Source of the DNA: Bacteroidota bacterium
Lineage (GTDB): Bacteria > Bacteroidota > Bacteroidia > Bacteroidales > UBA4417
NCBI GenBank assembly: GCA_013376995.1
Contig: JACAAZ010000005.1
Span: 186,001 to 250,000, forward strand
Length of the DNA stretch: 64,000 nucleotides
Reading direction: 5' to 3'
A model generated the notes under the pieces. The model had not been told where the DNA came from and searched no databases. It worked only from the letters and a program-made list of their open reading frames with translations. Shown here one piece after another: positions 1-64,000 of the stretch. Position numbers and translations under genes: made by a program. Numbering within the stretch: the first letter of the stretch is position 1; every line of letters begins with the position of its first letter.

Positions 1-1170
1 GTAACCATGGCTGTTGGTTTCATATGGGGGTATGATTCAAGACAAATGTTCTTCCTGCTGGTACTCGGGTTTAACCAGATATTGATCTCATTAATCCTTT
101 ACCTTCGTTCAAATATCTCAGGTTTACTTCATTTTAAGACCGATAGCCTAGTCTCTGTCCTTGATCGTCTGCTCATGATCCTTATTTGCAGTTTGCTTCT
201 GTGGGGAGGCTTTACCAATCATGCTTTCAGGATAGAATGGTTTGTATATGCCCAGACAGCTGCATATATAATCACTGCCATGGTCGCTATGCTTATTGTG
301 ATGAAGAAGGCAGCTTTCAAGCGATTGCAATGGAACCCGGCATTTTTTATTCTGATAATCAAGCAGAGCTACCCTTTTGCTGTGCTTGTGCTGCTAATGA
401 CATTTTATAACAGGATTGACTCAGTTATGCTCGAACGTATGCTTCCGGGAGAAAAGGGAGATGTTCAGGCAGGAGTGTATGCTTCCGCGTACAGGCTCCT
501 TGATGCGATAAATATGATCGCATACCTGTTTTCGGTCATCCTGCTGCCTATGTTTGCCAGGTTGATAAAGGATCGTAAACCGGTCGAAAGTCTTGTCAAG
601 TTGGCATTCACATTGATTTTTACGCTGGCAATTACAGCTTCCGTAGCTCTGTGCATATACAACCATGAGTTTATGGACTTCCTGTACACGAAGCATATTA
701 ATGATTCTGCAGCAGTATTCAGGTTCCTGATCCTGGGTTTCATTCCAATATCAACAACCTATATTTTTGGCACCTTGCTGACGGCTAATGGGAATCTTAA
801 ATGGCTGAATATCATTGCTTTTTCAGGAATGATCCTGAATATCTCCCTCAATTATTTCCTTATCCCTGTTATGATGGCTGTCGGCTCAGCATATGCAAGC
901 CTAATAACACAATTTTTTACTGCTATTTTGCAAATAGTTATGGTCCAACGACTTTTCAAATTCAAAGTTAACCATACTTATCTGATAAGTTTACTGTTAT
1001 TCTCAATAGGTACAATAGTGCTTTCGATTTTGGCAAAATATACTGGTATAGAGTGGAAGGCAGGATTCATTGCTTCCTGCACTGGCAGTTTACTTATAGC
1101 TGTTCTCCTCCGCCTAATTAATTTCAAATCGATACGTATTTTACTGCGCAGTAATGAACGGATTGAATAA
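1..1170 (+). CDS. Polysaccharide flippase (Wzx/MOP family), 5'-truncated by window edge
   Basis: Integral membrane protein of the MOP/Wzx flippase superfamily, expected to move undecaprenyl-linked oligosaccharide units across the inner membrane. The frame is open to base 1 (codons for V and T precede the first ATG at 7), and 387 residues against a usual 450-500 indicate that the first helices lie outside the window. The visible part is a run of hydrophobic helices separated by short basic loops, including the segment with RIDSVMLERML near residue 137, a pattern common in polysaccharide-biosynthesis flippases. The Wzz-like and O-antigen-ligase genes downstream on the same strand support a role in O-antigen or capsule assembly. 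The substrate cannot be read from the sequence. Family assignment is confident; the start is not in view. Confidence 0.85.
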   Translation, partial: VTMAVGFIWGYDSRQMFFLLVLGFNQILISLILYLRSNISGLLHFKTDSLVSVLDRLLMILICSLLLWGGFTNHAFRIEWFVYAQTAAYIITAMVAMLIVMKKAAFKRLQWNPAFFILIIKQSYPFAVLVLLMTFYNRIDSVMLERMLPGEKGDVQAGVYASAYRLLDAINMIAYLFSVILLPMFARLIKDRKPVESLVKLAFTLIFTLAITASVALCIYNHEFMDFLYTKHINDSAAVFRFLILGFIPISTTYIFGTLLTANGNLKWLNIIAFSGMILNISLNYFLIPVMMAVGSAYASLITQFFTAILQIVMVQRLFKFKVNHTYLISLLLFSIGTIVLSILAKYTGIEWKAGFIASCTGSLLIAVLLRLINFKSIRILLRSNERIE

Positions 1171-1240
1171 TTGCTGACTTGGAATTCCGAGTAAAATTCC
1201 TAATTTTGCTGCTATTCTAAAATAGCCTGAAGGCTTATTT

Positions 1241-2287
1241 ATGTCAGATAATTCAAATCACCCCGAATTCGACACATCGAAATTACTGGTGTTTATCTAC
1301 CGTTGGCGTAAGGTACTCCTGATTACGGGCATTTCTGCTGCATTGCTTTCGATGTTGTTTTCTTCATCCCTTTTTATCGATCCTTTATACAGGTCGACAG
1401 TAATAATGTATCCTGCTTCCAGCAATTCAATATCAAAAGCACTGCTCAATGATAATGCCGGTGCCAAGCAGGATATTCTTGAGTTTGGCGAAGATGAACA
1501 AACTGAACAAATGCTTCAAATACTCAATTCCAACAAGATCAAGGACAGGATTATTGACAAATTCAAGTTAGCGGTGCATTATGGAATAGATACCTCTTCA
1601 AAAGTTAAGAACCTTCGGCTTTACAAACGTTACGAATCTAATATCACTTTCAAGCGGACTGAGTTCATGGCTGTCAAAATATCTGTTCTGGATAAGGATC
1701 CCCAGGAAGCTGCTGATATTGCCAATACGATTGCAGCTCTTCTTGATACTGTGAAAAATGATATGCAAAAGGAAAGGGCAATTAAAGGATATAGAATTGT
1801 AGAATCGGAATATGCAAATCTTAAGTCTGAGATAAGGACTATGGAGGATTCCCTTACCGAACTTAGGAAATTAGGGGTTCATGATTATGAAACCCAGGCA
1901 GAAATGATCAATCAGCAACTTGCCATTGAAATTGCCAAAGGAAACAAAAGAGGGATTGATGCCCTGGACAATAAACTCAAGATTTTAGCTCAATATGGGG
2001 GACCATATGTATCTCTCAGGGATGCTCTGGAATATGAGAAAAAGCAACTTAGTTTTATCAAAGGTAAATACGAAGAGGCAAAGATTGATGCAACTGAAAA
2101 CCTACCTCAGAAGTTTGTGGTTGAAAATGCTTATAAATCTGAACGTAAGGCTTACCCCATTAGGTGGGTAATAGTCACAATATCTACTCTGAGCGCTTTA
2201 TTTATGTGTATTCTTGTCATTTTAATGGTAGAAAGAATTCCTGGTGTTTTGCAGAAACTCAGGAAAATCACACAGATTTCCACCTGA
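1241..2287 (+). CDS. Wzz-like chain-length determinant protein (first of two)
   Basis: Inner-membrane protein with the Wzz/PCP layout: a cytoplasmic N-terminus, a TM helix at about residues 26-46, a long periplasmic coiled-coil-rich domain, and a second TM helix at about 307-328. The second helix follows the proline-containing YPIRW motif typical of the co-polymerase family. Such proteins set the modal length of O-antigen or capsule polymers together with Wzy or ligase partners. There is no C-terminal tyrosine kinase, so it is not a Wzc. The periplasmic domain carries TEQMLQILNS and DPQEAADIANT, both closely echoed in the next gene, so the two are paralogues. It starts 70 bases after the flippase gene, probably in the same operon. 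Confidence 0.85.
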   Translation: MSDNSNHPEFDTSKLLVFIYRWRKVLLITGISAALLSMLFSSSLFIDPLYRSTVIMYPASSNSISKALLNDNAGAKQDILEFGEDEQTEQMLQILNSNKIKDRIIDKFKLAVHYGIDTSSKVKNLRLYKRYESNITFKRTEFMAVKISVLDKDPQEAADIANTIAALLDTVKNDMQKERAIKGYRIVESEYANLKSEIRTMEDSLTELRKLGVHDYETQAEMINQQLAIEIAKGNKRGIDALDNKLKILAQYGGPYVSLRDALEYEKKQLSFIKGKYEEAKIDATENLPQKFVVENAYKSERKAYPIRWVIVTISTLSALFMCILVILMVERIPGVLQKLRKITQIST

Positions 2288-2348
2288 TCATCAGTGATTG
2301 CCTCGTAATTCAAATTGCATTCATACGACTTAATATAAGTAACAAATT

Positions 2349-3323
2349 ATGGAAAATTTCTTTAACAACACAAACCTGCTTCGTATCATAGGGAAGTGGA
2401 AATGGCATCTGTTGGTATTGAGTGTTATTGCTGCCATTGTCTCATTTGTGGTTTCAAGTCCATGGATAACGCCCCCCAGGTTTAAGTCTGTCGCGGTAAT
2501 TTACCCTTCCAATATTGCACCGTACTCAGATGAGAGTGAGACTGAGCAGATGCTGCAATGGCTCAATTCAAAGGATGTACGCGACAGCGTTATGATTCAC
2601 TTCAACCTGCCGAAACATTATGGGATCGATTCAAGCTACAAGTATTTTGAATCTACCATGGCATACTTGTACGACAAATATGTTAAGATTACAAAAACCC
2701 AGTTTGAAAGTATCGAGATCACCGTGATGGATCATGATCCGGTTATGGCCAGGGATATTGTTAACGCGGTAATTAAATATACGGATTCCAAGATCAGGGC
2801 AACACACCACATTAAGTATGCTGAAGTAGAATCAAGTATGAATAAATTTCTTGCCATAAAGCGTCGCGAAATTGATTCGGTGAAAGAAGAAATGCATAAG
2901 ATCACTTCAACATATGGAATCTACGAAATACTTGGCCAGAGCCAGGAAATTACTCGTGGTGAGTTGCGCACCGTTCAGGGTGGAGGAGCAGGCATTGACA
3001 AGAACAATGTTGAGAACCTGAGAAAAGGAATGCGCGAAAAAGGCGCTGACCTCCTGTTTCTCTCGAACCGTGTAAAGGATATTGCTACAGAATACAGTGC
3101 GGTGATGCTAAAGGATGACCTGGCCGTTTATGATGCCAATAAGGAATATACATTCATAAATACTGTTTCACCTGCCAAAGTTGCAGATAAGAAATCCTAT
3201 CCGAAGCGACTGCTTATTATGTTCTATTTTGTTGCAGGAACTCTTCTTATCAGCCTGATAACCATTGCAATCATCGAACAAAGGAGAGCCTTTGCACTCA
3301 GCGAAAAGAATCCTATCAATTGA
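2349..3323 (+). CDS. Wzz-like chain-length determinant protein (second of two)
   Basis: Paralogue of the preceding gene with the same layout: TM helix at about residues 19-38, periplasmic helical domain, and a second TM helix at about 288-310 after the KSYPKR motif. Shared positions include TEQMLQWLNS, HYGIDSS and the DPVMARDIVNAV stretch. The two together suggest a heteromeric or alternating length-control complex, although independent roles are possible. The central domain is slightly shorter than in the first copy and contains a glycine-rich insertion (VQGGGAGI near residue 211). The flanking O-antigen ligase gene starts 21 bases downstream. The family call is firm; what distinguishes the two copies is unknown. 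Confidence 0.82.
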   Translation: MENFFNNTNLLRIIGKWKWHLLVLSVIAAIVSFVVSSPWITPPRFKSVAVIYPSNIAPYSDESETEQMLQWLNSKDVRDSVMIHFNLPKHYGIDSSYKYFESTMAYLYDKYVKITKTQFESIEITVMDHDPVMARDIVNAVIKYTDSKIRATHHIKYAEVESSMNKFLAIKRREIDSVKEEMHKITSTYGIYEILGQSQEITRGELRTVQGGGAGIDKNNVENLRKGMREKGADLLFLSNRVKDIATEYSAVMLKDDLAVYDANKEYTFINTVSPAKVADKKSYPKRLLIMFYFVAGTLLISLITIAIIEQRRAFALSEKNPIN

Positions 3324-3344
3324 TTCAGCTAGCAAATCAATAGT

Positions 3345-4802
3345 TTGACTGAAAGACTAAAAATATCAATTGTCTATTTCATTACGGCAGTATTCATTTT
3401 GCTGAATACATACCTTGTGATGAAGGAATTTTATTGGGGAATACTCGTTCCGCTAGCTATTTTCCTGATCCTCCTGTATATTTTTTCTCTTGATAAGGTA
3501 ATTTTCCTTGCAGTACTTGCCACTCCTTTAGCTATTGATCTTGGATATTATGAATTGGGGGCCAGTATATCTGTTCCATCAGAGCCACTCCTTTTTGGTG
3601 TAATGCTGATTTTCCTGCTCAAACTAAGCCTGGAAGGGGGTCTTGATAAACAGCTATTTAAACATCCGGTCACTATTGCCATTCTGATAAATCTTGGCTG
3701 GATCTTTATAACATCCTGCACATCAGATATGCCTGTCGTATCTTTCAAATTTCTCTTAGCCAGGTTGTGGTTCATTATACCCATGTATTTTGCCGGATCC
3801 ATCCTTTTCAAAAAAACTTCCAATATCAAACCTTTTGTCTGGCTCTATATTATTTCATTATTGGTTGTAATTGCCTACGCCACCTATAACCATTCAAAAT
3901 TCGGATTCAGTGAAAAGGCCGGGCATTGGGTAATGACACCATTTTATAACGATCATACTGCCTATGGGGCCATATTGGCATTATACCTGCCAATTATAGC
4001 AGGTTTTGGATTTGATCGTTCTTCCAGATCAACATCCAGGGTTCTTGCTTTCATTGTCACTGCAATAATCATGGTGGCACTTTTCCTTTCAGCCAGCAGG
4101 GCTGCATGGGTAAGCTTTGCTTTCGCCATCCTGGTTATGTTCCTTGTAATTTTCCGTATCCGGTTTACCTGGATTCTCATGTCTGTTGCTTCTTTATTAC
4201 TGGTCTTCTTTCTTTTCAAATTTGAAATACTCGATAAACTGGAAAAGAACAAGCAGGATTCATCTGCCAATGTAATTGAGCATATAGAATCCATATCGAA
4301 TATCTCAACTGATGCATCAAACCTGGAAAGGATCAACCGATGGCAATCTGCTCTGAGGATGTACCACGAACGCCCGCTTTTCGGATGGGGACCTGGCACT
4401 TACCAATTTGAATATGCGCCTTTCCAGCGTACAAAGGAAAAAACCATCATCAGCACTGATCTTGGAGATATGGGGAATGCTCACTCTGAATACATTGGCC
4501 CTTTAGCAGAATCTGGTATTGTCGGATTGCTGAGTGTTTTATTTATGATGATCACCGTTATTTATACTGGGCTGAGGGTATACAGAAGAGCTGACAACAA
4601 ACAGGTAAAGCTTTTTGCATTAGTAATCACACTGGGTTTGATCACCTATTTTGTGCATGGTACCATGAATAACTTCCTGAATACGGATAAGGCCAGCGTT
4701 CCTTTCTGGGGCTTTATCTCGATACTCGTTGTTCTTGACCTTTATCACACAGGCAGGAGACAGGAGGTAGCATCCTCTGAAATTGCTGAGGATATTGATT
4801 GA
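3345..4802 (+). CDS. O-antigen ligase / Wzy-type polymerase family protein
   Basis: Polytopic membrane protein with 10-12 predicted helices and the large periplasmic loop of the WaaL/Wzy_C family between about residues 315 and 390. In that loop ERINRWQSALRM, the RPLFGWGPGTY segment and the NAHSEYIGPLAESG motif match the conserved Arg and His regions of O-antigen ligases, which transfer undecaprenyl-linked glycan to lipid A-core. A polymerase (Wzy) role cannot be excluded because the families overlap. The start is a TTG at 3345, chosen because the first helix follows directly and the next ATG lies after it. The gene closes the polysaccharide set and is followed by a convergent gap with a small hairpin. 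Confidence 0.82.
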   Translation: MTERLKISIVYFITAVFILLNTYLVMKEFYWGILVPLAIFLILLYIFSLDKVIFLAVLATPLAIDLGYYELGASISVPSEPLLFGVMLIFLLKLSLEGGLDKQLFKHPVTIAILINLGWIFITSCTSDMPVVSFKFLLARLWFIIPMYFAGSILFKKTSNIKPFVWLYIISLLVVIAYATYNHSKFGFSEKAGHWVMTPFYNDHTAYGAILALYLPIIAGFGFDRSSRSTSRVLAFIVTAIIMVALFLSASRAAWVSFAFAILVMFLVIFRIRFTWILMSVASLLLVFFLFKFEILDKLEKNKQDSSANVIEHIESISNISTDASNLERINRWQSALRMYHERPLFGWGPGTYQFEYAPFQRTKEKTIISTDLGDMGNAHSEYIGPLAESGIVGLLSVLFMMITVIYTGLRVYRRADNKQVKLFALVITLGLITYFVHGTMNNFLNTDKASVPFWGFISILVVLDLYHTGRRQEVASSEIAEDID

Positions 4803-4856
4803 TCTCCTTAATTCATCAAAGTAAAATTTCCAGATTGAATAGTATGTAGACTTCCT

Positions 4857-4875
4857 GCACAATTTATCATTGTGC
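4857..4875. terminator. Small hairpin between convergent genes
   Basis: Perfect 7-bp stem GCACAAT/ATTGTGC with a 5-base loop, in the 109-bp gap between the O-antigen ligase gene and the convergent lpxD-like gene. No T-run follows closely on either strand, so terminator function is inferred from position only. Confidence 0.35.
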
Positions 4876-4911
4876 CCGGGTTAAAAGAGATAATAATAGG
4901 AGAAGAATCGG

Positions 4912-5853
4912 CTATTTGCCTTTATTATCAATTTTCTGAAGGATTCCCGGCAATTGCTTAACGGCAACCATCTCCCTCCATTTTTTCCAGGCTTCTTCGG
5001 CTGGTGAACCGAAATAGGTTTTACCACCCGGCACTGATTTATCAAGCCCGGAAGTTGCCAGTATAATGGCTCCTTTGCCAATGACTATATCCTTATTGAT
5101 AACTACCCGTGCCCAGAGGATCACATCATCTTCTATTCTCGTAACTCCGGCAATAGCTGAATGCGCCCCGATAAGGCAATTATTGCCTATCTGGGTATCA
5201 TGGCCCACCTGGACATGATTATCGAACTTGGTTCCATGGCCGATATAAGTATCACCTGATACACCACGATCGATAGAACAGAGGGCGCCAATTTCCACAT
5301 TATCTGCAATTACAACTGTACCGCAGGATTCTAATTTGCGGTACCCCTCAGGTTTCCTTTGAAAGTAATATGCGTCTGCACCGATAACACTGTTTGCATG
5401 TATTATCACATTATCACCTAGAATACAGCCGTCGTAGATGCTAACATTGGAATGGATAATGCAGTTTTTCCCAATGCTCACCTTGTTCCCGATAAAGGCT
5501 CCCGGCTGGATAACAGTGTTTTCCCCGATTGAAGCAGTTGGGCTGATAGCTGAATTGCAAGCCATAAATGGGTTATATTTCCTGCCAAGCTTGACAAAGT
5601 CAGCGAAAGGGTCATCGCAGAATATCAGGGATTTGCCATCGGGCGCTTCCACCCTTTGGTTGATAAGAATGGTTGTTGCTTTAGAAGTAAGGGCTTTAGA
5701 ATAATACTTGGGGTGATCAACAAAAGTTAGATCACCCGCTGTAACCATATGAATTTCATTAATCCCTGTTACCGGGAAATCGGATGGCCCGGAGTATTGA
5801 GCCCCTAAAAAAGTGGCTATTTCCTGTAATGTAACAGGGTGGGGGAGCTTCAT
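4912..5853 (-). CDS. Second LpxD-like UDP-3-O-acylglucosamine N-acyltransferase
   Basis: Left-handed beta-helix acyltransferase. The N-terminal LpxD-type domain (about residues 1-100) has the GDLTFVDHPKYY region that precedes the hexapeptide coils. About ten hexapeptide repeats (V/I-G-x-N/D) follow from residue 105 to 265, with the HxQVGHDTQIG coil that carries the active-site His in LpxD. The C-terminus is a short helical tail. A complete canonical LpxD is also present at 14668-15714, so this is a second, divergent member. It may handle a different acyl chain or a different amino-sugar. It begins 21 bases after efp on the same strand, so the two are probably cotranscribed. Confidence 0.8.
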   Translation of the reverse strand: MKLPHPVTLQEIATFLGAQYSGPSDFPVTGINEIHMVTAGDLTFVDHPKYYSKALTSKATTILINQRVEAPDGKSLIFCDDPFADFVKLGRKYNPFMACNSAISPTASIGENTVIQPGAFIGNKVSIGKNCIIHSNVSIYDGCILGDNVIIHANSVIGADAYYFQRKPEGYRKLESCGTVVIADNVEIGALCSIDRGVSGDTYIGHGTKFDNHVQVGHDTQIGNNCLIGAHSAIAGVTRIEDDVILWARVVINKDIVIGKGAIILATSGLDKSVPGGKTYFGSPAEEAWKKWREMVAVKQLPGILQKIDNKGK

Positions 5854-5874
5854 CAGCTGGAATATAGAAAAGGG

Positions 5875-6438
5875 TTATTTTACGCGTTCCACATAGGCAC
5901 CAGTGCGGGTATCTACCTTGATACGTGCACCAGCATCGAGGAAAAGAGGAACCCTCACAGTTGCACCTGTTTCAACAGTTGCAGGTTTTAGTGTATTGGT
6001 AGCAGTATCTCCACGCAGACCAGGTTCAGTATAGGTAATTTCAAGTTCAACAGATGTGGGAAGTTCACAGCTAAGCAATACTTCATTATCAGCATGGAAA
6101 ACGAGGTCACAGGTAATTCCTTCTTTCAGAAATTCATATCCTTCAATCATATTTTCTTCGATATTGATCTGGTCAAAGGTTTCTGAGTTCATGAAATTGT
6201 AGCCGTTTTCATCCTTATAGAGGAACTGGTACTGCCTGCGTTCAATACGTGCAATATCAATCTTTTCACCAGCATCAAAAGTATTATCGATTACTTTACC
6301 TGTTTTGAGATTTTTGAGTTTCGTGCGGACATAAGCAGCGCCTTTCCCGGGCTTTACATGTTGGAAATCAACAATTTTAAACAGGTCATTCTTAAATTCA
6401 ATGCAGAGTCCGTTGCGGAAATCAGAAGTATTTGCCAT
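5875..6438 (-). CDS. efp: Translation elongation factor P
   Basis: EF-P relieves ribosome stalling at polyproline motifs by binding between the P and E sites. The 187-residue length and three beta-barrel domains are standard: KOW-like domain I at residues 1-65, OB domain II at 66-128 and OB domain III at 129-187. The modification loop reads [10 protein letters not shown] with Lys32 at the tip, so a lysine-type (EpmA-like or unmodified) EF-P is expected rather than the Arg32/EarP type. The conserved C-terminal [17 protein letters not shown] segment is complete. A TACTTTTG box lies about 40 bases upstream. It is followed by the second lpxD on the same strand. Confidence 0.97.
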
Positions 6439-6476
6439 AAATGAATTGGGGTGATGGGGTTAGTTAAAATCGGGTG

Positions 6477-6484
6477 CAAAAGTA
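6477..6484 (-). promoter_or_regulatory. Candidate Bacteroidota -7 box for efp
   Basis: On the minus strand this reads TACTTTTG, matching TAnnTTTG, about 40 bases before the efp ATG. No clear TTG element is visible at the -33 distance, so this is a partial match. Confidence 0.4.
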
Positions 6485-6676
6485 ATAAAATTCAGTATAT
6501 TAACATACTACTGCTTCTCTTTTGATCGCTGTCAGTTTCAGATAACAATGAACCTTAACACTTATACTTGTAAAACCTGAATTTGAAATAGTATCAATTG
6601 TTTTCATTTATTTGGGTTCTTATTTCCTTATAAATAATAAATGGAGATGCATTAGCACACTCCTATCAATTATATG

Positions 6677-6684
6677 TATATTTG
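6677..6684 (+). promoter_or_regulatory. Candidate -7 box upstream of the LamG gene
   Basis: TATATTTG matches TAnnTTTG. It lies 128 bases before the ATG at 6813, which implies a long leader. No convincing -33 partner is seen and the region is AT-rich, so chance is possible. Confidence 0.3.
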
Positions 6685-6812
6685 ATATATAATTAGCTCT
6701 ACAGTGTTTCCTGGAGCTCCTGAAAAGCTCTGTAGCTGTCATTTAGAATTATCATTGAGTTGATCTATTCAAAAGTTAAGAGGCATATTTCAAATTATTT
6801 AAAGACTTTAGG

Positions 6813-7850
6813 ATGAAAACAATTTCGATAATCAGAATCCTCTGCACCACCACTTTGTTATTTGTTATTTTATTGAATGCTTATCCACAAGCTCCTACTG
6901 CCGGCCTGATCGGATATTATCCGTTCAATGGAAATGCAAATGATGAAAGTGGAAACCAGTTTCACGGAAGTGGATACAATATCATGCCTGTATCAGACCG
7001 CTTTGGTTTAGCCAATAAAGCATATGCATTCGATGGTGAATCTTCGTATATCATCCTGCCAACATCCTTCGACGTTTTTCCAAGGACTATTGACTTATGG
7101 TTCAATACAGCAATGGCGGATTATAGCCAGGGATACGGATCTATTTACCAGTCGGATAATCCAAACCTGCACTATGGTAATTCTGGTATTGCTGTAATTG
7201 AGATAGATGGACAAAAAAAGTTGCTGCTGACAATATCTGCGGTTTCGGATACTATAGATATTAATCCCAATACCTGGTACAATGTGGCTATTGTTGTTAC
7301 TGAAAACCAGGAAATCAATTATTACCTGGATGGTTCTTTTCTGAAAACAAAGACATTTTCACCCTTTATTACATCGTACAACGGAATTGAAAATACTACG
7401 ATTATTGGTGCAAACAGGATTTTATCAGCTAACTTTTTTGACGGAATCATTGATGATATCCGGATCTATAACAGGGCATTGTACGAAAGAGAGATCGACC
7501 AGATCTATCATGAAGGTGCTGTTACCAGTTATGTTAGCGTTACTGATACTTTGATCATTAATATGAATCTGCTCGGCTCTAATCCGGTTATCTATCAAAA
7601 TTCGATTAAAGTCTATCCCAATCCGACAAATAAGTATCTTACCATTGATTGCGGTGTAAACTATCCCATGCTATCAATGAATAGCATCAAAATAGCGAAT
7701 TCAGCGGGGGAAACCATGTTCTCATCTATTATCAATAAGCAGCAATTCCAGATGGATTTGACTAGCTGGACAGGCAATGGCTTATATTTAATCTATATCT
7801 TAGATTCCCAAAACAACATCATAGAAGTAAAGAAGATCCTGCTGCAATAG
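6813..7850 (+). CDS. Secreted LamG-domain protein with T9SS sorting domain
   Basis: Predicted surface or secreted protein. Residues 1-26 form a signal peptide ending near YPQA. Residues 30-220 form a concanavalin-like LamG/laminin jelly roll: it opens with GLIGYYPFNGNANDESG and closes with FFDGIIDDIRIYNRAL, both diagnostic of this fold. Residues 265-345 are a type A T9SS C-terminal sorting domain with the VYPNPTNKYL motif and a GLYLIYILD strand. No catalytic domain is visible, so it is probably an adhesin or glycan-binding protein delivered by T9SS. It faces the M14 peptidase gene 50 bases downstream and is part of the plus-strand block that interrupts the lipid A genes. Confidence 0.85.
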   Translation: MKTISIIRILCTTTLLFVILLNAYPQAPTAGLIGYYPFNGNANDESGNQFHGSGYNIMPVSDRFGLANKAYAFDGESSYIILPTSFDVFPRTIDLWFNTAMADYSQGYGSIYQSDNPNLHYGNSGIAVIEIDGQKKLLLTISAVSDTIDINPNTWYNVAIVVTENQEINYYLDGSFLKTKTFSPFITSYNGIENTTIIGANRILSANFFDGIIDDIRIYNRALYEREIDQIYHEGAVTSYVSVTDTLIINMNLLGSNPVIYQNSIKVYPNPTNKYLTIDCGVNYPMLSMNSIKIANSAGETMFSSIINKQQFQMDLTSWTGNGLYLIYILDSQNNIIEVKKILLQ

Positions 7851-7900
7851 GTTCTTAAAATATCTATGATTCATTAAACTTCGTTTTTTATCTCAATCTC

Positions 7901-9904
7901 ATGAAGAAATTCCTCTTCGGTTGCTGCTTTTTCCTGTTTTTACTTTCGTCATTTGCCCAAAAAGGATGGAGAGATAGTGAAATGGAAATTAAGGTATTTC
8001 TGAACAACCAGTCAGAAGCAAAAGTATTGCATGACCTGCATCTTAGTGGTGACATTCATATGAATGGTGGCTTTGCCCTGATGTATGTTGTCCCTGATGA
8101 ACTTGAAAGAATCAAAGACAGTCAGTTGAGATATGAACTGTTGATATCGGACCTCAATGCTTATTACAATAATTTTTGGAATCCAGCCAATGAGCAGTAC
8201 CATAGCTATGACCAGATTATTTCGCTTATGGACAGCCTGGCTACCGCTTTTCCAGGTATCTGTAAGAAAATCATTTTAGGAACATCATTACAGGGAAGGC
8301 AGATCGCTTGTCTCAAGATAAGTGACAATGTTGATATTGATGAAAACGAAGCAGAAGTTGCCTTTGATGGCGGAATTCATGGGGATGAAATCGGTGGCCC
8401 TGAGAATCTTATCCGTTTTGCCAGGGACCTTTGCACAGGTTATGGTTCCAACACCCAATACACTGATTTGATTAATTCACGCGAAATCTACATCTACCCC
8501 ATGGTCAATCCTGACGGAAGGGTGAACATGTCCAGGACCAATGCCCATGGAGTGGATTGCAACCGCGACTTCGGCTATATGTGGAATGGGGAGGGTAGTA
8601 GTATCAATCCTTTTTCACAGATCGAAACGAGGGTAATGCGTGACTTCATGAATGCACATCCTTTTAGCATCCACGTTACCTACCACAGCGGAATAGAAGA
8701 AGTGATATTTCCCTGGTGCTACAGGGCAAGCCATGCCCCGGATTATAACAACTTTACTTACCTGTCAGCTTTGTACTCATCATCATCGGGTTATTCCAAT
8801 CTGCCTTATCTTCAGTCTTATGCTGATTATCCAACCAATGGTGAACTGATCGATGACAGTTATGGCTTAAATGGCCCGGTAAGCCTTACGGTGGAGATCT
8901 CCTATGATAAACAGCCGACGGATATTTTAGGCTATTATCAAAAGAATATTACTCCTATGGTAAATATGATCAAAAATGCAGGTTATGGGTTGGAAGGATT
9001 GATAACAGACAGTATTACAGGAAAACCAGTCGCAGCTGCAATATTCATCGATAATTTTTACCCGGTTTTTTCCGATACCCTGGTGGGCGATTTTCACAAG
9101 TTTGTATTGCCCGGAACCTATACGCTTACGGTCAAGGCTAACAATTATGAAACCCGGGTTATAAGTGGAGTTATGGTTACATCGGGAACGTCGACTTTTA
9201 CGAATGTTTTGATGAAACCAGCTAATGGAAGTCATGTCGCCAAAGTAGCCTGTGTTGTAATCCCTGATAACAATCCGGCTGATGAAGCCAATACTCCGGC
9301 GGTTATTGGTGCTGCAGATAATGTGAACTATTCGTTGGGGAGGAGCGGCTGGATTATTTTAGATATGTTGCAACCTGTTTTAAATATCAATGGAAACGAT
9401 TTTAAGATTTATGAAGGTGATGCAACACCCGAAGGTTATACGTGTATGGTATCACAATCGATGGAAGGGCTTTGGAGCAATTTGGGAACGGGGTTGGGAT
9501 CAAAAGAATTTGACCTTGCCACGCTTAATTCAATCAGATATATCAAGATCAAGGATGATGGTGACGGTGTGGCTAACATTGCTGATGCAGGGTTTGACCT
9601 GGATGCCGTTGAAGTGCTGGGACAGGTTGTAGGTGTAAATCCTGAAGTTAATTCGATTGTTCCAGTTATATATCCGAATCCTGCAAATAATGAGTTGAAC
9701 ATAGGCACAAAGATGAATTCAGCCGGATGTTTTGAATTGATTTTAAGTAATATGTTAGGGCAGTATGTATTTTACATTAAAACTGAATTAAAAGAATTTT
9801 ACAGGTTGAATGTTTCAAATCTTGATGAAGGGATTTACCTTTTGACACTCAAATGCGATAAAGGAATATTTCAACAGAAAATAATTGTGAAGCATAATAA
9901 GTAG
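7901..9904 (+). CDS. Secreted M14 zinc carboxypeptidase with T9SS sorting domain
   Basis: Extracellular metallocarboxypeptidase. Signal peptide at residues 1-19 (ending FAQ). The M14 domain at about 95-355 has the zinc ligands His160 and Glu163 in GGIHGDEIGGPEN, the substrate-binding Asn-Arg in DCNRDFGY, the third ligand His262 in TYHSGIEE and the catalytic Glu332 in TVEISYDK. All key residues are intact, so activity is expected. A carboxypeptidase regulatory-like (transthyretin fold) domain follows at about 360-440, then a beta-rich region. A T9SS type A sorting domain (IYPNPANNEL near 590, ending KIIVKHNK) completes it. Long extracellular multidomain M14 enzymes of this type are common T9SS cargo. 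Confidence 0.92.
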   Translation: MKKFLFGCCFFLFLLSSFAQKGWRDSEMEIKVFLNNQSEAKVLHDLHLSGDIHMNGGFALMYVVPDELERIKDSQLRYELLISDLNAYYNNFWNPANEQYHSYDQIISLMDSLATAFPGICKKIILGTSLQGRQIACLKISDNVDIDENEAEVAFDGGIHGDEIGGPENLIRFARDLCTGYGSNTQYTDLINSREIYIYPMVNPDGRVNMSRTNAHGVDCNRDFGYMWNGEGSSINPFSQIETRVMRDFMNAHPFSIHVTYHSGIEEVIFPWCYRASHAPDYNNFTYLSALYSSSSGYSNLPYLQSYADYPTNGELIDDSYGLNGPVSLTVEISYDKQPTDILGYYQKNITPMVNMIKNAGYGLEGLITDSITGKPVAAAIFIDNFYPVFSDTLVGDFHKFVLPGTYTLTVKANNYETRVISGVMVTSGTSTFTNVLMKPANGSHVAKVACVVIPDNNPADEANTPAVIGAADNVNYSLGRSGWIILDMLQPVLNINGNDFKIYEGDATPEGYTCMVSQSMEGLWSNLGTGLGSKEFDLATLNSIRYIKIKDDGDGVANIADAGFDLDAVEVLGQVVGVNPEVNSIVPVIYPNPANNELNIGTKMNSAGCFELILSNMLGQYVFYIKTELKEFYRLNVSNLDEGIYLLTLKCDKGIFQQKIIVKHNK

Positions 9905-9913
9905 CTTGAACAA

Positions 9914-10915
9914 ATGAAGATACTACTCACTATTTTTTTGATAATTCTGAGTTTGCAGTTCCTTGCCCAGAATCCAAGGCCTGAAGATTTTGGATTCAGG
10001 CACCTGCAAATGATGTATAAGGGTGATTCTGTCGATATTTTATTAAAATCGAAAGCAGGAGAGGAGTTTATAAGAAAACCGTTATTCTTGTTTTGCCAGG
10101 GGAGCCTGCCCCAACCTTTGATCAAGACCGATGGCAACCAGGCTTATTCGGTTTTCCCTTTCAACACAGATAGTCTTGTGAAAGATTTTCACCTGGTAAT
10201 CATAAGCAAGCCAAATATCCCGATTATTGCCGATGTTAATTCGCTTGGAACTAACTTCGTTTACCTGGACCCTGCTACTGGGAAATTTCCCAGGGCTTAT
10301 TCAGAACTCAACTTGCTGGATTACTATGTTGACCGGGATGAGGCAGTGATAGGATTTTTGTTAAAATTGCCCTTTGTTGCCAATACTGCACTAACAGTAG
10401 CAGGACATTCCGAAGGTAGTACAATTGCGGCTAAACTGGCAATGAAATCAAAGCGGGTTACTCACTTGATTTATGCCAGTGGTTGCCCGGTGGGCCGAAT
10501 GCTATCTATTGTTGAGAGAGACAGGTCGATGGAGGAGGATACTGATTCTACCCGTTTTGCCGAATCAGATTTTGATTACTGGGAAAGTATAGCAGGTAAT
10601 AAGGAAAATATGGATGATTCATATGGAGATACCTTTAAGGCGACATATGACTTTTCATATCCTCCGATTAACTACCTCCGTGAATTAAAGATACCTGTCC
10701 TGGTTTGTTATGGAACCAAAGACTGGAGCGCTCCTTTTAATGATTATTTAAGGTTCGAGATGATCAGGCAAAAGAAGAAGAATTTTACATTCAAAGCCTA
10801 TATCGGACTGGAGCACAATTTTTTTCCGCTGGATAAGCAAGGCCGTGCTAATCAGGAAATATTAAATTGGGATAAGGTTGCTGCAGATTGGCAGGAGTGG
10901 ATCCGTAAGAATTGA
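9914..10915 (+). CDS. Exported alpha/beta hydrolase
   Basis: Signal peptide at residues 1-18 (ending FLAQ), then an alpha/beta hydrolase fold. The nucleophile elbow is AGHSEGST (Ser near residue 169), the acid is probably the Asp in CYGTKDWSAPF, and the catalytic His is in GLEHNFFPLD near the C-terminus, so a full Ser-Asp-His triad is present. Substrate class cannot be told: esterase, peptidase and cutinase-like activities are all possible. There is no T9SS sorting domain, so a periplasmic location is likely. It begins 9 bases after the M14 gene and may be cotranscribed with it. Confidence 0.8.
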   Translation: MKILLTIFLIILSLQFLAQNPRPEDFGFRHLQMMYKGDSVDILLKSKAGEEFIRKPLFLFCQGSLPQPLIKTDGNQAYSVFPFNTDSLVKDFHLVIISKPNIPIIADVNSLGTNFVYLDPATGKFPRAYSELNLLDYYVDRDEAVIGFLLKLPFVANTALTVAGHSEGSTIAAKLAMKSKRVTHLIYASGCPVGRMLSIVERDRSMEEDTDSTRFAESDFDYWESIAGNKENMDDSYGDTFKATYDFSYPPINYLRELKIPVLVCYGTKDWSAPFNDYLRFEMIRQKKKNFTFKAYIGLEHNFFPLDKQGRANQEILNWDKVAADWQEWIRKN

Positions 10916-10931
10916 GTTCAAGTAAGCAGCA

Positions 10932-10959
10932 GGCAGTAGGCGGTAGGCAGTAGGCAGTA
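10932..10959. repeat. Four tandem GGCAGTA-type heptamers
   Basis: Four 7-bp units (GGCAGTA, GGCGGTA, GGCAGTA, GGCAGTA) flanked by degenerate AGCAG copies on both sides, just past the hydrolase stop codon. Slippage-prone non-coding repeat. Confidence 0.7.
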
Positions 10960-10982
10960 AGCAGAATCCAATAACCAATAAC

Positions 10983-11070
10983 TTACTTCTTATAATCATT
11001 AATCACAATTTCCTGTTTGCAGAAATCCTGTTCTGCTGCCTGTGAGTTTGAGCAAACGATAACAATGTGG
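10983..11070 (-). pseudogene. Remnant 3' end of a second copy of the ABC ATPase gene
   Basis: The minus strand encodes about 26 residues plus a stop that match the C-terminus of the ABC ATPase at 11775-12398 (from IVIVCSNSQAAE to INDYKK) with one amino-acid change (His to Gln). Over 84 bases I count nine differences, eight of them silent third-position changes. That pattern indicates divergence while the sequence was still under coding selection, not a recent copying event. Homology stops near 11070, and an in-frame stop at 11082-11084 closes the frame. The fragment and the intact gene flank the GxxExxY cassette. It cannot make a functional protein. Confidence 0.75.
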
Positions 11071-11111
11071 CTTTCATGTTTTCAAGGCCGTCGCCGGTGT
11101 TTATAAAATAA

Positions 11112-11671
11112 ATGCCACAAAGGCACAAAGACACTAAGATTCACAAAGATTTTCCTAATTTTACATTTCTTTTTTATATGTTAAATTATTCTATTTCAAT
11201 TATTATGGAAACATCAGAAAAACACGATGGTAAACGGGGTAAGGAACATCTCCCTATTCCTGAATTTGTTGACAATCTTGCAAAGCAGGTAATTGATGCC
11301 GCCTTCAAAGTGCATTATAATCTTGGGCCTGGTCTCCTTGAGAAAGTGTATGAAGCTTGCTTTTGCTATGAATTACAGAAGAAAGGCTTGAACTTTCAGA
11401 GACAGGTTGATATTCCAATAACCTATGATAATTTGGTATTTAAGGAGGGGTTAAGGCTTGATGTAATTATCGAAGATAGCATCATTTGTGAGCTCAAAGC
11501 AATAGAAACAGTTAATCCGGTTTGGAAGGCACAAGTTTTAAGTCATCTTAAGCTTACAGGAATACGCTTAGGATTTCTAATCAATTTTGATGTTCCAAGA
11601 ATTAAGGAAGGTGTAACCCGAATTGTTCTTTAACCTTTGTGTTACTTTGTGCCTTCGTGTCTTCGTGGCAT
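11112..11671 (+). mobile_element. 560-bp GxxExxY cassette bounded by 27-bp inverted repeats
   Basis: The left end (11112-11138, starting ATGCCACAAAGGCACAAAG) and the right end (11645-11671, whose complement starts ATGCCACGAAGACACGAAG) match at 22 of 27 positions as inverted repeats. Each end is built from short CACAAAG/CACGAAG units. The only gene inside is the GxxExxY protein. No transposase is encoded and I see no clear target-site duplication. The symmetrical ends and small cargo suggest a mobilizable unit. How it moves is unknown. Confidence 0.6.
11205..11633 (+). CDS. GxxExxY family protein (PD-(D/E)XK nuclease-like fold)
   Basis: A 142-residue protein of the GxxExxY family. The naming motif is at Gly43-Leu-Leu-Glu46-Lys-Val-Tyr49, and the nuclease-like signature follows at Asp86 and Glu96-Leu-Lys98 (DVIIEDSIICELKA). 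The family is assigned to the PD-(D/E)XK superfamily from sequence similarity; to my knowledge no function is firmly established. I chose the ATG at 11205 because the open frame upstream to 11112 is a translation of the left inverted repeat. The same family is known to occur in intervening sequences and repeat-flanked cassettes, consistent with the inverted repeats here. The gene stop lies 11 bases before the right repeat. Confidence 0.85.
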   Translation: METSEKHDGKRGKEHLPIPEFVDNLAKQVIDAAFKVHYNLGPGLLEKVYEACFCYELQKKGLNFQRQVDIPITYDNLVFKEGLRLDVIIEDSIICELKAIETVNPVWKAQVLSHLKLTGIRLGFLINFDVPRIKEGVTRIVL

Positions 11672-11774
11672 CACTATCGCACTTGGAAGAGTAAGGCACT
11701 GTTAGTTTCAAAAATTTATAGGGAAATTTGCAGAAAGTTGCAGATATAGAAAGAGTTAGATTGAATTTTCTTTC

Positions 11775-12398
11775 TTATTTCTTATAATCGTTGATCACAA
11801 TTTCCTGTTTACAGAAATCATGTTCTGCTGCCTGGGAGTTTGAGCAAACAATTACTATCCTGTCTTCCCGGTTTGACAGAAGTAGTTCCCTGAACCAGTC
11901 TATTCCTTGCTGATCCAGGTTTGAGGTGGGTTCATCAAGAAGAACAAGAGGGGTGTTGCTTAGGATAGCCAGGGCAAGCTTAACTCTCTGTTTCATGCCT
12001 GAGGAAAAGTATTTGATAGGCTTGTTGCGGCTTCCTGTCAGGGTTGTAGCCTTTATCACCGCCTCTTCATCCATGTTATTCCGGAATTTCTTGAACTGAT
12101 GGTGGAAACGGACCATCTCAGAAAGAGTAAATTCTTCCAGCAGTTCAAGGTAGGGGCCGCTGTAAGAAACATGGCGAAAGAAATCATCAGGCTCAAGCAC
12201 TTTGCCATCCAGATGATAATTTATTTTACCGGTACTGGGATGAAGATGGCCTGAAATGATCTGTAGCAATGTGGATTTGCCAGAGCCATTGGAACCGAGG
12301 ATGGCATATGCATTACCGCTTTCAAATTCAAAGTCAAGGCTCCGAAAGATCCATTCATAATTGTATTTCCGGCCTATATTCTCCAGGATGATCTTCAT
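11775..12398 (-). CDS. ABC transporter ATP-binding protein (stand-alone)
   Basis: A single nucleotide-binding domain of 207 residues. Walker A is GSNGSGKST, the signature motif is FSSGMKQRVKLAL (SSGMK in place of LSGGQ) and Walker B is LVLLDEPTSNLD. I start it at the ATG at 12398; an in-frame TTG two codons earlier is less likely. No permease gene adjoins, so the partner must be encoded elsewhere. The position directly after lpxA on the same strand (24-base gap) suggests a link to envelope lipid or LPS handling, but that is inference. The C-terminus is duplicated as a remnant at 10983-11070 on the far side of the GxxExxY cassette. Confidence 0.9.
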   Translation of the reverse strand: MKIILENIGRKYNYEWIFRSLDFEFESGNAYAILGSNGSGKSTLLQIISGHLHPSTGKINYHLDGKVLEPDDFFRHVSYSGPYLELLEEFTLSEMVRFHHQFKKFRNNMDEEAVIKATTLTGSRNKPIKYFSSGMKQRVKLALAILSNTPLVLLDEPTSNLDQQGIDWFRELLLSNREDRIVIVCSNSQAAEHDFCKQEIVINDYKK

Positions 12399-12422
12399 AT
12401 ACAATGGATCAGTAAAGATTTG

Positions 12423-13223
12423 CTATAGTTCCGCTTTATCTCTGGAAGCGGAATAACCACGCATGATACCGCGGGCTGAGCCTGAGATGAAAGAGATGAT
12501 CTCATCCCTTTCGGCTGTGGCAGGCATGGTTGCTTCAATCATTTCCAGAGCCTGGCTTACATTATGGCCTTTCAGGTAAATATAGCGGTAGATTTCCTGG
12601 ATCTCGTTGATTTTCTCTGAGGTGAACCCGCGCCTGCGCAGACCGATGGAGTTAATCCCAACATAGGATAGCGGCTCGCGGGCAGCCTTTGTATAAGGCG
12701 GAACATCTTTTCTTACAAGAGATCCTCCCGAAATCATACTATGCTGTCCGATATTGACAAACTGGTGAACAGCTGTAACACCGCCAATAAATGCAAAATC
12801 TTCAACCATAATATGCCCGGCAAGGGTTACAGCATTTGCAAGGATACAGTTGTTCCCGACAATGCAGTCATGGGCGATATGAACATAGGCCATGATGAGG
12901 CAGTTATTGCCAACAACCGTTTCCATGTTAGCCTTAGTTCCCCTGTTGATGGTGACAAATTCACGGATTGTGGTATTATCGCCTATTTTGACCAATGTAT
13001 CTTCACCGGCATATTTCAAATCCTGGGGAATGGCAGCAATAACGGCTCCCGGGAAAATACGGCAGTTCTTCCCTATTCGGGCACCTTCCATAATAGTTAC
13101 ACTGGAGCCAATCCAGGTTCCTTCGCCAATTTCTACATTCTTTTCAATATTGACAAAAGGCTCAATTACTACATTTTTTGCTATCCTCGCCTGGGGATGA
13201 ACATATGCAAGCGGTTGATTCAT
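12423..13223 (-). CDS. lpxA: Acyl-ACP--UDP-N-acetylglucosamine O-acyltransferase
   Basis: First enzyme of lipid A synthesis: transfers a 3-hydroxyacyl chain from ACP to the 3-OH of UDP-GlcNAc in the cytoplasm. The 266-residue length is typical. Residues 1-190 are hexapeptide-repeat beta helix with the QDLKYAGEDT loop and the active-site His in AYVHIAHDCIVG. The C-terminal helical domain contains GLRRRGFTSEKI. It lies 12 bases after lpxC/fabZ on the same strand in the order expected for a Bacteroidota lipid A operon. Acyl-chain length preference depends on a residue I cannot place without an alignment. Confidence 0.96.
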   Translation of the reverse strand: MNQPLAYVHPQARIAKNVVIEPFVNIEKNVEIGEGTWIGSSVTIMEGARIGKNCRIFPGAVIAAIPQDLKYAGEDTLVKIGDNTTIREFVTINRGTKANMETVVGNNCLIMAYVHIAHDCIVGNNCILANAVTLAGHIMVEDFAFIGGVTAVHQFVNIGQHSMISGGSLVRKDVPPYTKAAREPLSYVGINSIGLRRRGFTSEKINEIQEIYRYIYLKGHNVSQALEMIEATMPATAERDEIISFISGSARGIMRGYSASRDKAEL

Positions 13224-13235
13224 TGTTGGATACCT

Positions 13236-14627
13236 TTAAATATTCTTTTTTCTTACGATCTGGGCCATGAGCTCAGCTTCTGTTACGACTTTGTTACCGA
13301 CATAAGCCGTTCCTTTCATGTGACAAATACCCCTGCGGAATGGAGTTATTAGTTCAAGGATAAAAACCAATGTGTCACCGGGAACTACTTTTTGTCTGAA
13401 CCTTACATTTTCCATTTTCATGAAATAAGTAATATAGTTCTCGGGATCCGGGACCGATGATAGAGCAAAAATACCTCCGGTCTGGGCCATAGCCTCAACC
13501 TGGAGCACTCCCGGCATTACGGGCTCATCAGGGAAATGACCAACAAAATAGCCTTCATTCATGGTGACATTCTTCAATCCAACCACATGCTTTTCGCTCA
13601 GTTCCAGTATCTTATCAACAAGGAGGAAGGGAGGGCGATGGGGGAGGATCTTCTTGATCTGGTTAATATCGAAAACAGGCGTTTTTAATACATCCACATT
13701 TGGCTGAACCTGTGATTCCTTAATGTGCTGGCGGATCAGCTTGGCAAAGTTGGTATTTACTTCATGCCCGGGACGGGTGGCAATGATATGGCCTTTGATG
13801 GGCACACCGATGAGGGCAAGGTCACCAATTACGTCAAGCAGTTTGTGACGGGCAGGTTCATTGTGGTAATGCAATTCAAGGTTGTTGAGAATGCCTTCTT
13901 TCATCACTGTTACCTGCGGCTTGTTAAAATGCCTTGCCAGGTTATCAAGCTCGGTCTCTGATAGCAACCGGTCAACGAAAACGATAGCATTGCTTACATC
14001 TCCGCCCTTGATCAGGTTATTGTTGATGAGGTATTCCAGTTCATGAAGGAATACGAAAGTGCGGCAGGTGGATATTTCTCTCCTGAAATCTTCGATTTGT
14101 GAGATAGAAGCATATTGTGTACCTAATACCCGGGTTTCAAAGTCGATCATTACTGATAGCCTGAATGTTTCTTCAGGTACCAGGATAAGTTCACTTTTAC
14201 GTTTGGGGTCAGTAAATGACAAGGTAGATCGGATCTCGAAGTAAACCCTGTCGGCTTCCTGTTCAACAATTCCTGCCTCTTCAAGCGCTTCACAAAAGAA
14301 CCTGGAACTGCCATCCATGATTGGCATCTCTTCAGCATCCACTTCAATGAGAATATTGTCGATCCCTAGCCCTGAAACTGCCGCAAGGGTATGTTCAATG
14401 GTGGCCAACCTTACACCCTGGTGCTGAATGGTAGTTCCACGGGCAGTATCCACTACATAATCAGCAATGGCGTCGACAACCGGATGACCTTCAATATCGA
14501 TCCTGCTGAACTTAATACCATGATCAATTGGAGCAGGTTTGAAAGTGATCGTTGCTTCCTTTCCTGAATGGAGGCCAGCTCCTGATATACTCTTGGGATT
14601 CTGTATTGTACGTTGTTTTTCTGACAT
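13236..14627 (-). CDS. lpxC: Bifunctional UDP-3-O-acyl-N-acetylglucosamine deacetylase / 3-hydroxyacyl-ACP dehydratase
   Basis: Fusion of LpxC (about residues 1-305) and FabZ (about 315-463), a common arrangement in Bacteroidota. LpxC makes the committed lipid A step, a zinc-dependent deacetylation: zinc ligands are visible in TIEHTLAAVSG (His) and in HYHNEPARHKLLDVIGDLAL (His and Asp). FabZ dehydrates 3-hydroxyacyl-ACP in fatty acid synthesis: it has LPHRPPFLLVDK, the catalytic His in GHFPDEPVMPG and Glu in QVEAMAQTGG. Joining them in one chain puts the competing use of 3-hydroxyacyl-ACP under shared expression. It is located between lpxD and lpxA. Confidence 0.97.
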   Translation of the reverse strand: MSEKQRTIQNPKSISGAGLHSGKEATITFKPAPIDHGIKFSRIDIEGHPVVDAIADYVVDTARGTTIQHQGVRLATIEHTLAAVSGLGIDNILIEVDAEEMPIMDGSSRFFCEALEEAGIVEQEADRVYFEIRSTLSFTDPKRKSELILVPEETFRLSVMIDFETRVLGTQYASISQIEDFRREISTCRTFVFLHELEYLINNNLIKGGDVSNAIVFVDRLLSETELDNLARHFNKPQVTVMKEGILNNLELHYHNEPARHKLLDVIGDLALIGVPIKGHIIATRPGHEVNTNFAKLIRQHIKESQVQPNVDVLKTPVFDINQIKKILPHRPPFLLVDKILELSEKHVVGLKNVTMNEGYFVGHFPDEPVMPGVLQVEAMAQTGGIFALSSVPDPENYITYFMKMENVRFRQKVVPGDTLVFILELITPFRRGICHMKGTAYVGNKVVTEAELMAQIVRKKNI

Positions 14628-14667
14628 TAAATTTCCTTCTTTAAAATGAATAGTGGCAAGTAAAAGA

Positions 14668-15714
14668 TTACTTCCGTTCTTCTGCCATTGTATTCTTCAT
14701 ATTTCTTTCCAAATCTGATACCCTGGCTGATAATTTATCTAAGTTATTAAAGACTGCAATACTACGTTTGAACCTTCCGATATCGATAGCTGGAGCTCCC
14801 AGCACGACACTTCCTGGTTTTGTTATGCTTCCTCCGACACCTGCCTGGGCACCAATCTTAACTTCATCAGCTATAACAATATGGCCAACGATTCCAACCT
14901 GCCCACCGATCATACAATTCCTTCCGATCTTGGTGGAACCTGAAATCCCTGTCTGAGCAGCTATTACAGTATTCTCGCCAATTTCTACATTATGCCCAAC
15001 CTGGATCAGGTTGTCGAGTTTCACTCCCTGGCGGATAATTGTTGAACCAAGGGTTGCACGGTCGATGGTAGTATTGGCACCAATCTCAACCCTGTCTTCA
15101 ATTACAACATTACCAATCTGGGCAACTTTTTTATAGTTATTGTCGCTTTGTACTGCAAATCCAAATCCGTCGGCGCCTATTACTGCTCCGGCATGGATCA
15201 TACAATCCTTCCCGATATTGCAATCATGATAAATTTTAACTCCCTGGTAAAGGGTAGTATTTGCTCCAACTTTTACGTTGTCACCAATAAAGGATTGGGG
15301 ATAAATTTTTGCATTATCACCGATCTCAGCATTATCGCCTACATAGGAAAATTCTCCAATATATACATTCTTCCCTATCCTCGCATTGGCAGCAACAAAA
15401 GCCTGAGCCGAAACTCCTACCTTCGATTTCTGAATGCTGTCATAGATCTCAAGTAACTTGGCAAATGCTGAATACGGGTCATCTACACGTATGAGAGTAG
15501 CTGAGATAGGCATCTCAGGCTCAAAATCACTCTTAACAATCACGATGGAGGATTGAGTTGAGTAAATATATTGCGTGTATTTGGGATTTGCCAGGAAACT
15601 CAGGGCTTCAGATTCGCCGTCCTCAATCTTGGCTAACTTGTTCACTTTGGCATCGGGATTTCCATCTACTCTGCCGCCAAGCAGGCTGGCTATGTCTTTT
15701 GCGGTAAACTCCAT
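14668..15714 (-). CDS. lpxD: UDP-3-O-(3-hydroxyacyl)glucosamine N-acyltransferase
   Basis: Third enzyme of lipid A synthesis: adds the amide-linked 3-hydroxyacyl chain. Length 348 is standard. The N-terminal uridine-binding domain (1-105) contains [14 protein letters not shown]. The hexapeptide beta helix (about 108-310) includes GADGFGF and the [11 protein letters not shown] coil with the active-site His. The C-terminal helix (about 320-345) forms the trimer stalk. It heads the lpxD-lpxC/fabZ-lpxA run, with 40 bases to the next gene, and has a TATATTTG candidate promoter box upstream. A second LpxD-like gene occurs at 4912-5853. Confidence 0.96.
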
Positions 15715-15759
15715 CAGGAAAAAGTAATGGTTTATTAAGTCGGTTGCTTAAAGAATCTG

Positions 15760-15767
15760 CAAATATA
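15760..15767 (-). promoter_or_regulatory. Candidate -7 box for the lpxD operon
   Basis: Read on the minus strand this is TATATTTG, matching TAnnTTTG, 46 bases upstream of the lpxD start codon. No clear -33 TTG partner is seen. Confidence 0.4.
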
Positions 15768-15834
15768 GGCAAATTGGCATTAAGCCGAAAAAGTGTTGTT
15801 ATTTACCCTAAAGTATTTAATATGAGCTTTCCGG

Positions 15835-17064
15835 CTATTCCGCCCATTTCGGAAAGCAGACAAAATGTCGCTCCACAGTACCAGAATAGACAGAAATGTT
15901 CAATTGGTCGGAAAACTCTGATATATCCCTGATAACTCCCGCTTTGTCAACAATATTAATTTTATGGCTAAGCGGATCATAAGCATTGTTCGATATAGTC
16001 CCGATAGTAAGGAGGTATTCGGCTTCACTTTGAGGAATGTTCAACTTGAAGACAATTTTTTGACGAATAGATTCCAGGTAAGATTCTTCAAAAGGAGTAT
16101 TTGAAATGATCACCCTGAAAAGTCTTCTTTCAATGAGAGATTTGCTTATAGTGGATAACACAACATCGGGGTGATTGACCCAGTTCTTGATGGAGGTCAT
16201 GATTTCGGCATCATCAAGCTCAGCAAAAACTTCCAGCGTTTCACTTTTGTCCATGAAATTGAACTTGGTAAACTGGTTATCAAGGAAATAGGCGAAATTG
16301 GGTGAGGCAAAGAGTTTTTCACCGGTATTGGCCAGAAATTTTGCCCTCTTCAGAACATTTACAAGCATGTACTCAGCAGAAAGAACTGTTTTGTGAAAAT
16401 ACACCTGCCAGTACATAAGGCGCCTTGCTACAATAAATTTCTCTATTGAATAGATTCCTTTTGCCTCAACTGCCAGCGAATCTCCGGCTATGGTTATCAT
16501 TTTCAGAATCCGGTCGGTATTGATAACACCTTCACTAACCCCGGTATAAAAACTATCCCGCATAAGATAATCCATGCGGTCCATATCCAATTGACCAGAT
16601 ACAAGCTGATGAAGGAATGGAACCGGGTAAGTATTGTTGAATACCTCAATGGCTGTTTTCAAGCTGTTGTTGAATTCCTGGTTAAGATGAGAGATAAAAT
16701 ACTTGGATATCTCTTCGTGCCCAAGGTCCTGGACAATGCAATTCTCCAGTGCATGCGAAAATGGCCCATGCCCGATGTCATGAAGCAGGATAGCAATAAT
16801 GGCACCTTGTGTCTCATGATCTGTAATATTGACTCCTTTGATCTTTAAGGTCTCAATTGCCTGGGTCATTAAGTGCATTGCACCCAGCGCATGCTGAAAG
16901 CGGGTGTGCAGAGCCCCTGGATAAACCATCGAAGTAAGGCCCAACTGTGAAATTCGCCTGAGCCGCTGGAACATCGGATGCTCAATCAGCGAAAAGGTTA
17001 GTTCATCAGGTATGGTGATAAACCCGTATAAGGGATCATTGAATATTTTTCGCTTAAATGCCAT
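15835..17064 (-). CDS. HD-domain phosphohydrolase (dGTPase-like)
   Basis: Cytoplasmic HD-superfamily protein of 409 residues. The metal-binding residues are in HTRFQHALGAMHL (first His), LLHDIGHGPFSHALE (His-Asp pair) and MDRMDYLMRDS (final Asp). This family resembles dGTPases and the SAMHD1-like nucleotidases, but the true substrate is not established for Bacteroidota members. It lies directly upstream of lpxD on the same strand (120-base gap), a position I remember as conserved in related genomes, which hints at an envelope or nucleotide-pool role. A TACCTTTG box lies 146 bases upstream. Confidence 0.88.
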   Translation of the reverse strand: MAFKRKIFNDPLYGFITIPDELTFSLIEHPMFQRLRRISQLGLTSMVYPGALHTRFQHALGAMHLMTQAIETLKIKGVNITDHETQGAIIAILLHDIGHGPFSHALENCIVQDLGHEEISKYFISHLNQEFNNSLKTAIEVFNNTYPVPFLHQLVSGQLDMDRMDYLMRDSFYTGVSEGVINTDRILKMITIAGDSLAVEAKGIYSIEKFIVARRLMYWQVYFHKTVLSAEYMLVNVLKRAKFLANTGEKLFASPNFAYFLDNQFTKFNFMDKSETLEVFAELDDAEIMTSIKNWVNHPDVVLSTISKSLIERRLFRVIISNTPFEESYLESIRQKIVFKLNIPQSEAEYLLTIGTISNNAYDPLSHKINIVDKAGVIRDISEFSDQLNISVYSGTVERHFVCFPKWAE

Positions 17065-17209
17065 GGCATGAGGCTGAAAAAATGTTAAATTTGTTTAAAT
17101 GGCTGTAATAACAGGTACGGTTAACAATAAAATCAACAGTTATGCATTAATCAAGAACTGTCGGTACTAATTGGCCGGAACCCACATCCATTCTTGGTAT
17201 ATTTACTCA

Positions 17210-17217
17210 CAAAGGTA
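17210..17217 (-). promoter_or_regulatory. Candidate -7 box for the HD phosphohydrolase
   Basis: Minus strand reads TACCTTTG (TAnnTTTG match) in the 275-bp divergent spacer between the HD gene and porX. It implies a leader of about 140 bases. No -33 element identified. Confidence 0.3.
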
Positions 17218-17339
17218 CACATACCCTGCTTATTCAGGTTATTGAATTTGACAGTTACCTAAAGAGATTATGGTTGAGGTCGTTTCCAGTCATTCTGCCG
17301 GGCAGTTTCCTGTGAATTTTAACAATTTAATAAAACAGA

Positions 17340-18893
17340 ATGGAAAGCGGAATTATTCTTTGGGCAGATGATGAGATTGATCTTCTTAAACCTCACATCT
17401 TATTTTTACGCGATAAAGGTTACGAGGTTGTAACCACCAATAATGGTGATGAAGCCATTGATATTTTAAAGACCAGGCCTTTTGATATTGTTTTCCTGGA
17501 TGAAAATATGCCGGGTTTATCCGGTATCGAGACCCTGTCACTCATCAAGAAAAGCTATCCTAATCTTCCAGTGATCATGATCACTAAAAGTGAGGAAGAG
17601 CACATTATGGAAGATGCCATCGGATCCAGCATTTCCGATTACCTTATCAAACCTGTAAATCCAAAGCAAATATTGCTGAGCGTCAAGAAGAACCTTGATA
17701 ACAAGCGATTGATCAGTGAAAAGACTACCCATGCCTACCAGCAGCAATTCCGGAATATCGGCATGGAAATTTCGAACAGGCTTAATCATGAGGAATGGAC
17801 CGAGGTTTACAAGAACCTGGTATTTTGGGAACTTGAACTGGAGAAGTCTACTGATTCAAGTATCTCGGAAGTCCTGTTGCAGCAGAAAAATGAAGCAAAC
17901 CAGGTTTTCTGCAAATTCGTTGAAAACAACTATGTCGACTGGGTAAATGGAAAATCACAGAATAAGCCGGTTCAATCCCAAAGCCTCCTGCGCGAGAAAG
18001 TTTTCCCACTCTTCCAGGAGAACCAGCAGATGTTCATGATCCTCATCGATAATATGCGTTATGATCAGTGGAAAATATTGCAGCCAATCATTGAGGAATA
18101 TTACAGGGTTGAAAAGGATGAATTGTATTATTCCATACTTCCAACAACCACCCAATATGCCAGGAACAGCCTGTTTTCAGGCCTGATGCCCTCTGAAATC
18201 GAAAAGAAATACCCAAAATACTGGGTAAATGAAGATGAAGAAGGTACCAAGAACCAATATGAAAGCGAACTACTCGGTGAACAGCTTAAACGGTTTGGAA
18301 AGGATGTAAAGTACTCCTATACAAAAATCCTGAACCTTACAGCTGGCAGGAAACTTGTTGAAACACTTCCCAATCTGCTTGGAAATAAATTCAACGTGAT
18401 AGTATACAATTTCGTTGATATGCTATCCCATGCACGTACTGAGATGGAAGTAATCCGTGAACTGGCTGATGATGAACCTGCATATCGCTCACTTACCCTT
18501 TCATGGTTTGAACATTCACCTCTTATGGATATCATTAAGTTCCTGGCTGATAAGAAGATCAACATAATGCTTACTACAGATCATGGTTCAGTAAGGGTTA
18601 ACAACCCGGTAAAAGTGATAGGCGACAGGAATACCAATACCAACCTAAGGTATAAGATTGGCAAAAGCCTGAATTATGACAAACGGGAAGTTTTTGAGAT
18701 TCGGAATTCTTCAGATGCTTTCCTTCCCCGCTCGGGTGTTAGCTCCTCTTTTATCTTTTGCAGGAGAGATGAGTTTTTCGCCTATCCCAATAATTACAAC
18801 TACTACGTAAACTATTACAAAAATACATTTCAGCATGGTGGATTATCCATGGAAGAGATGATGGTTCCTATCGTATATTTGAAGGCAAAATAG
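17340..18893 (+). CDS. porX: T9SS regulator PorX (response regulator with PglZ-type phosphatase domain)
   Basis: Response regulator controlling the type IX secretion system. The receiver domain spans residues 1-120, with Asp10/Asp11 acidic pocket, phosphoacceptor Asp54 in VFLDENMPG and Lys104 in YLIKPVNP. A helical linker (about 125-210) follows. The PglZ/alkaline-phosphatase-like domain (about 215-515) has metal-site candidates Asp237 (LIDNMRYDQW), Thr271 (PTTTQYAR), Asp360/His364 (FVDMLSHAR) and Asp414/His415 (TTDHGS). PorX works with the PorY kinase and sigma factor SigP, and its phosphatase domain is reported to cleave oligonucleotide second messengers. Three proteins in this window carry T9SS sorting domains. 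tsaE starts 6 bases downstream, so the two are coupled. Confidence 0.95.
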   Translation: MESGIILWADDEIDLLKPHILFLRDKGYEVVTTNNGDEAIDILKTRPFDIVFLDENMPGLSGIETLSLIKKSYPNLPVIMITKSEEEHIMEDAIGSSISDYLIKPVNPKQILLSVKKNLDNKRLISEKTTHAYQQQFRNIGMEISNRLNHEEWTEVYKNLVFWELELEKSTDSSISEVLLQQKNEANQVFCKFVENNYVDWVNGKSQNKPVQSQSLLREKVFPLFQENQQMFMILIDNMRYDQWKILQPIIEEYYRVEKDELYYSILPTTTQYARNSLFSGLMPSEIEKKYPKYWVNEDEEGTKNQYESELLGEQLKRFGKDVKYSYTKILNLTAGRKLVETLPNLLGNKFNVIVYNFVDMLSHARTEMEVIRELADDEPAYRSLTLSWFEHSPLMDIIKFLADKKINIMLTTDHGSVRVNNPVKVIGDRNTNTNLRYKIGKSLNYDKREVFEIRNSSDAFLPRSGVSSSFIFCRRDEFFAYPNNYNYYVNYYKNTFQHGGLSMEEMMVPIVYLKAK

Positions 18894-18899
18894 GATCAG

Positions 18900-19316
18900 A
18901 TGCAGGAGTCTGTTAATTGCAGCAGGGATCAGCTTGAAATTGTAGCTCAAAAGCTGTTGGAGAAATATCCTTCAGACCGGATTTTTGCCTTTTATGGTGG
19001 TATGGGTGCTGGAAAGACTACCTTTATCAAAGCCATCTGCAATCAACTTTTTGTTGGGGATGTTGTTAATAGTCCTACGTTCGCTATTGTCAACGAATAC
19101 CTTCTCAAGGATGGAGGAAGTGTATTTCATTTTGACCTTTACCGGCTGAAATCCTGGCAGGAGATGCTTGATATTGGTTATGAGGATTATTTTTACAGCG
19201 GGAATCACTGTCTTCTTGAATGGCCGGAAAAAATTGAGAACCTCTTGCCTGAATCCACGATCAGGGTGAAGATTGAATTGACAGAGGAAACGGATCGTCG
19301 GATTATAACTTTCTAA
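18900..19316 (+). CDS. tsaE: tRNA threonylcarbamoyladenosine biosynthesis ATPase TsaE
   Basis: ATPase needed for the N6-threonylcarbamoyladenosine modification at A37 of ANN-decoding tRNAs, acting with TsaB and TsaD. Length 138 is normal. Walker A is GGMGAGKTTFIKA, followed by the switch-like SPTFAIVNEY and the HFDLYRLKS segment. The LLEWPEKIENLLP motif near the C-terminus is diagnostic. It sits between porX and ald with very short gaps, so the three form a plus-strand operon. Confidence 0.95.
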   Translation: MQESVNCSRDQLEIVAQKLLEKYPSDRIFAFYGGMGAGKTTFIKAICNQLFVGDVVNSPTFAIVNEYLLKDGGSVFHFDLYRLKSWQEMLDIGYEDYFYSGNHCLLEWPEKIENLLPESTIRVKIELTEETDRRIITF

Positions 19317-19329
19317 TTTTGCTTGAACT

Positions 19330-20553
19330 ATGGACCTGTCACAAAACAACTATTCCGAATTGTTTCATGGTGGACAATTCAGCCCGCTTGAAGAAATGCT
19401 GGTTGTTAAACCTGAAAACAGGAAACTTGTGATTGGAGTGCCCCGTGAATGCGCTTTTCTTGAGAACCGGATCTCTCTCGTTCCTGATGCAGTTGCCTTG
19501 CTTGTGCAACATGGTCACCATATTATGATTGAAACAGATGCTGGTAAGGCCGCTCATTTCACTGATCATGAATTCAGCGAAATGGGTGCCGAGATTGTTT
19601 ATGATACACGCAAGGTATTTTCTGCTGAAATCATCCTGAAGGTAGCCCCTATTACAGCTGAAGAAACCGAAATGCTTGGTAACAAGCAGGCCCTTATTTC
19701 TTCCCTGCATACCTCCGGCATCACAGAAGAGTATTTTAGAAGGTTGCTTAACAAGCGGACCACTTCCATTGCTTTTGAATTTATACAGGACAAGGCCGGC
19801 ACTTTCCCGGTGATCAGAGCCATGAGTGAGATTGCCGGAAATACCTCCATGCTCGTTGCCGCCGAATATATGAGCCACCCTGAATATGGAAGGGGAAAAA
19901 TGCTTGGCGGATTTTCCGGAATTTCTCCTACAGAGGTAGTTATTCTCGGAGCAGGAACTGTTGGCGAATATGCAGCAAGGGCAGCTCTCGGGATGGGCGC
20001 ATTTGTAAAGATCTTCGATAATTCTGTTTATAAGCTTCGCAGGCTGCAAAACAACCTCAATACAAGGGTTTATACCTCGATGTTACATCCAAGGAGCCTT
20101 CTTGCCGCATTGCAGACTGCTGATGTAGTGATAGGCGCTGTTCATTCCGCCTATGGAAGGACACCCTGTATAGTAAGTGAAGATATGGTTAGTCAAATGA
20201 AGGAAGGTGCTGTTATTATTGATGTTAGTATAGATCAGGGTGGATGTTTTGAAACCTCAAGGCTGACAGATCATAAAAACCCTGTTTTTAAGAAATATGG
20301 AGTAACCCACTACTGTGTTCCTAATATTCCATCAAAGGTTCCCAATACCGCATCCTACGCTTTCAGCAATTTCCTTACACCAATTCTTTTGGATATAGGT
20401 GAAAAGGGGGGTATTGAAAATGCGCTTCGTTCGGATTTTGGCGTAAGGCAGGGTGTATACCTTTTCAATGGGACCTGTACCAATAAGTTTCTGAGTGACT
20501 CCTATCATCTTCCGTTTCAGGATATTAACCTTTTAATGGCTGCCTTCCATTAA
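19330..20553 (+). CDS. ald: Alanine dehydrogenase / PNT family protein
   Basis: NAD-dependent alanine dehydrogenase family enzyme, catalysing reversible deamination of L-alanine to pyruvate. The catalytic N-terminal lobe begins at about residue 34 (KLVIGVPRECAFLENRISLVP). The NAD-binding Rossmann motif is ILGAGTVGEYAA near residue 205. The conserved DVSIDQGGCFETS segment and HYCVPNIPSKVPNTAS follow. At 407 residues it is about 35 longer than the classical enzyme because of an N-terminal extension, which I remember as usual for Bacteroidota homologues. It is the last gene of the porX-tsaE-ald run. Confidence 0.92.
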   Translation: MDLSQNNYSELFHGGQFSPLEEMLVVKPENRKLVIGVPRECAFLENRISLVPDAVALLVQHGHHIMIETDAGKAAHFTDHEFSEMGAEIVYDTRKVFSAEIILKVAPITAEETEMLGNKQALISSLHTSGITEEYFRRLLNKRTTSIAFEFIQDKAGTFPVIRAMSEIAGNTSMLVAAEYMSHPEYGRGKMLGGFSGISPTEVVILGAGTVGEYAARAALGMGAFVKIFDNSVYKLRRLQNNLNTRVYTSMLHPRSLLAALQTADVVIGAVHSAYGRTPCIVSEDMVSQMKEGAVIIDVSIDQGGCFETSRLTDHKNPVFKKYGVTHYCVPNIPSKVPNTASYAFSNFLTPILLDIGEKGGIENALRSDFGVRQGVYLFNGTCTNKFLSDSYHLPFQDINLLMAAFH

Positions 20554-20612
20554 TTTATTGTTGTTTCTTGTAGCTATGTCTGCCAGGTAGAAGCTAAGTG
20601 AAAAACGCTTCT

Positions 20613-20620
20613 TACCTTTG
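20613..20620 (+). promoter_or_regulatory. Candidate -7 box for the TonB receptor gene
   Basis: TACCTTTG matches TAnnTTTG and ends 18 bases before the chosen ATG at 20639. If real, it excludes the upstream in-frame TTG at 20618 as the start, since that codon overlaps the box. No -33 TTG is seen at the usual distance. Confidence 0.45.
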
Positions 20621-20638
20621 CAGTCGGAATTGAATAGT

Positions 20639-22990
20639 ATGAAAAGATACCACATTTTACTTTTATACAGTTTCTGGATTTTTGCCTTTACGGGCAGTAT
20701 TAGCGCTAATCCCGGCGAGACTGGACGTTTTACTATTAGCGGGCATGTGAAGGATGCAGCCACAGGGGAAGTGCTTATAGGTGCTACAGTTTTTGAAACG
20801 TCACTGAAATCAGGGGTTGCAACCAACCCTTATGGTTTTTATTCGTTGAACCTGCCATCCGGTAGCCATACCCTGCGTTTTTCATTCCTTGGTTACAAGA
20901 CTCAGAACAAAGAAATTGACCTAACTAATGATGTGACAATTGATATTGCCCTGCTGCCAGAAAATTCCGAATTGGGAGAAGTGGAGATCAGGAGTGAGCG
21001 TACAAACGATAACGTGATCAAGCCTGAGATGGGTACCATCCGCCTTGATGTGAATACGATAAAACATATTCCTGCCCTGCTGGGTGAAGTAGATATTATT
21101 AAAGCCATCCAGTTATTGCCTGGAGTTCAATCGACCAGCGAAGGATCTACCGGGTTTAGTGTCAGGGGTGGCAATTCAGACCAGAATCTCATCATCCTCG
21201 ATGAAGCAACGGTTTATAATGCCTCTCATCTTATGGGTTTCTTTTCTGTATTTAATAATGATGCTCTAAAGGATGTTACACTTTATAAGGGAGATATCCC
21301 GGCAGCATACGGCGGGCGGCTTTCATCCCTGCTCGATGTGAGGATGAAAGATGGGAATGCCAAGAAGTTCAAGGCAACCGGCGGAGTGGGGACTGTTTCA
21401 AGCAGGCTTACCCTTGAAGGGCCTATTATCAAAGACCGGACAACTTTTGTTGTGTCCGGGAGGCGGACCTATGCTGATCTTTTTCTTCCCTTTGCAAAGG
21501 ATAAGCAGGTCAGGGACAACAAATTATTTTTTTATGACCTGAATTTGAAAGTAACAGATATTATCAACGAGAAAAACCGGATTTACTTCTCAGGATACCT
21601 TGGAAGAGATATTTTCAAAAATCAGTTTGCTGAAATGGGTTTTGGGAATACAACGGGTTCATTTCGTTGGAACCATTTATTTTCGAGCAAGCTATTCCTG
21701 AATGTAAGTGCTATCTACTCCAAGTTTGATTACAACCTGGGTTCCCCTACCGGTGATGCTAATGCATTCAACTGGTTTTCCAATATGCGGGATCATAACA
21801 TCCGACTTGATTTCACCTACTACATGAATTCCAATAATACCTTAAAATACGGATGGATAACCACATTTCATGAATTTGAGCCGGGTACCGCCAGGGGGAC
21901 AAGTAGTGCAAGCATCTTTACCGAATTCAAACTACCTGCTGAGTATGCATTGGAACATGGGATTTACCTCAGCAACGAACAAAAGATCGGGGCCAATCTC
22001 ACCCTGAAATATGGCCTTCGGATTACAGCTTTTCAAAATGTGGGTTCAGGGACTTACTATCGTTTTGATAGCCTTTTCAATCCTATTGATAGCGTGGTTT
22101 ATGGTAAGCTTGACTTTTTTCATACCTACAAGGGACTTGAACCCAGGTTTGCTTTCGTTTACCTTCTGGATGAATACTCTTCCATCAAAGGCCACTATTC
22201 TCATACCCGTCAGTATGTTGCTCTAGCTCAGAACTCAACTGCCGGGACACCACTTGATATCTGGTTCCCATCAACTCCCAACATTGCCCCCCAGGTAGCG
22301 GATCAGTTCTCCCTTGGCTATTTCAGAAATCTGTTGGATAATTCTATTGAAACCTCGGTTGAAGTTTACTACAAAAAAGTCGGGAATGTTATAGATTTCC
22401 GGGATCACGCACAACTATTGCTGAATCAATATATGGAAGGTGAGTTGAGAATTGGGAAAGGATATTCGTATGGAGTTGAATTGATGATCCGTAAAGATAA
22501 AGGTAAGCTTAATGGTTGGGTAAGTTACTGTTATTCAAGAAGCTGGAGGATACTTAAAGATATCAATGACGGGAACCGCTATCCTGCGCCATATGATAAA
22601 CCAAACTCTGTGAATGTTGTTCTTAATTACACTGTGAATAAACGAATTGAGGCATCAACCACCTGGGTTTATGCAAGCGGGCTTCCTGTTACTTTTCCTA
22701 CTGGCAGGGCTGTAATTGGTAATGCTATCCTTCCTATTTATTCTGACAGAAATGCTTACCGTATGCCTGCATATCATCGCCTGGACCTTGCGGTTAGCAT
22801 TAAGGAAAAGGACAAACACTGGAAGAAATGGAAAGGTGAATGGAATATATCCATTTACAATGCTTACAACCGCAAAAACGCATGGACAATAAACTTTGAG
22901 TATGATCCCAAGGACATTTACACCACCTATGCGGTTAAGACCTACTTATTCTCTATAATTCCTGCCATAACCTATAATATTAGCTTTTAG
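20639..22990 (+). CDS. TonB-dependent outer-membrane receptor with carboxypeptidase-like N-terminal domain
   Basis: Outer-membrane TonB-dependent transporter, 783 residues from the ATG at 20639 (signal peptide to about residue 24, ending SISANPG). A carboxypeptidase regulatory-like (CarboxypepD_reg) domain covers about 30-110, the plug domain follows at about 120-230 (GVQSTSEGSTGFSVRGGNSDQNLIILDE), and the rest is a 22-strand barrel ending in aromatic-rich NISF. Its partner gene, a DUF4249 lipoprotein, begins one base after the stop. That pairing is frequent in Bacteroidota and differs from SusC/SusD pairs. The ligand is unknown; peptides, metals or small glycans are all possible. Confidence 0.93.
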   Translation: MKRYHILLLYSFWIFAFTGSISANPGETGRFTISGHVKDAATGEVLIGATVFETSLKSGVATNPYGFYSLNLPSGSHTLRFSFLGYKTQNKEIDLTNDVTIDIALLPENSELGEVEIRSERTNDNVIKPEMGTIRLDVNTIKHIPALLGEVDIIKAIQLLPGVQSTSEGSTGFSVRGGNSDQNLIILDEATVYNASHLMGFFSVFNNDALKDVTLYKGDIPAAYGGRLSSLLDVRMKDGNAKKFKATGGVGTVSSRLTLEGPIIKDRTTFVVSGRRTYADLFLPFAKDKQVRDNKLFFYDLNLKVTDIINEKNRIYFSGYLGRDIFKNQFAEMGFGNTTGSFRWNHLFSSKLFLNVSAIYSKFDYNLGSPTGDANAFNWFSNMRDHNIRLDFTYYMNSNNTLKYGWITTFHEFEPGTARGTSSASIFTEFKLPAEYALEHGIYLSNEQKIGANLTLKYGLRITAFQNVGSGTYYRFDSLFNPIDSVVYGKLDFFHTYKGLEPRFAFVYLLDEYSSIKGHYSHTRQYVALAQNSTAGTPLDIWFPSTPNIAPQVADQFSLGYFRNLLDNSIETSVEVYYKKVGNVIDFRDHAQLLLNQYMEGELRIGKGYSYGVELMIRKDKGKLNGWVSYCYSRSWRILKDINDGNRYPAPYDKPNSVNVVLNYTVNKRIEASTTWVYASGLPVTFPTGRAVIGNAILPIYSDRNAYRMPAYHRLDLAVSIKEKDKHWKKWKGEWNISIYNAYNRKNAWTINFEYDPKDIYTTYAVKTYLFSIIPAITYNISF

Positions 22991-22991
22991 C

Positions 22992-23888
22992 ATGGTAAAA
23001 GATATTTTTAAAGCGGAGAATCGGGTCAACGGAAGATTATTCAGGAAGTTATCCCTGCTTCCTTTAATGTTGATGCTATTGATGACTGCGGTTTCCTGTA
23101 CAGAGCGTATTGATATCAAGCTTGATGATAGCTATACCCGTCTTGTGGTCGAAGGCCAGCTTTCAACAGATACCATGGCCCATGCAGTAGTTCTGACAAC
23201 AACAACGAGTTATTATGATCCGCAGGCACCCCCTCCGGTACAAGGTGCAACTGTTACCCTGTTCGATGGGAAGGACACTACTTATCTGACAGAAACGAGA
23301 CCGGGATATTACATGACTGAACCTGATTTTTATGGTGTACCGGGCAAAAACTACACATTGAATATTCGCCTTAGGGAGCCTATTGGTGGACATTCAGATT
23401 ATTCAGCACAATCTTTCCTTCACCCGGTTGCACCACTTGATAGCATTGGAATGCAGTTTCATGGGGATTGGGGATCCAAAGGAGTTTGGGATGTTAAATG
23501 TTATGTAATGGAACCTCCAACTGTAGATTATTATCGTTTCCTCATCTATAAGAACCATGAGTTGTTTACTAAGATCATACGCTATTGGTTTGTTACGGAT
23601 GATAAATTTTTCAATGGAGTTTATGCTAAAGGAGCTACAGTATCCTATTTCAGGCAGGATAATGAGCACGAAATACTTAATGCCGGTGATACGATTACCG
23701 TAGAAGCTGATAATATTACAAAAGAGTACTACAATTATGTACTGGAAGTCCAGACTGAGGTCCAGGGTACAAACCCGCTCTTCGGTGGGCCACCGGCCAA
23801 CGTAAAAGGGAATATTTCCAACGGCGCCATAGGATTCTTTTCAACCTTTGATCTTACCCGCAAATCTACCATTACGCCTTCACGTTAA
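22992..23888 (+). CDS. DUF4249 family lipoprotein
   Basis: Putative outer-membrane lipoprotein of 298 residues. Hydrophobic signal segment at about residues 20-36 with lipobox AVSC (Cys37). The DUF4249 core begins at RLVVEGQLSTDT and contains the VQGATVTLFDGKDTTYLTET strand pair and the GVPGKNYTLNIR segment, which resemble a carbohydrate- or ligand-binding beta sandwich. It directly follows the TonB receptor and is probably its surface lid or substrate-binding partner. Function is not experimentally known for the family. Confidence 0.85.
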   Translation: MVKDIFKAENRVNGRLFRKLSLLPLMLMLLMTAVSCTERIDIKLDDSYTRLVVEGQLSTDTMAHAVVLTTTTSYYDPQAPPPVQGATVTLFDGKDTTYLTETRPGYYMTEPDFYGVPGKNYTLNIRLREPIGGHSDYSAQSFLHPVAPLDSIGMQFHGDWGSKGVWDVKCYVMEPPTVDYYRFLIYKNHELFTKIIRYWFVTDDKFFNGVYAKGATVSYFRQDNEHEILNAGDTITVEADNITKEYYNYVLEVQTEVQGTNPLFGGPPANVKGNISNGAIGFFSTFDLTRKSTITPSR

Positions 23889-23902
23889 ATTTCTTACGGC
23901 CT

Positions 23903-24472
23903 ATGCATGATCTTGAGCCATATTATAACTGGCGGCATCTTTACATTGCTTCAGAAGATGAACTCTCTCCATTTTACCAGAGGGAATACAGCGAATTTGA
24001 GTTCAGCAGCAGCATTTACAACTATTTCATCCATCCTCAATGGGATCAGTTTGGATCAGCTACACTATATTGTAAAATTCTTTATGCAGGCTATGAGGAG
24101 CATTTCTGTATAATCGAATTGATTGGTGAGTGGAATGACTGTTTATACAATGATATTATGTACCTGAAAAGGAATGTAATTGAATTCCTGCAGGAACAGG
24201 GTATAAATAAGTTTATCCTGATCGGCGAGAATGTCCTCAACTTTCATTTTGATGATGATTCCTATTACCAGGAATGGTTTGATGAAATAGAAGAGGGTTG
24301 GATTGCCTGTGTCAATTTCAGGGAGCATGTAATTCGGGATTTTGAGGCAGCTTCCCTGGATTATTATTTGGCGATGGGTGGCAAGTTAAACAGTTTACCA
24401 TGGAGGATTGCTGATCCGAGGAAATTCTTCCAGATTGTAGAGTCATTGATGATGAAACGCCTTAATGCCTGA
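23903..24472 (+). CDS. Conserved hypothetical protein
   Basis: I do not recognise a named domain. The 189-residue protein has no signal peptide or membrane segment, is rich in Tyr, Trp, Glu and Asp, and opens with MHDLEPYYNWRHLYIASEDE. The pattern of alternating hydrophobic strands (FILIGENVL, FCIIELIGEW) suggests a cytosolic alpha/beta fold. It starts 14 bases after the DUF4249 gene and its end overlaps the acylphosphatase start, so it is in the same operon. I believe similar proteins occur widely in Bacteroidota, but I cannot confirm that here. Confidence 0.75.
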   Translation: MHDLEPYYNWRHLYIASEDELSPFYQREYSEFEFSSSIYNYFIHPQWDQFGSATLYCKILYAGYEEHFCIIELIGEWNDCLYNDIMYLKRNVIEFLQEQGINKFILIGENVLNFHFDDDSYYQEWFDEIEEGWIACVNFREHVIRDFEAASLDYYLAMGGKLNSLPWRIADPRKFFQIVESLMMKRLNA

Positions 24473-24743
24473 GATGAAAAAGAGTTTTGCCATCGTTGTT
24501 TTTGGCCGGGTTCAGGGAGTTGGATTCAGGTACCACACACTTAATAAGGCGAGCGAATTAGATATACGTGGATTTGTGAGAAACCAGGCTGACGGTACTG
24601 TTTACATTGAAGCTGAAGGAGATGGCGTTCTCCTTGAAACCTTTATAGACTGGTGTCGCCAGGGTCCCCGATGGGCAAGTGTTGAATCTGTTGAGCTGAA
24701 AGAGCTGGATTTGCGGAATTATGATGGTTTTACAGTAAAATAG
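24465..24743 (+). CDS. Acylphosphatase
   Basis: Small cytosolic enzyme that hydrolyses acyl phosphates. The signature FGRVQGVGFRYHTLNKA holds the active-site Arg, and the catalytic Asn is in GFVRNQADGTVYIEAEG. The 92-residue length is normal. The ATG at 24465 overlaps the upstream gene by 8 bases; an in-frame ATG at 24474, just after that gene's stop, would give 89 residues and is equally plausible. Confidence 0.95.
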   Translation: MPEMKKSFAIVVFGRVQGVGFRYHTLNKASELDIRGFVRNQADGTVYIEAEGDGVLLETFIDWCRQGPRWASVESVELKELDLRNYDGFTVK

Positions 24744-24804
24744 AGTCTTTTATAAGAAGCTCTACCTGGTTTTTGGAAGGTAAATTATCGAAATATAATT
24801 ATTG

Positions 24805-24824
24805 ATGCCACGAATACACGAATT
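24805..24824 (+). repeat. Solo copy of a cassette-end-like repeat
   Basis: ATGCCACGAATACACGAATT matches the outward-reading right end of the GxxExxY cassette (11645-11671 complement) at 17 of 20 positions. It lies in the 236-bp gap between the acylphosphatase and mnmD genes with no partner copy nearby. The rest of that gap holds nothing I recognise. Confidence 0.45.
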
Positions 24825-24979
24825 AATTGATATTAATGGTTACCAGTCATAAGTTATTAGTTATTGGCAATTGGAAGTACAATGTCTGAAAGAATTGTGG
24901 GGATAAACTTCCTTCTATGTAAGAAAATTCTAACTCAATTCTGAACGATGGCATTTACATGAAGCAAGATAATGTTATA

Positions 24980-25678
24980 TCATTTTTTCACCGCTCTCAG
25001 TATCTCCCTTTTCCCAGGAGGCCCCGGTAACTTTTCAATCAGGAAACCGGCTGATTTCAGTGCTCGTTTTACAATACCTTTGCAGCAATAGGTCACCAGA
25101 ATTCCGCCGGTTACCAGACTATCGGAAATCCTGGCAAATATTTCCCCTGTCCACATTTCGGGCTGAACTTCCGGCGAAAATGCATCGAAATAAACAAGGT
25201 TATAATAAGAAGTCTGCAACTGGACCTCTTGCAATCGGGAAGCCGTTTTCAGCAGGGTAAATCCAGGGAGCAGTTTATTGATAATATTCCATTCAGATCC
25301 ATGGATTTCTCCAAAAACTGATTTAGCCATTGAAGAATTCAGCCGGATGTCATAATTCAGGGATGACCAGACAGGTGCCTTGAGCGGAAAGGCTTCTATC
25401 CCATGATAATAAACCTGAAGGCTGGTTTCCATAGCTGCCAGGCAGGTTAGCATCGCATTCAGCCCGGTTCCAAACCCGATTTCCAAAACATTGATATGAT
25501 TGTTACTGCTTTCAGCAAAGCGGAAACCAGCTTCAATGAATATGTGCTTCGACTCCTGGATTGCACCATGAATGGAATGATAATGTTCCTGTAATCCTTT
25601 ATGAAAGAGGGTATGCGAGCCATCCTCGCTCATTACCAGTGAAATCCCCTCCTGCATTTTATGATCTCCCTGTTTCAT
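24980..25678 (-). CDS. mnmD: tRNA (mnm5s2U34) methyltransferase MnmD
   Basis: SAM-dependent methyltransferase (Methyltransf_30, formerly DUF752) that completes the 5-methylaminomethyl-2-thiouridine modification at the wobble position of some tRNAs. The opening SEDGSHTLFHKGLQEHYHS is diagnostic, the SAM motif is EIGFGTGLNAML, and the catalytic-region motif YFDAFSPEVQPEMW is intact. Residues near the end (PGPPGKREILRA) match the family. It is the stand-alone MnmD form; the MnmC oxidase half is absent. Its start overlaps the stop of the upstream lipoprotein gene by 4 bases, implying translational coupling. Confidence 0.94.
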   Translation of the reverse strand: MKQGDHKMQEGISLVMSEDGSHTLFHKGLQEHYHSIHGAIQESKHIFIEAGFRFAESSNNHINVLEIGFGTGLNAMLTCLAAMETSLQVYYHGIEAFPLKAPVWSSLNYDIRLNSSMAKSVFGEIHGSEWNIINKLLPGFTLLKTASRLQEVQLQTSYYNLVYFDAFSPEVQPEMWTGEIFARISDSLVTGGILVTYCCKGIVKRALKSAGFLIEKLPGPPGKREILRAVKK

Positions 25679-26988
25679 TTGTTATAGAGTAATTGAATAT
25701 CCAGGATAGGATCACCAAGACTGTAAGTTTCCTTGAGGATGCCTTCAGGGTAGGAGTAAAGGTATATTTCGTGCCCGGAAGCAGCATACACTATTTCTCC
25801 AATATCTTCATAAGCCAGGTGGGCCATGTCCACGCCTGACTTAAATTCTATCATACTGTTATTCGGGAAATTATACCAATACAGACGTGATTTGGTTGAA
25901 AAAACATAATTCTGCCGGTCAATGGCAGCAACACATACAATGCTGTCATCTGCAATCTCTTTTAACATACTGAATGTTTCATTGTAATCCAGGTAAATAT
26001 AAATAACAGCTTTACCATCCTGGTTCCCGAAGGCGATCAGATGTTTGCTATCGACTGGAAACATCTTAACTATTTCAGGAGTCGGACTTAGAGAAAGTAC
26101 CATTAGCCCCCCGGGCATGGCATAAAATGCCAGTGAATGCTTTGTGTTTGATACCTGGTTCAGGCAGGTAACAAGCCTGTTATTGAAAAAGGTAGCATTT
26201 TTCGGGTAATAGTTTTGCAACACTTCGCTTGTGTAAAGGGGGGTGCCTGCATGGTCAAAGGTCTTTACATATCCTTCATAATAGGAAACCAAAAGTTGTG
26301 AATTGACCTCGGAAATGGACTCAAACCAATGGTTTACAGATAGTTGTTGAACAGGAATTCTCCAGTCGATTTTATGATTCTTCACATTCAATGCTACCAC
26401 ATCTGACTGGTATGTGCCGGATAAAAACAGATGACCATACCTGGAATCAATTGCAGAGCCTCCGTAATCAGCTGGTAAAGAATAGATATTATTCCACTTG
26501 ATGCCGGAATCAAGTGCAAGTGCAGTGATTGTATTGAGCCCCTTACCTGTTATAGCAATAGGGTACAAAAAAGCCCTCTGGATCGAAGTTATCTGGATTT
26601 TAACAAAGGCATTGGCAACATTAATTCCATCAGATGCCTGGAAATGAAGGTTGTATTCACCTGATGCCAACAATGAATCATTTATTGGATAGAGAGCGTC
26701 CAGGGTAAAAGGATTGCCAGGTATTTCTATGTAAATTGGAGGAAGGACCGGGCGATCCTCCATATCTGTCAGGACTACCTGGAGTGATTTCAGATCTTTA
26801 TTATCACTGAACACTGCAAGGATATGAATGCTGTCACCAACCTGGTATGCGGTTCCGGCCAATGGCTTATTTACAAGGATAATCGGAATCTCACGGTCGG
26901 ATTCCTTCCTGCATGCTAATAGGTTAAATAGCAGAAGAGTGACAAAACAGAAGTGTAGGCCATGGGATTTATTTACAACCGTAAGCAT
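25675..26988 (-). CDS. Lipoprotein with Ig-like and beta-propeller-like domains
   Basis: Predicted lipoprotein: hydrophobic segment followed by lipobox NLLAC (Cys26) and RKES. Residues about 35-130 look like a DUF4625/Ig-like domain (VGDSIHILAVFSDNKDLKSLQVVL). Residues about 140-437 contain repeated four-strand blades (for example DVVALNVKNHKIDWRIP) as in PQQ- or WD40-like propellers. No catalytic residues are evident. A structural or binding role at the envelope is likely, but the partner is unknown. It is transcribed with mnmD and overlaps its start by 4 bases. Confidence 0.7.
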   Translation of the reverse strand: MLTVVNKSHGLHFCFVTLLLFNLLACRKESDREIPIILVNKPLAGTAYQVGDSIHILAVFSDNKDLKSLQVVLTDMEDRPVLPPIYIEIPGNPFTLDALYPINDSLLASGEYNLHFQASDGINVANAFVKIQITSIQRAFLYPIAITGKGLNTITALALDSGIKWNNIYSLPADYGGSAIDSRYGHLFLSGTYQSDVVALNVKNHKIDWRIPVQQLSVNHWFESISEVNSQLLVSYYEGYVKTFDHAGTPLYTSEVLQNYYPKNATFFNNRLVTCLNQVSNTKHSLAFYAMPGGLMVLSLSPTPEIVKMFPVDSKHLIAFGNQDGKAVIYIYLDYNETFSMLKEIADDSIVCVAAIDRQNYVFSTKSRLYWYNFPNNSMIEFKSGVDMAHLAYEDIGEIVYAASGHEIYLYSYPEGILKETYSLGDPILDIQLLYNK

Positions 26989-27062
26989 GCTATAAAATTA
27001 CATCTTGCATTTTGAAAAAGCCTAATGATTACATAAATTTAACCCAATAAATTCTATATACT

Positions 27063-27776
27063 ATGTTAGATACTATTTTGCTTGATAATATCCTGTTTTT
27101 GGATATTGAAACGGTTCCTGAACAGCCTGCCTACGAATCCCTGGATTCAAGAATGGCAAAGCTTTGGGACAAGAAGTCTGAACGGATTCGGCAAATGGAG
27201 TCCGATACCCCTGGTTCACTCTATATGCGAGCAGGGATTTATGCGGAATTTGGGAAGATTATCTGTATTTCAGTAGGCTCATTCCGAAAAGAAGAATTCA
27301 GGATCAAGTCGTTTGCTGATGAGGATGAGCGAGTATTGCTAAGTAATTTTGCCCAGATGCTTACTACCTATTTTAACAGGCAGGAACATTTGCTTTGTGC
27401 TCACAATGGGAAAGAGTTCGATTTTCCCTTTATTGCACGTCGTATGCTGGTGAATGGGGTCAGGATTCCTTCCATACTGGACCTTTCAGGTAAAAAGCCC
27501 TGGGAGGTGAATCATCTGGACACGATGGAATTGTGGAAGTTTGGTGATTTTAAGAATTATACCTCACTTGACCTGCTTGCTGCTATCTTCAATATTCAAA
27601 CCCCTAAGGATGATATCGACGGGAGTATGGTTGGTAAAGTCTATTGGGAAGAGCATGATCTGAAAAGAATTATTTCTTACTGCTGTAAGGATGTGCTGAC
27701 TGTAGCGCAGATTATCAGGCGATACAGGGGAGAGCCTCTTATTCCAGATGAAAAGGTGGTCATCACTGATGCCTGA
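27063..27776 (+). CDS. PolB-like DEDD 3'-5' exonuclease
   Basis: Cytosolic RNase H-fold exonuclease of the predicted PolB-like type (PF10108-like), 237 residues. The DEDD metal ligands are visible: Asp and Glu in FLDIETVPE, Asp in NGKEFDFPFIARR, and the last Asp in CCKDVLTVAQII. The HLDTMELWKFGDFKNY segment is characteristic. It probably trims single-stranded DNA or RNA in repair or RNA turnover; the true substrate is not established. It stands alone between a minus-strand lipoprotein gene and the FKBP gene. Confidence 0.87.
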   Translation: MLDTILLDNILFLDIETVPEQPAYESLDSRMAKLWDKKSERIRQMESDTPGSLYMRAGIYAEFGKIICISVGSFRKEEFRIKSFADEDERVLLSNFAQMLTTYFNRQEHLLCAHNGKEFDFPFIARRMLVNGVRIPSILDLSGKKPWEVNHLDTMELWKFGDFKNYTSLDLLAAIFNIQTPKDDIDGSMVGKVYWEEHDLKRIISYCCKDVLTVAQIIRRYRGEPLIPDEKVVITDA

Positions 27777-27871
27777 ACAGATAGCTGTCAGGAACTTCCT
27801 ATTAAATTCAAATGAATTCCAGGAATCGGGTGATTTAACAACTTTTAATAGCCTTTGATGACCTGATTTCC

Positions 27872-27879
27872 TATTTTTG
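27872..27879 (+). promoter_or_regulatory. Candidate -7 box for the FKBP gene
   Basis: TATTTTTG matches TAnnTTTG, 21 bases before the ATG at 27901. A TTTG lies 14 bases upstream (27854-27857), closer than the usual -33 spacing. Confidence 0.4.
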
Positions 27880-27900
27880 CCATCGTAAAACAATAAACAC

Positions 27901-28641
27901 ATGAAAAGAACGCAATTCATCCTTATCCTGTTTTCAGCTTTGCTGATCATTCCTTTTACTTCAAATGCACAGTTCAGAAAAAAGAACAAATCGGATAAGA
28001 AGGAAGTCTCCGGCAAACCTGTTTTAGTGACCAAAACTGATACGATCAGCTATATTATTGGTGCAGATATAGCCCACAGCTTCAAATCAAACGAGATAGA
28101 GATCAATTACGATATTTTTAATCAAGGATTAACTGACGGGTTAAAAGGTTGTGATTCTGTCTTCAAACCAGAACAGATCCAGCAGATCATGATGGCCTGG
28201 AACCAGGAAATGATGAAGACCAAGCAGGAAAAGACCAAGCAGGAATGTACCTCCAACAGGCAAAAAGGTGCAGAATTCCTTGCTGAAAACAAGAAAAAAG
28301 AAGGTGTAATCGAACTCCCATCCGGCTTGCAATATAAGATCATTAAAGAAGGAACCGGTGTTTCTCCAGTTGATACCAGCATGGTTGAAGTGGATTATAC
28401 AGGTAAACTCATTGACGGAACTGTCTTTGACTCTTCGAAGGATCGTGGTGAACCAATTGAGTTCGCTGTAAATGGTGTTATTCCTGGATGGACAGAAGGA
28501 TTGAAACTTATGAAACCAGGAGCAACATACATGTTCTATATCCCCGCTGACCTTGGATATGGTGATAAGAAGATGGGAAAAATACCTGCCGGCTCAACCC
28601 TGATCTTTGAAGTTGATCTTTTGGTGGTAGATAATAAATAG
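27901..28641 (+). CDS. FKBP-type peptidyl-prolyl isomerase (Mip/FkpA-like)
   Basis: Periplasmic folding catalyst of 246 residues. Signal peptide to about residue 23 (ending SNAQ). The N-terminal helical dimerisation domain (about 40-125) includes DTISYIIGADIAHSFK. The FKBP domain (about 138-246) has VEVDYTGKLIDGTVFDSS, the GWTEGLKLMKPGATYMFYIP segment and YGDKKMGKIPAGSTLIFEVDL, with the aromatic pocket residues in place. A basic linker (KEKTKQE region) joins the domains. It probably helps fold outer-membrane or secreted proteins. Confidence 0.93.
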   Translation: MKRTQFILILFSALLIIPFTSNAQFRKKNKSDKKEVSGKPVLVTKTDTISYIIGADIAHSFKSNEIEINYDIFNQGLTDGLKGCDSVFKPEQIQQIMMAWNQEMMKTKQEKTKQECTSNRQKGAEFLAENKKKEGVIELPSGLQYKIIKEGTGVSPVDTSMVEVDYTGKLIDGTVFDSSKDRGEPIEFAVNGVIPGWTEGLKLMKPGATYMFYIPADLGYGDKKMGKIPAGSTLIFEVDLLVVDNK

Positions 28642-28667
28642 CTTTTTGACGCAATACTATATACCAA

Positions 28668-28693
28668 AAAAGCCCGGGTAATGCCGGGCTTTT
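28668..28693. terminator. Bidirectional intrinsic terminator
   Basis: Perfect 10-bp stem AAAAGCCCGG/CCGGGCTTTT with a 6-base loop, followed by CTCTTTTA. It lies in the convergent gap between the FKBP gene and the epimerase gene and can act on both. Confidence 0.9.
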
Positions 28694-28711
28694 CTCTTTT
28701 ATCACTTGAAA

Positions 28712-29638
28712 TTACTTATTGCTGTAAGTACTCATTACTGTCTTTATTCCATCCGGGTAAGGCGTTTTTTCAAATTTGAATGCCTTGTCGAATTTTGTTG
28801 AATCAAAAAGGTAATCAGAATCATACTGATAGAGCATTTCGACGCTCTCGCGAATAATGGGATTAAAGATACCAACAGCCTGTATCATCCATTTGGGAAG
28901 TATGGTTATTTTAGCCTCTTTGCCAATGGAATCAGCAGCTATTTTCACAATTTCTCCAGTTGTAATAACGTTCCGGTCTGCAGGCAAATGCCATGTCTGG
29001 TTGAAGGCAGCAGCGGTATTTCCCAGTAATGCTGTGGCCTTTCCAGCATCTGGAGTATAAGAGAAAGAGTGTTTCAGGTTTTTGCTGATCATCAATTGAG
29101 CATTCTTCCCTTTAGCTATGTTATCAAATACCATCGCATTAAGAAAGCTGTTTGCTGTATGAGGCCCGTAAAAGTCTGCTGCTCTTGCTATTAACGCAGT
29201 TAAGTTACCTTTCTTTACTTCATCGAGAATCATACTTGCGATTTTAGCTCTGATTTCACCTTTACGACTGCATGGATTGTAGGCAGTCTCTTCTGTCATC
29301 CAGCCATTGACCTTGCCATACATATATACATTGTCGAAAAAGACCAGTTTTGCACCATGCTTCTCGCATGCATCAATAACGTTTTGCATGAGTCCGGGCC
29401 ATTCACTTTGCCAGACTTTGATATTGTAAACCAGCCCGGCTGTAAGGTAAACAACGTTGGAACCTTCCACGGCTTTCATTACAGAATCCCTTTGTGTAAG
29501 ATCTGACGACATCAGCTGTTCATTGCCGGTAACATGTTTTGGATTGCGGCTTACAAGCCTAACTTTGTCTGAATATGCCGGCAGGGAAGAAGCAAGATGA
29601 GTTGCAATGATACCTCCGGATCCTAAAATAGTTTGCAT
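28712..29638 (-). CDS. NAD(P)-dependent epimerase/dehydratase-like protein
   Basis: Extended short-chain dehydrogenase of 308 residues. It opens with a Rossmann strand and nucleotide-binding loop MQTILGSGGIIATHLASSL, followed by SRNPKHVTG. The FDNVYMYGKVNGWMTEET region carries the YxxxK-like motif (Tyr then Lys) near residue 107. The C-terminal part resembles atypical sugar-nucleotide epimerases or NmrA-type proteins. No neighbour indicates the substrate. The loop departs from the canonical GxxGxxG, so NADP preference or altered binding is possible. Confidence 0.78.
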   Translation of the reverse strand: MQTILGSGGIIATHLASSLPAYSDKVRLVSRNPKHVTGNEQLMSSDLTQRDSVMKAVEGSNVVYLTAGLVYNIKVWQSEWPGLMQNVIDACEKHGAKLVFFDNVYMYGKVNGWMTEETAYNPCSRKGEIRAKIASMILDEVKKGNLTALIARAADFYGPHTANSFLNAMVFDNIAKGKNAQLMISKNLKHSFSYTPDAGKATALLGNTAAAFNQTWHLPADRNVITTGEIVKIAADSIGKEAKITILPKWMIQAVGIFNPIIRESVEMLYQYDSDYLFDSTKFDKAFKFEKTPYPDGIKTVMSTYSNK

Positions 29639-29809
29639 ATAATTGTTTTTTTACAAAGATAAGTTCGTTTTTCCTTGGCTAAATATGAAAATCGGCTGAT
29701 GCCGGATATATTTGGTCAATGACTCCAAAATAAGGGTTTAATGCAAAAAAAAGTTCCGGGATTCTTATGTTCATAAGGTATTTAATCCTTCTGGCTTGTC
29801 ATAAACTAT

Positions 29810-30619
29810 ATGATTTTTCGTTTATTTGTGTATGCCAAACGATTAAAGTTTCAGATCAACAGAATCTTTTCTTTTCGGAATAACTTATTTAGAATACCAC
29901 TCATAATGCTTGAACCTCCAGAAATAAGCAGGGGGATATTTTCAGATATCAGGCAGTTTCTCTTTAAGAAACCTGCTGATGCAACGTATATTCGATTTAA
30001 TTCAGAAGAGGAAAGGGCATTGTACTCAACCAGTATTCTTCAACGAACCGGTATTGGAGTTGACAGCTATAGTGTATTGAATATTCACCGGATTGGAATC
30101 GAAGTACCAGCAACCTTTGTTTTCGAAGAATTACTTAAATGGAATGGAGATTCAAGTTGCTGGCCAAACCATATTGCAAAGGTCACCTTGTTAAATGGCA
30201 GACTCGACACTATAAAGGTTAACCTTTTTGGATGGCCCCGGGATCCTTTCTCAAAGCAAAAAGGCCTGATGAAACTTGATATCTTTCACCTGTTCAACCT
30301 TCATGCTATAAGGATTCAGAAAACTCCGGCCCCGTTCGATTTTGACAATGCACGTTACCTGTTGTATAAGTGCAGCGGAGGTTATCCTATAGGAGTGTTC
30401 TCCATGTATGTTCGCTCATCAATCCCCGAAAGAGGGGAGAAGGAAGTGTCTCAACTATTTATACTGGTAGGGTTTAACTTTTATGGGAATAAAAATCTGA
30501 CTAAACTGAATGTCATCAATAAGACCTGGGAAGCAATTCACAACCGAGTTACCAGGAATATCATGAATCGGTTCAAACAATTGTGTGAGTGGAGGTTTGA
30601 GAAGTTTGTCAACCAGTAG
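29810..30619 (+). CDS. Hypothetical protein
   Basis: I do not recognise this 269-residue protein. There is no signal peptide. The N-terminal 30 residues are strongly basic and aromatic. The middle (about 75-195) alternates strands and helices with conserved-looking motifs NWxNHIAKVTLLNGRLDTIKV-type and DPFSKQKGLMKLDIFHLFNL. It could belong to a SRPBCC/START-like or lipid-binding group, but that is a guess. An alternative start is the Met at residue 33. It stands alone and is convergent with the PepSY-like lipoprotein gene. Confidence 0.6.
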   Translation: MIFRLFVYAKRLKFQINRIFSFRNNLFRIPLIMLEPPEISRGIFSDIRQFLFKKPADATYIRFNSEEERALYSTSILQRTGIGVDSYSVLNIHRIGIEVPATFVFEELLKWNGDSSCWPNHIAKVTLLNGRLDTIKVNLFGWPRDPFSKQKGLMKLDIFHLFNLHAIRIQKTPAPFDFDNARYLLYKCSGGYPIGVFSMYVRSSIPERGEKEVSQLFILVGFNFYGNKNLTKLNVINKTWEAIHNRVTRNIMNRFKQLCEWRFEKFVNQ

Positions 30620-30664
30620 CAACTTTTTCTTTGGGCTTCGGGCAAACTGAGTCAGATAAAAGAA

Positions 30665-30700
30665 TTGGCCGGTAAGAATAAACTTTTCGTTACCGGCCAA
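30665..30700. terminator. Hairpin between convergent genes
   Basis: Perfect 11-bp stem TTGGCCGGTAA/TTACCGGCCAA with a 14-base loop, in the 97-bp gap between the hypothetical gene at 29810-30619 and the PepSY-like lipoprotein gene. No strong T-run on either side, so termination efficiency is uncertain. Confidence 0.65.
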
Positions 30701-30716
30701 TGTCCCGATTGTAATT

Positions 30717-31502
30717 TTAGCCCTCAGATTCACAGAGAATCTGCCCGCTGGCAGAAATTATTACAGCTTTTATAGTTCTTGAAGTACCTTCTCCTTTTGA
30801 GAGGAAGATGTCGTATTCAAGCCTTCCATCTTCCATTGTTATTTTAATCATACGCTGGCTCGGTGTCCAACCTGAAAAGCTGCCGGCAATTGAATTTTTG
30901 ACAGCTTCAGGCACACTTGAAAAATAATCCATCTCCGCCTTAGCCAGGTAATAGCCACTCGTATTAAAGAGTAACATCAAGGCGTTTGTTTTTGATTCAG
31001 AGATTATCACTTCGTGTACTTTGCCCATTTGGCAAACATTATCCGATCCGATCATCAGGATTTGATACCCGGAATAATTGGAAGCAATAAAATTGCCAAT
31101 ATAAGAAGGTAAGATGCCAGTGGAATTCGAAATTCCTGTTAAGCGGCCGGACAGGAAACCGGAACCAAGGTTCCTTAGCCAGCCTGGATATACATCTGGT
31201 CCCGGGTAACCAACCACACTTTTATCAATATCAGAGTTTACGCTCAACAGGTTTCCCTGGGGATCGAATGAAAGTGTTTCTGAATTATTTAAAGAGACCA
31301 CATAACCCTGGGTTCCATTATCCACTTCAAGAGTGGAAGTTATGCTCTGGGAAGGGTAATTCTGGCTGATATAGTCAGATATTTTGAGAGGCAACGCGGA
31401 CTTCGCGTTTAACTGATCACTGGGCGTTGTAGAGTTAAGGTCCTTTTTACAGGCACCAAGACCTACAAACAAAACCAGCAGTGAAAAAACTACTTTCTTC
31501 AT
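30717..31502 (-). CDS. PepSY-like lipoprotein
   Basis: Putative lipoprotein of 261 residues with lipobox GLGAC (Cys18) after a short hydrophobic segment. It appears to contain two or three PepSY-like (DUF2874-type) units: the SALPLKISDYISQNYPSQSI start, a GILPSYIGNFIASNYSGYQI repeat, and VPEAVKNSIAGSFSGW, each a helix followed by strands ending near a small-residue turn. Such domains are typical of periplasmic or surface inhibitors and scaffolds. No enzyme signature is visible. Function unknown. Confidence 0.7.
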   Translation of the reverse strand: MKKVVFSLLVLFVGLGACKKDLNSTTPSDQLNAKSALPLKISDYISQNYPSQSITSTLEVDNGTQGYVVSLNNSETLSFDPQGNLLSVNSDIDKSVVGYPGPDVYPGWLRNLGSGFLSGRLTGISNSTGILPSYIGNFIASNYSGYQILMIGSDNVCQMGKVHEVIISESKTNALMLLFNTSGYYLAKAEMDYFSSVPEAVKNSIAGSFSGWTPSQRMIKITMEDGRLEYDIFLSKGEGTSRTIKAVIISASGQILCESEG

Positions 31503-31802
31503 AGTTGTAGGATTTAAGGGTTAGTACTAAAGCATTCATCACTTAATTATCCAGGGAACAAATGCATGGAAACCTTGTTGAAAAGAAATGGTGGTTGTAC
31601 CAGAAAGAACAAAAGCTTATTTAAGAGTTGAGGTACATCTGATAGCCAGGCCAACAGCTGTTTCCATATCAATCATTTCCGCTGAAGAGAATTTTCGGTT
31701 AGCTTTGTCTATAATAAAACATATGGCTTTCTTTAATGTTCAATTTAAGCAGGAACTGAACTTTTGTAACTCACTTCGTATTTGCCTCAATTTTCTTATA
31801 CA
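31503..31802. other. 300-bp divergent intergenic region
   Basis: Spacer between the PepSY-like lipoprotein gene and the GH16-like gene. It contains a TAGCTTTG box at 31700-31707 that could serve the plus-strand gene 96 bases downstream, but no -33 partner. I see no repeat, RNA gene or supportable ORF. Confidence 0.4.
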
Positions 31803-32795
31803 ATGATTAACAGGCATTTATTCTCAAAATACTTTCGGATTTTCCTGGCCTTAATTGTTTTAACAGGATTCATCCGGAACACGAATGCTCAGAAGAAAAT
31901 ATCTTTCTCCGGAATGGAATGGTTTGTCAGATCAGGTGGCGGTGGACCGGGCCCTAACCAATGGTCAGATGATACGGCCAGTGTTCAGGTGGATGCTCAG
32001 GGAAATCTTCATATGAAAATCAGGAGGGAAGGGGGTACCTGGTACTGTTCAGAAATATATGCATTAAAATCCTATGGGTATGGTGAATACAAGTTTGAAG
32101 TCTCCAGCGACCTGGAACATTATGATCCGAAGGTTGTGGTAGGGCTTTTTACTTATGAAACTGACGATAAGGAAATTGATATTGAATTTGCACGCTGGGG
32201 TGACCTAAATGGATTGCCTGGCTGGTATACGGTGCAACCCTATCCATACAATAGTACGAATCAATCGGGTTTTGAACTGGGCCTGAGTGGGCAACCATCA
32301 CGCCATCTTTTTAAATGGAGCAGCGATAGTATTGTCTTTCAAAGTTATCGCCCTTTTGTCCTGACAGTTCCGCCCATGGACTCTCTAATCCATAAGTGGA
32401 CCTATACCGGGACTCATAATCCACCGGTTGGAAATGAAAGGCTGCACATTAATTTCTGGCTTTTCCAGGGTCAGGCTCCTTCTAATCTGAAGGATGCAGA
32501 ACTGGTGATAAGTTCAGTTCATGTGCCTTCAACTGCTTCTTCAGGCACCCTAAGACTTGTCAATACTGAAATTTTACTTTATCCCAATCCAGCTCATAAC
32601 TTATTGGGAATTAATTACCCGGTCACTGCAAACCCGAAGATATCACTATTAAGCATAACAGGCAGGCTCATTTGTTCGGACATACACTTAAACAATGCTG
32701 GTTTTATCGATATTTCAACCCTGGAAAATGGCATGTACCTGCTATGCATTCAGGATGAAATGAACACTATTTTTAAAAAGTTCATAAAGATTTAG
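31803..32795 (+). CDS. GH16-like glycan hydrolase with T9SS sorting domain
   Basis: Secreted protein of 330 residues from the ATG at 31803 (an upstream in-frame TTG at 31782 is less likely). The signal peptide ends at about residue 30 (NTNAQ). A concanavalin-like GH16-type domain spans about 40-240, with the catalytic motif EIDIEF at about residue 125 supplying the two Glu and one Asp of family 16 beta-glucanases. The domain is somewhat divergent outside the motif, so lichenase or laminarinase activity is a guess. A T9SS type A sorting domain closes it (LYPNPAHNLL, then GMYLLCIQD). The methyltransferase gene starts two bases after the stop. Confidence 0.8.
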   Translation: MINRHLFSKYFRIFLALIVLTGFIRNTNAQKKISFSGMEWFVRSGGGGPGPNQWSDDTASVQVDAQGNLHMKIRREGGTWYCSEIYALKSYGYGEYKFEVSSDLEHYDPKVVVGLFTYETDDKEIDIEFARWGDLNGLPGWYTVQPYPYNSTNQSGFELGLSGQPSRHLFKWSSDSIVFQSYRPFVLTVPPMDSLIHKWTYTGTHNPPVGNERLHINFWLFQGQAPSNLKDAELVISSVHVPSTASSGTLRLVNTEILLYPNPAHNLLGINYPVTANPKISLLSITGRLICSDIHLNNAGFIDISTLENGMYLLCIQDEMNTIFKKFIKI

Positions 32796-32797
32796 GA

Positions 32798-33658
32798 ATG
32801 ACTATTCCACGGGATTTCACAACCATTAGCCCTTCAGCAAAGTCCTTACTGCTGATGAAAGGATATACTCCTATCCCGTTCGCCCGCCAGGCAGCTGAAT
32901 GGATGCTCTCTCCAGTTCCATATGAACCTGACTACTCAAAAAAGGATGTTACTTTTTGGGCGAGGCTTGTGCATTTCGAAAGCCGGTACAGGGCTGTTGA
33001 TCAGCTTTTGGCTGGCTTGGATGCCCGGAATGTGCTTGAACTTTCTTCAGGATTTTCATTCCGGGGACTGGAAGCAGTTCAGAAATCCGAATGTCATTAT
33101 ATCGATACTGACCTGCCGGAGGTTATTACCCTCAAAAAAGAATTTATTACGGCATTGAGGAGTGATAATGAACAGCCGGGCAAATTGGAACTCATTGCCT
33201 TAAATGCACTTGAGGAGGTGAACTTTCTTGAAGTAGTGAGCCACTTTCCTGGAGGGGAGGTGACGATCGTGAATGAAGGATTGCTTATGTACCTTGATAC
33301 CAGGGAAAAGATGAAACTTTGTTCAATTATCCGTAAGGTCCTGGAAAAGAGGGGAGGATACTGGATTACAGCTGATATTTATGTAAAAGGAAGGAATGAG
33401 AAGGCAGGTTTAAAACTGGACAAACAAACTGAAGCGTTTTTCGAGTATCACCGCATAGAGGAGAATAAGTTCGATAGCTTTGAAGATGCCCGGGCTTTCT
33501 TCAGGGAAATGGGTTTTGTTGTTGAGGCTGAGGCAAGCGTTAATCGAAAATCGATAAGTTCTATGAAATACCTCTTTAAAAATATTGGTATCCTGAAACT
33601 TTTAAGATTAATGAAAGCAGGGAAAATCCATGCCAGCTGGAGGCTTAAACTTGCTTGA
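32798..33658 (+). CDS. LCMT-like class I methyltransferase
   Basis: SAM-dependent methyltransferase of 286 residues, most like the leucine carboxyl methyltransferase (LCMT) / PPM group. The conserved opening segment includes SAKSLLLMKGYTPIPFA, the SAM site is in VLELSSGFSFRG, an acidic loop DTDLPEV follows, and the EGLLMYLD motif matches the LCMT family. The substrate is unknown; small-molecule methylation is as likely as protein methylation. It is tightly coupled to the GH16-like gene (2-base gap) although one product is secreted and the other cytoplasmic. Confidence 0.8.
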   Translation: MTIPRDFTTISPSAKSLLLMKGYTPIPFARQAAEWMLSPVPYEPDYSKKDVTFWARLVHFESRYRAVDQLLAGLDARNVLELSSGFSFRGLEAVQKSECHYIDTDLPEVITLKKEFITALRSDNEQPGKLELIALNALEEVNFLEVVSHFPGGEVTIVNEGLLMYLDTREKMKLCSIIRKVLEKRGGYWITADIYVKGRNEKAGLKLDKQTEAFFEYHRIEENKFDSFEDARAFFREMGFVVEAEASVNRKSISSMKYLFKNIGILKLLRLMKAGKIHASWRLKLA

Positions 33659-33690
33659 TTCCGTGTTGTTTAAATGAACATTTGCCGGAA

Positions 33691-35136
33691 TTAATTTTCC
33701 TGGCTGACTTTCGAAATCCTGAATACCCATGCATACTTACACGGGGGTTTGGCAACCGCTGGTTTTGGGAGATTGATCTTCAGTTCTCCTCCATCCATTT
33801 TCCATTTCAATTTGCCAGTGAAGCCGAGTAGCGTTATCGTCGCATCTTTTGCCGGTCTTATTCCTCTCATTGCAATGATTGTTGGAATCGAAACTTCATT
33901 CTGAGCGGCCAGGTATATCGCATTGACCTCCCCGGTCTTATTTCTCGTAAAGCAGATGTTACCTTCCTTGTATGGTGCAACAGGCCGGGTGTTATAAATG
34001 GCATCTCCATTCACCTTCATCCAGTCTCCGATGTCCTTCAAGCGGGCGTATGCATCCTCATCAAATTCACCAAGCGGGCTCGGACCGATATTGAGAAGGT
34101 AATTGCCTCCTTTGGCAACAATATCAACCAGGTTATGAATGATAACAGATGCTGGTTTGTAGGTGTCACCCGGAACGTAACTCCATGAACCTGCCATGGT
34201 CATGCAGGTTTCCCACGGATAGTCCAATGGTTTTTCAGGTATTTGCTGTTCCGGGGTGCGATAATTCTCAAATTCAGTGCCTTCGGCCCTGTCAACCACA
34301 ATTAATCCAGGTTGTTGTTGCCTGCCCATGGCAGCAATTCCGGCCATATCAATATCCTGATCAATAAGCTTAGAATAGCCCGGATCCCTGGGATCATTAA
34401 TATTCTTGGGACAAACCCAGCCACCATCAAGCCACAGGATATCAATTTTCCCATAATCAGTTAGGATTTCTTTTATCTGGTTGTAGGTGAAATCTTTATA
34501 CGACTTCCATCGTTCAGGATATTTAGCCGGATCGTAATTCACGTTACGGTCTTTAGGAGGGAAATAGGGCCACCAATAATCAGGGCAATGCCAGTCGGGC
34601 TTGCTGAAGTAAGCACCTACCTTGAAACCCTCCTGTCTGAAAGCAGTCGTAATTTCCCGGGCTATATTGGCTTTGGGATTTGTGTGGAAAGGGGTCTTAG
34701 CCGAGGTGACCTTATAGTCCGTGTATTTTGTATCGAACATGCAGAAGCCATCATGATGCTTGAAGGTAAAGACAACATATTTGAAACCTGCTTCCTGCGC
34801 AGCTTTAGCCCACTTTTCAGGGTTAAAGTTTATGGGATTGAAGGTGGCCTGCAGATCCTCGTATGCTTTTTTATAACCAAAATAGTCTTTTGAGTAGGCC
34901 CCGGTTCTTTGTGTCCAACCCTCATCTTCAGGGCAAATGCTCCAGGATTCAACAATTCCCCATTGGCTGTATGTCCCCCAATGCATCAACAGGCCGAACT
35001 TAAGATCTTGCCAGGCCTCAATATTCGACTGAACCAAAGGATCAGTGGGACGGATATAAGATTTTTCATGTTCCTGGCTATAAGAGTTAAGAAACATAAA
35101 CATGAAAAACCCAATGATAATCGTAAAGTATTTCAT
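33691..35136 (-). CDS. GH29 alpha-L-fucosidase
   Basis: Exported retaining alpha-L-fucosidase, 481 residues. Signal peptide to about residue 20 (ending NSYSQ). GH29 hallmarks: FGLLMHWGTYSQWG near residue 48, YVVFTFKHHDGFCMFD near 120, and the nucleophile Asp in DILWLDGGWV near 232. The acid/base is less conserved in the family and I cannot pin it. The C-terminal beta-sandwich is present. It is the last gene of the minus-strand cluster GH92, transglutaminase protein, three-part sugar protein, GH29, suggesting release of fucose for use by the neighbouring mutarotase-kinase protein. Confidence 0.93.
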   Translation of the reverse strand: MKYFTIIIGFFMFMFLNSYSQEHEKSYIRPTDPLVQSNIEAWQDLKFGLLMHWGTYSQWGIVESWSICPEDEGWTQRTGAYSKDYFGYKKAYEDLQATFNPINFNPEKWAKAAQEAGFKYVVFTFKHHDGFCMFDTKYTDYKVTSAKTPFHTNPKANIAREITTAFRQEGFKVGAYFSKPDWHCPDYWWPYFPPKDRNVNYDPAKYPERWKSYKDFTYNQIKEILTDYGKIDILWLDGGWVCPKNINDPRDPGYSKLIDQDIDMAGIAAMGRQQQPGLIVVDRAEGTEFENYRTPEQQIPEKPLDYPWETCMTMAGSWSYVPGDTYKPASVIIHNLVDIVAKGGNYLLNIGPSPLGEFDEDAYARLKDIGDWMKVNGDAIYNTRPVAPYKEGNICFTRNKTGEVNAIYLAAQNEVSIPTIIAMRGIRPAKDATITLLGFTGKLKWKMDGGELKINLPKPAVAKPPCKYAWVFRISKVSQEN

Positions 35137-35207
35137 AATAAGGTTTTAGAGTGATTACATGTGGACCCTGCTTGAAGAAGCTTTATTTTTAGAGGATGAG
35201 TTTACGA

Positions 35208-36986
35208 TCAGAAATTATTCTTTCTCCTGATCTTTACCTGGATTGCATCCCTGACAGCCTTATCAGATACCAGGATAAGATATCCGCCACCTCCGGCTCC
35301 TGACAATTTCCATCCCAATGAATCCGCCTTGTATTCATCAATGGTGTCCATGATATCCTTATCTACCATATTGGGGAACATTGCAACCTGGGCTTCAAAG
35401 GAGCGTCTGAATGATTGTCCGAAAGACAACAGATCCTTGTTAACTATGGCATTCCAGCAGTTTTCAGCTGCCATGGCTAGTTTTTCAGCACTTTCCTTGT
35501 CTATCCGGGTATTTCCCACCACACTGTAACTGCTGAATCTGGGCCCCAGGGTAACAAGAAAAAGATGTTTTTCTAGCCATACCAGCGTATCTTCTTCAAG
35601 AACGGAATTTATGTTATATGGCCAGTAACCTCCGTTATATTCAAGCTTGTTCAGGCCTGGCAGAACGATTCCAAGTGAATCCTGCGAGCCTGAAACATCC
35701 TTTGTTCCGGGTGGATTTTCAAAACTAAAAAGCACCCTGGCCAGTTGCTCGGCATCACCATGCGGAATTTCGTTCTTCCAAAGTTCAATAGCCTTTCTCC
35801 TGGTGCTGGAAGCCATGCCGGAACGTTCATTGAATGAGACTGTTGGCTCAATACTTACAGTAAGCACAGCCCCGGGATGAAACTTCGAAACAAAAGGCTG
35901 GTCAAGCCATCCACCGGCAAGATCGATACGGAACGGGATTGTGCATTCCATCCTCAATGAGGTGGTAGATCGCACAGGAAGATCAGCATGCGGGATCCTT
36001 TTAAGTACTTTATAATCAATCCCGTTGTTCCTGCACAGGATTTCCTTGGCAGGGGCATGGCCATCCTCGTTCACAATGAAAATATCCGGGTTAATATCTC
36101 TGAACTCTTCCAGGAAATCCATAATTCCCCAGCCAGAATTCACCCGGCATTCTTTAACACATGAAAGTGCTTCAAGCATGTATTTCCTTTCATCCTGGGA
36201 GTTAACCGGATAGCGGCCTTTCAGTTGTTCAACATTGGCATCTGAACCAATACAGGCATATACATCACCATATGCAGCAGCTTCTTCGAGAAATGCCACA
36301 TGTCCGCTATGAAGCATATCAAAGCAACCCGTAACAAACACCTTTTTCCCGGAGGCAACATATGAGCATGCGTGAGAGTCGGTGTGAAAGACTTCTTCGA
36401 GTGGAGCAGGTATTCTCTTCATTGCTTCTGCCGTAAGAAACTGTTCCAGGATGAGATTCATATTTGTGCCAGGACAAGATTCAAGGTAGATGAAATACCT
36501 GCCTGCATTACTGTAAATCTTTATTTGCTTAAGGTCCTTTAGCTCAGATGATCCTAATAGCTTAGCAGGTGTTAAAAGAACCTGGTCATTCGTTTGATTT
36601 GAATCAAGAATGAAGGCAGAGCGCTCAACAATGGGGTGTTCATTTGCAACCCCTGAGAAATCTGCTTCCAATTTAAGTTGTAACCACCATTCTCCTTCTT
36701 TCCTTCCTGGAACAGGTTCCTGCATGGGATCTGTTAGCTTCCACCAATCGCGGGTGGTTGCATCCGAACCCATGGCTTTCATGTCGGCTTCAAACTCATT
36801 CCCGCAATATTCCATGTGACTGAAAAGCAGGCCATTTCTGTAGAATATGGTGTAACTGCTAATGTTAGATAGCTTAATCCTTTCGAGGACCCCTGGAAAA
36901 GTGTTGCGGTGAAGTGCTTTATACCTTTCCTCAAATTCAGGCTTGAGCCCGATAATGCTTCCATATGAATAGGTAAACGCTTTCAT
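35208..36986 (-). CDS. Three-part fusion: RhaM-type mutarotase, HxGH nucleotidyltransferase, GHMP sugar kinase
   Basis: A 592-residue cytosolic protein. Residues 1-110 resemble L-rhamnose/L-fucose mutarotase (RhaM, DUF718): His26 in ALHRNTFP, SYTIFYRNG, and RDWWKLTDP. Residues 150-204 look like a second degenerate mutarotase half, ending PLEEVFHTDS. Residues 214-345 form a cytidylyltransferase-fold domain with HSGH at 226-229 and RSTTSLR at 339-345. Residues 350-592 are a compact GHMP kinase related to the heptokinase HddA: DLAGGWLD at 355-362, a weak GMASS loop at 390-394 and SGAGGGG at 562-568. The order of activities (anomer exchange, C1 phosphorylation, nucleotidyl transfer) would turn a free sugar into NDP-sugar. 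The adjacent fucosidase suggests fucose, but that is inference. It differs in domain types from bifunctional Fkp. Confidence 0.82.
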   Translation of the reverse strand: MKAFTYSYGSIIGLKPEFEERYKALHRNTFPGVLERIKLSNISSYTIFYRNGLLFSHMEYCGNEFEADMKAMGSDATTRDWWKLTDPMQEPVPGRKEGEWWLQLKLEADFSGVANEHPIVERSAFILDSNQTNDQVLLTPAKLLGSSELKDLKQIKIYSNAGRYFIYLESCPGTNMNLILEQFLTAEAMKRIPAPLEEVFHTDSHACSYVASGKKVFVTGCFDMLHSGHVAFLEEAAAYGDVYACIGSDANVEQLKGRYPVNSQDERKYMLEALSCVKECRVNSGWGIMDFLEEFRDINPDIFIVNEDGHAPAKEILCRNNGIDYKVLKRIPHADLPVRSTTSLRMECTIPFRIDLAGGWLDQPFVSKFHPGAVLTVSIEPTVSFNERSGMASSTRRKAIELWKNEIPHGDAEQLARVLFSFENPPGTKDVSGSQDSLGIVLPGLNKLEYNGGYWPYNINSVLEEDTLVWLEKHLFLVTLGPRFSSYSVVGNTRIDKESAEKLAMAAENCWNAIVNKDLLSFGQSFRRSFEAQVAMFPNMVDKDIMDTIDEYKADSLGWKLSGAGGGGYLILVSDKAVRDAIQVKIRRKNNF

Positions 36987-37059
36987 TCTATTTTACAGGA
37001 ATATTGGGTTTTATTTGATTGATGTCCCTGATGCCGTGTGCCGTGAGCCAAACGATTAA

Positions 37060-37198
37060 AAACAGCTTTTCCGGCTTTACTTTGTTTTGCTCACCCGACC
37101 TCTCGCTCTCCCACTCTCTCGTCTTACAATTTCAACTTTCTACTTTTAACTCTTTACTTTTTACTTTTATCTTTTATCTTTTTACTTTTATCTTTTAT
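37060..37198 (+). repeat. Pyrimidine-rich tract with a tandem 21-bp repeat
   Basis: A C/T-rich stretch downstream of the transglutaminase gene (purine-rich on its coding strand). Inside it, a 21-bp unit (starting CTTTTTACTTTTATC) occurs twice head to tail at 37157-37177 and 37178-37198, the second copy reaching into the last codons of that gene. Low-complexity slippage is the likeliest origin. Confidence 0.6.
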
Positions 37199-39870
37199 CT
37201 TTCTTCTGTCTGCTTCATCCTTGCAATTACCTTTGCCAGTTGTTCTCCAATTCCAATCTTGTAGCCTTCTGAAACATAAAGCAGGTTTCCTTTTGGATCA
37301 CTTACTACGACAACAGGCAGGTTGTTCATTAATTCATACCCTTTTATTTTGCTGATATCTTTCAGGAATTTCCCACTGGCATCAAAACAGAAGCTGTGCG
37401 GAAATGAAAGCCTGCTGATGTCAGAAGGATTGAAAGAGCTGCTTAAGGTTGCTTTGTTGAGAATAAAGATCAGTTCACCATTCCATTTTTGTAATAATGA
37501 AGCAACAGCAGGCAAATCTGCCAATATGTGTTTCGAAGGTTCTTTATCAGGGTCAAGCCAGATAAAAATAGCTCCTTTGGTTTGTGCTATTTTAGATGCA
37601 AGCAGCTTCTCTGAAGAGTTGAACTTTTCAAGTTGTATTGATTTCAGGTCTATCTGTCCCAAGGGTTTTTCGGATACATAATCCTCCCTGATATTTACAT
37701 CAACCTCCACATCCTGGCCGACCGGAACTGAGAAAAAGCTGAGAGATGACAGCACGGATCCATCTGCTTGCCTGTTTCCGGTTACCAGGTAGTATGAGCC
37801 AGTATTCACTTCAATCCTTGCCGGGAATTCTGAAAGGCCTTTGCCAAAATCAAGGTCTACAGTCCGGTATACTCCATCCTGGAAACGTGCAATTGTAAAA
37901 TTGATAGCATATTTTGGATCGAAATGGGGATTGAGATTCACGAAATGAATATGACCCGATTCAAGCAGCTGCTTGCTTGCTTGTTTAAAGTTCACATTGA
38001 TCCATTCACCCTTACTCCAATATTGTGGCAGATAGGTTGCAGGGTTTATCCTTGCCGGTATTCCAAGGCAATGGCAGATAGCTACAAAGAAGATATCCCT
38101 TGACCGGCTGTCGGCAACCCTGAGCTCATAAACGCCCCTGGGTGAAAGCGGAGACCTTGAATGAAGGTTGGCTGTATCGTTTAATGCAATATTGTCTTTA
38201 ATCCAGCTAATGAGTGAGTGTATGTCTTTATGCACGGATGTGATAAATTCTGTTGTCAATTGTTGCTGCAGAAAACCTCTCCATGGAAGCATCATCTCAT
38301 TGGAGATGCGCCCTGAAAGCACATAATTGCTGTAAGTTATCGAGTCAACTCCCGGGCTTAATGATTCAAAAGGAACAGAATTGGTAAGATGATCCAGCAG
38401 GGTCTCAGCCGGAGCATCCCTTAAATCCTTTTCACTGACAGAAGCCAGGAGATTCATTGCCCAAACACGTTGAGCAGGGAGTGCAGATTCGAGGAATGAG
38501 GAAATTTCCTTCCAGTTTCCATAAGACTCCCTTATGAAAGTTACTGTTTGTCCGGGATCCAGGTTAAGCTTTTTTGCCAATTCAACTGCCCATGCTGAAT
38601 CCTTGAAAGAAGTCATATAGGCAGTGCGAATGGAATCTTCCTTCTGAAGCATCAAGTTATTGTGCTCCCTTATTTCTTTACTTAGACCGGTAACAGGTGG
38701 CGCTTTTTCAACAGGTGGTACGAGATCGAAATTCTCCGTTTTCACATTCTCATGATGACTGCTGAGATTGAGCGTCAAGGTATCTGTTTCTTCGACGGTG
38801 ATTTTCCGATAGCCCCAGGAATCTCCGCTATTAGCCCAGATCAGCAAGTCCCCCAAACCGGTTGTTATTGAATTCACTCCCTGTTCATTGGTCTTGCCTT
38901 TGGCAATCGGGTAGAATTCAGCATAATTATAGAGCTGGTATTCAACCGTTGCATCCTTAACCGGTTTACCTGACTCATTAAGTACCCGGATGTAAATCGT
39001 TTTGGTCTCAGCATAATTCCTTATCAGGTTAAGTTCCGAGAACTTTTCTTCCCTGTCGATAACGGGTTCTGTACCATTGTACCAGCCAAAGGCGCGGGTA
39101 TGGACCAACATGGCACGCATAGCAGGTCCGGCAAACCAACCCATATTGAGTTCCGGTTCGGGTTCACAGGCTCCAAGGAAAAACCATTTTCCGTCAACCC
39201 AAACTTCAACCCAGGCATGATTATCATCGCAATGCGCCCAGCGGGGGGTATAAACCTGGCGGGCAGGTATTCCCATCATTCGCATAGCTGAAACAGTAAA
39301 TGTAGATTCTTCACCGCAACGTCCGAATGAGGTTTTGATGGTGGCAAGAGGGGAACTTGTCCTTTCATCAGACGCTTTATAGGTAACTTTTTCATGACAC
39401 CAATGGTTGATTTCCAGGGCAGCATCATGCATATTCTTCCCTTTGATCCGTTCTTTGAGTTCATCATACATCAGCACCCTGAAATTATCCAGGTTCTCAT
39501 TGTTTACCCTGATAGGCAGAACAAAATGAAGAAAGACATCCTCCGGAACCTTTGATCCCCAAGGCATTTCATACCTGGCCTGGAGAGTTTTCGTTACTTG
39601 GCTGTCAAAAAAATCGCCATTGTAATCAGCGAGGTCGCTTAAAGGCATATAAGCATAAAGATATTCCAGCGCTTGTTTCTCATCAGGTTTCATGGGCCTG
39701 CTGAGTACATCAAACAGTTGATGGCTCCGTCCACCGGCAAGCAATTTCTGTTTTGACAGTGAGGCTGCCATATTCGCCAATATTGCCTTATCCTTTATCA
39801 ATTGTGCCTGGATGCTTGTAGCAAGGAGCAGGAAAAGGAATGTTATGACAGTGCTGGAAAAGGTTCGCAT
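37195..39870 (-). CDS. Large exported protein with two transglutaminase-like domains and a thioredoxin-like tail
   Basis: 891 residues from the ATG at 39870, chosen because a signal peptide (ending SIQAQ) follows it; an earlier ATG at 39921 would add 17 residues. The first transglutaminase-like core holds Cys185 (GRCGEEST) and His218 (DNHAWVEVWVDGKW), followed by LGACEPEPEL, so the triad is plausible. A Gly-rich beta domain (about 290-380) comes next. A second core-like segment, DSRSRDIFFVAICHCLGIPARI, lacks the usual catalytic Cys context. The last 120 residues resemble a thioredoxin fold without CxxC. It may act as a peptidase or crosslinker on glycoprotein substrates in step with the neighbouring glycosidases. 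Confidence 0.8.
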   Translation of the reverse strand: MRTFSSTVITFLFLLLATSIQAQLIKDKAILANMAASLSKQKLLAGGRSHQLFDVLSRPMKPDEKQALEYLYAYMPLSDLADYNGDFFDSQVTKTLQARYEMPWGSKVPEDVFLHFVLPIRVNNENLDNFRVLMYDELKERIKGKNMHDAALEINHWCHEKVTYKASDERTSSPLATIKTSFGRCGEESTFTVSAMRMMGIPARQVYTPRWAHCDDNHAWVEVWVDGKWFFLGACEPEPELNMGWFAGPAMRAMLVHTRAFGWYNGTEPVIDREEKFSELNLIRNYAETKTIYIRVLNESGKPVKDATVEYQLYNYAEFYPIAKGKTNEQGVNSITTGLGDLLIWANSGDSWGYRKITVEETDTLTLNLSSHHENVKTENFDLVPPVEKAPPVTGLSKEIREHNNLMLQKEDSIRTAYMTSFKDSAWAVELAKKLNLDPGQTVTFIRESYGNWKEISSFLESALPAQRVWAMNLLASVSEKDLRDAPAETLLDHLTNSVPFESLSPGVDSITYSNYVLSGRISNEMMLPWRGFLQQQLTTEFITSVHKDIHSLISWIKDNIALNDTANLHSRSPLSPRGVYELRVADSRSRDIFFVAICHCLGIPARINPATYLPQYWSKGEWINVNFKQASKQLLESGHIHFVNLNPHFDPKYAINFTIARFQDGVYRTVDLDFGKGLSEFPARIEVNTGSYYLVTGNRQADGSVLSSLSFFSVPVGQDVEVDVNIREDYVSEKPLGQIDLKSIQLEKFNSSEKLLASKIAQTKGAIFIWLDPDKEPSKHILADLPAVASLLQKWNGELIFILNKATLSSSFNPSDISRLSFPHSFCFDASGKFLKDISKIKGYELMNNLPVVVVSDPKGNLLYVSEGYKIGIGEQLAKVIARMKQTEER

Positions 39871-39938
39871 GGTGAGCTTTTTATTACAATTTGAAATAGA
39901 TGAATGTGAATTGTAAAACATTGATTGAGATGTTTTTG

Positions 39939-42872
39939 CTATTCAAGATCAATTTCATCGCAGAAGATCCAGCAAGGATTGGGGAACCCTTTATGCCCTT
40001 CAGGGCATGTACCAGGGCTGGTTGCAATTACCTTAATGTACCGTGCTTGTAGGGGTGATATAGCAAGGTCGAAATTCTTAAGCTGGGTTCCCTTTCGGTC
40101 AGTTGGGATATCATTCTTCACAATCCCCAGGGAATTGAAGTTCTTTCCATCCGTTGAGGAAAAATATTCCACTTGTTTCGGCATGAATATCCAGGAATTT
40201 TCGTCCTGTAGGAATCCCGTTGACAAGGTTGAGATTTTCTTTTCTTTTCGCAGGTCTATGATGGCTTCGAGATTTACTTTTTCGAATCCAAGCCAGCCAC
40301 CTACCCTGTAATCGTCATTTCCTCTTAATCCATCTACCAGTGTGCCTGGTCCGCTTGCAGAATACTGCGGGGCAGGAGGGTTGCTTAAAGTAATATCCCT
40401 GTCATCCCTGATTTTAATGAATTCAGAGGTTACCCATTGGCTGGCAGTCCCTTTTAACTGAGCATAAAACCTTAGCTTGCCGGATTCCGTAATTTGGATC
40501 GGACCCTGAAATTCCTGGTTCCCCTTGTCAGATAGGTAGAACAGTTTGGTCCCTTCAATCCCTAGAATAGTTACAGACTTTTTATCACTGAAAGTTTTTG
40601 TTGGATCATCTACAAATGGCACAGGTACTATCAGGTTATCATCGATGGAAGTTACGGGTTCATTCTTTTTCCCTGTACCCCATGATTTATTGGGGGTACT
40701 TCCCATTTCAAAAATGAGTTCCCCACCTTTCATAATATCCTGCTGCCTGATGAAAGATGCGTTGTGCTTTTTCCCATTCAATCGGGCTGACTGGATGTAG
40801 AAATTATCTTTCTGCAGACCCAGGGCCTGTATTACGAATGTTTTTCCATTTTCAAGATGGACAGTCACTTTATTGAACATAGGAGTGCCAATTACATAAA
40901 AGTCACTTCCGGGATTCACCGGGTAAAATCCCATTGCACTCATCACAGCCCAGGCCGACATCTGTCCGCAGTCCTCGTTTCCAATCAGGCCATCCGGCAA
41001 GTCCTTATAAAAATCGTTCATGATCCGGTGAACCAGTTCCTGTGTTTTCCATGCCTGTCCTGCAAAAGGAAACAGGTAGGCAAGGTGATGGCTGGGTTCA
41101 TTTCCATGTGCATATTGTCCTATCATTCCTGTAATATCACTCTGATTGCGGCCGCTGGTCTGGGATGTTGTATGAAAAAGTTCATCCAGTTTTCCTGCAA
41201 AGTTTTCCTTACCCCCATGCAGAGAAATCAGTCCGGAAATATCTTGTGTTGCGGTAAAACTGTATTGCCACGAATTTGCTTCTGTCCAGTTATAATTTAC
41301 TTCCATCGGATCAAAAGGAGAATACCAGCCTCCGTTAATTCTTGCACGCATATGCTTGCTGGACGGGTCGAACAGGTTTTTGTAATTCTGTGCCCTGCGA
41401 ATGAAGAGTTTGTAATCATCCAGGTGACCCGTAGACTTTGCAAATTGGGCTATACACCAGTCATCGTAAGCATACTCCAGGGTTTTTGAAGCACTTTCTG
41501 ATTCCTTGTCGGATGGAATATACCCAAGTTGGGAAACGGACCTGAGGCCTGCATTGTCCCTGTTAGCACTCTTTTTCATAGCTTCAAGTGCCTTTCCTGC
41601 ATCAAAGTCTTTGATCCCTTTCAGGTAGGCGTCAACAATTACAGGGATGCTGTGGTAACCTATCATGCAATTTGTTTCATTTCCATCGAGTTCCCAAACC
41701 GGGAGATAACCTCCTTGTTCGTATTGAGCCAGGAAGGTCTTTATATAATCTAAAGTCCTTGCCTGGTCAATGATTGTCATCAACGGGTGCCATGCCCGGT
41801 AGGTATCCCAGAGGGAGAATACAGTGTATTGTGTATATCCCTTTGCCAGGTGGATTTGCTTGTCAAGCCCCCTGTAATTTCCATCAACATCCGTAAATGT
41901 ATTAGGTTGAACCATACAGTGATAAAGAGCTGTATAAAACACTGTCTTTTGGGTTTCATTTTCGCCGCTGACATCAATCTTGGATAAAGCCTGCTTCCAT
42001 GTTTCATGTGCTTGTTTACGGGTGGCTTCAAAATCCCAGCCCGGGAGTTCCTGCCGAAGGTTTTTTCTAGCCCCTTCATAGCTAACGGCAGAAATTCCGA
42101 CTTTTACCTGGATCTTTTCTTCTTCATGTGTGCTGAACCAAAAACAGGATTTCACATTTTTCTTCTTATCGGCGACTTTCATTGCCGGATGAGCAGCATC
42201 ATCTATTGCCAGCATACAGGAATCAAATGGTTTTGAAAACTGGGCAACAAAATAAACGTACTGGTCCTCAGCCCAGGAACCCGATCTTCGCAGTCCTTCT
42301 ATTTCCGTATTACTGATAACGTGAAGGGATGATTCAATAATATTATCCCTGTGGAGCAGGTCGAGCAGTATATGAACCTGCCCGGCATTCGAAAATGTAT
42401 ATTGGTGAAATCCTACCCTTGTGGTGGCTGTCATTTCAGCCTTTATCTTATAATCATCCAGGAAGACCCTGTAATAACCTGGTTCAGCCTGTTCATTGTT
42501 ATGATGGAATCTTGATCTGTACCCGGGTTTATTATTGGCTCCGTTATTCCAACGGCACTCTCCCGTGCCCGGCATCAGGAGGATATCGCAAAGGTCTGGT
42601 ACGCCCGTCCCATTCAGATGAGTATGACTAAACCCATAGATAAACTCATCATCATAATGATAGCCACCACAGCCATCCCAGCCCTCTAGCCGGGTATCGG
42701 GACTTAATTGAACCATCCCGTAGGGCAGGGTAGCTCCAGGGTAGGTATGGCCATGGCCTCCTGTTCCGATAAATGGGTTGACATAATCTGCAGCATTTTT
42801 TTGAGCCAGAACTTTCATGCTGATAAGAAGAATAACACTTAGTAAACTAAGCGAAAGCCAATTCTTTTGCAT
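39939..42872 (-). CDS. GH92 alpha-mannosidase with C-terminal F5/8-type domain
   Basis: Exported calcium-dependent exo-alpha-mannosidase of 977 residues. Signal peptide to about residue 23 (ending KVLAQ). GH92 hallmarks: YVNPFIGTGGHGHTYPGATLPYGMVQLSPD at the start of the mature protein (over 30 residues, GTGGHGHTYPGAT shown as key), GFSHTHLNGTG, and the catalytic-region motif GNEDCGQMSAWAV near residue 650 followed by GFYPVNPG. The last 240 residues form a beta-rich region with an F5/8-type C domain (FLQDENSWIFMPKQVEYF). GH92 enzymes cut alpha-1,2, 1,3 or 1,6 mannosides, and the exact linkage cannot be told. It heads the fucose/mannose cluster. Confidence 0.95.
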   Translation of the reverse strand: MQKNWLSLSLLSVILLISMKVLAQKNAADYVNPFIGTGGHGHTYPGATLPYGMVQLSPDTRLEGWDGCGGYHYDDEFIYGFSHTHLNGTGVPDLCDILLMPGTGECRWNNGANNKPGYRSRFHHNNEQAEPGYYRVFLDDYKIKAEMTATTRVGFHQYTFSNAGQVHILLDLLHRDNIIESSLHVISNTEIEGLRRSGSWAEDQYVYFVAQFSKPFDSCMLAIDDAAHPAMKVADKKKNVKSCFWFSTHEEEKIQVKVGISAVSYEGARKNLRQELPGWDFEATRKQAHETWKQALSKIDVSGENETQKTVFYTALYHCMVQPNTFTDVDGNYRGLDKQIHLAKGYTQYTVFSLWDTYRAWHPLMTIIDQARTLDYIKTFLAQYEQGGYLPVWELDGNETNCMIGYHSIPVIVDAYLKGIKDFDAGKALEAMKKSANRDNAGLRSVSQLGYIPSDKESESASKTLEYAYDDWCIAQFAKSTGHLDDYKLFIRRAQNYKNLFDPSSKHMRARINGGWYSPFDPMEVNYNWTEANSWQYSFTATQDISGLISLHGGKENFAGKLDELFHTTSQTSGRNQSDITGMIGQYAHGNEPSHHLAYLFPFAGQAWKTQELVHRIMNDFYKDLPDGLIGNEDCGQMSAWAVMSAMGFYPVNPGSDFYVIGTPMFNKVTVHLENGKTFVIQALGLQKDNFYIQSARLNGKKHNASFIRQQDIMKGGELIFEMGSTPNKSWGTGKKNEPVTSIDDNLIVPVPFVDDPTKTFSDKKSVTILGIEGTKLFYLSDKGNQEFQGPIQITESGKLRFYAQLKGTASQWVTSEFIKIRDDRDITLSNPPAPQYSASGPGTLVDGLRGNDDYRVGGWLGFEKVNLEAIIDLRKEKKISTLSTGFLQDENSWIFMPKQVEYFSSTDGKNFNSLGIVKNDIPTDRKGTQLKNFDLAISPLQARYIKVIATSPGTCPEGHKGFPNPCWIFCDEIDLE

Positions 42873-42902
42873 AGGAGTGAGAATATTAATCCTGATAACC
42901 GA

Positions 42903-42910
42903 TACCTTTG
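42903..42910 (+). promoter_or_regulatory. Candidate -7 box for the CBM9-like gene
   Basis: TACCTTTG matches TAnnTTTG in the divergent gap between the GH92 and CBM9-like genes, 133 bases before the chosen ATG. No -33 partner is clear. Confidence 0.25.
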
Positions 42911-43043
42911 GAAATACGGTAAATGTAAGCTCTTTTTAAATTTCTTTATGAAGTGGTTACAGGAAAAATAGAATTATGTTACTTTGTTTTTGAATAGATA
43001 ATTCAGCCTGTTTTCATCATATCCTTGAATGATTATTATGATC

Positions 43044-44150
43044 ATGAATAAGTACAGTATACTGGGATTTTTAGCCCTTGTAAGTCTTATTGGAATGGCT
43101 CAGGAGCCCCAAATAGCAATCAATCCGCGGCATTATGTCTGTTATAGGGCAAGTAATCCCATTACGATTGACGGTTTGCAGACGGATCCTGACTGGCAGC
43201 AAGCGGCATGGACAGAAAAATTTGTGGATATTGAAGGTGGCCAAAAACCGGAACCCACTTACTGGACCAGGGCTAAAATGTTATGGGATGATAAATACCT
43301 TTATGTTCTTGCCCAGTTGCAGGAGCCGAATGTATGGGCAACTCTTACCGAAAGGGAATCAGTGATTTTTAACGATCCTGATTTTGAGGTTTTTATAGAT
43401 CCTGACGGGGATACTCATCATTATGCCGAATATGAGATGAATGCCCTCAACACTCAATGGGATCTCCTTCTCATTAAGCCCTACCGGGATGATATAGTTC
43501 AAAATGTTGCCATTGACAATTGGAACTACAATGGGATGAAATCTGCAGTATATGTGAACGGAACATTGAACAACTCAAATGATCGCGATCTGGGATGGAC
43601 AGTGGAGATTGCATTCCCGCTGGATGCGCTTGCTGAGTTGAGTTCTACAGGAAAGAATCCCGTGCCAGGAGAACAATACCGTATTAACTTCTCCAGGGTA
43701 GAATGGACTGTTGATGTTATAGATGGAAAATATAAGAAGCGCACGCAGATGGTCGGAGGAAGAGAGAAGATGCTTCCGGAAAACAATTGGGTATGGTCAC
43801 CCCAGGGAGTGATCGCCATGCATCAGCCAGAAACATGGGGATTTTTACAATTCTCCGGCAATACTGTTGGCACTGATGCCGATAACTATCTCGAGAGTCC
43901 TGAAAATCCCCTGAAGTGGGCTTTGAGGATGTTATACTATCGTGAAAGCTCTTATTTCGAAAAGAAGGGTAAATACACACAAGATCTAAACCCGCTAAAG
44001 TTGGATAATTTCAAAACAGGAGGGAGCGCTTTTCACCCGTTGATTATTTTAACTCCATCCGGTTATGAAGCTTCAATCCCCACTTCAGATAATAAGGGAA
44101 GCTGGCACATCCGCCAGGATGGACGGGTATGGAAAACTATTAAGAAGTGA
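43044..44150 (+). CDS. Exported carbohydrate-binding family 9-like protein
   Basis: 368 residues from the ATG at 43044 (MNKYSILGFLALVSLIGMAQ is a good signal peptide; an upstream ATG at 43029 is possible). The CBM9-like domain spans about 30-245: YRASNPITIDGLQTDPDWQ, then AKMLWDDKYLYVLAQL and a DPDFEVFIDPDGDTHHYAEYEMNA segment typical of the family-9-like fold used by sugar-binding and reductase proteins. No enzyme site is visible. It probably binds xylan-like or other glycans at the surface or in the periplasm. It is convergent with the M50-like protease gene, 14 bases apart. Confidence 0.82.
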   Translation: MNKYSILGFLALVSLIGMAQEPQIAINPRHYVCYRASNPITIDGLQTDPDWQQAAWTEKFVDIEGGQKPEPTYWTRAKMLWDDKYLYVLAQLQEPNVWATLTERESVIFNDPDFEVFIDPDGDTHHYAEYEMNALNTQWDLLLIKPYRDDIVQNVAIDNWNYNGMKSAVYVNGTLNNSNDRDLGWTVEIAFPLDALAELSSTGKNPVPGEQYRINFSRVEWTVDVIDGKYKKRTQMVGGREKMLPENNWVWSPQGVIAMHQPETWGFLQFSGNTVGTDADNYLESPENPLKWALRMLYYRESSYFEKKGKYTQDLNPLKLDNFKTGGSAFHPLIILTPSGYEASIPTSDNKGSWHIRQDGRVWKTIKK

Positions 44151-44164
44151 TAAGGACCTTTCGG

Positions 44165-44980
44165 TTAAAAATGAAGCCCGAAAACCAACAGACGGTTCAT
44201 AAGGATAATAACCACCAGTGAAGTAATGGCATATGGACTGTACCGGTTAATATCCTCAAATTCAGGATTTGAGATCAATCCAGGATAGTCTTTCCTGACA
44301 GCAAGCGGGTAAGTCCAAAGAATGGTGAATGGAATGCAGAATGGAGCAAATAGGCTCAAAAAGGTTATTACCGGAAGATTTAGTAAGGTGGTTAAAACTA
44401 TTCCAATCATCACTGGATACAACACCAGTTGTTTCATGAACATTGCCCTCGCATGCCTTATCTCGAGTGACTCATAGGGACAAACCTGCACAAAGTTCCT
44501 TGTGAGGCTGGCCATGAGGATGTAGAGCGTGATAAAGGCAATTATTGCCATCAGGATGACTGACCATAGCGGGAATCGCAACGCCTGGAAAAAATAACCG
44601 GTATCACCACTGGCAAAAAAGGGCGCTATCATCATATATCCGAAGAATCCAATATATCCGAAAATAGCCATATAATTTTCGAACAGGAAAACCTGGTCTT
44701 TTTGGTACCTGATATAGCAGAGAACCTGGAAGAGAATTCCAATGAACAGGCTGGTTATAGGCCCGGCAGCACTTATCCATAATTTGGCTTCCAGGGGTAG
44801 AATTGCTTCTTTGTAATCAACATAATTATGATGAAGCGTCACATCCTGAGCATTCAATGCGATAGCAGTCAGAAAATGTCCGCACTCATGAAGCGTAGTT
44901 TCCAGAATATTTGCAATAATAAAAAGGATAACTGAATTTACTAATACACGCCGGTACCGGTAGGTAGGTAATTCTTCCAT
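44165..44980 (-). CDS. M50-like integral membrane metalloprotease
   Basis: Polytopic membrane protein of 271 residues with about six TM helices. The first helix carries HECGH at residues 31-35 (zinc ligands His31 and His35, catalytic Glu32), and a later helix holds ISAAGPITSLFIG, the small-residue motif typical of M50 peptidases. A second zinc-ligand motif such as LDG/NPDG is not obvious, so activity is uncertain. M50 proteases act in regulated intramembrane proteolysis, for example on anti-sigma factors. It is not the canonical RseP, since no PDZ domain is present. Neighbours give no clue. Confidence 0.72.
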   Translation of the reverse strand: MEELPTYRYRRVLVNSVILFIIANILETTLHECGHFLTAIALNAQDVTLHHNYVDYKEAILPLEAKLWISAAGPITSLFIGILFQVLCYIRYQKDQVFLFENYMAIFGYIGFFGYMMIAPFFASGDTGYFFQALRFPLWSVILMAIIAFITLYILMASLTRNFVQVCPYESLEIRHARAMFMKQLVLYPVMIGIVLTTLLNLPVITFLSLFAPFCIPFTILWTYPLAVRKDYPGLISNPEFEDINRYSPYAITSLVVIILMNRLLVFGLHF

Positions 44981-45032
44981 TGATCAATCATTTGGGCATT
45001 CAAATTTAGTATTTATCGAATAAATTATTATA

Positions 45033-46016
45033 CTAAAAGAAGAGAGATATGAATTCTTCTGGTGTAACATGTGAAAAATATTCATCAATTTTCATTCTTA
45101 ATGTCAATTCCTGAATTGAATCCAGAGAATGGGGAACTCCAATCAGAGAATCCTCCAGTTCTGATGTTTCAAGAAGGTTGAAATAGTCGCCATAAATCCT
45201 TGCAGCCCTGATAACACCGGCTTCAACCTGTAAGTTCATTTCAATATGCCCGCCTTTTTCAGTTTTGATTTGCTTTTTGAAATTGTAAGCAGGGGAATAA
45301 CCGAAATTCCAATTCCAGGTAGAGTACTTGTCTTCAACCAGTTTGTGGATATTCTGGTGATCGGCTTCCGACAACTCAATGGTGATGGCATCAGGATATT
45401 TTTCATTGACATGCGAACGTACCATCTCCATGAACTTCTCTATTTCCAGAGGTTCCCTTAGATGTTCGCTGATGTTTGTCACCCTGCTGCGAACAGATTT
45501 TACAGCCTTATCGGTAAATTTTGAAGGGTCTACTTTCAGTGCGCCTGTCAGGTCGGCCATGATTGAAGAGAACAGGAGAGTACCATGATGTAAAACCTTA
45601 TTCCTGAATACATGCTCAGCATTCCCGGAAAACTTCCTTCCATCAATGGTAAGGTCATTCCTCCCTTCGAAGCGGGCTTCAATTCCCAACTTCTGCATAA
45701 CTTCCAGTATCGGTTCCGTGAACTTGCGGAAATCAACAAGACTACCAGGCTCACCATGGCTGATAAAGGTGAAATTTATATTCCCCAGGTCATGAAAAAC
45801 TGCCCCACCGCCCGATAGCCTTCTTACAACTTTTATCTTGTTCTGTTCTACAAAATCAAGGTTGATTTCAGCAAGGGTATTCTGGTGTTTTCCAACTATG
45901 ATAGAGGGTTCATTCCTCCAAAGCATGAAACTGTCGTCATTGAAATGTTTGAGGACATATTCTTCAGTAGCCAGGTTAAACCAGGGCTCAGTTGAGTGAC
46001 GTTTAATTATCAGCAT
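45033..46016 (-). CDS. lplA: Lipoate--protein ligase
   Basis: Cytosolic enzyme that activates free lipoate with ATP and attaches it to lysines of 2-oxoacid dehydrogenases and the glycine cleavage system. The lipoate-binding motif RRLSGGGAVFHDLGNINFTF is intact. The catalytic lysine region KVDPSKFTDKAVKSVRSRVTNI and C-terminal domain (about 240-327) are present. Length 327 is typical. It begins 3 bases after the upstream hypothetical gene's stop on the same strand, so the two are probably cotranscribed. Confidence 0.94.
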   Translation of the reverse strand: MLIIKRHSTEPWFNLATEEYVLKHFNDDSFMLWRNEPSIIVGKHQNTLAEINLDFVEQNKIKVVRRLSGGGAVFHDLGNINFTFISHGEPGSLVDFRKFTEPILEVMQKLGIEARFEGRNDLTIDGRKFSGNAEHVFRNKVLHHGTLLFSSIMADLTGALKVDPSKFTDKAVKSVRSRVTNISEHLREPLEIEKFMEMVRSHVNEKYPDAITIELSEADHQNIHKLVEDKYSTWNWNFGYSPAYNFKKQIKTEKGGHIEMNLQVEAGVIRAARIYGDYFNLLETSELEDSLIGVPHSLDSIQELTLRMKIDEYFSHVTPEEFISLFF

Positions 46017-46019
46017 AAA

Positions 46020-47195
46020 CTATTTTAGTGGAAGTCGTTGGTTTAGGTAAGTGTTTTTCTCATGGAGCCAGCGGTTCTCACCGAAACCGTACTCCAGGTT
46101 TATGGTCAGTGCATTCCCCCTAAGGTTTGAACCCTGTTTATTATTAAAGTTCATAAGGTGATAGCGGCTGCTTATACCGAAAAAATGGTCACTTTTCGTG
46201 TAATACCTGTATCCAAGTCCGAAATGAATGGCTGGGGATGCAAGGTATTTAGATTCATTGTCATCAGCTGTAGCAGGATCATTCTTGAGGTTAAGCACAT
46301 CCATCAATTCCAGGTCGATTCCACCTAAGAGATCGAGTTCGTGTCGCCGCCAGTCGATAAGTTGCCTGCCTGTCTCCAGCATGAAATTTAATCCCATGAA
46401 ATTATGTGTTGTATATAATGAATCCTTGTACATTACCTGGAAGTCGTTCCATGAGCGGAAAAATCGCAGGGATGCAGCTCCGCTGTAGATCATTTTTTTG
46501 TTCCGTACAGCAATAAAAACGCCTACTGAAGGATGAGGCCCAATTGTATTTAACTTATCATAAGGTATCCAGGCTCCCAACGTTTCTCCCCAATTCTGAA
46601 GCCATTCTGACAATTCGCCACCTACGTTTTGCTGATATGTCTTGCCAAGTTTGGTAAAGCTTAAGGGCTCTTTTAACAAACCCTCGTAAAGGCTATCAGC
46701 CGGATGCAGGTAGAAAGTGGCGAAAAACCGTTCTTCAGCTGAGAGGTCAGAATAGGAGAGGGCACGGCTTGCTATACTGTCAGTAAATGTTTTATACCAT
46801 TTAAGTAGTTCAAATTCAGGCGTGTAGTAATTGTACTCTTTCAGGCAACGCCCTGAAGTATCTTGCGAAAGCCATTGGTAAAGATCCAGGTAACCGATCA
46901 TTGAATTAGTCACAAGAGTATCAGTAAAAGTCCCGGCATCAATGGCCCAAAGTGCCTTGGTACGATAAATTGTCTCATCCAAACCACAATGCTTCTCCCA
47001 GAAATCCAGCAAAATGCTGGCTGTATCGATAATTCCATCCTGGTAATATAATGGGATCAATTGCATACATGCATACTGAATTTCGCTGCAACTGCTGTTT
47101 GAATCTGAAAGGATCATCTTCACATTGGTTTCTTGCGAAAATGAATGCAGGCAAATTATAGTAAGTGATACAATCAGGAATAACCGCTTTTTCAT
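46020..47195 (-). CDS. Hypothetical exported protein with outer-membrane barrel-like C-terminus
   Basis: 391 residues from the ATG at 47195, chosen because the signal peptide MKKRLFLIVSLTIICLHSFSQ follows it; an upstream ATG at 47243 would add 16 residues. The first 180 residues are Cys- and aromatic-containing and helical. The last 180 residues alternate short amphipathic strands (LNFMLETGRQLIDW, FGLGYRYYTKSDHFFG, ALTINLEYGFGENRW) as in small outer-membrane barrels. I do not recognise a family. It is in tight association with lplA downstream, which offers no functional hint. Confidence 0.65.
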   Translation of the reverse strand: MKKRLFLIVSLTIICLHSFSQETNVKMILSDSNSSCSEIQYACMQLIPLYYQDGIIDTASILLDFWEKHCGLDETIYRTKALWAIDAGTFTDTLVTNSMIGYLDLYQWLSQDTSGRCLKEYNYYTPEFELLKWYKTFTDSIASRALSYSDLSAEERFFATFYLHPADSLYEGLLKEPLSFTKLGKTYQQNVGGELSEWLQNWGETLGAWIPYDKLNTIGPHPSVGVFIAVRNKKMIYSGAASLRFFRSWNDFQVMYKDSLYTTHNFMGLNFMLETGRQLIDWRRHELDLLGGIDLELMDVLNLKNDPATADDNESKYLASPAIHFGLGYRYYTKSDHFFGISSRYHLMNFNNKQGSNLRGNALTINLEYGFGENRWLHEKNTYLNQRLPLK

Positions 47196-47644
47196 ACCTG
47201 GTAATATGGGATATACTTTCACCATCTTAAAATTAAGGAACATTTCTAAAACTATCAGCAGAAAGCTCCCAGTCTTACAAAATCCGAGCCATAAAGACAG
47301 GAAATTCGTTTGTTCACGAAAAAATCTGAAACCGGATTCAAATCTGAATAACTTTTGCCATCTGCTACCATGAGATGCGGAATCTTGTTCACTCCCGTTA
47401 TAAGTTTGCTGTATAAATCCGTTTTTATTAGTACTTCACTAAAGAATAACAATTTAGCCACAAATGTTCCTAATGTTATGGCAAAATGTTAATAATGAAT
47501 TAATTAAAACCCCTGAAGCTTTTGGCAACAGGGGTTTCACCACCAGAGCATTTTGCGTTTGACGAGCTTTACGAGAGCAAAAACCGATTTAAGAAATTAT
47601 CCCCAAATTCCATTTGTTTATGGTAAAGGGCCAATTATCAGATT
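47196..47644. other. 449-bp intergenic region
   Basis: Spacer between the start of the hypothetical gene and the end of the GH3 gene. It contains the hairpin at 47507-47537. I see no repeat, RNA gene or supportable coding region. A 68-codon minus-strand frame at 47255-47461 has no recognisable features. Confidence 0.5.
47507..47537 (-). terminator. Intrinsic terminator of the polysaccharide utilization operon
   Basis: Perfect 9-bp stem AAACCCCTG/CAGGGGTTT with a 13-base loop. On the minus strand the stem is followed by TTAATTAATT, a weak T-rich tail. It lies about 108 bases past the GH3 stop codon and is the natural end of the minus-strand PUL transcript. Confidence 0.7.
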
Positions 47645-49945
47645 TTATTTAGTCAGTTCAAAGGAAGCTTCCAATCCTTTATCGGAGCTGCCTCCAACAA
47701 AAACAATGAACATACCAGGCTCTGCCTTATGTTCCAATTTTTCATTATAAAAAGCCAGGTCTTCTGAAGTCAGGGCAAAAGTAAGAGTTTTACTTTCACC
47801 AGCCTTCAGGAAAACTTTTTGATAACCTTTCAGTTCCTTAACGGGCCTTGTAATGCTTCCAACCAAATCGTGGATGTACAGCTGAGCAACTTCAGCACCA
47901 TCAACTTTACCAGTGTTTGTTAGGGTGACACTGACCTTGAGAGTTCCGTTCATGTTCATAGTACTCTTGTCGAGTTTCAGGTCTGAGTAGTTGAATGTAG
48001 TATAACTTAAACCATAGCCGAATGGATAGAGCGGATCATTGCTGACATCCAGGTAACGGCTTTTATATTTATCGTCCGGGTTACCTGCATATGGCCGACC
48101 TGTATGCTTGTGATTGTAATAAATGGGAATCTGGCCAACATTCCTTGGAAATGTCATGGTAAGTTTACCGGCCGGGTTGCGTATACCAAAGAGGATACTG
48201 GCAACAGCATCACCGGCTTCGGTTCCCGGGTGCCATGCTTCAAGAATGGCTGGTACATGCTCATTTTCCCATTCTAGGGTGAGTGGCCTTCCATTCATCA
48301 ATACCAGGACTACTGGTTTCCCGGTTGCTACAAGTGCTTTGAGGAGATCCAGCTGACGGCCGGGGAGTCCGATATCACTCCTGGATGCTGCTTCACCGCT
48401 TAAACCACTGGGCTCTCCGAGAACTGCAACTACCACGTCCGCCTTCCCGGCAGTTTCGACGGCTTCCTTTATCATTTCATCATCTGTCCTGGGATCAACG
48501 GATTTGTCACCACTGATTTCAGCTAAGTACTTTCTGTCAGTCAAAAGGTTACATCCTTTAGCTGTAAGTAAAACAGGGTTTTCGCCGAATAAATTGCGAA
48601 TTCCGCTTCTAACAGTAATGGAACGTTGCCAATCTCCTGCACCACTCCAGGTTCCTATCATTTCTCTTTGATTATCTGCCAGTGGGCCGATAAGGGCAAT
48701 TGTGCCCTGGGGTTTGAGCGGAAGTAGCTGGTTGTCATTTTTGAGAAGGACCATAGATTGCTCAGCGATCTCTTTAGCAATTTTACGGTTGGCCGGGGTC
48801 AAAATCTCTTTTGCAGGCCTGCTCTCGTTGATATACCTGTAAGGGTCGTCGAAAAGTCCAAGTTTGTATTTGGCTTCCAGTATCCTGCGGCAGGCATCAT
48901 CAATGGTCTTTTGGGTTACTTTGCCTTCTTTTACCAATTCCCTGGCATAAAGGATAAATCCTTCACCTACCATGTCCATATCAATCCCGGCATTCAGGGC
49001 CAGTCGCGAAACATCCTTCAGGTCTTTTCCAATCCCGTGCTCAATCAATTCGTTAACTGCAGTGTAATCAGTGCAAACCATTCCCTTGAATCCCCATTGA
49101 CCGCGGAGAAGATCTGTCATCAGCCATTTATTAGCAGTTGCGGGCACTCCGTTGATTTCATTGAAAGAACTCATAGCGCTGCCGGCACCAGCATCAAACG
49201 CAGCTTTATAGGGAGGGAGATAATCGTTATACATTTTAACCATGCTCATATCAACTGTATTATAATCCCTGCCTGCTTCCGCTCCTCCATAAAGAGCAAA
49301 GTGTTTAACACATGCCATTATGGTATTAGGTTTCGAAAGGTCATCACCCTGGTAACCTTTTACCATGGCCCTCGCAATTTGCGATCCAAGCCATGGATCT
49401 TCACCGGATCCTTCAGCTGAGCGGCCCCATCTTGGATCACGTGAGATGTCAACCATCGGGCTGAAAGTCCAGCAAAGTCCGTCAGCTGACGCTTCCTGGG
49501 CTGCCACCCTGGCACTTTGTTCAACCAGGTTCATATCCCATGTGCAGGCTAAAGCAAGCGGAATAGGAAAAATGGTCTTATGGCCATGGATAACATCATA
49601 TCCAAACAGGAGAGGGATCTTCAGGCGCGTTTCTTTTACAGCCATGTCCTGAAGCTTCCTGACTGCTTCGGGAGTGAATGTGTTGAAGACTCCCCCAACC
49701 ATGCCGTTCTTAATTTTTTTATCAACATCCACGCTTACCAATGGACCAGTAATGTCAAATCCTATGGAAGGAAGATTCAGCTGGCCGATCTTTTCGTCCA
49801 GTGTCATCTTGCTCATAAGGTTTGTAATGTAAATATCCATTTTAGCCTTTTCGGGATTCACGGCTTTCTGCTGAGCCCGGGCCGAAATCAGGATTCCAAC
49901 TGCCAGCAACAGCGATAAGAGTGCCCTTGCAATCATCTTTGTCAT
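47645..49945 (-). CDS. bglX: GH3 beta-glucosidase
   Basis: Exported exo-beta-glucosidase of 766 residues. Signal peptide ends near residue 24 (ISARAQ). The GH3 N-terminal barrel contains HGHKTIFPIPLALACTWD, SPMVDISRDPRWGRSAEG and the nucleophile Asp in GFKGMVCTDYTAVNELI (TDY in place of the more common SDW). The C-terminal alpha/beta sandwich (about 380-600) and Fn3-like domain (about 660-766) are complete. BglX-type GH3 enzymes act on beta-1,2, 1,3 and 1,4 gluco-oligosaccharides. With the GH144 genes upstream, cleavage of sophorose-type oligosaccharides is the best guess. Last gene of the PUL. Confidence 0.95.
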   Translation of the reverse strand: MTKMIARALLSLLLAVGILISARAQQKAVNPEKAKMDIYITNLMSKMTLDEKIGQLNLPSIGFDITGPLVSVDVDKKIKNGMVGGVFNTFTPEAVRKLQDMAVKETRLKIPLLFGYDVIHGHKTIFPIPLALACTWDMNLVEQSARVAAQEASADGLCWTFSPMVDISRDPRWGRSAEGSGEDPWLGSQIARAMVKGYQGDDLSKPNTIMACVKHFALYGGAEAGRDYNTVDMSMVKMYNDYLPPYKAAFDAGAGSAMSSFNEINGVPATANKWLMTDLLRGQWGFKGMVCTDYTAVNELIEHGIGKDLKDVSRLALNAGIDMDMVGEGFILYARELVKEGKVTQKTIDDACRRILEAKYKLGLFDDPYRYINESRPAKEILTPANRKIAKEIAEQSMVLLKNDNQLLPLKPQGTIALIGPLADNQREMIGTWSGAGDWQRSITVRSGIRNLFGENPVLLTAKGCNLLTDRKYLAEISGDKSVDPRTDDEMIKEAVETAGKADVVVAVLGEPSGLSGEAASRSDIGLPGRQLDLLKALVATGKPVVLVLMNGRPLTLEWENEHVPAILEAWHPGTEAGDAVASILFGIRNPAGKLTMTFPRNVGQIPIYYNHKHTGRPYAGNPDDKYKSRYLDVSNDPLYPFGYGLSYTTFNYSDLKLDKSTMNMNGTLKVSVTLTNTGKVDGAEVAQLYIHDLVGSITRPVKELKGYQKVFLKAGESKTLTFALTSEDLAFYNEKLEHKAEPGMFIVFVGGSSDKGLEASFELTK

Positions 49946-49984
49946 AGTTTCAGTTTTTAAATTAATGCCATTATTTATAATTTA

Positions 49985-52480
49985 TTAATTCCAATTAATA
50001 TGAATTTCTTCAGGTGAATTTTGAATTATCACCGACTTCTGGTATACACTCGTTTCTGCCATCCTCAGCCTTTCATAAGATGAGACATCGTAAACTTCAT
50101 CGAGGTATTTAAGGCCATCAATTAGCTTCAATTTCAAATTCCGTTCATTCACCAACTGCCCATTAACAGAGATTGAATCCATCCCGGCGGGAAATCCGTG
50201 AAAGATGCATTCTGTAACAGGAAATTTGCTCTGATAGTTCCCTTCTGCTTTGCTGAAGAGCAAAGAGTGATCCTCAGGATTGAATGCAATGTTACGCTTA
50301 AAATACTTGCCTTCTTTGAATCCGAATGACTCACCATCGTCTTCATAGTATATAAATGTGCTTTTCTCATTGCCAAAATATATGTGGACAATGAGCGTAT
50401 CGGAAGGTTTTTCTTTGGTTGATTGTACCAGGCTTTGCATAGGAATTATGGATGATGCCCTGACAAAGACCGGGATCTGGTAAATGGGACAAGGGCTGGA
50501 AATTGTTTGACAGCCATTTAGTTTTTCTTCAGTGTAAAGATCATACCAATCTCCTTTTGGCAAATAAACGGATTTCCGGGTTTCGATGCTTGTTACCGGA
50601 ACAACCATGAATGCCCTGCCACATGTAAACTGAGACTGAAACGAAGGTTCATAAACCTTGTCATCAAAGGGGTCTGTAATACAAAGGCTCCTGGCGACGG
50701 GTATTCCCGTTGTGCTGGCTTCATAGAATGCTGAATACAGATAGGGGAGCATCCTGTAACGGAATCCAAGATATTCCCTTGAAATGGCTTCTGATTCCTC
50801 TCCATAACTCCAGGGTTCATTCGAATGTGAATAGGCTTGTTTATGGTTACGTGCATAGGGTGCAAACATCCCAACTTCCATCCAGCGGGAGAAAAGTTCA
50901 GGGCTCGTGTTTCCAATATAACCACCAATATCATCTCCTACAAATGGGACACCTGAAATTCCCATTTGAATATTGAGCAGAACACCTCCCGGTAAGTATT
51001 CGTCCCTTGCCGTGTTATCGCCTGTCCATACAGCTGCATAACGCTGGACTCCTGCAAAACCTGAGCGTGTGAGGACAAAGGGACGTTTGCCTTGTTCGAA
51101 TTTAAGGCCTGACTCATAGCTGCTCCTGGCCATCAGCATACCATAGAGATTTTTAGCTTCAAGTGCATTAGCTTTTCTCCCATCAAAATCAAACGAGAGA
51201 TTATCCGGGAGGTAGCTCCCACCAACTGCCGGTTCATTCATGTCGTTCCAGTAACCATGAATGCCGTGGTCAGGAAGAAATTTCATGTTATTTATCCACC
51301 AGTTCCGAGCCTTAGGATTTGTAAAATCAACGAAATTGTCGAGGCTGGGAGCAATATCTGCAGTGTAATTGGAGCCGTCAGAGTATTTTATGAAAACGTC
51401 CTTCTGCAATCCATCCAGGTAAGCATTATAAGTAGTATCTACTTTTATTCCTGGATTTACTGACGCTGTCAACTCGATTCCCATATCTTTAAGCCGGGCT
51501 GAAAGCCCGATCATATCCGGAAATCTCAGGCTATTGATCCGGAAAGGTTCATAATCTTTCAGGTAATCTGCATCGAGCACGATGCAATCAACCGGTAGTT
51601 TTTTTTGGCGAAATGTCTTTGCCAGCCATTCCACCTTATCCTGTGGATAATAACTGCACCGGCTCTGATGGTACCCGAGGCTCCAAAGTGGAGGAAGGGG
51701 CATCCTGCCGGTTAAAGAAGTGTAATGAAACAGTATGCCGGGAATATCAGAGTCATAGATCATGAAATAATCTGCATCGCCACCTTCTGAAGTAATTGAA
51801 GTAAACCCGGGTGTAGACAGGCCGAAGTTGAAAAATGTCTTATGTGTATTGTTATAGTAGATACCGTAAACTTCCTTTTCATGAATTCCAATATAGAAAG
51901 GAATGCTGCAGTACATTGATAATCTTGGATCACCGTATTTATAGGTATCCGTATTGTTCAACGTATATGCATTTCCTCTTTTGTCCAGGTTGCCAAGAAC
52001 TTCGCCTAAACCGACGAAGCGCTCTCCTGGTTGCATTTTCTTGTAAAGCGTTGAACGTAACCCGATAAAACTTGTTCCAAATCCTTGCCCGGCGACATCT
52101 TCGCTTATAATTTTTCCTGATTTATTCCTGAAGATCAGCCTGAAAGCAGGCTGCTTCTCAATTGTAAGATCGATGGCGGAAGTACGAATTTCAATTTGGT
52201 TGTTTGATTCACTTAAATCAAACTGGGCTTTTGGGAACGACATTAAATCAGGTAGAACATACGAGAATTCCGGCATGATTTGCGATAGAGAAACACGGAC
52301 CCTTATTATGTTTGGGTCATAAATCTGTATCCTGAAAAAAGCTCTTTCCGAGCGTCCTTCTATTCCTGAAGTTATCTTTTTCCACGAAATTACCTTCCCT
52401 ATATTGGTAACCTGGGCAAAGGATCCATGCATGAGGATTACTAAACCAAACATTACCAGGAAAGACAATCGCTTTTTCAT
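49985..52480 (-). CDS. GH31 alpha-glucosidase family enzyme
   Basis: Exported protein of 831 residues, signal peptide ending HGSFAQ near residue 23. The GH31 barrel has LPPLWSLGYHQSRCSYYPQDKV (key WSLGYHQSR), VDCIVLDADYLKD, and the nucleophile Asp in GYWNDMNEPAV, the family signature. The proximal and distal beta domains follow (RKSVYLPKGDWYDLYT). Substrate class ranges from alpha-1,4 and alpha-1,6 glucosides to xylosides; it cannot be told here. Its 5' end overlaps the upstream glucoamylase-family gene by 4 bases, so it is translationally coupled. It could cleave alpha-linked branches or closures on a beta-glucan. Confidence 0.94.
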   Translation of the reverse strand: MKKRLSFLVMFGLVILMHGSFAQVTNIGKVISWKKITSGIEGRSERAFFRIQIYDPNIIRVRVSLSQIMPEFSYVLPDLMSFPKAQFDLSESNNQIEIRTSAIDLTIEKQPAFRLIFRNKSGKIISEDVAGQGFGTSFIGLRSTLYKKMQPGERFVGLGEVLGNLDKRGNAYTLNNTDTYKYGDPRLSMYCSIPFYIGIHEKEVYGIYYNNTHKTFFNFGLSTPGFTSITSEGGDADYFMIYDSDIPGILFHYTSLTGRMPLPPLWSLGYHQSRCSYYPQDKVEWLAKTFRQKKLPVDCIVLDADYLKDYEPFRINSLRFPDMIGLSARLKDMGIELTASVNPGIKVDTTYNAYLDGLQKDVFIKYSDGSNYTADIAPSLDNFVDFTNPKARNWWINNMKFLPDHGIHGYWNDMNEPAVGGSYLPDNLSFDFDGRKANALEAKNLYGMLMARSSYESGLKFEQGKRPFVLTRSGFAGVQRYAAVWTGDNTARDEYLPGGVLLNIQMGISGVPFVGDDIGGYIGNTSPELFSRWMEVGMFAPYARNHKQAYSHSNEPWSYGEESEAISREYLGFRYRMLPYLYSAFYEASTTGIPVARSLCITDPFDDKVYEPSFQSQFTCGRAFMVVPVTSIETRKSVYLPKGDWYDLYTEEKLNGCQTISSPCPIYQIPVFVRASSIIPMQSLVQSTKEKPSDTLIVHIYFGNEKSTFIYYEDDGESFGFKEGKYFKRNIAFNPEDHSLLFSKAEGNYQSKFPVTECIFHGFPAGMDSISVNGQLVNERNLKLKLIDGLKYLDEVYDVSSYERLRMAETSVYQKSVIIQNSPEEIHINWN

Positions 52481-54633
52481 TTTCCTCCGTTCAAATTCTT
52501 CTTCAATCCGTTTAGAATATCCTTATTAATCATGAACATATTCCATATCAATCCCGTTCGGTAGTTTTCGATCATAACAGCCATTGGTGCCTGGTTAAGC
52601 CCCATATAGATTTCTGAACACCAGTTATCTGTAAGGTTAAAAGCATCCCTGAACCCATATTCGCCCCATAAGAATTTGCCATAGGTGAAATAGAATGTTT
52701 TCAGTGCTTTCAGGGATTCTTCAGGAGTATAGGGATAGGAACTGATTGCTGCTGTTGGAGTAATCTTCCCGCAATCCCTGGCAGGTATTGGTTCATCAGC
52801 TGAATAATCATATGGGCCGTCACTGGCTGATAATCCCCATGAGTTCTCATTATAGCCCTTGAATTGTTTTGGATTCTTCAGGCAGTAGCAGTAATTGATC
52901 TTGGCGATTTTCTGGTTATTTGTGAAATAGTTTGTGTATTTATCAGTGATGGCATGCGGATCGTATCCCATATATGAGTAATGTGTAAAAAACAAAGGCC
53001 CGCCATTCGATACTCCTACATCAAGGGAGTAACCATAGTAAGTGTTACCATTGGTGTACATGGATCCGTCCGTAGTTCCACCCCAGGCTATACGGTATTT
53101 TTGGCCAACACTATCCTGGTTTGCCCATCCGCTGTAATACATGCCTGGAGGTATGGGGTGTGTAGGAGATGCAATACCCAGCAGGTAGGTAACCATGGTT
53201 TCATTCCAGCCTATCAGGTTATGGTTTATCACCCACCCTTGATCCGGTGACCAGTGCCAATAAAGAAATTTACTGTCCGGGTTTTGCCTGAACCAATCCC
53301 ATTCAACCTTCTCCCAGAGCCCTGTTATTTTTTTCCTGATAATCTGTTCCTTGGGTGTGATGCCTGAGAAATATTCCTTTGCGGCTAGCAGACCTTCCAT
53401 CAGGAAAGATGTTTCGACAAGATCGGCTCCATTATCCAGTGAACCGAAAAAAGGTTCCACTTTGGCATTTAGCCCGTTGATGAAATGAGGGTAAGCTCCA
53501 TGAAAAGTCTCAGCCTTCTCAAGAAAATTCAAAATCTTAACAAGGCGGGTTGCAGCTTCATCCCTGGAAACAAACTCCCGGTCAGCCCCAACAAGTAATG
53601 CCATGATACCAAAACCGGAGGCCCCGGTAGCAATCATGTTCTGCCGCCCCGGAATATCTTCCTTTGACAGCCCGCTTTTCGCTTCAGCACCTTCCCAATA
53701 ATACCGGAAGGAAGCTTCCTGCACCATGGTAAGCAATTCCTCGTCGCTCAAGGTATGGGTAGAAACAGAAACAGATGAGGAAAGCTTGGTTTCCTGATAT
53801 TTCATGTTCAGGAATGATATCTTATAATGATATTTTTTTCCGGTTTCACCTGTAAAGTCAGCATACCTGTTGATATATGGCTGTTGTATACCAACCGGAA
53901 TATAGTTCTTGCCGTTCTCCGACCTGTAGATCTTTACCATACGGACATTCCTGTCGGTAATTTTTTCCCATGCAATATCAACATGCATTGCATATCCCTT
54001 GGCCGACATTATCTCAGGAGATATTTCGGGCTCATTTGCAACATTGGAGGAGATAAATTCCATGTCATCCACGAAAAGAGTATGTTCTTTTCCGTCTGTT
54101 CCCTTATTTTGCGAAAAGACTATAGCTATGCAACTGCCAGGGGTTTTGTAATCTAAATCCTTTATGGTTCCCAGGGGGATAACAACTTGTTTCCATTCAT
54201 TAGGATCACCTGGCTGGAATTTAAGAATAGCAGTCAGGCTGCTATCCTTGCGCATTAGCTGAAGGGCAGGCAGTTCTTCAGATGGAGTAATGGCTGCTGG
54301 GCTCATTACCCAAAAAGAAAGGAAGGTTGTTTTCTTGAAATGATCAACACCCCGAAGGTCATGATGATAGATAACAGATTGCCATTTGCCCCCTGCTGAA
54401 TTGATATACTGCAATTCCAATGCATTGCCGGGAGTGTGGAATTGAGTTTCACTTACAGGCAACTTGTTGTTTTCGTTCTTAACAGAAGATCCTCCACTAC
54501 TACTGGTTCGACTGAAATAGAAATTGCCCTGCATTGGGCTATTGGTGAAGAAATTGTAGAAATATTCATACTCCTGCGCTTGTGAAATTAAAGTAAAGAA
54601 CAGGCAGTAAATTAATAATAGAAAAGTTTTCAT
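52477..54633 (-). CDS. GH144/glucoamylase-family protein with N-terminal CBM-like and Fn3 domains
   Basis: 718 residues from the ATG at 54633; an earlier ATG at 54663 would run into the preceding gene and lacks a good signal peptide, which follows the chosen start (ending LISQAQ). Residues about 30-195 form a beta-sandwich CBM-like domain (FLSFWVMSP, HTLFVDDMEFI). An Fn3 domain spans about 200-290. The catalytic glucoamylase-like (PF10091) domain covers about 295-715 with TFRYYWEGAEAKSGL-type opening, LDNGADLVETSFLM and GWNETMVTYLLG. The D-x3-D-xx-E pattern (as in GH144 endo-beta-1,2-glucanase) is intact. Second gene from last in the GH144 set, overlapping GH31. Confidence 0.88.
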   Translation of the reverse strand: MKTFLLLIYCLFFTLISQAQEYEYFYNFFTNSPMQGNFYFSRTSSSGGSSVKNENNKLPVSETQFHTPGNALELQYINSAGGKWQSVIYHHDLRGVDHFKKTTFLSFWVMSPAAITPSEELPALQLMRKDSSLTAILKFQPGDPNEWKQVVIPLGTIKDLDYKTPGSCIAIVFSQNKGTDGKEHTLFVDDMEFISSNVANEPEISPEIMSAKGYAMHVDIAWEKITDRNVRMVKIYRSENGKNYIPVGIQQPYINRYADFTGETGKKYHYKISFLNMKYQETKLSSSVSVSTHTLSDEELLTMVQEASFRYYWEGAEAKSGLSKEDIPGRQNMIATGASGFGIMALLVGADREFVSRDEAATRLVKILNFLEKAETFHGAYPHFINGLNAKVEPFFGSLDNGADLVETSFLMEGLLAAKEYFSGITPKEQIIRKKITGLWEKVEWDWFRQNPDSKFLYWHWSPDQGWVINHNLIGWNETMVTYLLGIASPTHPIPPGMYYSGWANQDSVGQKYRIAWGGTTDGSMYTNGNTYYGYSLDVGVSNGGPLFFTHYSYMGYDPHAITDKYTNYFTNNQKIAKINYCYCLKNPKQFKGYNENSWGLSASDGPYDYSADEPIPARDCGKITPTAAISSYPYTPEESLKALKTFYFTYGKFLWGEYGFRDAFNLTDNWCSEIYMGLNQAPMAVMIENYRTGLIWNMFMINKDILNGLKKNLNGGK

Positions 54634-54647
54634 AGCCTGAAGATTAA

Positions 54648-56075
54648 TTATTTCTTTAACCATGGACTTTCAAATCCAAGTTTCTTGAGACCATTCTGAA
54701 TATCCGGAATTTGCATAAATAAGTTCCACAGCAAGCCTGAGCGGTAATTCTCGATCATGACTACTATCGGCCCCTGGTCAATTGCCAGGTGGCTTTTAGC
54801 GTACCAATTATGGGATTCACTAAACCCATCGACAAAGCCATACTGGCTCCATATTTTACCTCCGAGGTCATAATAAAAGTGCCGGAGTGCTTGCATAGAA
54901 TATTCAGGTGTATAAGGAAAGGACGAAATAGCAGCTGTTGGTTGTATCACACCCATATCAACTTCGGGACAATGAGCAACATACCCTTTATAGCTGTCGC
55001 CTGCAGTCAATCCCCAGCAATTTTCGCCATAACCTTTATAATGTTTGGGGTTTTCAATACAGTAAGCCCTGTTAATAAGAGTATGGTTTCGAACCTGTTC
55101 CCAGTAATCAATACCAAGAGAATCTTTAAGCCCGCGTGGATCAATGCCCTGAAACGTGTATTGTTCGAAAAACAGTGGCCCGCCCTTATCATAGTTTCCG
55201 AGGGGAAGGATATATCCATAGTAGGATTTGCCATTTCTGAAACCACTGCTACCTGCCCATCCGCCTTCATAAACTGCCTTTGAAATTGAATGGTAAGGTG
55301 AAGATGCAGCCATTATATAGGTAATCAGGCATTCGTTCCAACCCCAGATCGGGAAATTCATATCGAATCCGTTATTGGGGCTCCAATGCCAGTAAAGTTT
55401 ATTCTCTCCTTTGGTGTGCCAATTCCAGTTAGCAACATTCCACATCTGGTCGATGCGCTTACGAAGGTACTTTTCAGCGGTATTATCAGCCTTGAAATAT
55501 TCCCGTGCACAGAGGAAACCCATCATGAGGTAGGATGTTTCAACCAGATCGGCCCCATCGTCCAGCCTGTCGAATTTGATGGTTTTCCCGGTATTCCCAT
55601 CCATAAAATGAGGGTAGATACCATGGAAACAGTCTGCATTAGCAAGGAAATCAGCGATTTTTATCAGGCGGGTAACAGCAGCATCCCGTTTTATCCATCC
55701 ACGGCTTACGGCAACAATCGTACTCATGATCCCAAAGCCGGTTCCGCCTATGGCACATGCATCCGGGCCAAATGGTGTTTTGCTCAGGTTAGGTTCATCC
55801 CAGGCTTCGTTGATATAGTCCCAATAATGTTCGGCAAGTACAGTGTTGCTTCGCTCTCTTGCAAGGCCACTCACAGGATGCGCATCATTCCAAAAGAAGC
55901 GGAATGTTTGACGTTGAATAACATCCAAAAGGGCAGAGTCACTTAATCCTTTAATAACACCAACTACCGGAATCTCTTTTCCATTTGAGGTAATAACAGC
56001 CTTAGAATGCTGAGCAACAAGTTGAACCCCACAAAGCAGAATCAATAATAGAATTGAATATTTCAGATTGTCCAT
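54648..56075 (-). CDS. GH144/glucoamylase-family protein, single domain
   Basis: 475 residues, signal peptide ending near residue 22 (QLVAQ). A single (alpha/alpha)6-type catalytic domain of the PF10091 glycoamylase family, to which GH144 endo-beta-1,2-glucanases belong. Key positions: TFRFFWNDAHPVSGLARERS at the start, GGTGFGIMS, the acidic cluster Asp172, Asp176, Glu179 in LDDGADLVETSY, and GWNECLITYIMA with a likely catalytic Glu. The spacing of the three acids matches the essential Asp-Asp-Glu I recall for the Chitinophaga pinensis GH144 enzyme. It lies between two paralogues with gaps of 14 and 24 bases. Confidence 0.88.
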   Translation of the reverse strand: MDNLKYSILLLILLCGVQLVAQHSKAVITSNGKEIPVVGVIKGLSDSALLDVIQRQTFRFFWNDAHPVSGLARERSNTVLAEHYWDYINEAWDEPNLSKTPFGPDACAIGGTGFGIMSTIVAVSRGWIKRDAAVTRLIKIADFLANADCFHGIYPHFMDGNTGKTIKFDRLDDGADLVETSYLMMGFLCAREYFKADNTAEKYLRKRIDQMWNVANWNWHTKGENKLYWHWSPNNGFDMNFPIWGWNECLITYIMAASSPYHSISKAVYEGGWAGSSGFRNGKSYYGYILPLGNYDKGGPLFFEQYTFQGIDPRGLKDSLGIDYWEQVRNHTLINRAYCIENPKHYKGYGENCWGLTAGDSYKGYVAHCPEVDMGVIQPTAAISSFPYTPEYSMQALRHFYYDLGGKIWSQYGFVDGFSESHNWYAKSHLAIDQGPIVVMIENYRSGLLWNLFMQIPDIQNGLKKLGFESPWLKK

Positions 56076-56099
56076 TCCAGCCAGGATTACTCGATCTAT

Positions 56100-57458
56100 T
56101 TAATTTATTATTGAAGGACTTTGAAATCCAAGCTTTTGCAATCCCTTTTGAATTTCAGGACATGACATAAATAACTTCCACAAAAGGCCGGATCTGTAGT
56201 TTTCAATCATTACAGCAGCCGGACCCTGGTCAATAGCCAGGTATTGTGTCGGATACCAATTATTCTGAATACTGAAAGCATCGTAAAAGCCGTAATTCCC
56301 CCAGATCTTACCTCTAAGAGTAGAATAGAAATACCTGATAGCCTCAAGTGAATATTCAGGGGTGTAAGGGATAGAAGAAATTGCAGCAGTTGGAGAAATA
56401 ACGCCAAGATCATTATCTTTTCCAGGTGCATGTGCTGCATAGCCATTTATAGAATAGCTGGCAGTCAAGCCCCAGCAATCCTTACTATAACCTTTGAATT
56501 TCTTAGGATTCTCTATGCACCACTGCCTGTTAATAAGTGTTTGGTTTTTGTTTTCATCCCAATAGTTTGCATAATTATCCTTCAGTCCCCTTGGATCAAG
56601 ACCCAGGTAGGAATAATGTGCCCAGAATAAAGGACCGCCATATTCTAATGCCCCATTATGTTTTAGGTGAAGTGTATAGCCATATTTACTGGTTAGCCCA
56701 TTTATTGCTCCGTTTCTTGCCCATCCATTATGATAAGCAGAAGGAGGAACTGCATGAGTAGGAGAGGAGGCACCAAGAATATAGAGGATCAGGCATTCAT
56801 TGTACCCTTCAACGGGGAAATTCATTTCCCAACCATAATCAGGTGACCAATGCCAGTATATAACATCCTTTCCCCTTGTAAACCAGTCATATTCAACTCC
56901 AGTCCAGAGTTTGTCAATTCGATTAGCCAGTTCCTGCTCCCTGCTGTCACCATTTATGAAGTATTGCCTTACTGTAAGTAAACCCTGTAATAAGTATGAG
57001 GTTTCAACCAGGTCGGCACCATTGTCTTTCGTGCCAAATGGCTTAACTTTTCCTGTTTCACCATCCAGCCAGTGTGGCCATGCTCCATGGAATCTGTCCG
57101 CTTTCTCAAGGAAGCTTACAATTTGTTCAAAACGAGTCAGGCCTTGTTCACGGCTAATATAATTTCGTTCTATTCCGGCAATGATAGCCATGAATCCAAA
57201 TCCTGAACCTCCTGTCGTAACTATGTGCTGATCATTTTCAGGATAAACTCCATCCATGTGTATCCTTTCACAAGCCATCCCGGAATTCGGTTCAGCTCCT
57301 TTCCAGAAATATTGAAAAGTTTGATACTCAACCAGGTTGAGCAAGGAGTCATCCGTTATTTTAACTGATGGCTGGTGATTACCTGCTGTCTGTGTCCTGG
57401 CAGAACAAGCTATTAATATAAGGAGAATCAATGTACTGAAGAAGGTCGTTTTTTTCAT
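56100..57458 (-). CDS. GH144/glucoamylase-family lipoprotein
   Basis: 452 residues. Unlike the preceding paralogue it has a lipobox (LIAC, Cys18) and is predicted to be a lipoprotein. The catalytic domain is the same glycoamylase type: YQTFQYFWKGAEPNSGMACERIH, TTGGSGFGFMA, KDNGADLVETSYLLQG with the conserved Asp, Asp and Glu, and GYNECLILYILG. A lipid anchor suggests it works at the outer membrane, upstream of the soluble copies. No extra domains. It starts 96 bases after the GH43 gene. Confidence 0.88.
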   Translation of the reverse strand: MKKTTFFSTLILLILIACSARTQTAGNHQPSVKITDDSLLNLVEYQTFQYFWKGAEPNSGMACERIHMDGVYPENDQHIVTTGGSGFGFMAIIAGIERNYISREQGLTRFEQIVSFLEKADRFHGAWPHWLDGETGKVKPFGTKDNGADLVETSYLLQGLLTVRQYFINGDSREQELANRIDKLWTGVEYDWFTRGKDVIYWHWSPDYGWEMNFPVEGYNECLILYILGASSPTHAVPPSAYHNGWARNGAINGLTSKYGYTLHLKHNGALEYGGPLFWAHYSYLGLDPRGLKDNYANYWDENKNQTLINRQWCIENPKKFKGYSKDCWGLTASYSINGYAAHAPGKDNDLGVISPTAAISSIPYTPEYSLEAIRYFYSTLRGKIWGNYGFYDAFSIQNNWYPTQYLAIDQGPAAVMIENYRSGLLWKLFMSCPEIQKGLQKLGFQSPSIIN

Positions 57459-57554
57459 CGCTTTGATTTTTATTTACAAGCTTTCCGCTATATATTATTT
57501 GCAATCTATAGGTTTTTGCTATGGCTCATGGCTGATCCATAGACGGTTAAAAAG

Positions 57555-59417
57555 TTAATCTACACGTATAGTTGGAATCCTTTCAGAGATACCGCGTTCA
57601 TTCAGGGCTTCAATACTGAAATAATAGGTTGTGCCAATATCCAACCCCCTGAAGTCGTACGATGTAGCTCCGTTTACAGTGATACAATTGTAAAGTTTAC
57701 CGGGTTCAACGCCGTAATAAATGTTGTATCCATACGAATTACCTGATGACTGCCAGCTGATAATGCAGTTTCGTGAATCATCCTTTTGTCTGTCAACTTT
57801 AAATCCTTCTACAATTGGCGGCGCGTTTCCTTCTCCAATTCCAAAAACACGAAATCCGCATATCGCAAAATACCCTGTAGCCATATGGACGTTTACTAAA
57901 CGGAGGAAACGGGTCTTGGTTGGTTTAGCTAATTCAATGTAGTCGTGTGGAGTGTTTTTATCATTGTAGCTCTTATCAACAAGAAGCTCCCAGTTTTTGC
58001 CATCAGATGATTGAAAGATTTTATACTGATGATAAAGGTCCATGGCAACACCATGTTGATTTGATTTATGATCTGCATAATTTACCTGGATAGCGTGTAC
58101 CTCTTTTATTCCGGCAAGGTCTACCTGAAGCCATTCACCAGGTTTGTCTGATGATGCACTCCACCATGTTGAAATATCTTCATCGAAAGCATTTTCTGGT
58201 TTATAGCTACTATCAATAGTTGATGCTGTAGCTTCCTTTTTGTAGGAAAGTAGCATCCAGCCTGTAAACCGGCCTTTTCTGTGATCGGAAACTGCAGAGG
58301 GCAACGTAGTAGGATAATCACCGAAGGAGGTATTGCAATACATTACGCCTTCAGGATCAAATCCTGAAGGATAAAGCCCGATCCTCCTTTCGAACTTGTA
58401 TTTAACTGAAAGCATACAAGTAGCTGTATGCCAGTAATTACCATATAGATCGCTGAATGTACCTCCATGCCCGGCTCCTTTTATAAATCCACCGGGTTTA
58501 TACGAAACCGGGTTGTGCTTCTGATAATGGAAAGGGCCCAATGGATGATCCGATACCCAGACCCCATCAGCATAAACTTTAAACTCGGTACCGGGAGCTC
58601 CGTATTGTAAGTAATATGTCCCGTTATGTTTGTTCATCCATGATCCTTCAATGAAGTTTCCCCATTTTGGATCCGGGTCATCGTTGTTCATCCCAAAACG
58701 TTCCCACCCGTGGATTTCGGGCTTCAATCCCACCAATTCCCTGATATTGCCTACTGCCTTTTGTTTTACCATGATGTCATTCGAATTGTACACTTCCTGG
58801 TATTGGCCCTGGTCTCCAATAGGCAGGAAGGTTTTTCTGTCCAATTCAACACCTCTGACAGGCAATGAACCTGAAGATCCATAATACAGGTATAAACGAT
58901 TGTCATCATCCAGAAATAAGCCTGGATCCCATGCAGGCAAGTGAGAGGCATCGACTAAATGCTTCCAGCGCCCGGATTTGGGATTGGTCGAAAACCAAAT
59001 GGGCAGGCTTTCATAAGTTGAGCCCATAAGGACCAGTGTGTCTCCCAGGACAACTGCTGCAGGAGCGCAGAGGTCATCCTGGTCAGGAAGGCGCTGAAAT
59101 GAAGAGTAAACATAATTCCATTGCCCCAGGTCTTTTGACCAATAGAAGCCCGATTGATTGGTGCAAAATAAGTAATACTCATTTTTGTATACTACAATCA
59201 ATGGATCTGCTGTCGAACGAAAAGGAGTCTCCTTCGAATTTCCATTGAAATATTCAAAGGCATAGTCAATGTTCAATGGATTGCAATATGTGTGAGCAGG
59301 ATATGAAGGGTCAAACCAAGGAGTACGAAAATTTTCAAGATTTTGAGCTGTCATGCTTTGAGCAGTAATCAAAATCACTGCAACTAAACTAAGTTTCGAT
59401 TTTTTTTGCACGCTCAT
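57555..59417 (-). CDS. GH43-like protein with F5/8-type and Fn3 domains
   Basis: Exported 620-residue protein, signal peptide ending at about residue 24 (SMTAQ). Residues about 25-360 form a five-bladed propeller of clan GH-F (GH43-like): the base Asp is in FRSTADPLIVVYK, the middle Asp in AWDPGLFLDDDNR, and the acid Glu in FIEGSWMNKHNGTYYLQY. Residues about 395-530 are an F5/8-type C (discoidin) domain with KPGEWLQVDLAG. Residues about 535-620 are Fn3. GH43 enzymes usually attack arabinan, xylan or galactan, so the role in a beta-glucan PUL is unclear. Its start overlaps the upstream glucoamylase-family gene by 4 bases. Confidence 0.88.
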   Translation of the reverse strand: MSVQKKSKLSLVAVILITAQSMTAQNLENFRTPWFDPSYPAHTYCNPLNIDYAFEYFNGNSKETPFRSTADPLIVVYKNEYYLFCTNQSGFYWSKDLGQWNYVYSSFQRLPDQDDLCAPAAVVLGDTLVLMGSTYESLPIWFSTNPKSGRWKHLVDASHLPAWDPGLFLDDDNRLYLYYGSSGSLPVRGVELDRKTFLPIGDQGQYQEVYNSNDIMVKQKAVGNIRELVGLKPEIHGWERFGMNNDDPDPKWGNFIEGSWMNKHNGTYYLQYGAPGTEFKVYADGVWVSDHPLGPFHYQKHNPVSYKPGGFIKGAGHGGTFSDLYGNYWHTATCMLSVKYKFERRIGLYPSGFDPEGVMYCNTSFGDYPTTLPSAVSDHRKGRFTGWMLLSYKKEATASTIDSSYKPENAFDEDISTWWSASSDKPGEWLQVDLAGIKEVHAIQVNYADHKSNQHGVAMDLYHQYKIFQSSDGKNWELLVDKSYNDKNTPHDYIELAKPTKTRFLRLVNVHMATGYFAICGFRVFGIGEGNAPPIVEGFKVDRQKDDSRNCIISWQSSGNSYGYNIYYGVEPGKLYNCITVNGATSYDFRGLDIGTTYYFSIEALNERGISERIPTIRVD

Positions 59418-61429
59418 TTCTTTTTTGAATAGGTGAAGCCTAATTTTGTCAATCCAGCCTGTACTTCAGGCGCTGACATAAACAAATTCCACAATAAGCC
59501 ACTCCGATAATTTTCTATCATGCAGATTTCCGGGCCCTGGTCAATAGCCAGGTACGAATCAGCCCACCAACCGGAATGAACGTCAAAAGCATCATAAAAT
59601 CCATAAGAGCCCCAAAGCTTATCACCAAGTATATAATAGAAGAAGCGAATCGCCTTCATGGATTGCTCCGAAGTATAGGGCAAAGAAGAGATTGCTGCTG
59701 TAGGGGTGATAACACCCAGGTCATTGGTGGGCTCAGATGCTGCATATCCGTTGGGTATATCGCTGGCAGTTAATCCCCAGCAATGTTCGCTGTAATCAGG
59801 CCATTTTTTTGGATTATCCTTGCAATAGGCCCAATTAATAAGAGAATGGTTTACATTCTGTGTCCAGTAATTCGCATATGCATCTGAAAGGTTCCTTGGG
59901 TCAAGCCCCAGGAAAGAATAATGAGCAAAGAATAGCGGGCCTCCATAATCGTAACCTACCGGTAACACATAATTATAGAAAGATTTTCCATTGATGATGC
60001 CTCCATTCCGGGCAAAACCAGTTTTATAGACAATTGCCGGGATGGTATGAGTTGTTGATGCCGCAGCCATGATATAAGTGATCAATGTCTCATTATATCC
60101 CTGTATCTTGAAATTCATAGCCCAGCCATAACTAGGGGACCAATGCCAATAGAGGACATTTTGAGATCCTTGCCTGTACCAATCCCATTCAATTCCATTA
60201 TATAATGCGTTAATACGATTAATAAGGTCATTTTCAACAGAACTTGAAGGATCAAGATATTGCCTCATGGTGATCAGTCCCTGCGCCATATAAGCTGTTT
60301 CGACAAGATCCCCTCCATTATCCTGATCCCCGAAAGGAACTACATGGCCATTACTGCCATTGATCCAATGTGACCAGGCGCCGTGAAATCGATCACAGGT
60401 TTCAAGAAAACCAATTATTTTGGCCAGGCGTGTAACACCTTCCGAACGCGTAATGAAACCTCTTTCCATGCCGACAATCAGTGCCATCACTCCAAATCCG
60501 GAACCTCCGGTTGTGACTATATCACCTGAAGTGTTCCTTTCGCGTGCCATTCCGCTGCCGGGATGGCCAAAATCATAAAAATACCTGAAAGTCTGCTGCT
60601 GAACGAGGGTTAGTAGTTCATCATCCGATATTTGCTGGAATTTTAAGGTTGAATCCAAAGCAGTTATGAAAGTATTGCTAAACCCTGCAAAGGAGTTTCC
60701 AAGGACAGATCTCAGGGCCGGAGATATTGAAAAAGTATAGTGTTTGTAACCTTCAAGTTCCGGTTTGCAAACCAGGTGCACTGATTTATTATTGTTGCTT
60801 AGTGTTACATCGAATACTGCATTGCTTGCCAGGGTGAATTTATTAGCAATTTTTGCTGTGTCCAGGGATTCCGAAAACTCCATTTCAAGGATAGCGCCCT
60901 GTCTTTTTACATTCCAGATTTTCGGGTTGGTACGAAAATCCTGCCCCTCAAGAATAATTGATTTAAGGGTGAAGACTCCGGAAGTTGTTACAAATTTGAA
61001 TTCTGTCCTTTTGAAGGATTGGTTAGAGTTTCCTTTGAATAAAGCTGTTATTTCAATAGAATAATGAGAAGATTTAGCGAGGTTTTGTGTGTGTTTGATC
61101 AGGATAGTTTTATAACTGTTGGTAAATGACATATGTGTGCCTGAAATGACGCTGCCATACTGGTCTTTCAGGTAAATGTACTTAACTGCAAGTGCAGTAT
61201 CAACGGCTGATGAAAATACAAGCCTGATGTCCTGGTTCAGGGGTACACCGGTAACCTCGGCAGCAAGCTGAAGCTGCACATTTCCAACCCAGCAGGAATC
61301 CAGATCAAATGCTGCAGCTGAACCGGAAGGGTCTTTTTTACATGAAGACAGGACTAATGCCAGCAGGAAGATTATACCTAGCGCATATTCTACCAATCTT
61401 TTGTTTATTTGATGGTAACTCAGGTTCAT
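59414..61429 (-). CDS. GH144/glucoamylase-family lipoprotein with N-terminal Ig-like domains
   Basis: 671 residues from the ATG at 61429; the upstream ATG at 61453 would precede the signal peptide by 8 residues. Lipobox LSSC (mature Cys followed by KKDPSG) indicates a lipoprotein. Two Ig-like domains (about 40-130 and 135-235: GVPLNQDIRLVFSSAVDTALAVK) precede the catalytic domain at about 240-670. Catalytic features: QTFRYFYDFGHPGSGMARERN, TTGGSGFGVMAL, DQDNGGDLVETAYMAQG (Ala replaced by Gly but Asp, Asp and Glu kept), and GYNETLITYIMA. It is the first enzyme gene of the PUL after the inverted-repeat element and overlaps the GH43 gene. Confidence 0.88.
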   Translation of the reverse strand: MNLSYHQINKRLVEYALGIIFLLALVLSSCKKDPSGSAAAFDLDSCWVGNVQLQLAAEVTGVPLNQDIRLVFSSAVDTALAVKYIYLKDQYGSVISGTHMSFTNSYKTILIKHTQNLAKSSHYSIEITALFKGNSNQSFKRTEFKFVTTSGVFTLKSIILEGQDFRTNPKIWNVKRQGAILEMEFSESLDTAKIANKFTLASNAVFDVTLSNNNKSVHLVCKPELEGYKHYTFSISPALRSVLGNSFAGFSNTFITALDSTLKFQQISDDELLTLVQQQTFRYFYDFGHPGSGMARERNTSGDIVTTGGSGFGVMALIVGMERGFITRSEGVTRLAKIIGFLETCDRFHGAWSHWINGSNGHVVPFGDQDNGGDLVETAYMAQGLITMRQYLDPSSSVENDLINRINALYNGIEWDWYRQGSQNVLYWHWSPSYGWAMNFKIQGYNETLITYIMAAASTTHTIPAIVYKTGFARNGGIINGKSFYNYVLPVGYDYGGPLFFAHYSFLGLDPRNLSDAYANYWTQNVNHSLINWAYCKDNPKKWPDYSEHCWGLTASDIPNGYAASEPTNDLGVITPTAAISSLPYTSEQSMKAIRFFYYILGDKLWGSYGFYDAFDVHSGWWADSYLAIDQGPEICMIENYRSGLLWNLFMSAPEVQAGLTKLGFTYSKKK

Positions 61430-61533
61430 GGTAGTAATAAGTAGGTAAATCAATGGTTAAAGAAGTTCAGCGAGGATGTGAATGAGACCGGAATGCGTTG
61501 GAATTCAAACCCTTAGCTAAATAGTAAAAAGAA

Positions 61534-61652
61534 GGCTGTCTCAAAAGTTTCCCTGCTTAAATGTTCTTTTGAATAGTTTTCTACGAATATTCTGTAATCC
61601 ATAGAAATTTCAACAGGTGAAGAAGCAAAAGGATTCAACCTTTGAGACAGCC
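61534..61652 (-). repeat. 119-bp element with 16-bp inverted ends between SusD/LamG and enzyme genes
   Basis: GGCTGTCTCAAAAGTT at 61534-61549 and the complement of 61637-61652 (GGCTGTCTCAAAGGTT) match at 15 of 16 positions. The ends resemble terminal repeats seen in Bacteroidota insertion sequences, but no transposase is inside, so a MITE-like element is possible. On the coding strand of the PUL the repeats would form a long-range hairpin followed by TTCTTTTTAC, so it may also act as a transcript attenuator. No target duplication is evident. Confidence 0.55.
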
Positions 61653-61665
61653 GCATCGGGTAAGC

Positions 61666-62733
61666 TTATTTTTTCATCTGGTAGATGGAAGTAACTTCTT
61701 CGGCAGAAAGTGCCTTATTGAAGATACGAAGTTCATCCATCATACTTAGGTCTGAAAAATGGTTCCAGTAATCAAAGTTAGGTTTGCCTGACATTAGAGA
61801 CATAGAGGTACATCCGCTCCAGTCGATGGCATGATCCATGGGTGCTTCTTTAACAACAGCTCCGTCAACGTATATTGTAGCTTTTGTTGCTGAAATAGTG
61901 ATAGCTATATGCATCCAGGTGTCAGATGGAGTAACTGTGATGAATGGATTCATCCATACTTCAGCGGCTGAGATCCCAAAGTTAACAAAGAGATTTTGTT
62001 TAGCTCCGTTGTTTTCGCGAGCCACCCTTAGCCCTTTGAAGCGGGTTGTGTCATTGTAAACCGCGTAAGGACGGCAAATGGCCAATATCCCGGCCCGATC
62101 AGGAGTCCCATTCAATTTATACCAGAACGTAGCACTGAATTCAGGATTTGTAAGTGCAGTTGCGGGGAAAGTTAGGTAGGCGTCTGTAGCACCCTGATAG
62201 GCCTGGCCGGTTTTTCCGGGACCGAAAGTAGGAGAACCCACTTTCTTGGCAGCGACCATTGAAACAAGGTCGTTGTTATCTCCATCAAAAGGCATATAGA
62301 ATACTTCACCCGGAAGCGGGTTGTAAGGAGCTACTTTCTTGAAGTTAACAGAGCTCGTTGAGGTCTTTCCAGACAGGTCGGTTGCAACAACTGTCAGCAC
62401 ATGGTCGCCATCGGTAACATTGTCGTATGTATAGGAGAGCGCTGCACGCCTGTAGTCCTTGAAAGAATCGAAGGAAGCTATGTCAGCACCATCCATTTGC
62501 AGCACAACTTTTTTGAGTTCAATATCATCAGATGCAGAACACAAGATCACTATGCTGGCAACAGTTTCAGGCACCCTTACAAGCGTGCCTTCCAGTGGAT
62601 AACTGATGTTAATAACGGGGGCTGATGTATCAGCACCTGGTGTAACAGCATTTATTGGGTCAATTCCTTTTTCACATGATACAGCCAACGCCATCATCAG
62701 TGAAGAAATGATTATATATTTCAGGATTTTCAT
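61666..62733 (-). CDS. LamG-domain lipoprotein of the PUL (candidate surface glycan-binding protein)
   Basis: 355 residues with lipobox AVSC (mature Cys then EKGIDP). An Ig-like domain spans about 35-130 (VINISYPLEGTLVRVPETVA). A concanavalin-like LamG domain follows at about 140-355: PGEVFYMPFDGDNNDLVS at the start, ATFWYKLNGTPDRAGILAI in the middle and MMDELRIFNKALSAEEV at the end. It sits 30 bases after the SusD gene, the position usually held by SusE/SusF-like or surface glycan-binding proteins. It probably binds the target polysaccharide on the cell surface. Glycan specificity is not visible. Confidence 0.82.
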   Translation of the reverse strand: MKILKYIIISSLMMALAVSCEKGIDPINAVTPGADTSAPVINISYPLEGTLVRVPETVASIVILCSASDDIELKKVVLQMDGADIASFDSFKDYRRAALSYTYDNVTDGDHVLTVVATDLSGKTSTSSVNFKKVAPYNPLPGEVFYMPFDGDNNDLVSMVAAKKVGSPTFGPGKTGQAYQGATDAYLTFPATALTNPEFSATFWYKLNGTPDRAGILAICRPYAVYNDTTRFKGLRVARENNGAKQNLFVNFGISAAEVWMNPFITVTPSDTWMHIAITISATKATIYVDGAVVKEAPMDHAIDWSGCTSMSLMSGKPNFDYWNHFSDLSMMDELRIFNKALSAEEVTSIYQMKK

Positions 62734-62763
62734 ATTCGTATTATTTTTTGTGAATGAATCAAC

Positions 62764-64000
62764 TTAAGGCTTAAGTGCTGGAAGAAGGTCGATCTGGGCC
62801 TGCGGATATGGCAGGAATGCCTTATCAGAAGTATAAGTTCTTCCGTCATAGCTCAATTCATCCGTTTTTCCTAGCCTGACCATATCATAGAAACGTGTGC
62901 CCCATTCTGTTGCTAATTCAGCAAATTTCTCATCCATCACCTGGGCATTTGTTACCCCTGTTAATGAAGTAAGTCCGGCACGGGTACGTACCAGGTTCAC
63001 AGCAGCATCTGCAGTACCTGCTGAACCGGTAGCTCCCTGGGTAAGGGCTTCAGCATACATGAGGAGGATTTCAGCATAACGGATACAGGTGAAATTTTTG
63101 TTAGTGCCATAATCTGTACGCCCTGGTGTTAGTTCATCGGAAGGCAGGTAGAACTTACCTCCTGCAAACATGGCCCTGGCGTAATCGTTAAATATATCGC
63201 CAGATGGGGTAGTATTTGTAATCCATGCTGGTAAATTTGCATATTTAGGATCTTTCTTGATCTCGGCAATTCCCCTGTTGGTGAAGATCACGGTAGTTTG
63301 CAAACGGGTTGTTTCACCCCTGTCGAGCATGAATTTAATATATTTCAGGCTGGGCTCCCAGAATCCCCATCCATCTCCTGATCCATTGACTTTTGGTGTC
63401 CATCCCTGGGGTCCGAAGAAGGCAAAGAGATAAGAATAGTTATCGCCGGAACCTTTACCCAGGTCAGAGTATTGCATTTCCAAGAGGTTTTCGCTATTCA
63501 ATTTTCCCTTGGTCTTGAATAGTTTGTAATAGTCTGATTCCAGGGTGAATTTACCTGATTTAATAATCTCGCCGGTTGCATCTGCAACTTCCTGGTATTT
63601 CTTCAATTCCAGGTTGGCCAGTGCCTTAATGGCATAAGCAGTATACTTGGTTACACCACCGGGGATATCAGTCCTTTCATTAGGCCTCATATCAGGGAGG
63701 TTAGGAATAGCTTCCGTCATCTGGTCTGAAATGTGCTGCATTACTTCATCCTTGGTTGATAACTTAGCCACATATAACTCAGAAGGATTAGAAGTCATCG
63801 GAATGAATAAACTTCCCCAAACACGGCTAAGCTGGAAAAGCCACCATGCCCTGAGAACCTTTACCTCAGAAGTGTATTGGTCAGCCAAAGCTGTGTTGGT
63901 CGCATGTTCCTTATACAAAGCGATTTGTTCGATTGCTGAATTAGCGCTGAAGATATTCTGATGATAATTCTGCCAGAGGGAATTGTACATCCAATAGTCC
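62764..64000 (-). CDS. SusD/RagB family outer-membrane protein, N-terminus beyond window
   Basis: Surface lipoprotein partner of a SusC-type transporter. The frame stays open to the right edge (DYW precedes the first Met), and 408 of an expected 500-550 residues are visible. SusD features: LKALANLELKKYQEVADATGEI tetratricopeptide-like helices, CIRYAEILLMYAEALTQG, and the closing VRTRAGLTSLTGVTNAQVMDEKFAELATEWGTRFYDMVRLGKT region (key ATEWGTRFYDMVR), followed by LPYPQAQIDL. Together with the LamG lipoprotein it defines the start of the PUL. A SusC gene should lie just beyond the window. Confidence 0.95.
   Translation of the reverse strand, partial: DYWMYNSLWQNYHQNIFSANSAIEQIALYKEHATNTALADQYTSEVKVLRAWWLFQLSRVWGSLFIPMTSNPSELYVAKLSTKDEVMQHISDQMTEAIPNLPDMRPNERTDIPGGVTKYTAYAIKALANLELKKYQEVADATGEIIKSGKFTLESDYYKLFKTKGKLNSENLLEMQYSDLGKGSGDNYSYLFAFFGPQGWTPKVNGSGDGWGFWEPSLKYIKFMLDRGETTRLQTTVIFTNRGIAEIKKDPKYANLPAWITNTTPSGDIFNDYARAMFAGGKFYLPSDELTPGRTDYGTNKNFTCIRYAEILLMYAEALTQGATGSAGTADAAVNLVRTRAGLTSLTGVTNAQVMDEKFAELATEWGTRFYDMVRLGKTDELSYDGRTYTSDKAFLPYPQAQIDLLPALKP

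Follow-up and report, generated by a model that had tools for sequence, protein, structure and literature searches.

A truncated second copy of an ABC gene end beside a GxxExxY cassette in a Bacteroidota genome

In the Bacteroidota genome studied here, an intact ABC gene is followed by a small cassette and then, on the far side of that cassette, by a second version of the gene's own 3' end. We asked how a gene could come to have its last codons written twice, and whether the cassette had anything to do with it. The analysis covers the window, by which we mean the whole 64,000-nucleotide stretch of DNA (G000:C39:186001-250000), together with the genome from which it comes (5.05 Mb in 43 contigs; G000 in what follows) and its relatives.

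The gene, its second end and the cassette

The intact gene (11775..12398, minus strand) encodes an ABC-type ATPase that is CcmA-like by score, lies under the CcmA family cut-off and has its closest named relatives in uncultured Bacteroidales. It is the last gene of an lpxC/fabZ-lpxA-ABC run. The minus-strand order is lpxD, lpxC/fabZ, lpxA and ABC ATPase, which relatives continue with efp and a second lpxD-like gene, the lpx and efp names being given by homology and established pathway knowledge.

The remnant, at 10983..11066 and also on the minus strand, comprises 28 terminal codons, counting the stop, of a second ABC allele or homologue, in frame and truncated upstream. The stretch 10982-11066 aligns with 11774-11858 as an ungapped match of 85 b at 89% identity, and a search of flank against flank gave the duplicate an E value of ~2e-28. 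Our alignment and codon count agreed with the original prediction that 9 of the 84 bases differ and that 8 of these changes are silent; all nine fall at third codon positions. The sole replacement places Gln in the remnant where the intact gene has His, a position occupied by His or Tyr in the other aligned genus mates. The remnant translates as IVIVCSNSQAAEQDFCKQEIVINDYKK followed by the stop codon, with no internal frameshift or stop. It had been called a decayed copy, but it is truncated, not decayed.

The homology extends from approximately codon 182 of 209 to one base beyond the stop codon. The codons just before it (11067-11081) retain only a weak in-register similarity to the ABC gene and do not have the D/N/E-R pair that aligned relatives carry before the same strand. 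They form part of a 45-b spacer between remnant and cassette (11067..11111), for which neither the remaining genome nor the fetched loci gave a match. The minus-strand reading of this spacer, TGDGLENMKA, resembles what we take to be a histidine-kinase motif; across 16 genomes, a degenerate pattern of that type matched only in the window itself. On its other side the remnant faces the end of a convergent alpha/beta hydrolase gene (9914..10915, plus strand) at a distance of 67 b. Heptamer-like repeats (GGCAGTA) occupy 10921-10966 between the two, and repeats of the same type form a longer array at another locus, L088.

The cassette carries a gene (11112..11633, plus strand) for a GxxExxY / PDDEXK_3 protein, which scored 139.3 bits against TIGR04256 (cut-off 35) and 132.4 bits against PF13366 (cut-off 22); libraries of defence and phage families gave no match for it. 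The true start of the gene is probably 11205, because the first ~30 codons fall in or beside a repeat. Inverted-repeat comparison placed the left arm, of the GCCACAAAGGCACAAAG type, at 11112..11151 (plus) and the right arm at 11632..11671 (minus), each 40 b long, with a score of 22. A 103-b spacer (11672..11774) then leads to the ABC stop codon, and a search with 11673-11774 found no match in the fetched loci.

Two gene ends that diverged while coding

The original prediction held that the two ends had diverged while coding and that the insertion had therefore probably not created the remnant as a fresh duplicate. In our simulations both members of a pair began as the same sequence; purifying selection then acted on one of them while the other evolved freely, under a simple model in which transitions are favored and the constrained copy accepts silent changes only. 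When the remnant decayed freely from birth, no more than one replacement at 9 differences was seen in 4 of 4,000 pairs. When it was constrained for half its life the fraction was 2/88 (P 0.02), and constraint for 90% of its life raised it to 90/220 (0.41). By the NG86 method over 27 codons, dS between remnant and ABC gene was ~0.93, a rough value resting on 8 silent changes, and dN was 0.015. The resulting dN/dS of ~0.016 is below that of the ABC gene against G014, the nearest genome compared (dN 0.24, dS saturated), which was unexpected but comes from 27 codons. These results support both parts of the prediction: the copies diverged while both were coding, and the duplicate is not fresh. A local duplication created by the insertion, with ordinary decay of the outer copy afterwards, would be simple, and some mobile elements do duplicate their target, but the silent bias in the simulation rejects it and we regard it as highly improbable.

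The third positions of remnant and ABC gene were identical in 18 of 27 codons, compared with 0.42-0.50 against G014 for efp, ABC, lpxA and lpxC. Taken with the constraint simulation, this suggests that the separation of the two ends probably postdates the split from G014 but is old, and that both were coding for most of the time since. The ABC tree does not contain the G000-G014 sister pair that is present in the lpxA and efp trees, and the pair is not rejected there (p-AU 0.238). The ABC gene and the second lpxD are fast-evolving in two pairs of genus mates; since the ABC gene evolves fast, the missing pair is not by itself evidence of import.

One copy in relatives, and a junction that turns over

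We then looked for the remnant and for further copies of the gene elsewhere. The remnant was present in none of the 15 genus mates, where it matched only each genome's own ABC 3' end when used as a query, and it is private to G000 among the genomes compared. Thus no relative was seen with the remnant and without the cassette, which the original prediction had named as a sign of an older event. A full-length second copy, the other finding that would have spoken against that prediction, was not found in a search of the genome either: the best match beyond the ABC gene itself was the remnant (84% over 32 residues), and the next were general ABC proteins, none above 33% identity across half or more of the protein length. 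The closest genomes compared show ~67% (ABC) to 80% (lpxA) DNA identity, and no sampled species is as close to the remnant as the window's own ABC gene. Among 149 genomes, with 20 candidates scored in each, 26 had one match of at least 41% identity to the ABC protein and none had two, among the matches listed.

The original prediction had left two sources for the remnant, a foreign flank and a destroyed tandem gene, and the single copy in relatives favors the foreign allele. If two functional ABC genes had once stood in tandem, and the cassette or a deletion had left nothing of the downstream gene except its final 28 codons, the same coding-type divergence would be predicted and the copies would be adjacent and in the same orientation, as they are. 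That history would, however, require a duplication, a long co-existence and then a large deletion; no trace of the remaining ~540 b of a second gene was found in the genome, and each of the 26 genomes with the ABC family had one listed copy. A tandem paralogue is therefore less likely than an imported allele, and we consider it unlikely, though the strongest of the alternatives. The window does hold tandem paralogous genes elsewhere (54651-57473; 70% identical across their last 56 residues).

The ABC gene and efp lie on one contig in 11 of the 15 genus mates, separated by 117-265 b in ten and by 1.1 kb in the eleventh; in the other four, either different genes come next on the contig or no efp was found. 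In G000, the gap between the ABC gene and efp (5875..6438, minus strand), its ancestral downstream neighbor, is 5.3 kb and contains a LamG protein, an M14 peptidase, the hydrolase, the remnant and the cassette. The LamG and M14 proteins carry type IX sorting tails. The stretch 6813-10915 (LamG, M14 and hydrolase) forms an island between efp and the ABC gene that is private to G000. The hydrolase was found in none of the 15 mates and the gap in G000 is filled with other genes; the ABC-efp junction is thus a site of turnover.

We give about an even chance to the reading that the remnant is what is left, at the 3' end, of another allele of the same single-copy ABC gene, the lineages of the two alleles standing at roughly between-species distance, and that the import was one-sided. 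The resident chromosome would have read hydrolase, ABC', lpxA. A related, unsampled bacterium would have supplied a segment with the GxxExxY cassette, an ABC gene and part of lpxA. This segment may have entered by homologous recombination at its ABC/lpx end and by a non-homologous join at its opposite end, at around codon 182 within the resident ABC'. Such an exchange would leave an intact donor or hybrid ABC gene, the cassette, and the resident 3' end stranded beside its old neighbor. The homology stops at 11066 and gives way to the 45-b spacer without other match, as at a one-sided non-homologous junction. We infer which way the DNA was transferred, that homology served on one side only, and that a single event was involved. 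We favor the remnant as the resident allele because it lies 67 b from the convergent hydrolase, as the end of a resident gene might.

The same arrangement could be artificial, if sequences from two strains of the sampled population, one with hydrolase-ABC' and one with cassette-ABC, had been wrongly joined. Mixed strains are to be expected in environmental samples, and this is an assembly of 43 contigs with an estimated completeness of 96.66%. For a wrong join the two sequences would nevertheless have to share an exact word where they meet, and no such word is seen; a 274-kb contig in a genome of only 43 suggests that the assembly is good. We see only a slim chance of a chimera.

GxxExxY cassettes and duplicated gene ends

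To place the locus among others of its kind, we used a sample of 235 GxxExxY loci, 145 at first and then 90 more (87 of them tested). Among the 225 with usable flanks, a locus's own flanks scored at least 20 as inverted repeats in 124 cases, compared with 12 of 672 mismatched pairs. Each gene lies between arrays of short units (CACAAAGG-, ACGCAGATT- and CACGGAGG-like) that are inverted relative to each other and specific to the locus, and of these arrays we found no description in the literature searched. In 50 pairs of similar cassettes over 57 loci, two loci shared only an element of 380-650 b and their surroundings were unrelated, so the cassettes are probably mobile or exchanged. A cassette of ~530 b (loci L105, L103 and L101) is common to three genus mates at 76-86% identity. 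Elsewhere, gene-less end pieces of ~75-115 b resemble non-autonomous copies. A search for empty sites of two genus cassettes placed flanks and cassette on different contigs and yielded no readable empty site.

A gene-end duplicate across the cassette was clear in two of the 235 loci, the window's own (L057) and L217, and plausible in a third, L200. At L217 the 3' end of an HsdR gene is duplicated over 48 b with 3 differences. At L200 an HsdM gene now runs into the flanking repeat and stops there, and a displaced 3' end lies across the cassette, with ~23 b shared; by hand count, 5 of the 6 differences between the copies are silent. The L217 HsdR 3' end occurs in three copies: full, 15 codons and ~6 codons. 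Both cassettes (L217, 2115-3110; L200, 2330-2960) lie inside type I restriction operons, with blocks running from TTGTCTGAAC to GTTCAAGACTA. At least two of the defined end motifs of L200 and L217 occurred in 7 of 145 loci, most of them single or near matches.

Besides these three, the scan of the first 145 loci flagged L166, rejected since the match was repeat-derived, and L157, an artefact of an open frame of N. The 90 further loci added none, their sole flag (L298) also being repeat-derived. The genus gave 49 locus entries, often several overlapping ones for a single gene, and 47 were tested. The one coding duplicate among them was that of the window's own locus; apart from a 32-b match in L070, the remaining flank matches were cassette repeats. 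A tile control flagged 4 of 435 points: a tandem paralogue pair in the window accounted for two of these and weak matches for the other two. A test anchored on gene ends gave scores of at least 20 at 9 of 589 ends and at none of 2,312 mismatched ones. By eye, seven of the nine were cassette repeats, and gene bodies were matched only at L057 and L217. L187 and L204 were set aside as tandem paralogue pairs, presumably methylmalonyl-CoA mutase subunits, that match inside neighboring genes. Two loci of another genome (L155 and L185 of G052) have long direct repeats across the cassette (~330 b, 78-85%), which by eye contain the 5' end of an ABC-type gene, and a third (L184) has a weak match only.

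No general target-site duplication was detected at the 57 cassettes whose boundaries were set by pairwise comparison, where high scores came from the flanking repeats. Transposition with target-site duplication was likewise rejected for the window, where the copies carry nine silent-biased differences and stand 45 and 103 b from the repeats. Gene-end duplications therefore exist but are rare, at two or three of 235 loci, and mostly unrelated to the spread of the cassettes; they are not a habit of GxxExxY cassettes.

These counts also bear on another route to the same structure. The cassette might first have inserted in another species, duplicating a long piece of the ABC 3' end there, and then been moved here by ordinary two-sided homologous recombination, the duplicated ends serving for the exchange, so that one end would now come from the donor and the other from the recipient. 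Both the silent divergence and the clean 3' end would be accounted for, and the L217 and L200 cassettes, with their duplicated or displaced ends of type I restriction genes, offer parallels. The duplicate is not flush with the inverted repeats, however, there are three such cases only among 145 + 90 loci, and no general target duplication accompanies the 57 cassettes. We consider this route improbable, more so than a tandem paralogue.

Comparison with known systems

On the reading we prefer, a one-sided import of a foreign allele, the remnant is a small, clean record of recombination at the lpx operon with a lineage at between-species level. It also illustrates that as few as 84 bases can be enough for silent-site analysis to tell whether a copy is an imported allele or a fresh duplicate. 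The GxxExxY family is abundant yet little discussed, and its name is rare in the literature searched; if displaced gene ends were causally tied to GxxExxY proteins, they would give a functional handle on it. As a member of the GxxExxY (TIGR04256, PDDEXK_3) cassettes of Bacteroidota, the one in the window is typical in its gene and inverted flanking repeats and atypical in its gene-end duplicate.

In fungal mitochondria, mobile nuclease ORFs (Allomyces atp6, Rhizophagus) bring with them a replacement 3' end for the host gene. The likeness is close in layout, with an intact gene, a nuclease ORF and a displaced old 3' end at allelic divergence; a nuclease-type ORF between intact gene and displaced end is indeed present in the window. 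Some GxxExxY cassettes could then be bacterial homing elements, with putative cutting of the empty 3' end of a neighboring gene by the PD-(D/E)XK-type protein and repair that brings in the cassette and the donor end and displaces the old one, as candidates at the window, L200 and perhaps L217. In the fungal case, however, this is the regular outcome of homing, whereas here it is seen at no more than 3 of 235 loci and with no known cleavage. Recurrence of the homing type was not found in the 145 + 90 loci, L057 and L217 being clear and L200 plausible, and we think the homing reading very doubtful.

Closer to the preferred reading, an event of the type of homology-facilitated illegitimate recombination (HFIR) has been described experimentally (PMC3240628). 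The locus resembles it in its putative homologous anchor, its one non-homologous join, the new DNA next to that anchor and the resident end that stays behind, and differs in that donor, microhomology and uptake route are not visible at the locus. A study of T6SS effectors in Vibrio cholerae reports that an incoming module displaces a gene and shifts the old 3' part downstream, proposes an HFIR-like mechanism, and treats the displacement as a repeated event, presumably under selection for immunity genes (PMC5361080). Displacement by an incoming module would be common to both, but here there is a single scrap of a housekeeping-like ABC gene. The locus looks like an ordinary, well-preserved recombination scar, not a new kind of element.

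Follow-up and report, generated by a model that had tools for sequence, protein, structure and literature searches.

We find that a small gene of the GxxExxY family and the inverted ends that bracket it very likely form one mobile unit. At one site in the Bacteroidota genus g62, the gene and its ends are present or absent as a single block bounded by GCCAC and GTGGC, and across relatives the end letters follow the clade of the protein and its C-terminal loop, such that ends and protein vary together. The best explanation, in our judgment, is a minimal autonomous one-gene element whose nuclease would recognize its own end units and also act on gene-less copies. We lean toward this reading by a modest margin only, and no transposition, binding or cleavage has been observed.

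The element was studied in the window, by which we mean the whole 64,000-nucleotide stretch of DNA that was analyzed and to which all window coordinates refer; its host genome is a 5.05-Mb draft in 43 contigs. The cassette spans 11114-11669. Its left end (11114..11148, plus strand) consists of three 8-bp units beginning GCCAC-N-AAG, followed 3 nt on by a fourth unit, CACAAAG, and its right end (11635..11669, minus strand) is an inverted copy that terminates in GTGGC and adjoins the stop codon, as established by direct reading and a unit scan. Written in full, the ends are GCCAC-N-AAG-N-CAC-N-AAG-N-CAC-N-AAG. The left end ATGCCACAAAGGCACAAAGACACTAAG and the reversed right end ATGCCACGAAGACACGAAGGCACAAAG are identical at 22 of 27 positions, and each of the five differences coincides with an N of the repeat unit CAC-N-AAG-N. 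The arm alignment scores 22 over 40 columns, a value reached by 3 of 2,000 random placements of the same geometry (mean 8.0) that were drawn within the window without removing overlaps with the element itself. A sequence-only reading had described symmetrical 27-bp ends with 22 matches, which held exactly, and had missed the fourth unit on each side, 3 nt off (left run 11116-11148, right run 11635-11667). It had also described a single PD-(D/E)XK-like gene with no transposase between the ends, and this held as well: GxxExxY is the only gene there, and known transposases are absent by the open reading frame (ORF) list and profile searches.

The GxxExxY ORF (11112..11633, plus strand) encodes 173 amino acids, with an alternative start at 11208. 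Its ATG at 11112 joins a flanking AT to the initial G of the end (ATG/CCAC), and the left end is therefore translated (MPQRHKDTKIHKD). The element is intergenic, with a hydrolase gene on one side and an ABC gene on the other, and does not lie in an rRNA gene. An Rfam scan of window positions 10900-11900 returned no match, nor did PADLOC or PHROGs for the window gene; a search for vehicles of the element gave no phage match and only seven distant matches to plasmids.

The window protein matches TIGR04256, the GxxExxY family (6.8e-41, 139.3 bits, cut-off 35), and PF13366, PDDEXK_3 (1.3e-38, 132.4 bits, cut-off 22), with the domain encoded at 11277..11630 on the plus strand. The motif G-x-G-x-x-E-x-x-Y and residues D62 (codon 11460-11462), E72 (11490-11492) and K74 (11496-11498), all on the plus strand, are invariant in 34 of 34 aligned sequences. 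A structure model (pLDDT 89) has as its best match in the PDB the Cas4 protein SSO0001 (Z 9.3, rmsd 4.6, 100 residues), followed by restriction enzymes and Hjc (Z 6-8 for both) and lambda-type exonucleases. The family profile matched no PDB sequence, and the fold assignment rests on the model. Most family members carry Q-x-x-x-Y; the window copy has H in place of Y. By the criterion of a core fold with D...ExK, as predicted by the model, the window protein is a PD-(D/E)XK nuclease of the Cas4/RecB-like kind; nuclease activity itself is inferred, without biochemistry. A published pipeline called a GxxExxY domain where another tool called cas4 (PMC8934634), which is consistent with a Cas4-like fold.

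The same ends occur at the loci of relatives. We retrieved the 80 proteins closest to the window protein in a public genome collection, using a profile built from close relatives and assigning lineages by record title. They span about ten phyla-level groups: Bacteroidota, Deltaproteobacteria (Desulfobacteraceae), Nitrospirae/Nitrospinae, KSB1, Dadabacteria, WOR-3, Neomarinimicrobiota, Sedimentisphaerales (Planctomycetota), Ignavibacteria and Calditrichaceae. Shared inverted ends at other GxxExxY loci, which had been named as a test of the sequence-only reading, are present: window-type ends lie on both sides in 67 of 80 relatives and on at least one side in 78 of 80. The conserved end letters are GCCAC, the next C[A/T]C and AA[G/A], with the intervening bases free. 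Scored as inverted repeats, the ends at the gene reach a median of 22, compared with a mean of 10.2 for control positions at the same loci (Wilcoxon p 9e-14). In many loci, the left end sits at a fixed spacing of 68 or 70 bases from the domain, and the right end lies just 3' of the stop codon. The in-frame ATG/CCAC translation of the left end recurs in 16 relatives and in the g62 elements of G086, G114 and G125. Stop codons appear to be avoided completely in the translated arm, and we do not treat this as evidence because the selection of loci was circular.

Beyond these closest relatives, we assembled a wider set of 82 GxxExxY loci from family members of this genus and genomes of other lineages. 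At least three units of the form C[A/G]C-N-[A/G]A-[A/G/T] lie beside the gene in 65 of these 82 diverse loci, compared with 3% of control positions, and the classes of ends differ by clade (CACNAAG, CACNAAA, CACNGAG, CGCNAAG, CGCNGAG and CRCNGAT). In one copy, L270, the inverted repeat is perfect over 25 bp. The window's own genome holds eight GxxExxY genes, most of them within short arms whose sequence varies from copy to copy. Another GxxExxY clade (L006, L278 and L282) has flanking repeats of the AATCCTG type that fall outside the C[A/G]C-N-[A/G]A grammar. The arms of L143, L148, L165, L168 and L174 are interrupted at GTG by mini-palindromes such as TCCGCCTCAGGCGGAT, and G045 has a different insert of 22-24 bp at a similar place within arms.

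Arms also occur without a gene. In genome-wide searches of the window's own genome, the arm pattern scored 66 exact, overlapping hits versus 0 for the reversed pattern, and there were 33 exact three-unit arms versus two genes of the window clade. These arms occur singly, as palindromes in L-loop-R or R-spacer-L order, or in tandem arrays with R-to-L gaps that cluster at 9-15 bases, and some genes have a palindrome copy on each side, in direct orientation. Across 118 Bacteroidota genomes, arms were present in 9 of 10 with the window clade versus 13 of 108 without it; GxxExxY copy number in the Bacteroidota surveyed reaches a dozen per genome. The sequence-only reading had inferred multiple insertions in this genome from a related solo end at 24805-24824. 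Real solo ends are common elsewhere in the genome, as counted above; the example itself is unconvincing, being a two-unit CACGAATACACGAAT run of another class (CACGAAT) with no partner.

Several arrangements of gene-less arms stand apart. Three contigs of G153 (C15, C27 and C43) contain long tandem arrays whose arms all lie on one strand, with periods of ~49-110 bp and no window-clade gene. G045 carries a 220-250-bp element (L190-L197, L202) with 18-bp IS-like terminal repeats (AACCTGAGTTCGGGATAA) and an arm palindrome inside; its copies are up to 97% identical, and the palindrome is hitchhiking in a MITE. Locus L297 has two direct arm-bearing repeats (1652-1788 and 2497-2630), and its relative L299 has one and lacks the intervening ~700 bp, the outcome expected if the repeats recombine.

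Empty-site alleles in relatives, another prediction of the sequence-only reading, were found in five species of g62. Eight species of this genus share a common gene neighborhood at one site. In G086, G114 and G125, the site is filled by 439 bp, GCCAC to GTGGC, with a GxxExxY gene; in G098, G189, G160, G190 and G129, only 30-55 bp separate the flanks, compared with 473-475 in the filled species. None of the five empty sites contains an arm or palindrome, and the ends therefore belong to the inserted unit. The empty site of G160 holds TTGCCA, which is possibly a scar. Between G086 and G125, the element is 78% identical and the flanks are 69-81% identical; as element and flanks are equally diverged, the insertion is old and not recently active. 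Its absence elsewhere in g62 reflects losses or a long-lived polymorphism, and the direction is unsettled. The junctions are AT-rich and diverged, with no long target duplication visible, and none could be defined. In a second synteny comparison, in Salegentibacter, the gene and arms are missing in 14 of 14 relatives, yet other genes fill the site, and for this reason we did not count it as a clean empty site. A comparison in Marinifilum had no usable relative.

These sites bear on a homing explanation, in which the nuclease would cut gene-less palindromes and host repair would copy the gene into the loop. In its favor are the many gene-less palindromes that carry such ends, the genes between two direct palindrome copies, and the lack of both a transposase and a clear target duplication. 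Against it, the five g62 empty sites have neither arms nor a palindrome, so at this one locus the ends arrived with the gene; moreover, the gene overlaps one end with its start codon and adjoins the other with its stop codon. We consider homing unlikely.

The protein and the ends change together in sequence. On a tree of the 82 proteins, end class changes 10 times, compared with a mean of 27 in shuffles (minimum 22), and within the window clade, the ends switch between AAG and AAA five times versus 16 in shuffles. The two arms of one locus agree (rank correlation 0.76). The switch follows a short C-terminal loop, encoded in the window at 11583..11612 on the plus strand (NFDVPRIKEG), where I-K is the type paired with CACNAAG ends and N-I-G is paired with CACNAAA. 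An N-I-G loop, after NFNV, occurs at 15 of 15 clear AAA loci, and every clear AAG locus that has the loop shows I-K or similar there (one I-R). Three ambiguous loci have K, K and N as loop residues, and the arms of one I-N copy are mixed (four G, four A). A forecast of the loop from genome-wide arms, recorded before the genes were retrieved, was correct in six of six further genomes, and in two more genomes, the loop was consistent with their own arms.

In the genomes compared, gene-less palindromes match the type of the resident protein. When gene-adjacent arms are left out, the share of remaining arms with G at letter 7 is 0-38% across six N-I-G genomes versus 56-100% across four I-K genomes. 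Base composition cannot account for the difference: G109 and G095 have 35% and 31% G+C at free positions, and their letter 7 is G in 10% and 95% of arms, respectively. One caveat is that only a few independent switches may underlie the covariation, which could possibly reflect co-inheritance, because the proteins are short and their tree is poorly resolved, with only one or two switches on well-supported branches. A whole-family, column-wise search for further specificity residues found associations, with too few independent contrasts. That the protein reads its own ends is likely, an inference made without binding data.

This coupling weighs on the rival view that some other transposase, such as an IS200/RAYT-type HUH enzyme, mobilizes the ends in trans, with GxxExxY as a passenger. 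The excess of gene-less palindromes over genes (33 arms versus two genes in the window's own genome) supports that view, as do the genomes with arms and no clade gene and the occurrence of some Y1_Tnp in 19 of 20 tested genomes. Against it, the single-contig genome G090 has the gene and nine arms with no Y1_Tnp, arms were found at 0 of 30 Y1 loci (Y1 being the only such family surveyed), and the end letters track the GxxExxY clade and loop. We regard this alternative as unlikely. Between the two possibilities raised in the sequence-only reading, a nuclease that moves itself or an enzyme acting in trans, the clade- and loop-tracking ends and the Y1 results favor the first. Its label of the gene as cargo is probably wrong, because the gene appears to encode the enzyme of the element itself.

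A further signature lies in the free fourth base of the unit. In arms separated by a gene, free bases match in 114 of 335 cases versus 106 expected, which is chance; pairing at N, sought as a sign of an RNA hairpin between gene-flanking arms, was therefore not seen. Gene-less palindromes, counted once per locus, behave otherwise: free bases match in only 31 of 200 cases in the L-loop-R form versus 61.7 expected (z -5.0), and in 28 of 125 in the R-spacer-L form versus 41.6 expected (z -2.9). In the gene-less palindromes counted, then, every fourth base is kept mismatched wherever arms can fold together, which suggests that the palindromes fold in the cell. The cause is inferred, and it is likely to be one of two: either perfect palindromes are eliminated, or the mismatched hairpin serves as substrate.

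These counts also bear on the possibility that GxxExxY is a host-beneficial nuclease, acting in defense or RNA processing, and that the repeats beside it serve as signals for regulation or RNA processing. The intact gene with its invariant catalytic residues and the frequent translation of the left end speak for it. Against it stand the dozens of ends without a gene, the absence of the unit from syntenic sites, the lack of any Rfam or PADLOC match and the non-complementarity of the ends at every fourth base, and we consider it very unlikely.

In the one-gene element that we favor, the nuclease would bind the units of both ends, or the folded-back palindrome, without reading every fourth base of the unit, and would cut at the outer GCCAC/GTGGC borders. 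Host repair or replication would then seal donor and target, and the same nuclease would mobilize gene-less palindromes in trans. That GxxExxY is the mobilizing enzyme of its element is, on balance, the better bet, with both cleavage and joining inferred. Among the points against the model, no lone PD-(D/E)XK nuclease is known to join strands, and 13 of 108 genomes have arms without a window-clade gene. A bolder reading, for which we see no clear tilt either way, is of a large, cross-phylum superfamily of one-gene elements for which a Cas4-like PD-(D/E)XK nuclease would be the sole enzyme of transposition. A short C-terminal loop would read an end code specific to each clade, and the nuclease would also drive REPIN-like gene-less palindromes.

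The nearest known kind is the REPIN/RAYT system (PMC2817692, PMC3733652), from which the element differs in enzyme class. Both feature short scattered palindromes that outnumber the enzyme genes, a cognate enzyme gene bordered by those repeats and a match between enzyme type and repeat type, and the proposed service of gene-less palindromes in trans is analogous to the one that RAYT transposases are thought to perform for REPINs. The RAYT enzyme, however, is an HUH Y1 transposase rather than a PD-(D/E)XK nuclease, and the GxxExxY arms are made of 8-bp tandem units without a GTAG tag, with the gene and two arms forming one compact unit. Insertion sequences and MITEs share terminal inverted repeats, one gene, gene-less derivatives and syntenic presence/absence, whereas the GxxExxY element lacks a DDE, HUH, tyrosine or serine transposase, its ends are degenerate tandem units and its target duplication is undefined. 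With Cas4/RecB-like nucleases (solo-Cas4, MGE-Cas4; PMC5704561), GxxExxY shares the fold, the D/ExK site and, in most members, Q-x-x-x-Y; it differs in having a core of ~120 amino acids with no conserved Cys cluster in the alignment, in not lying beside cas1/cas2 in the window and in being tied to its own inverted ends.

Other one-gene units offer looser parallels. Homing endonucleases are likewise tiny and without a transposase, but the GxxExxY element is not in an intron, and its g62 empty sites have no recognition palindrome. Intervening sequences (IVS) of 23S rRNA are also tiny one-gene units bounded by inverted repeats; unlike them, the GxxExxY element is not in an rRNA gene. The IVS protein is a four-helix bundle, not known to be related to GxxExxY. 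Integron gene cassettes (attC) similarly place single genes beside imperfect palindromes whose mismatches are apparently selected, and occur in tandem arrays. In contrast to these, no tyrosine integrase or attI was noticed in the fetched GxxExxY loci (an unsystematic observation), and the GxxExxY ends lie on both sides of the gene and vary with the gene's own protein.

GxxExxY is a widespread, uncharacterized family of small nucleases. In the open-access literature searched, we found no link between it and mobile DNA, and no paper mentioning GxxExxY addressed its function; subscription journals and database family descriptions were outside the scope of this search. If GxxExxY drives its own element, it would represent a class of mobile DNA without known transposase chemistry and would account for the abundant CACAAAG-type repeats in Bacteroidota and other phyla. 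It may also offer a readable protein-DNA code, inferred without binding data, in which I-K or N-I-G in the loop of a ~120-residue core corresponds to the letter G or A.

Two further repeats lie close to the cassette in the window. An 85-bp direct duplication (~88% identical) flanks the element at 10982-11066 and 11774-11858 and derives from the 3' end of an ABC-transporter gene; we set it aside as a candidate target duplication, its copies not being contiguous with the element ends. Positions 10921-10980 hold 8-bp repeats of the GGCAGTAG type, which are numerous in the window's own genome and occur in other families of the order as well.
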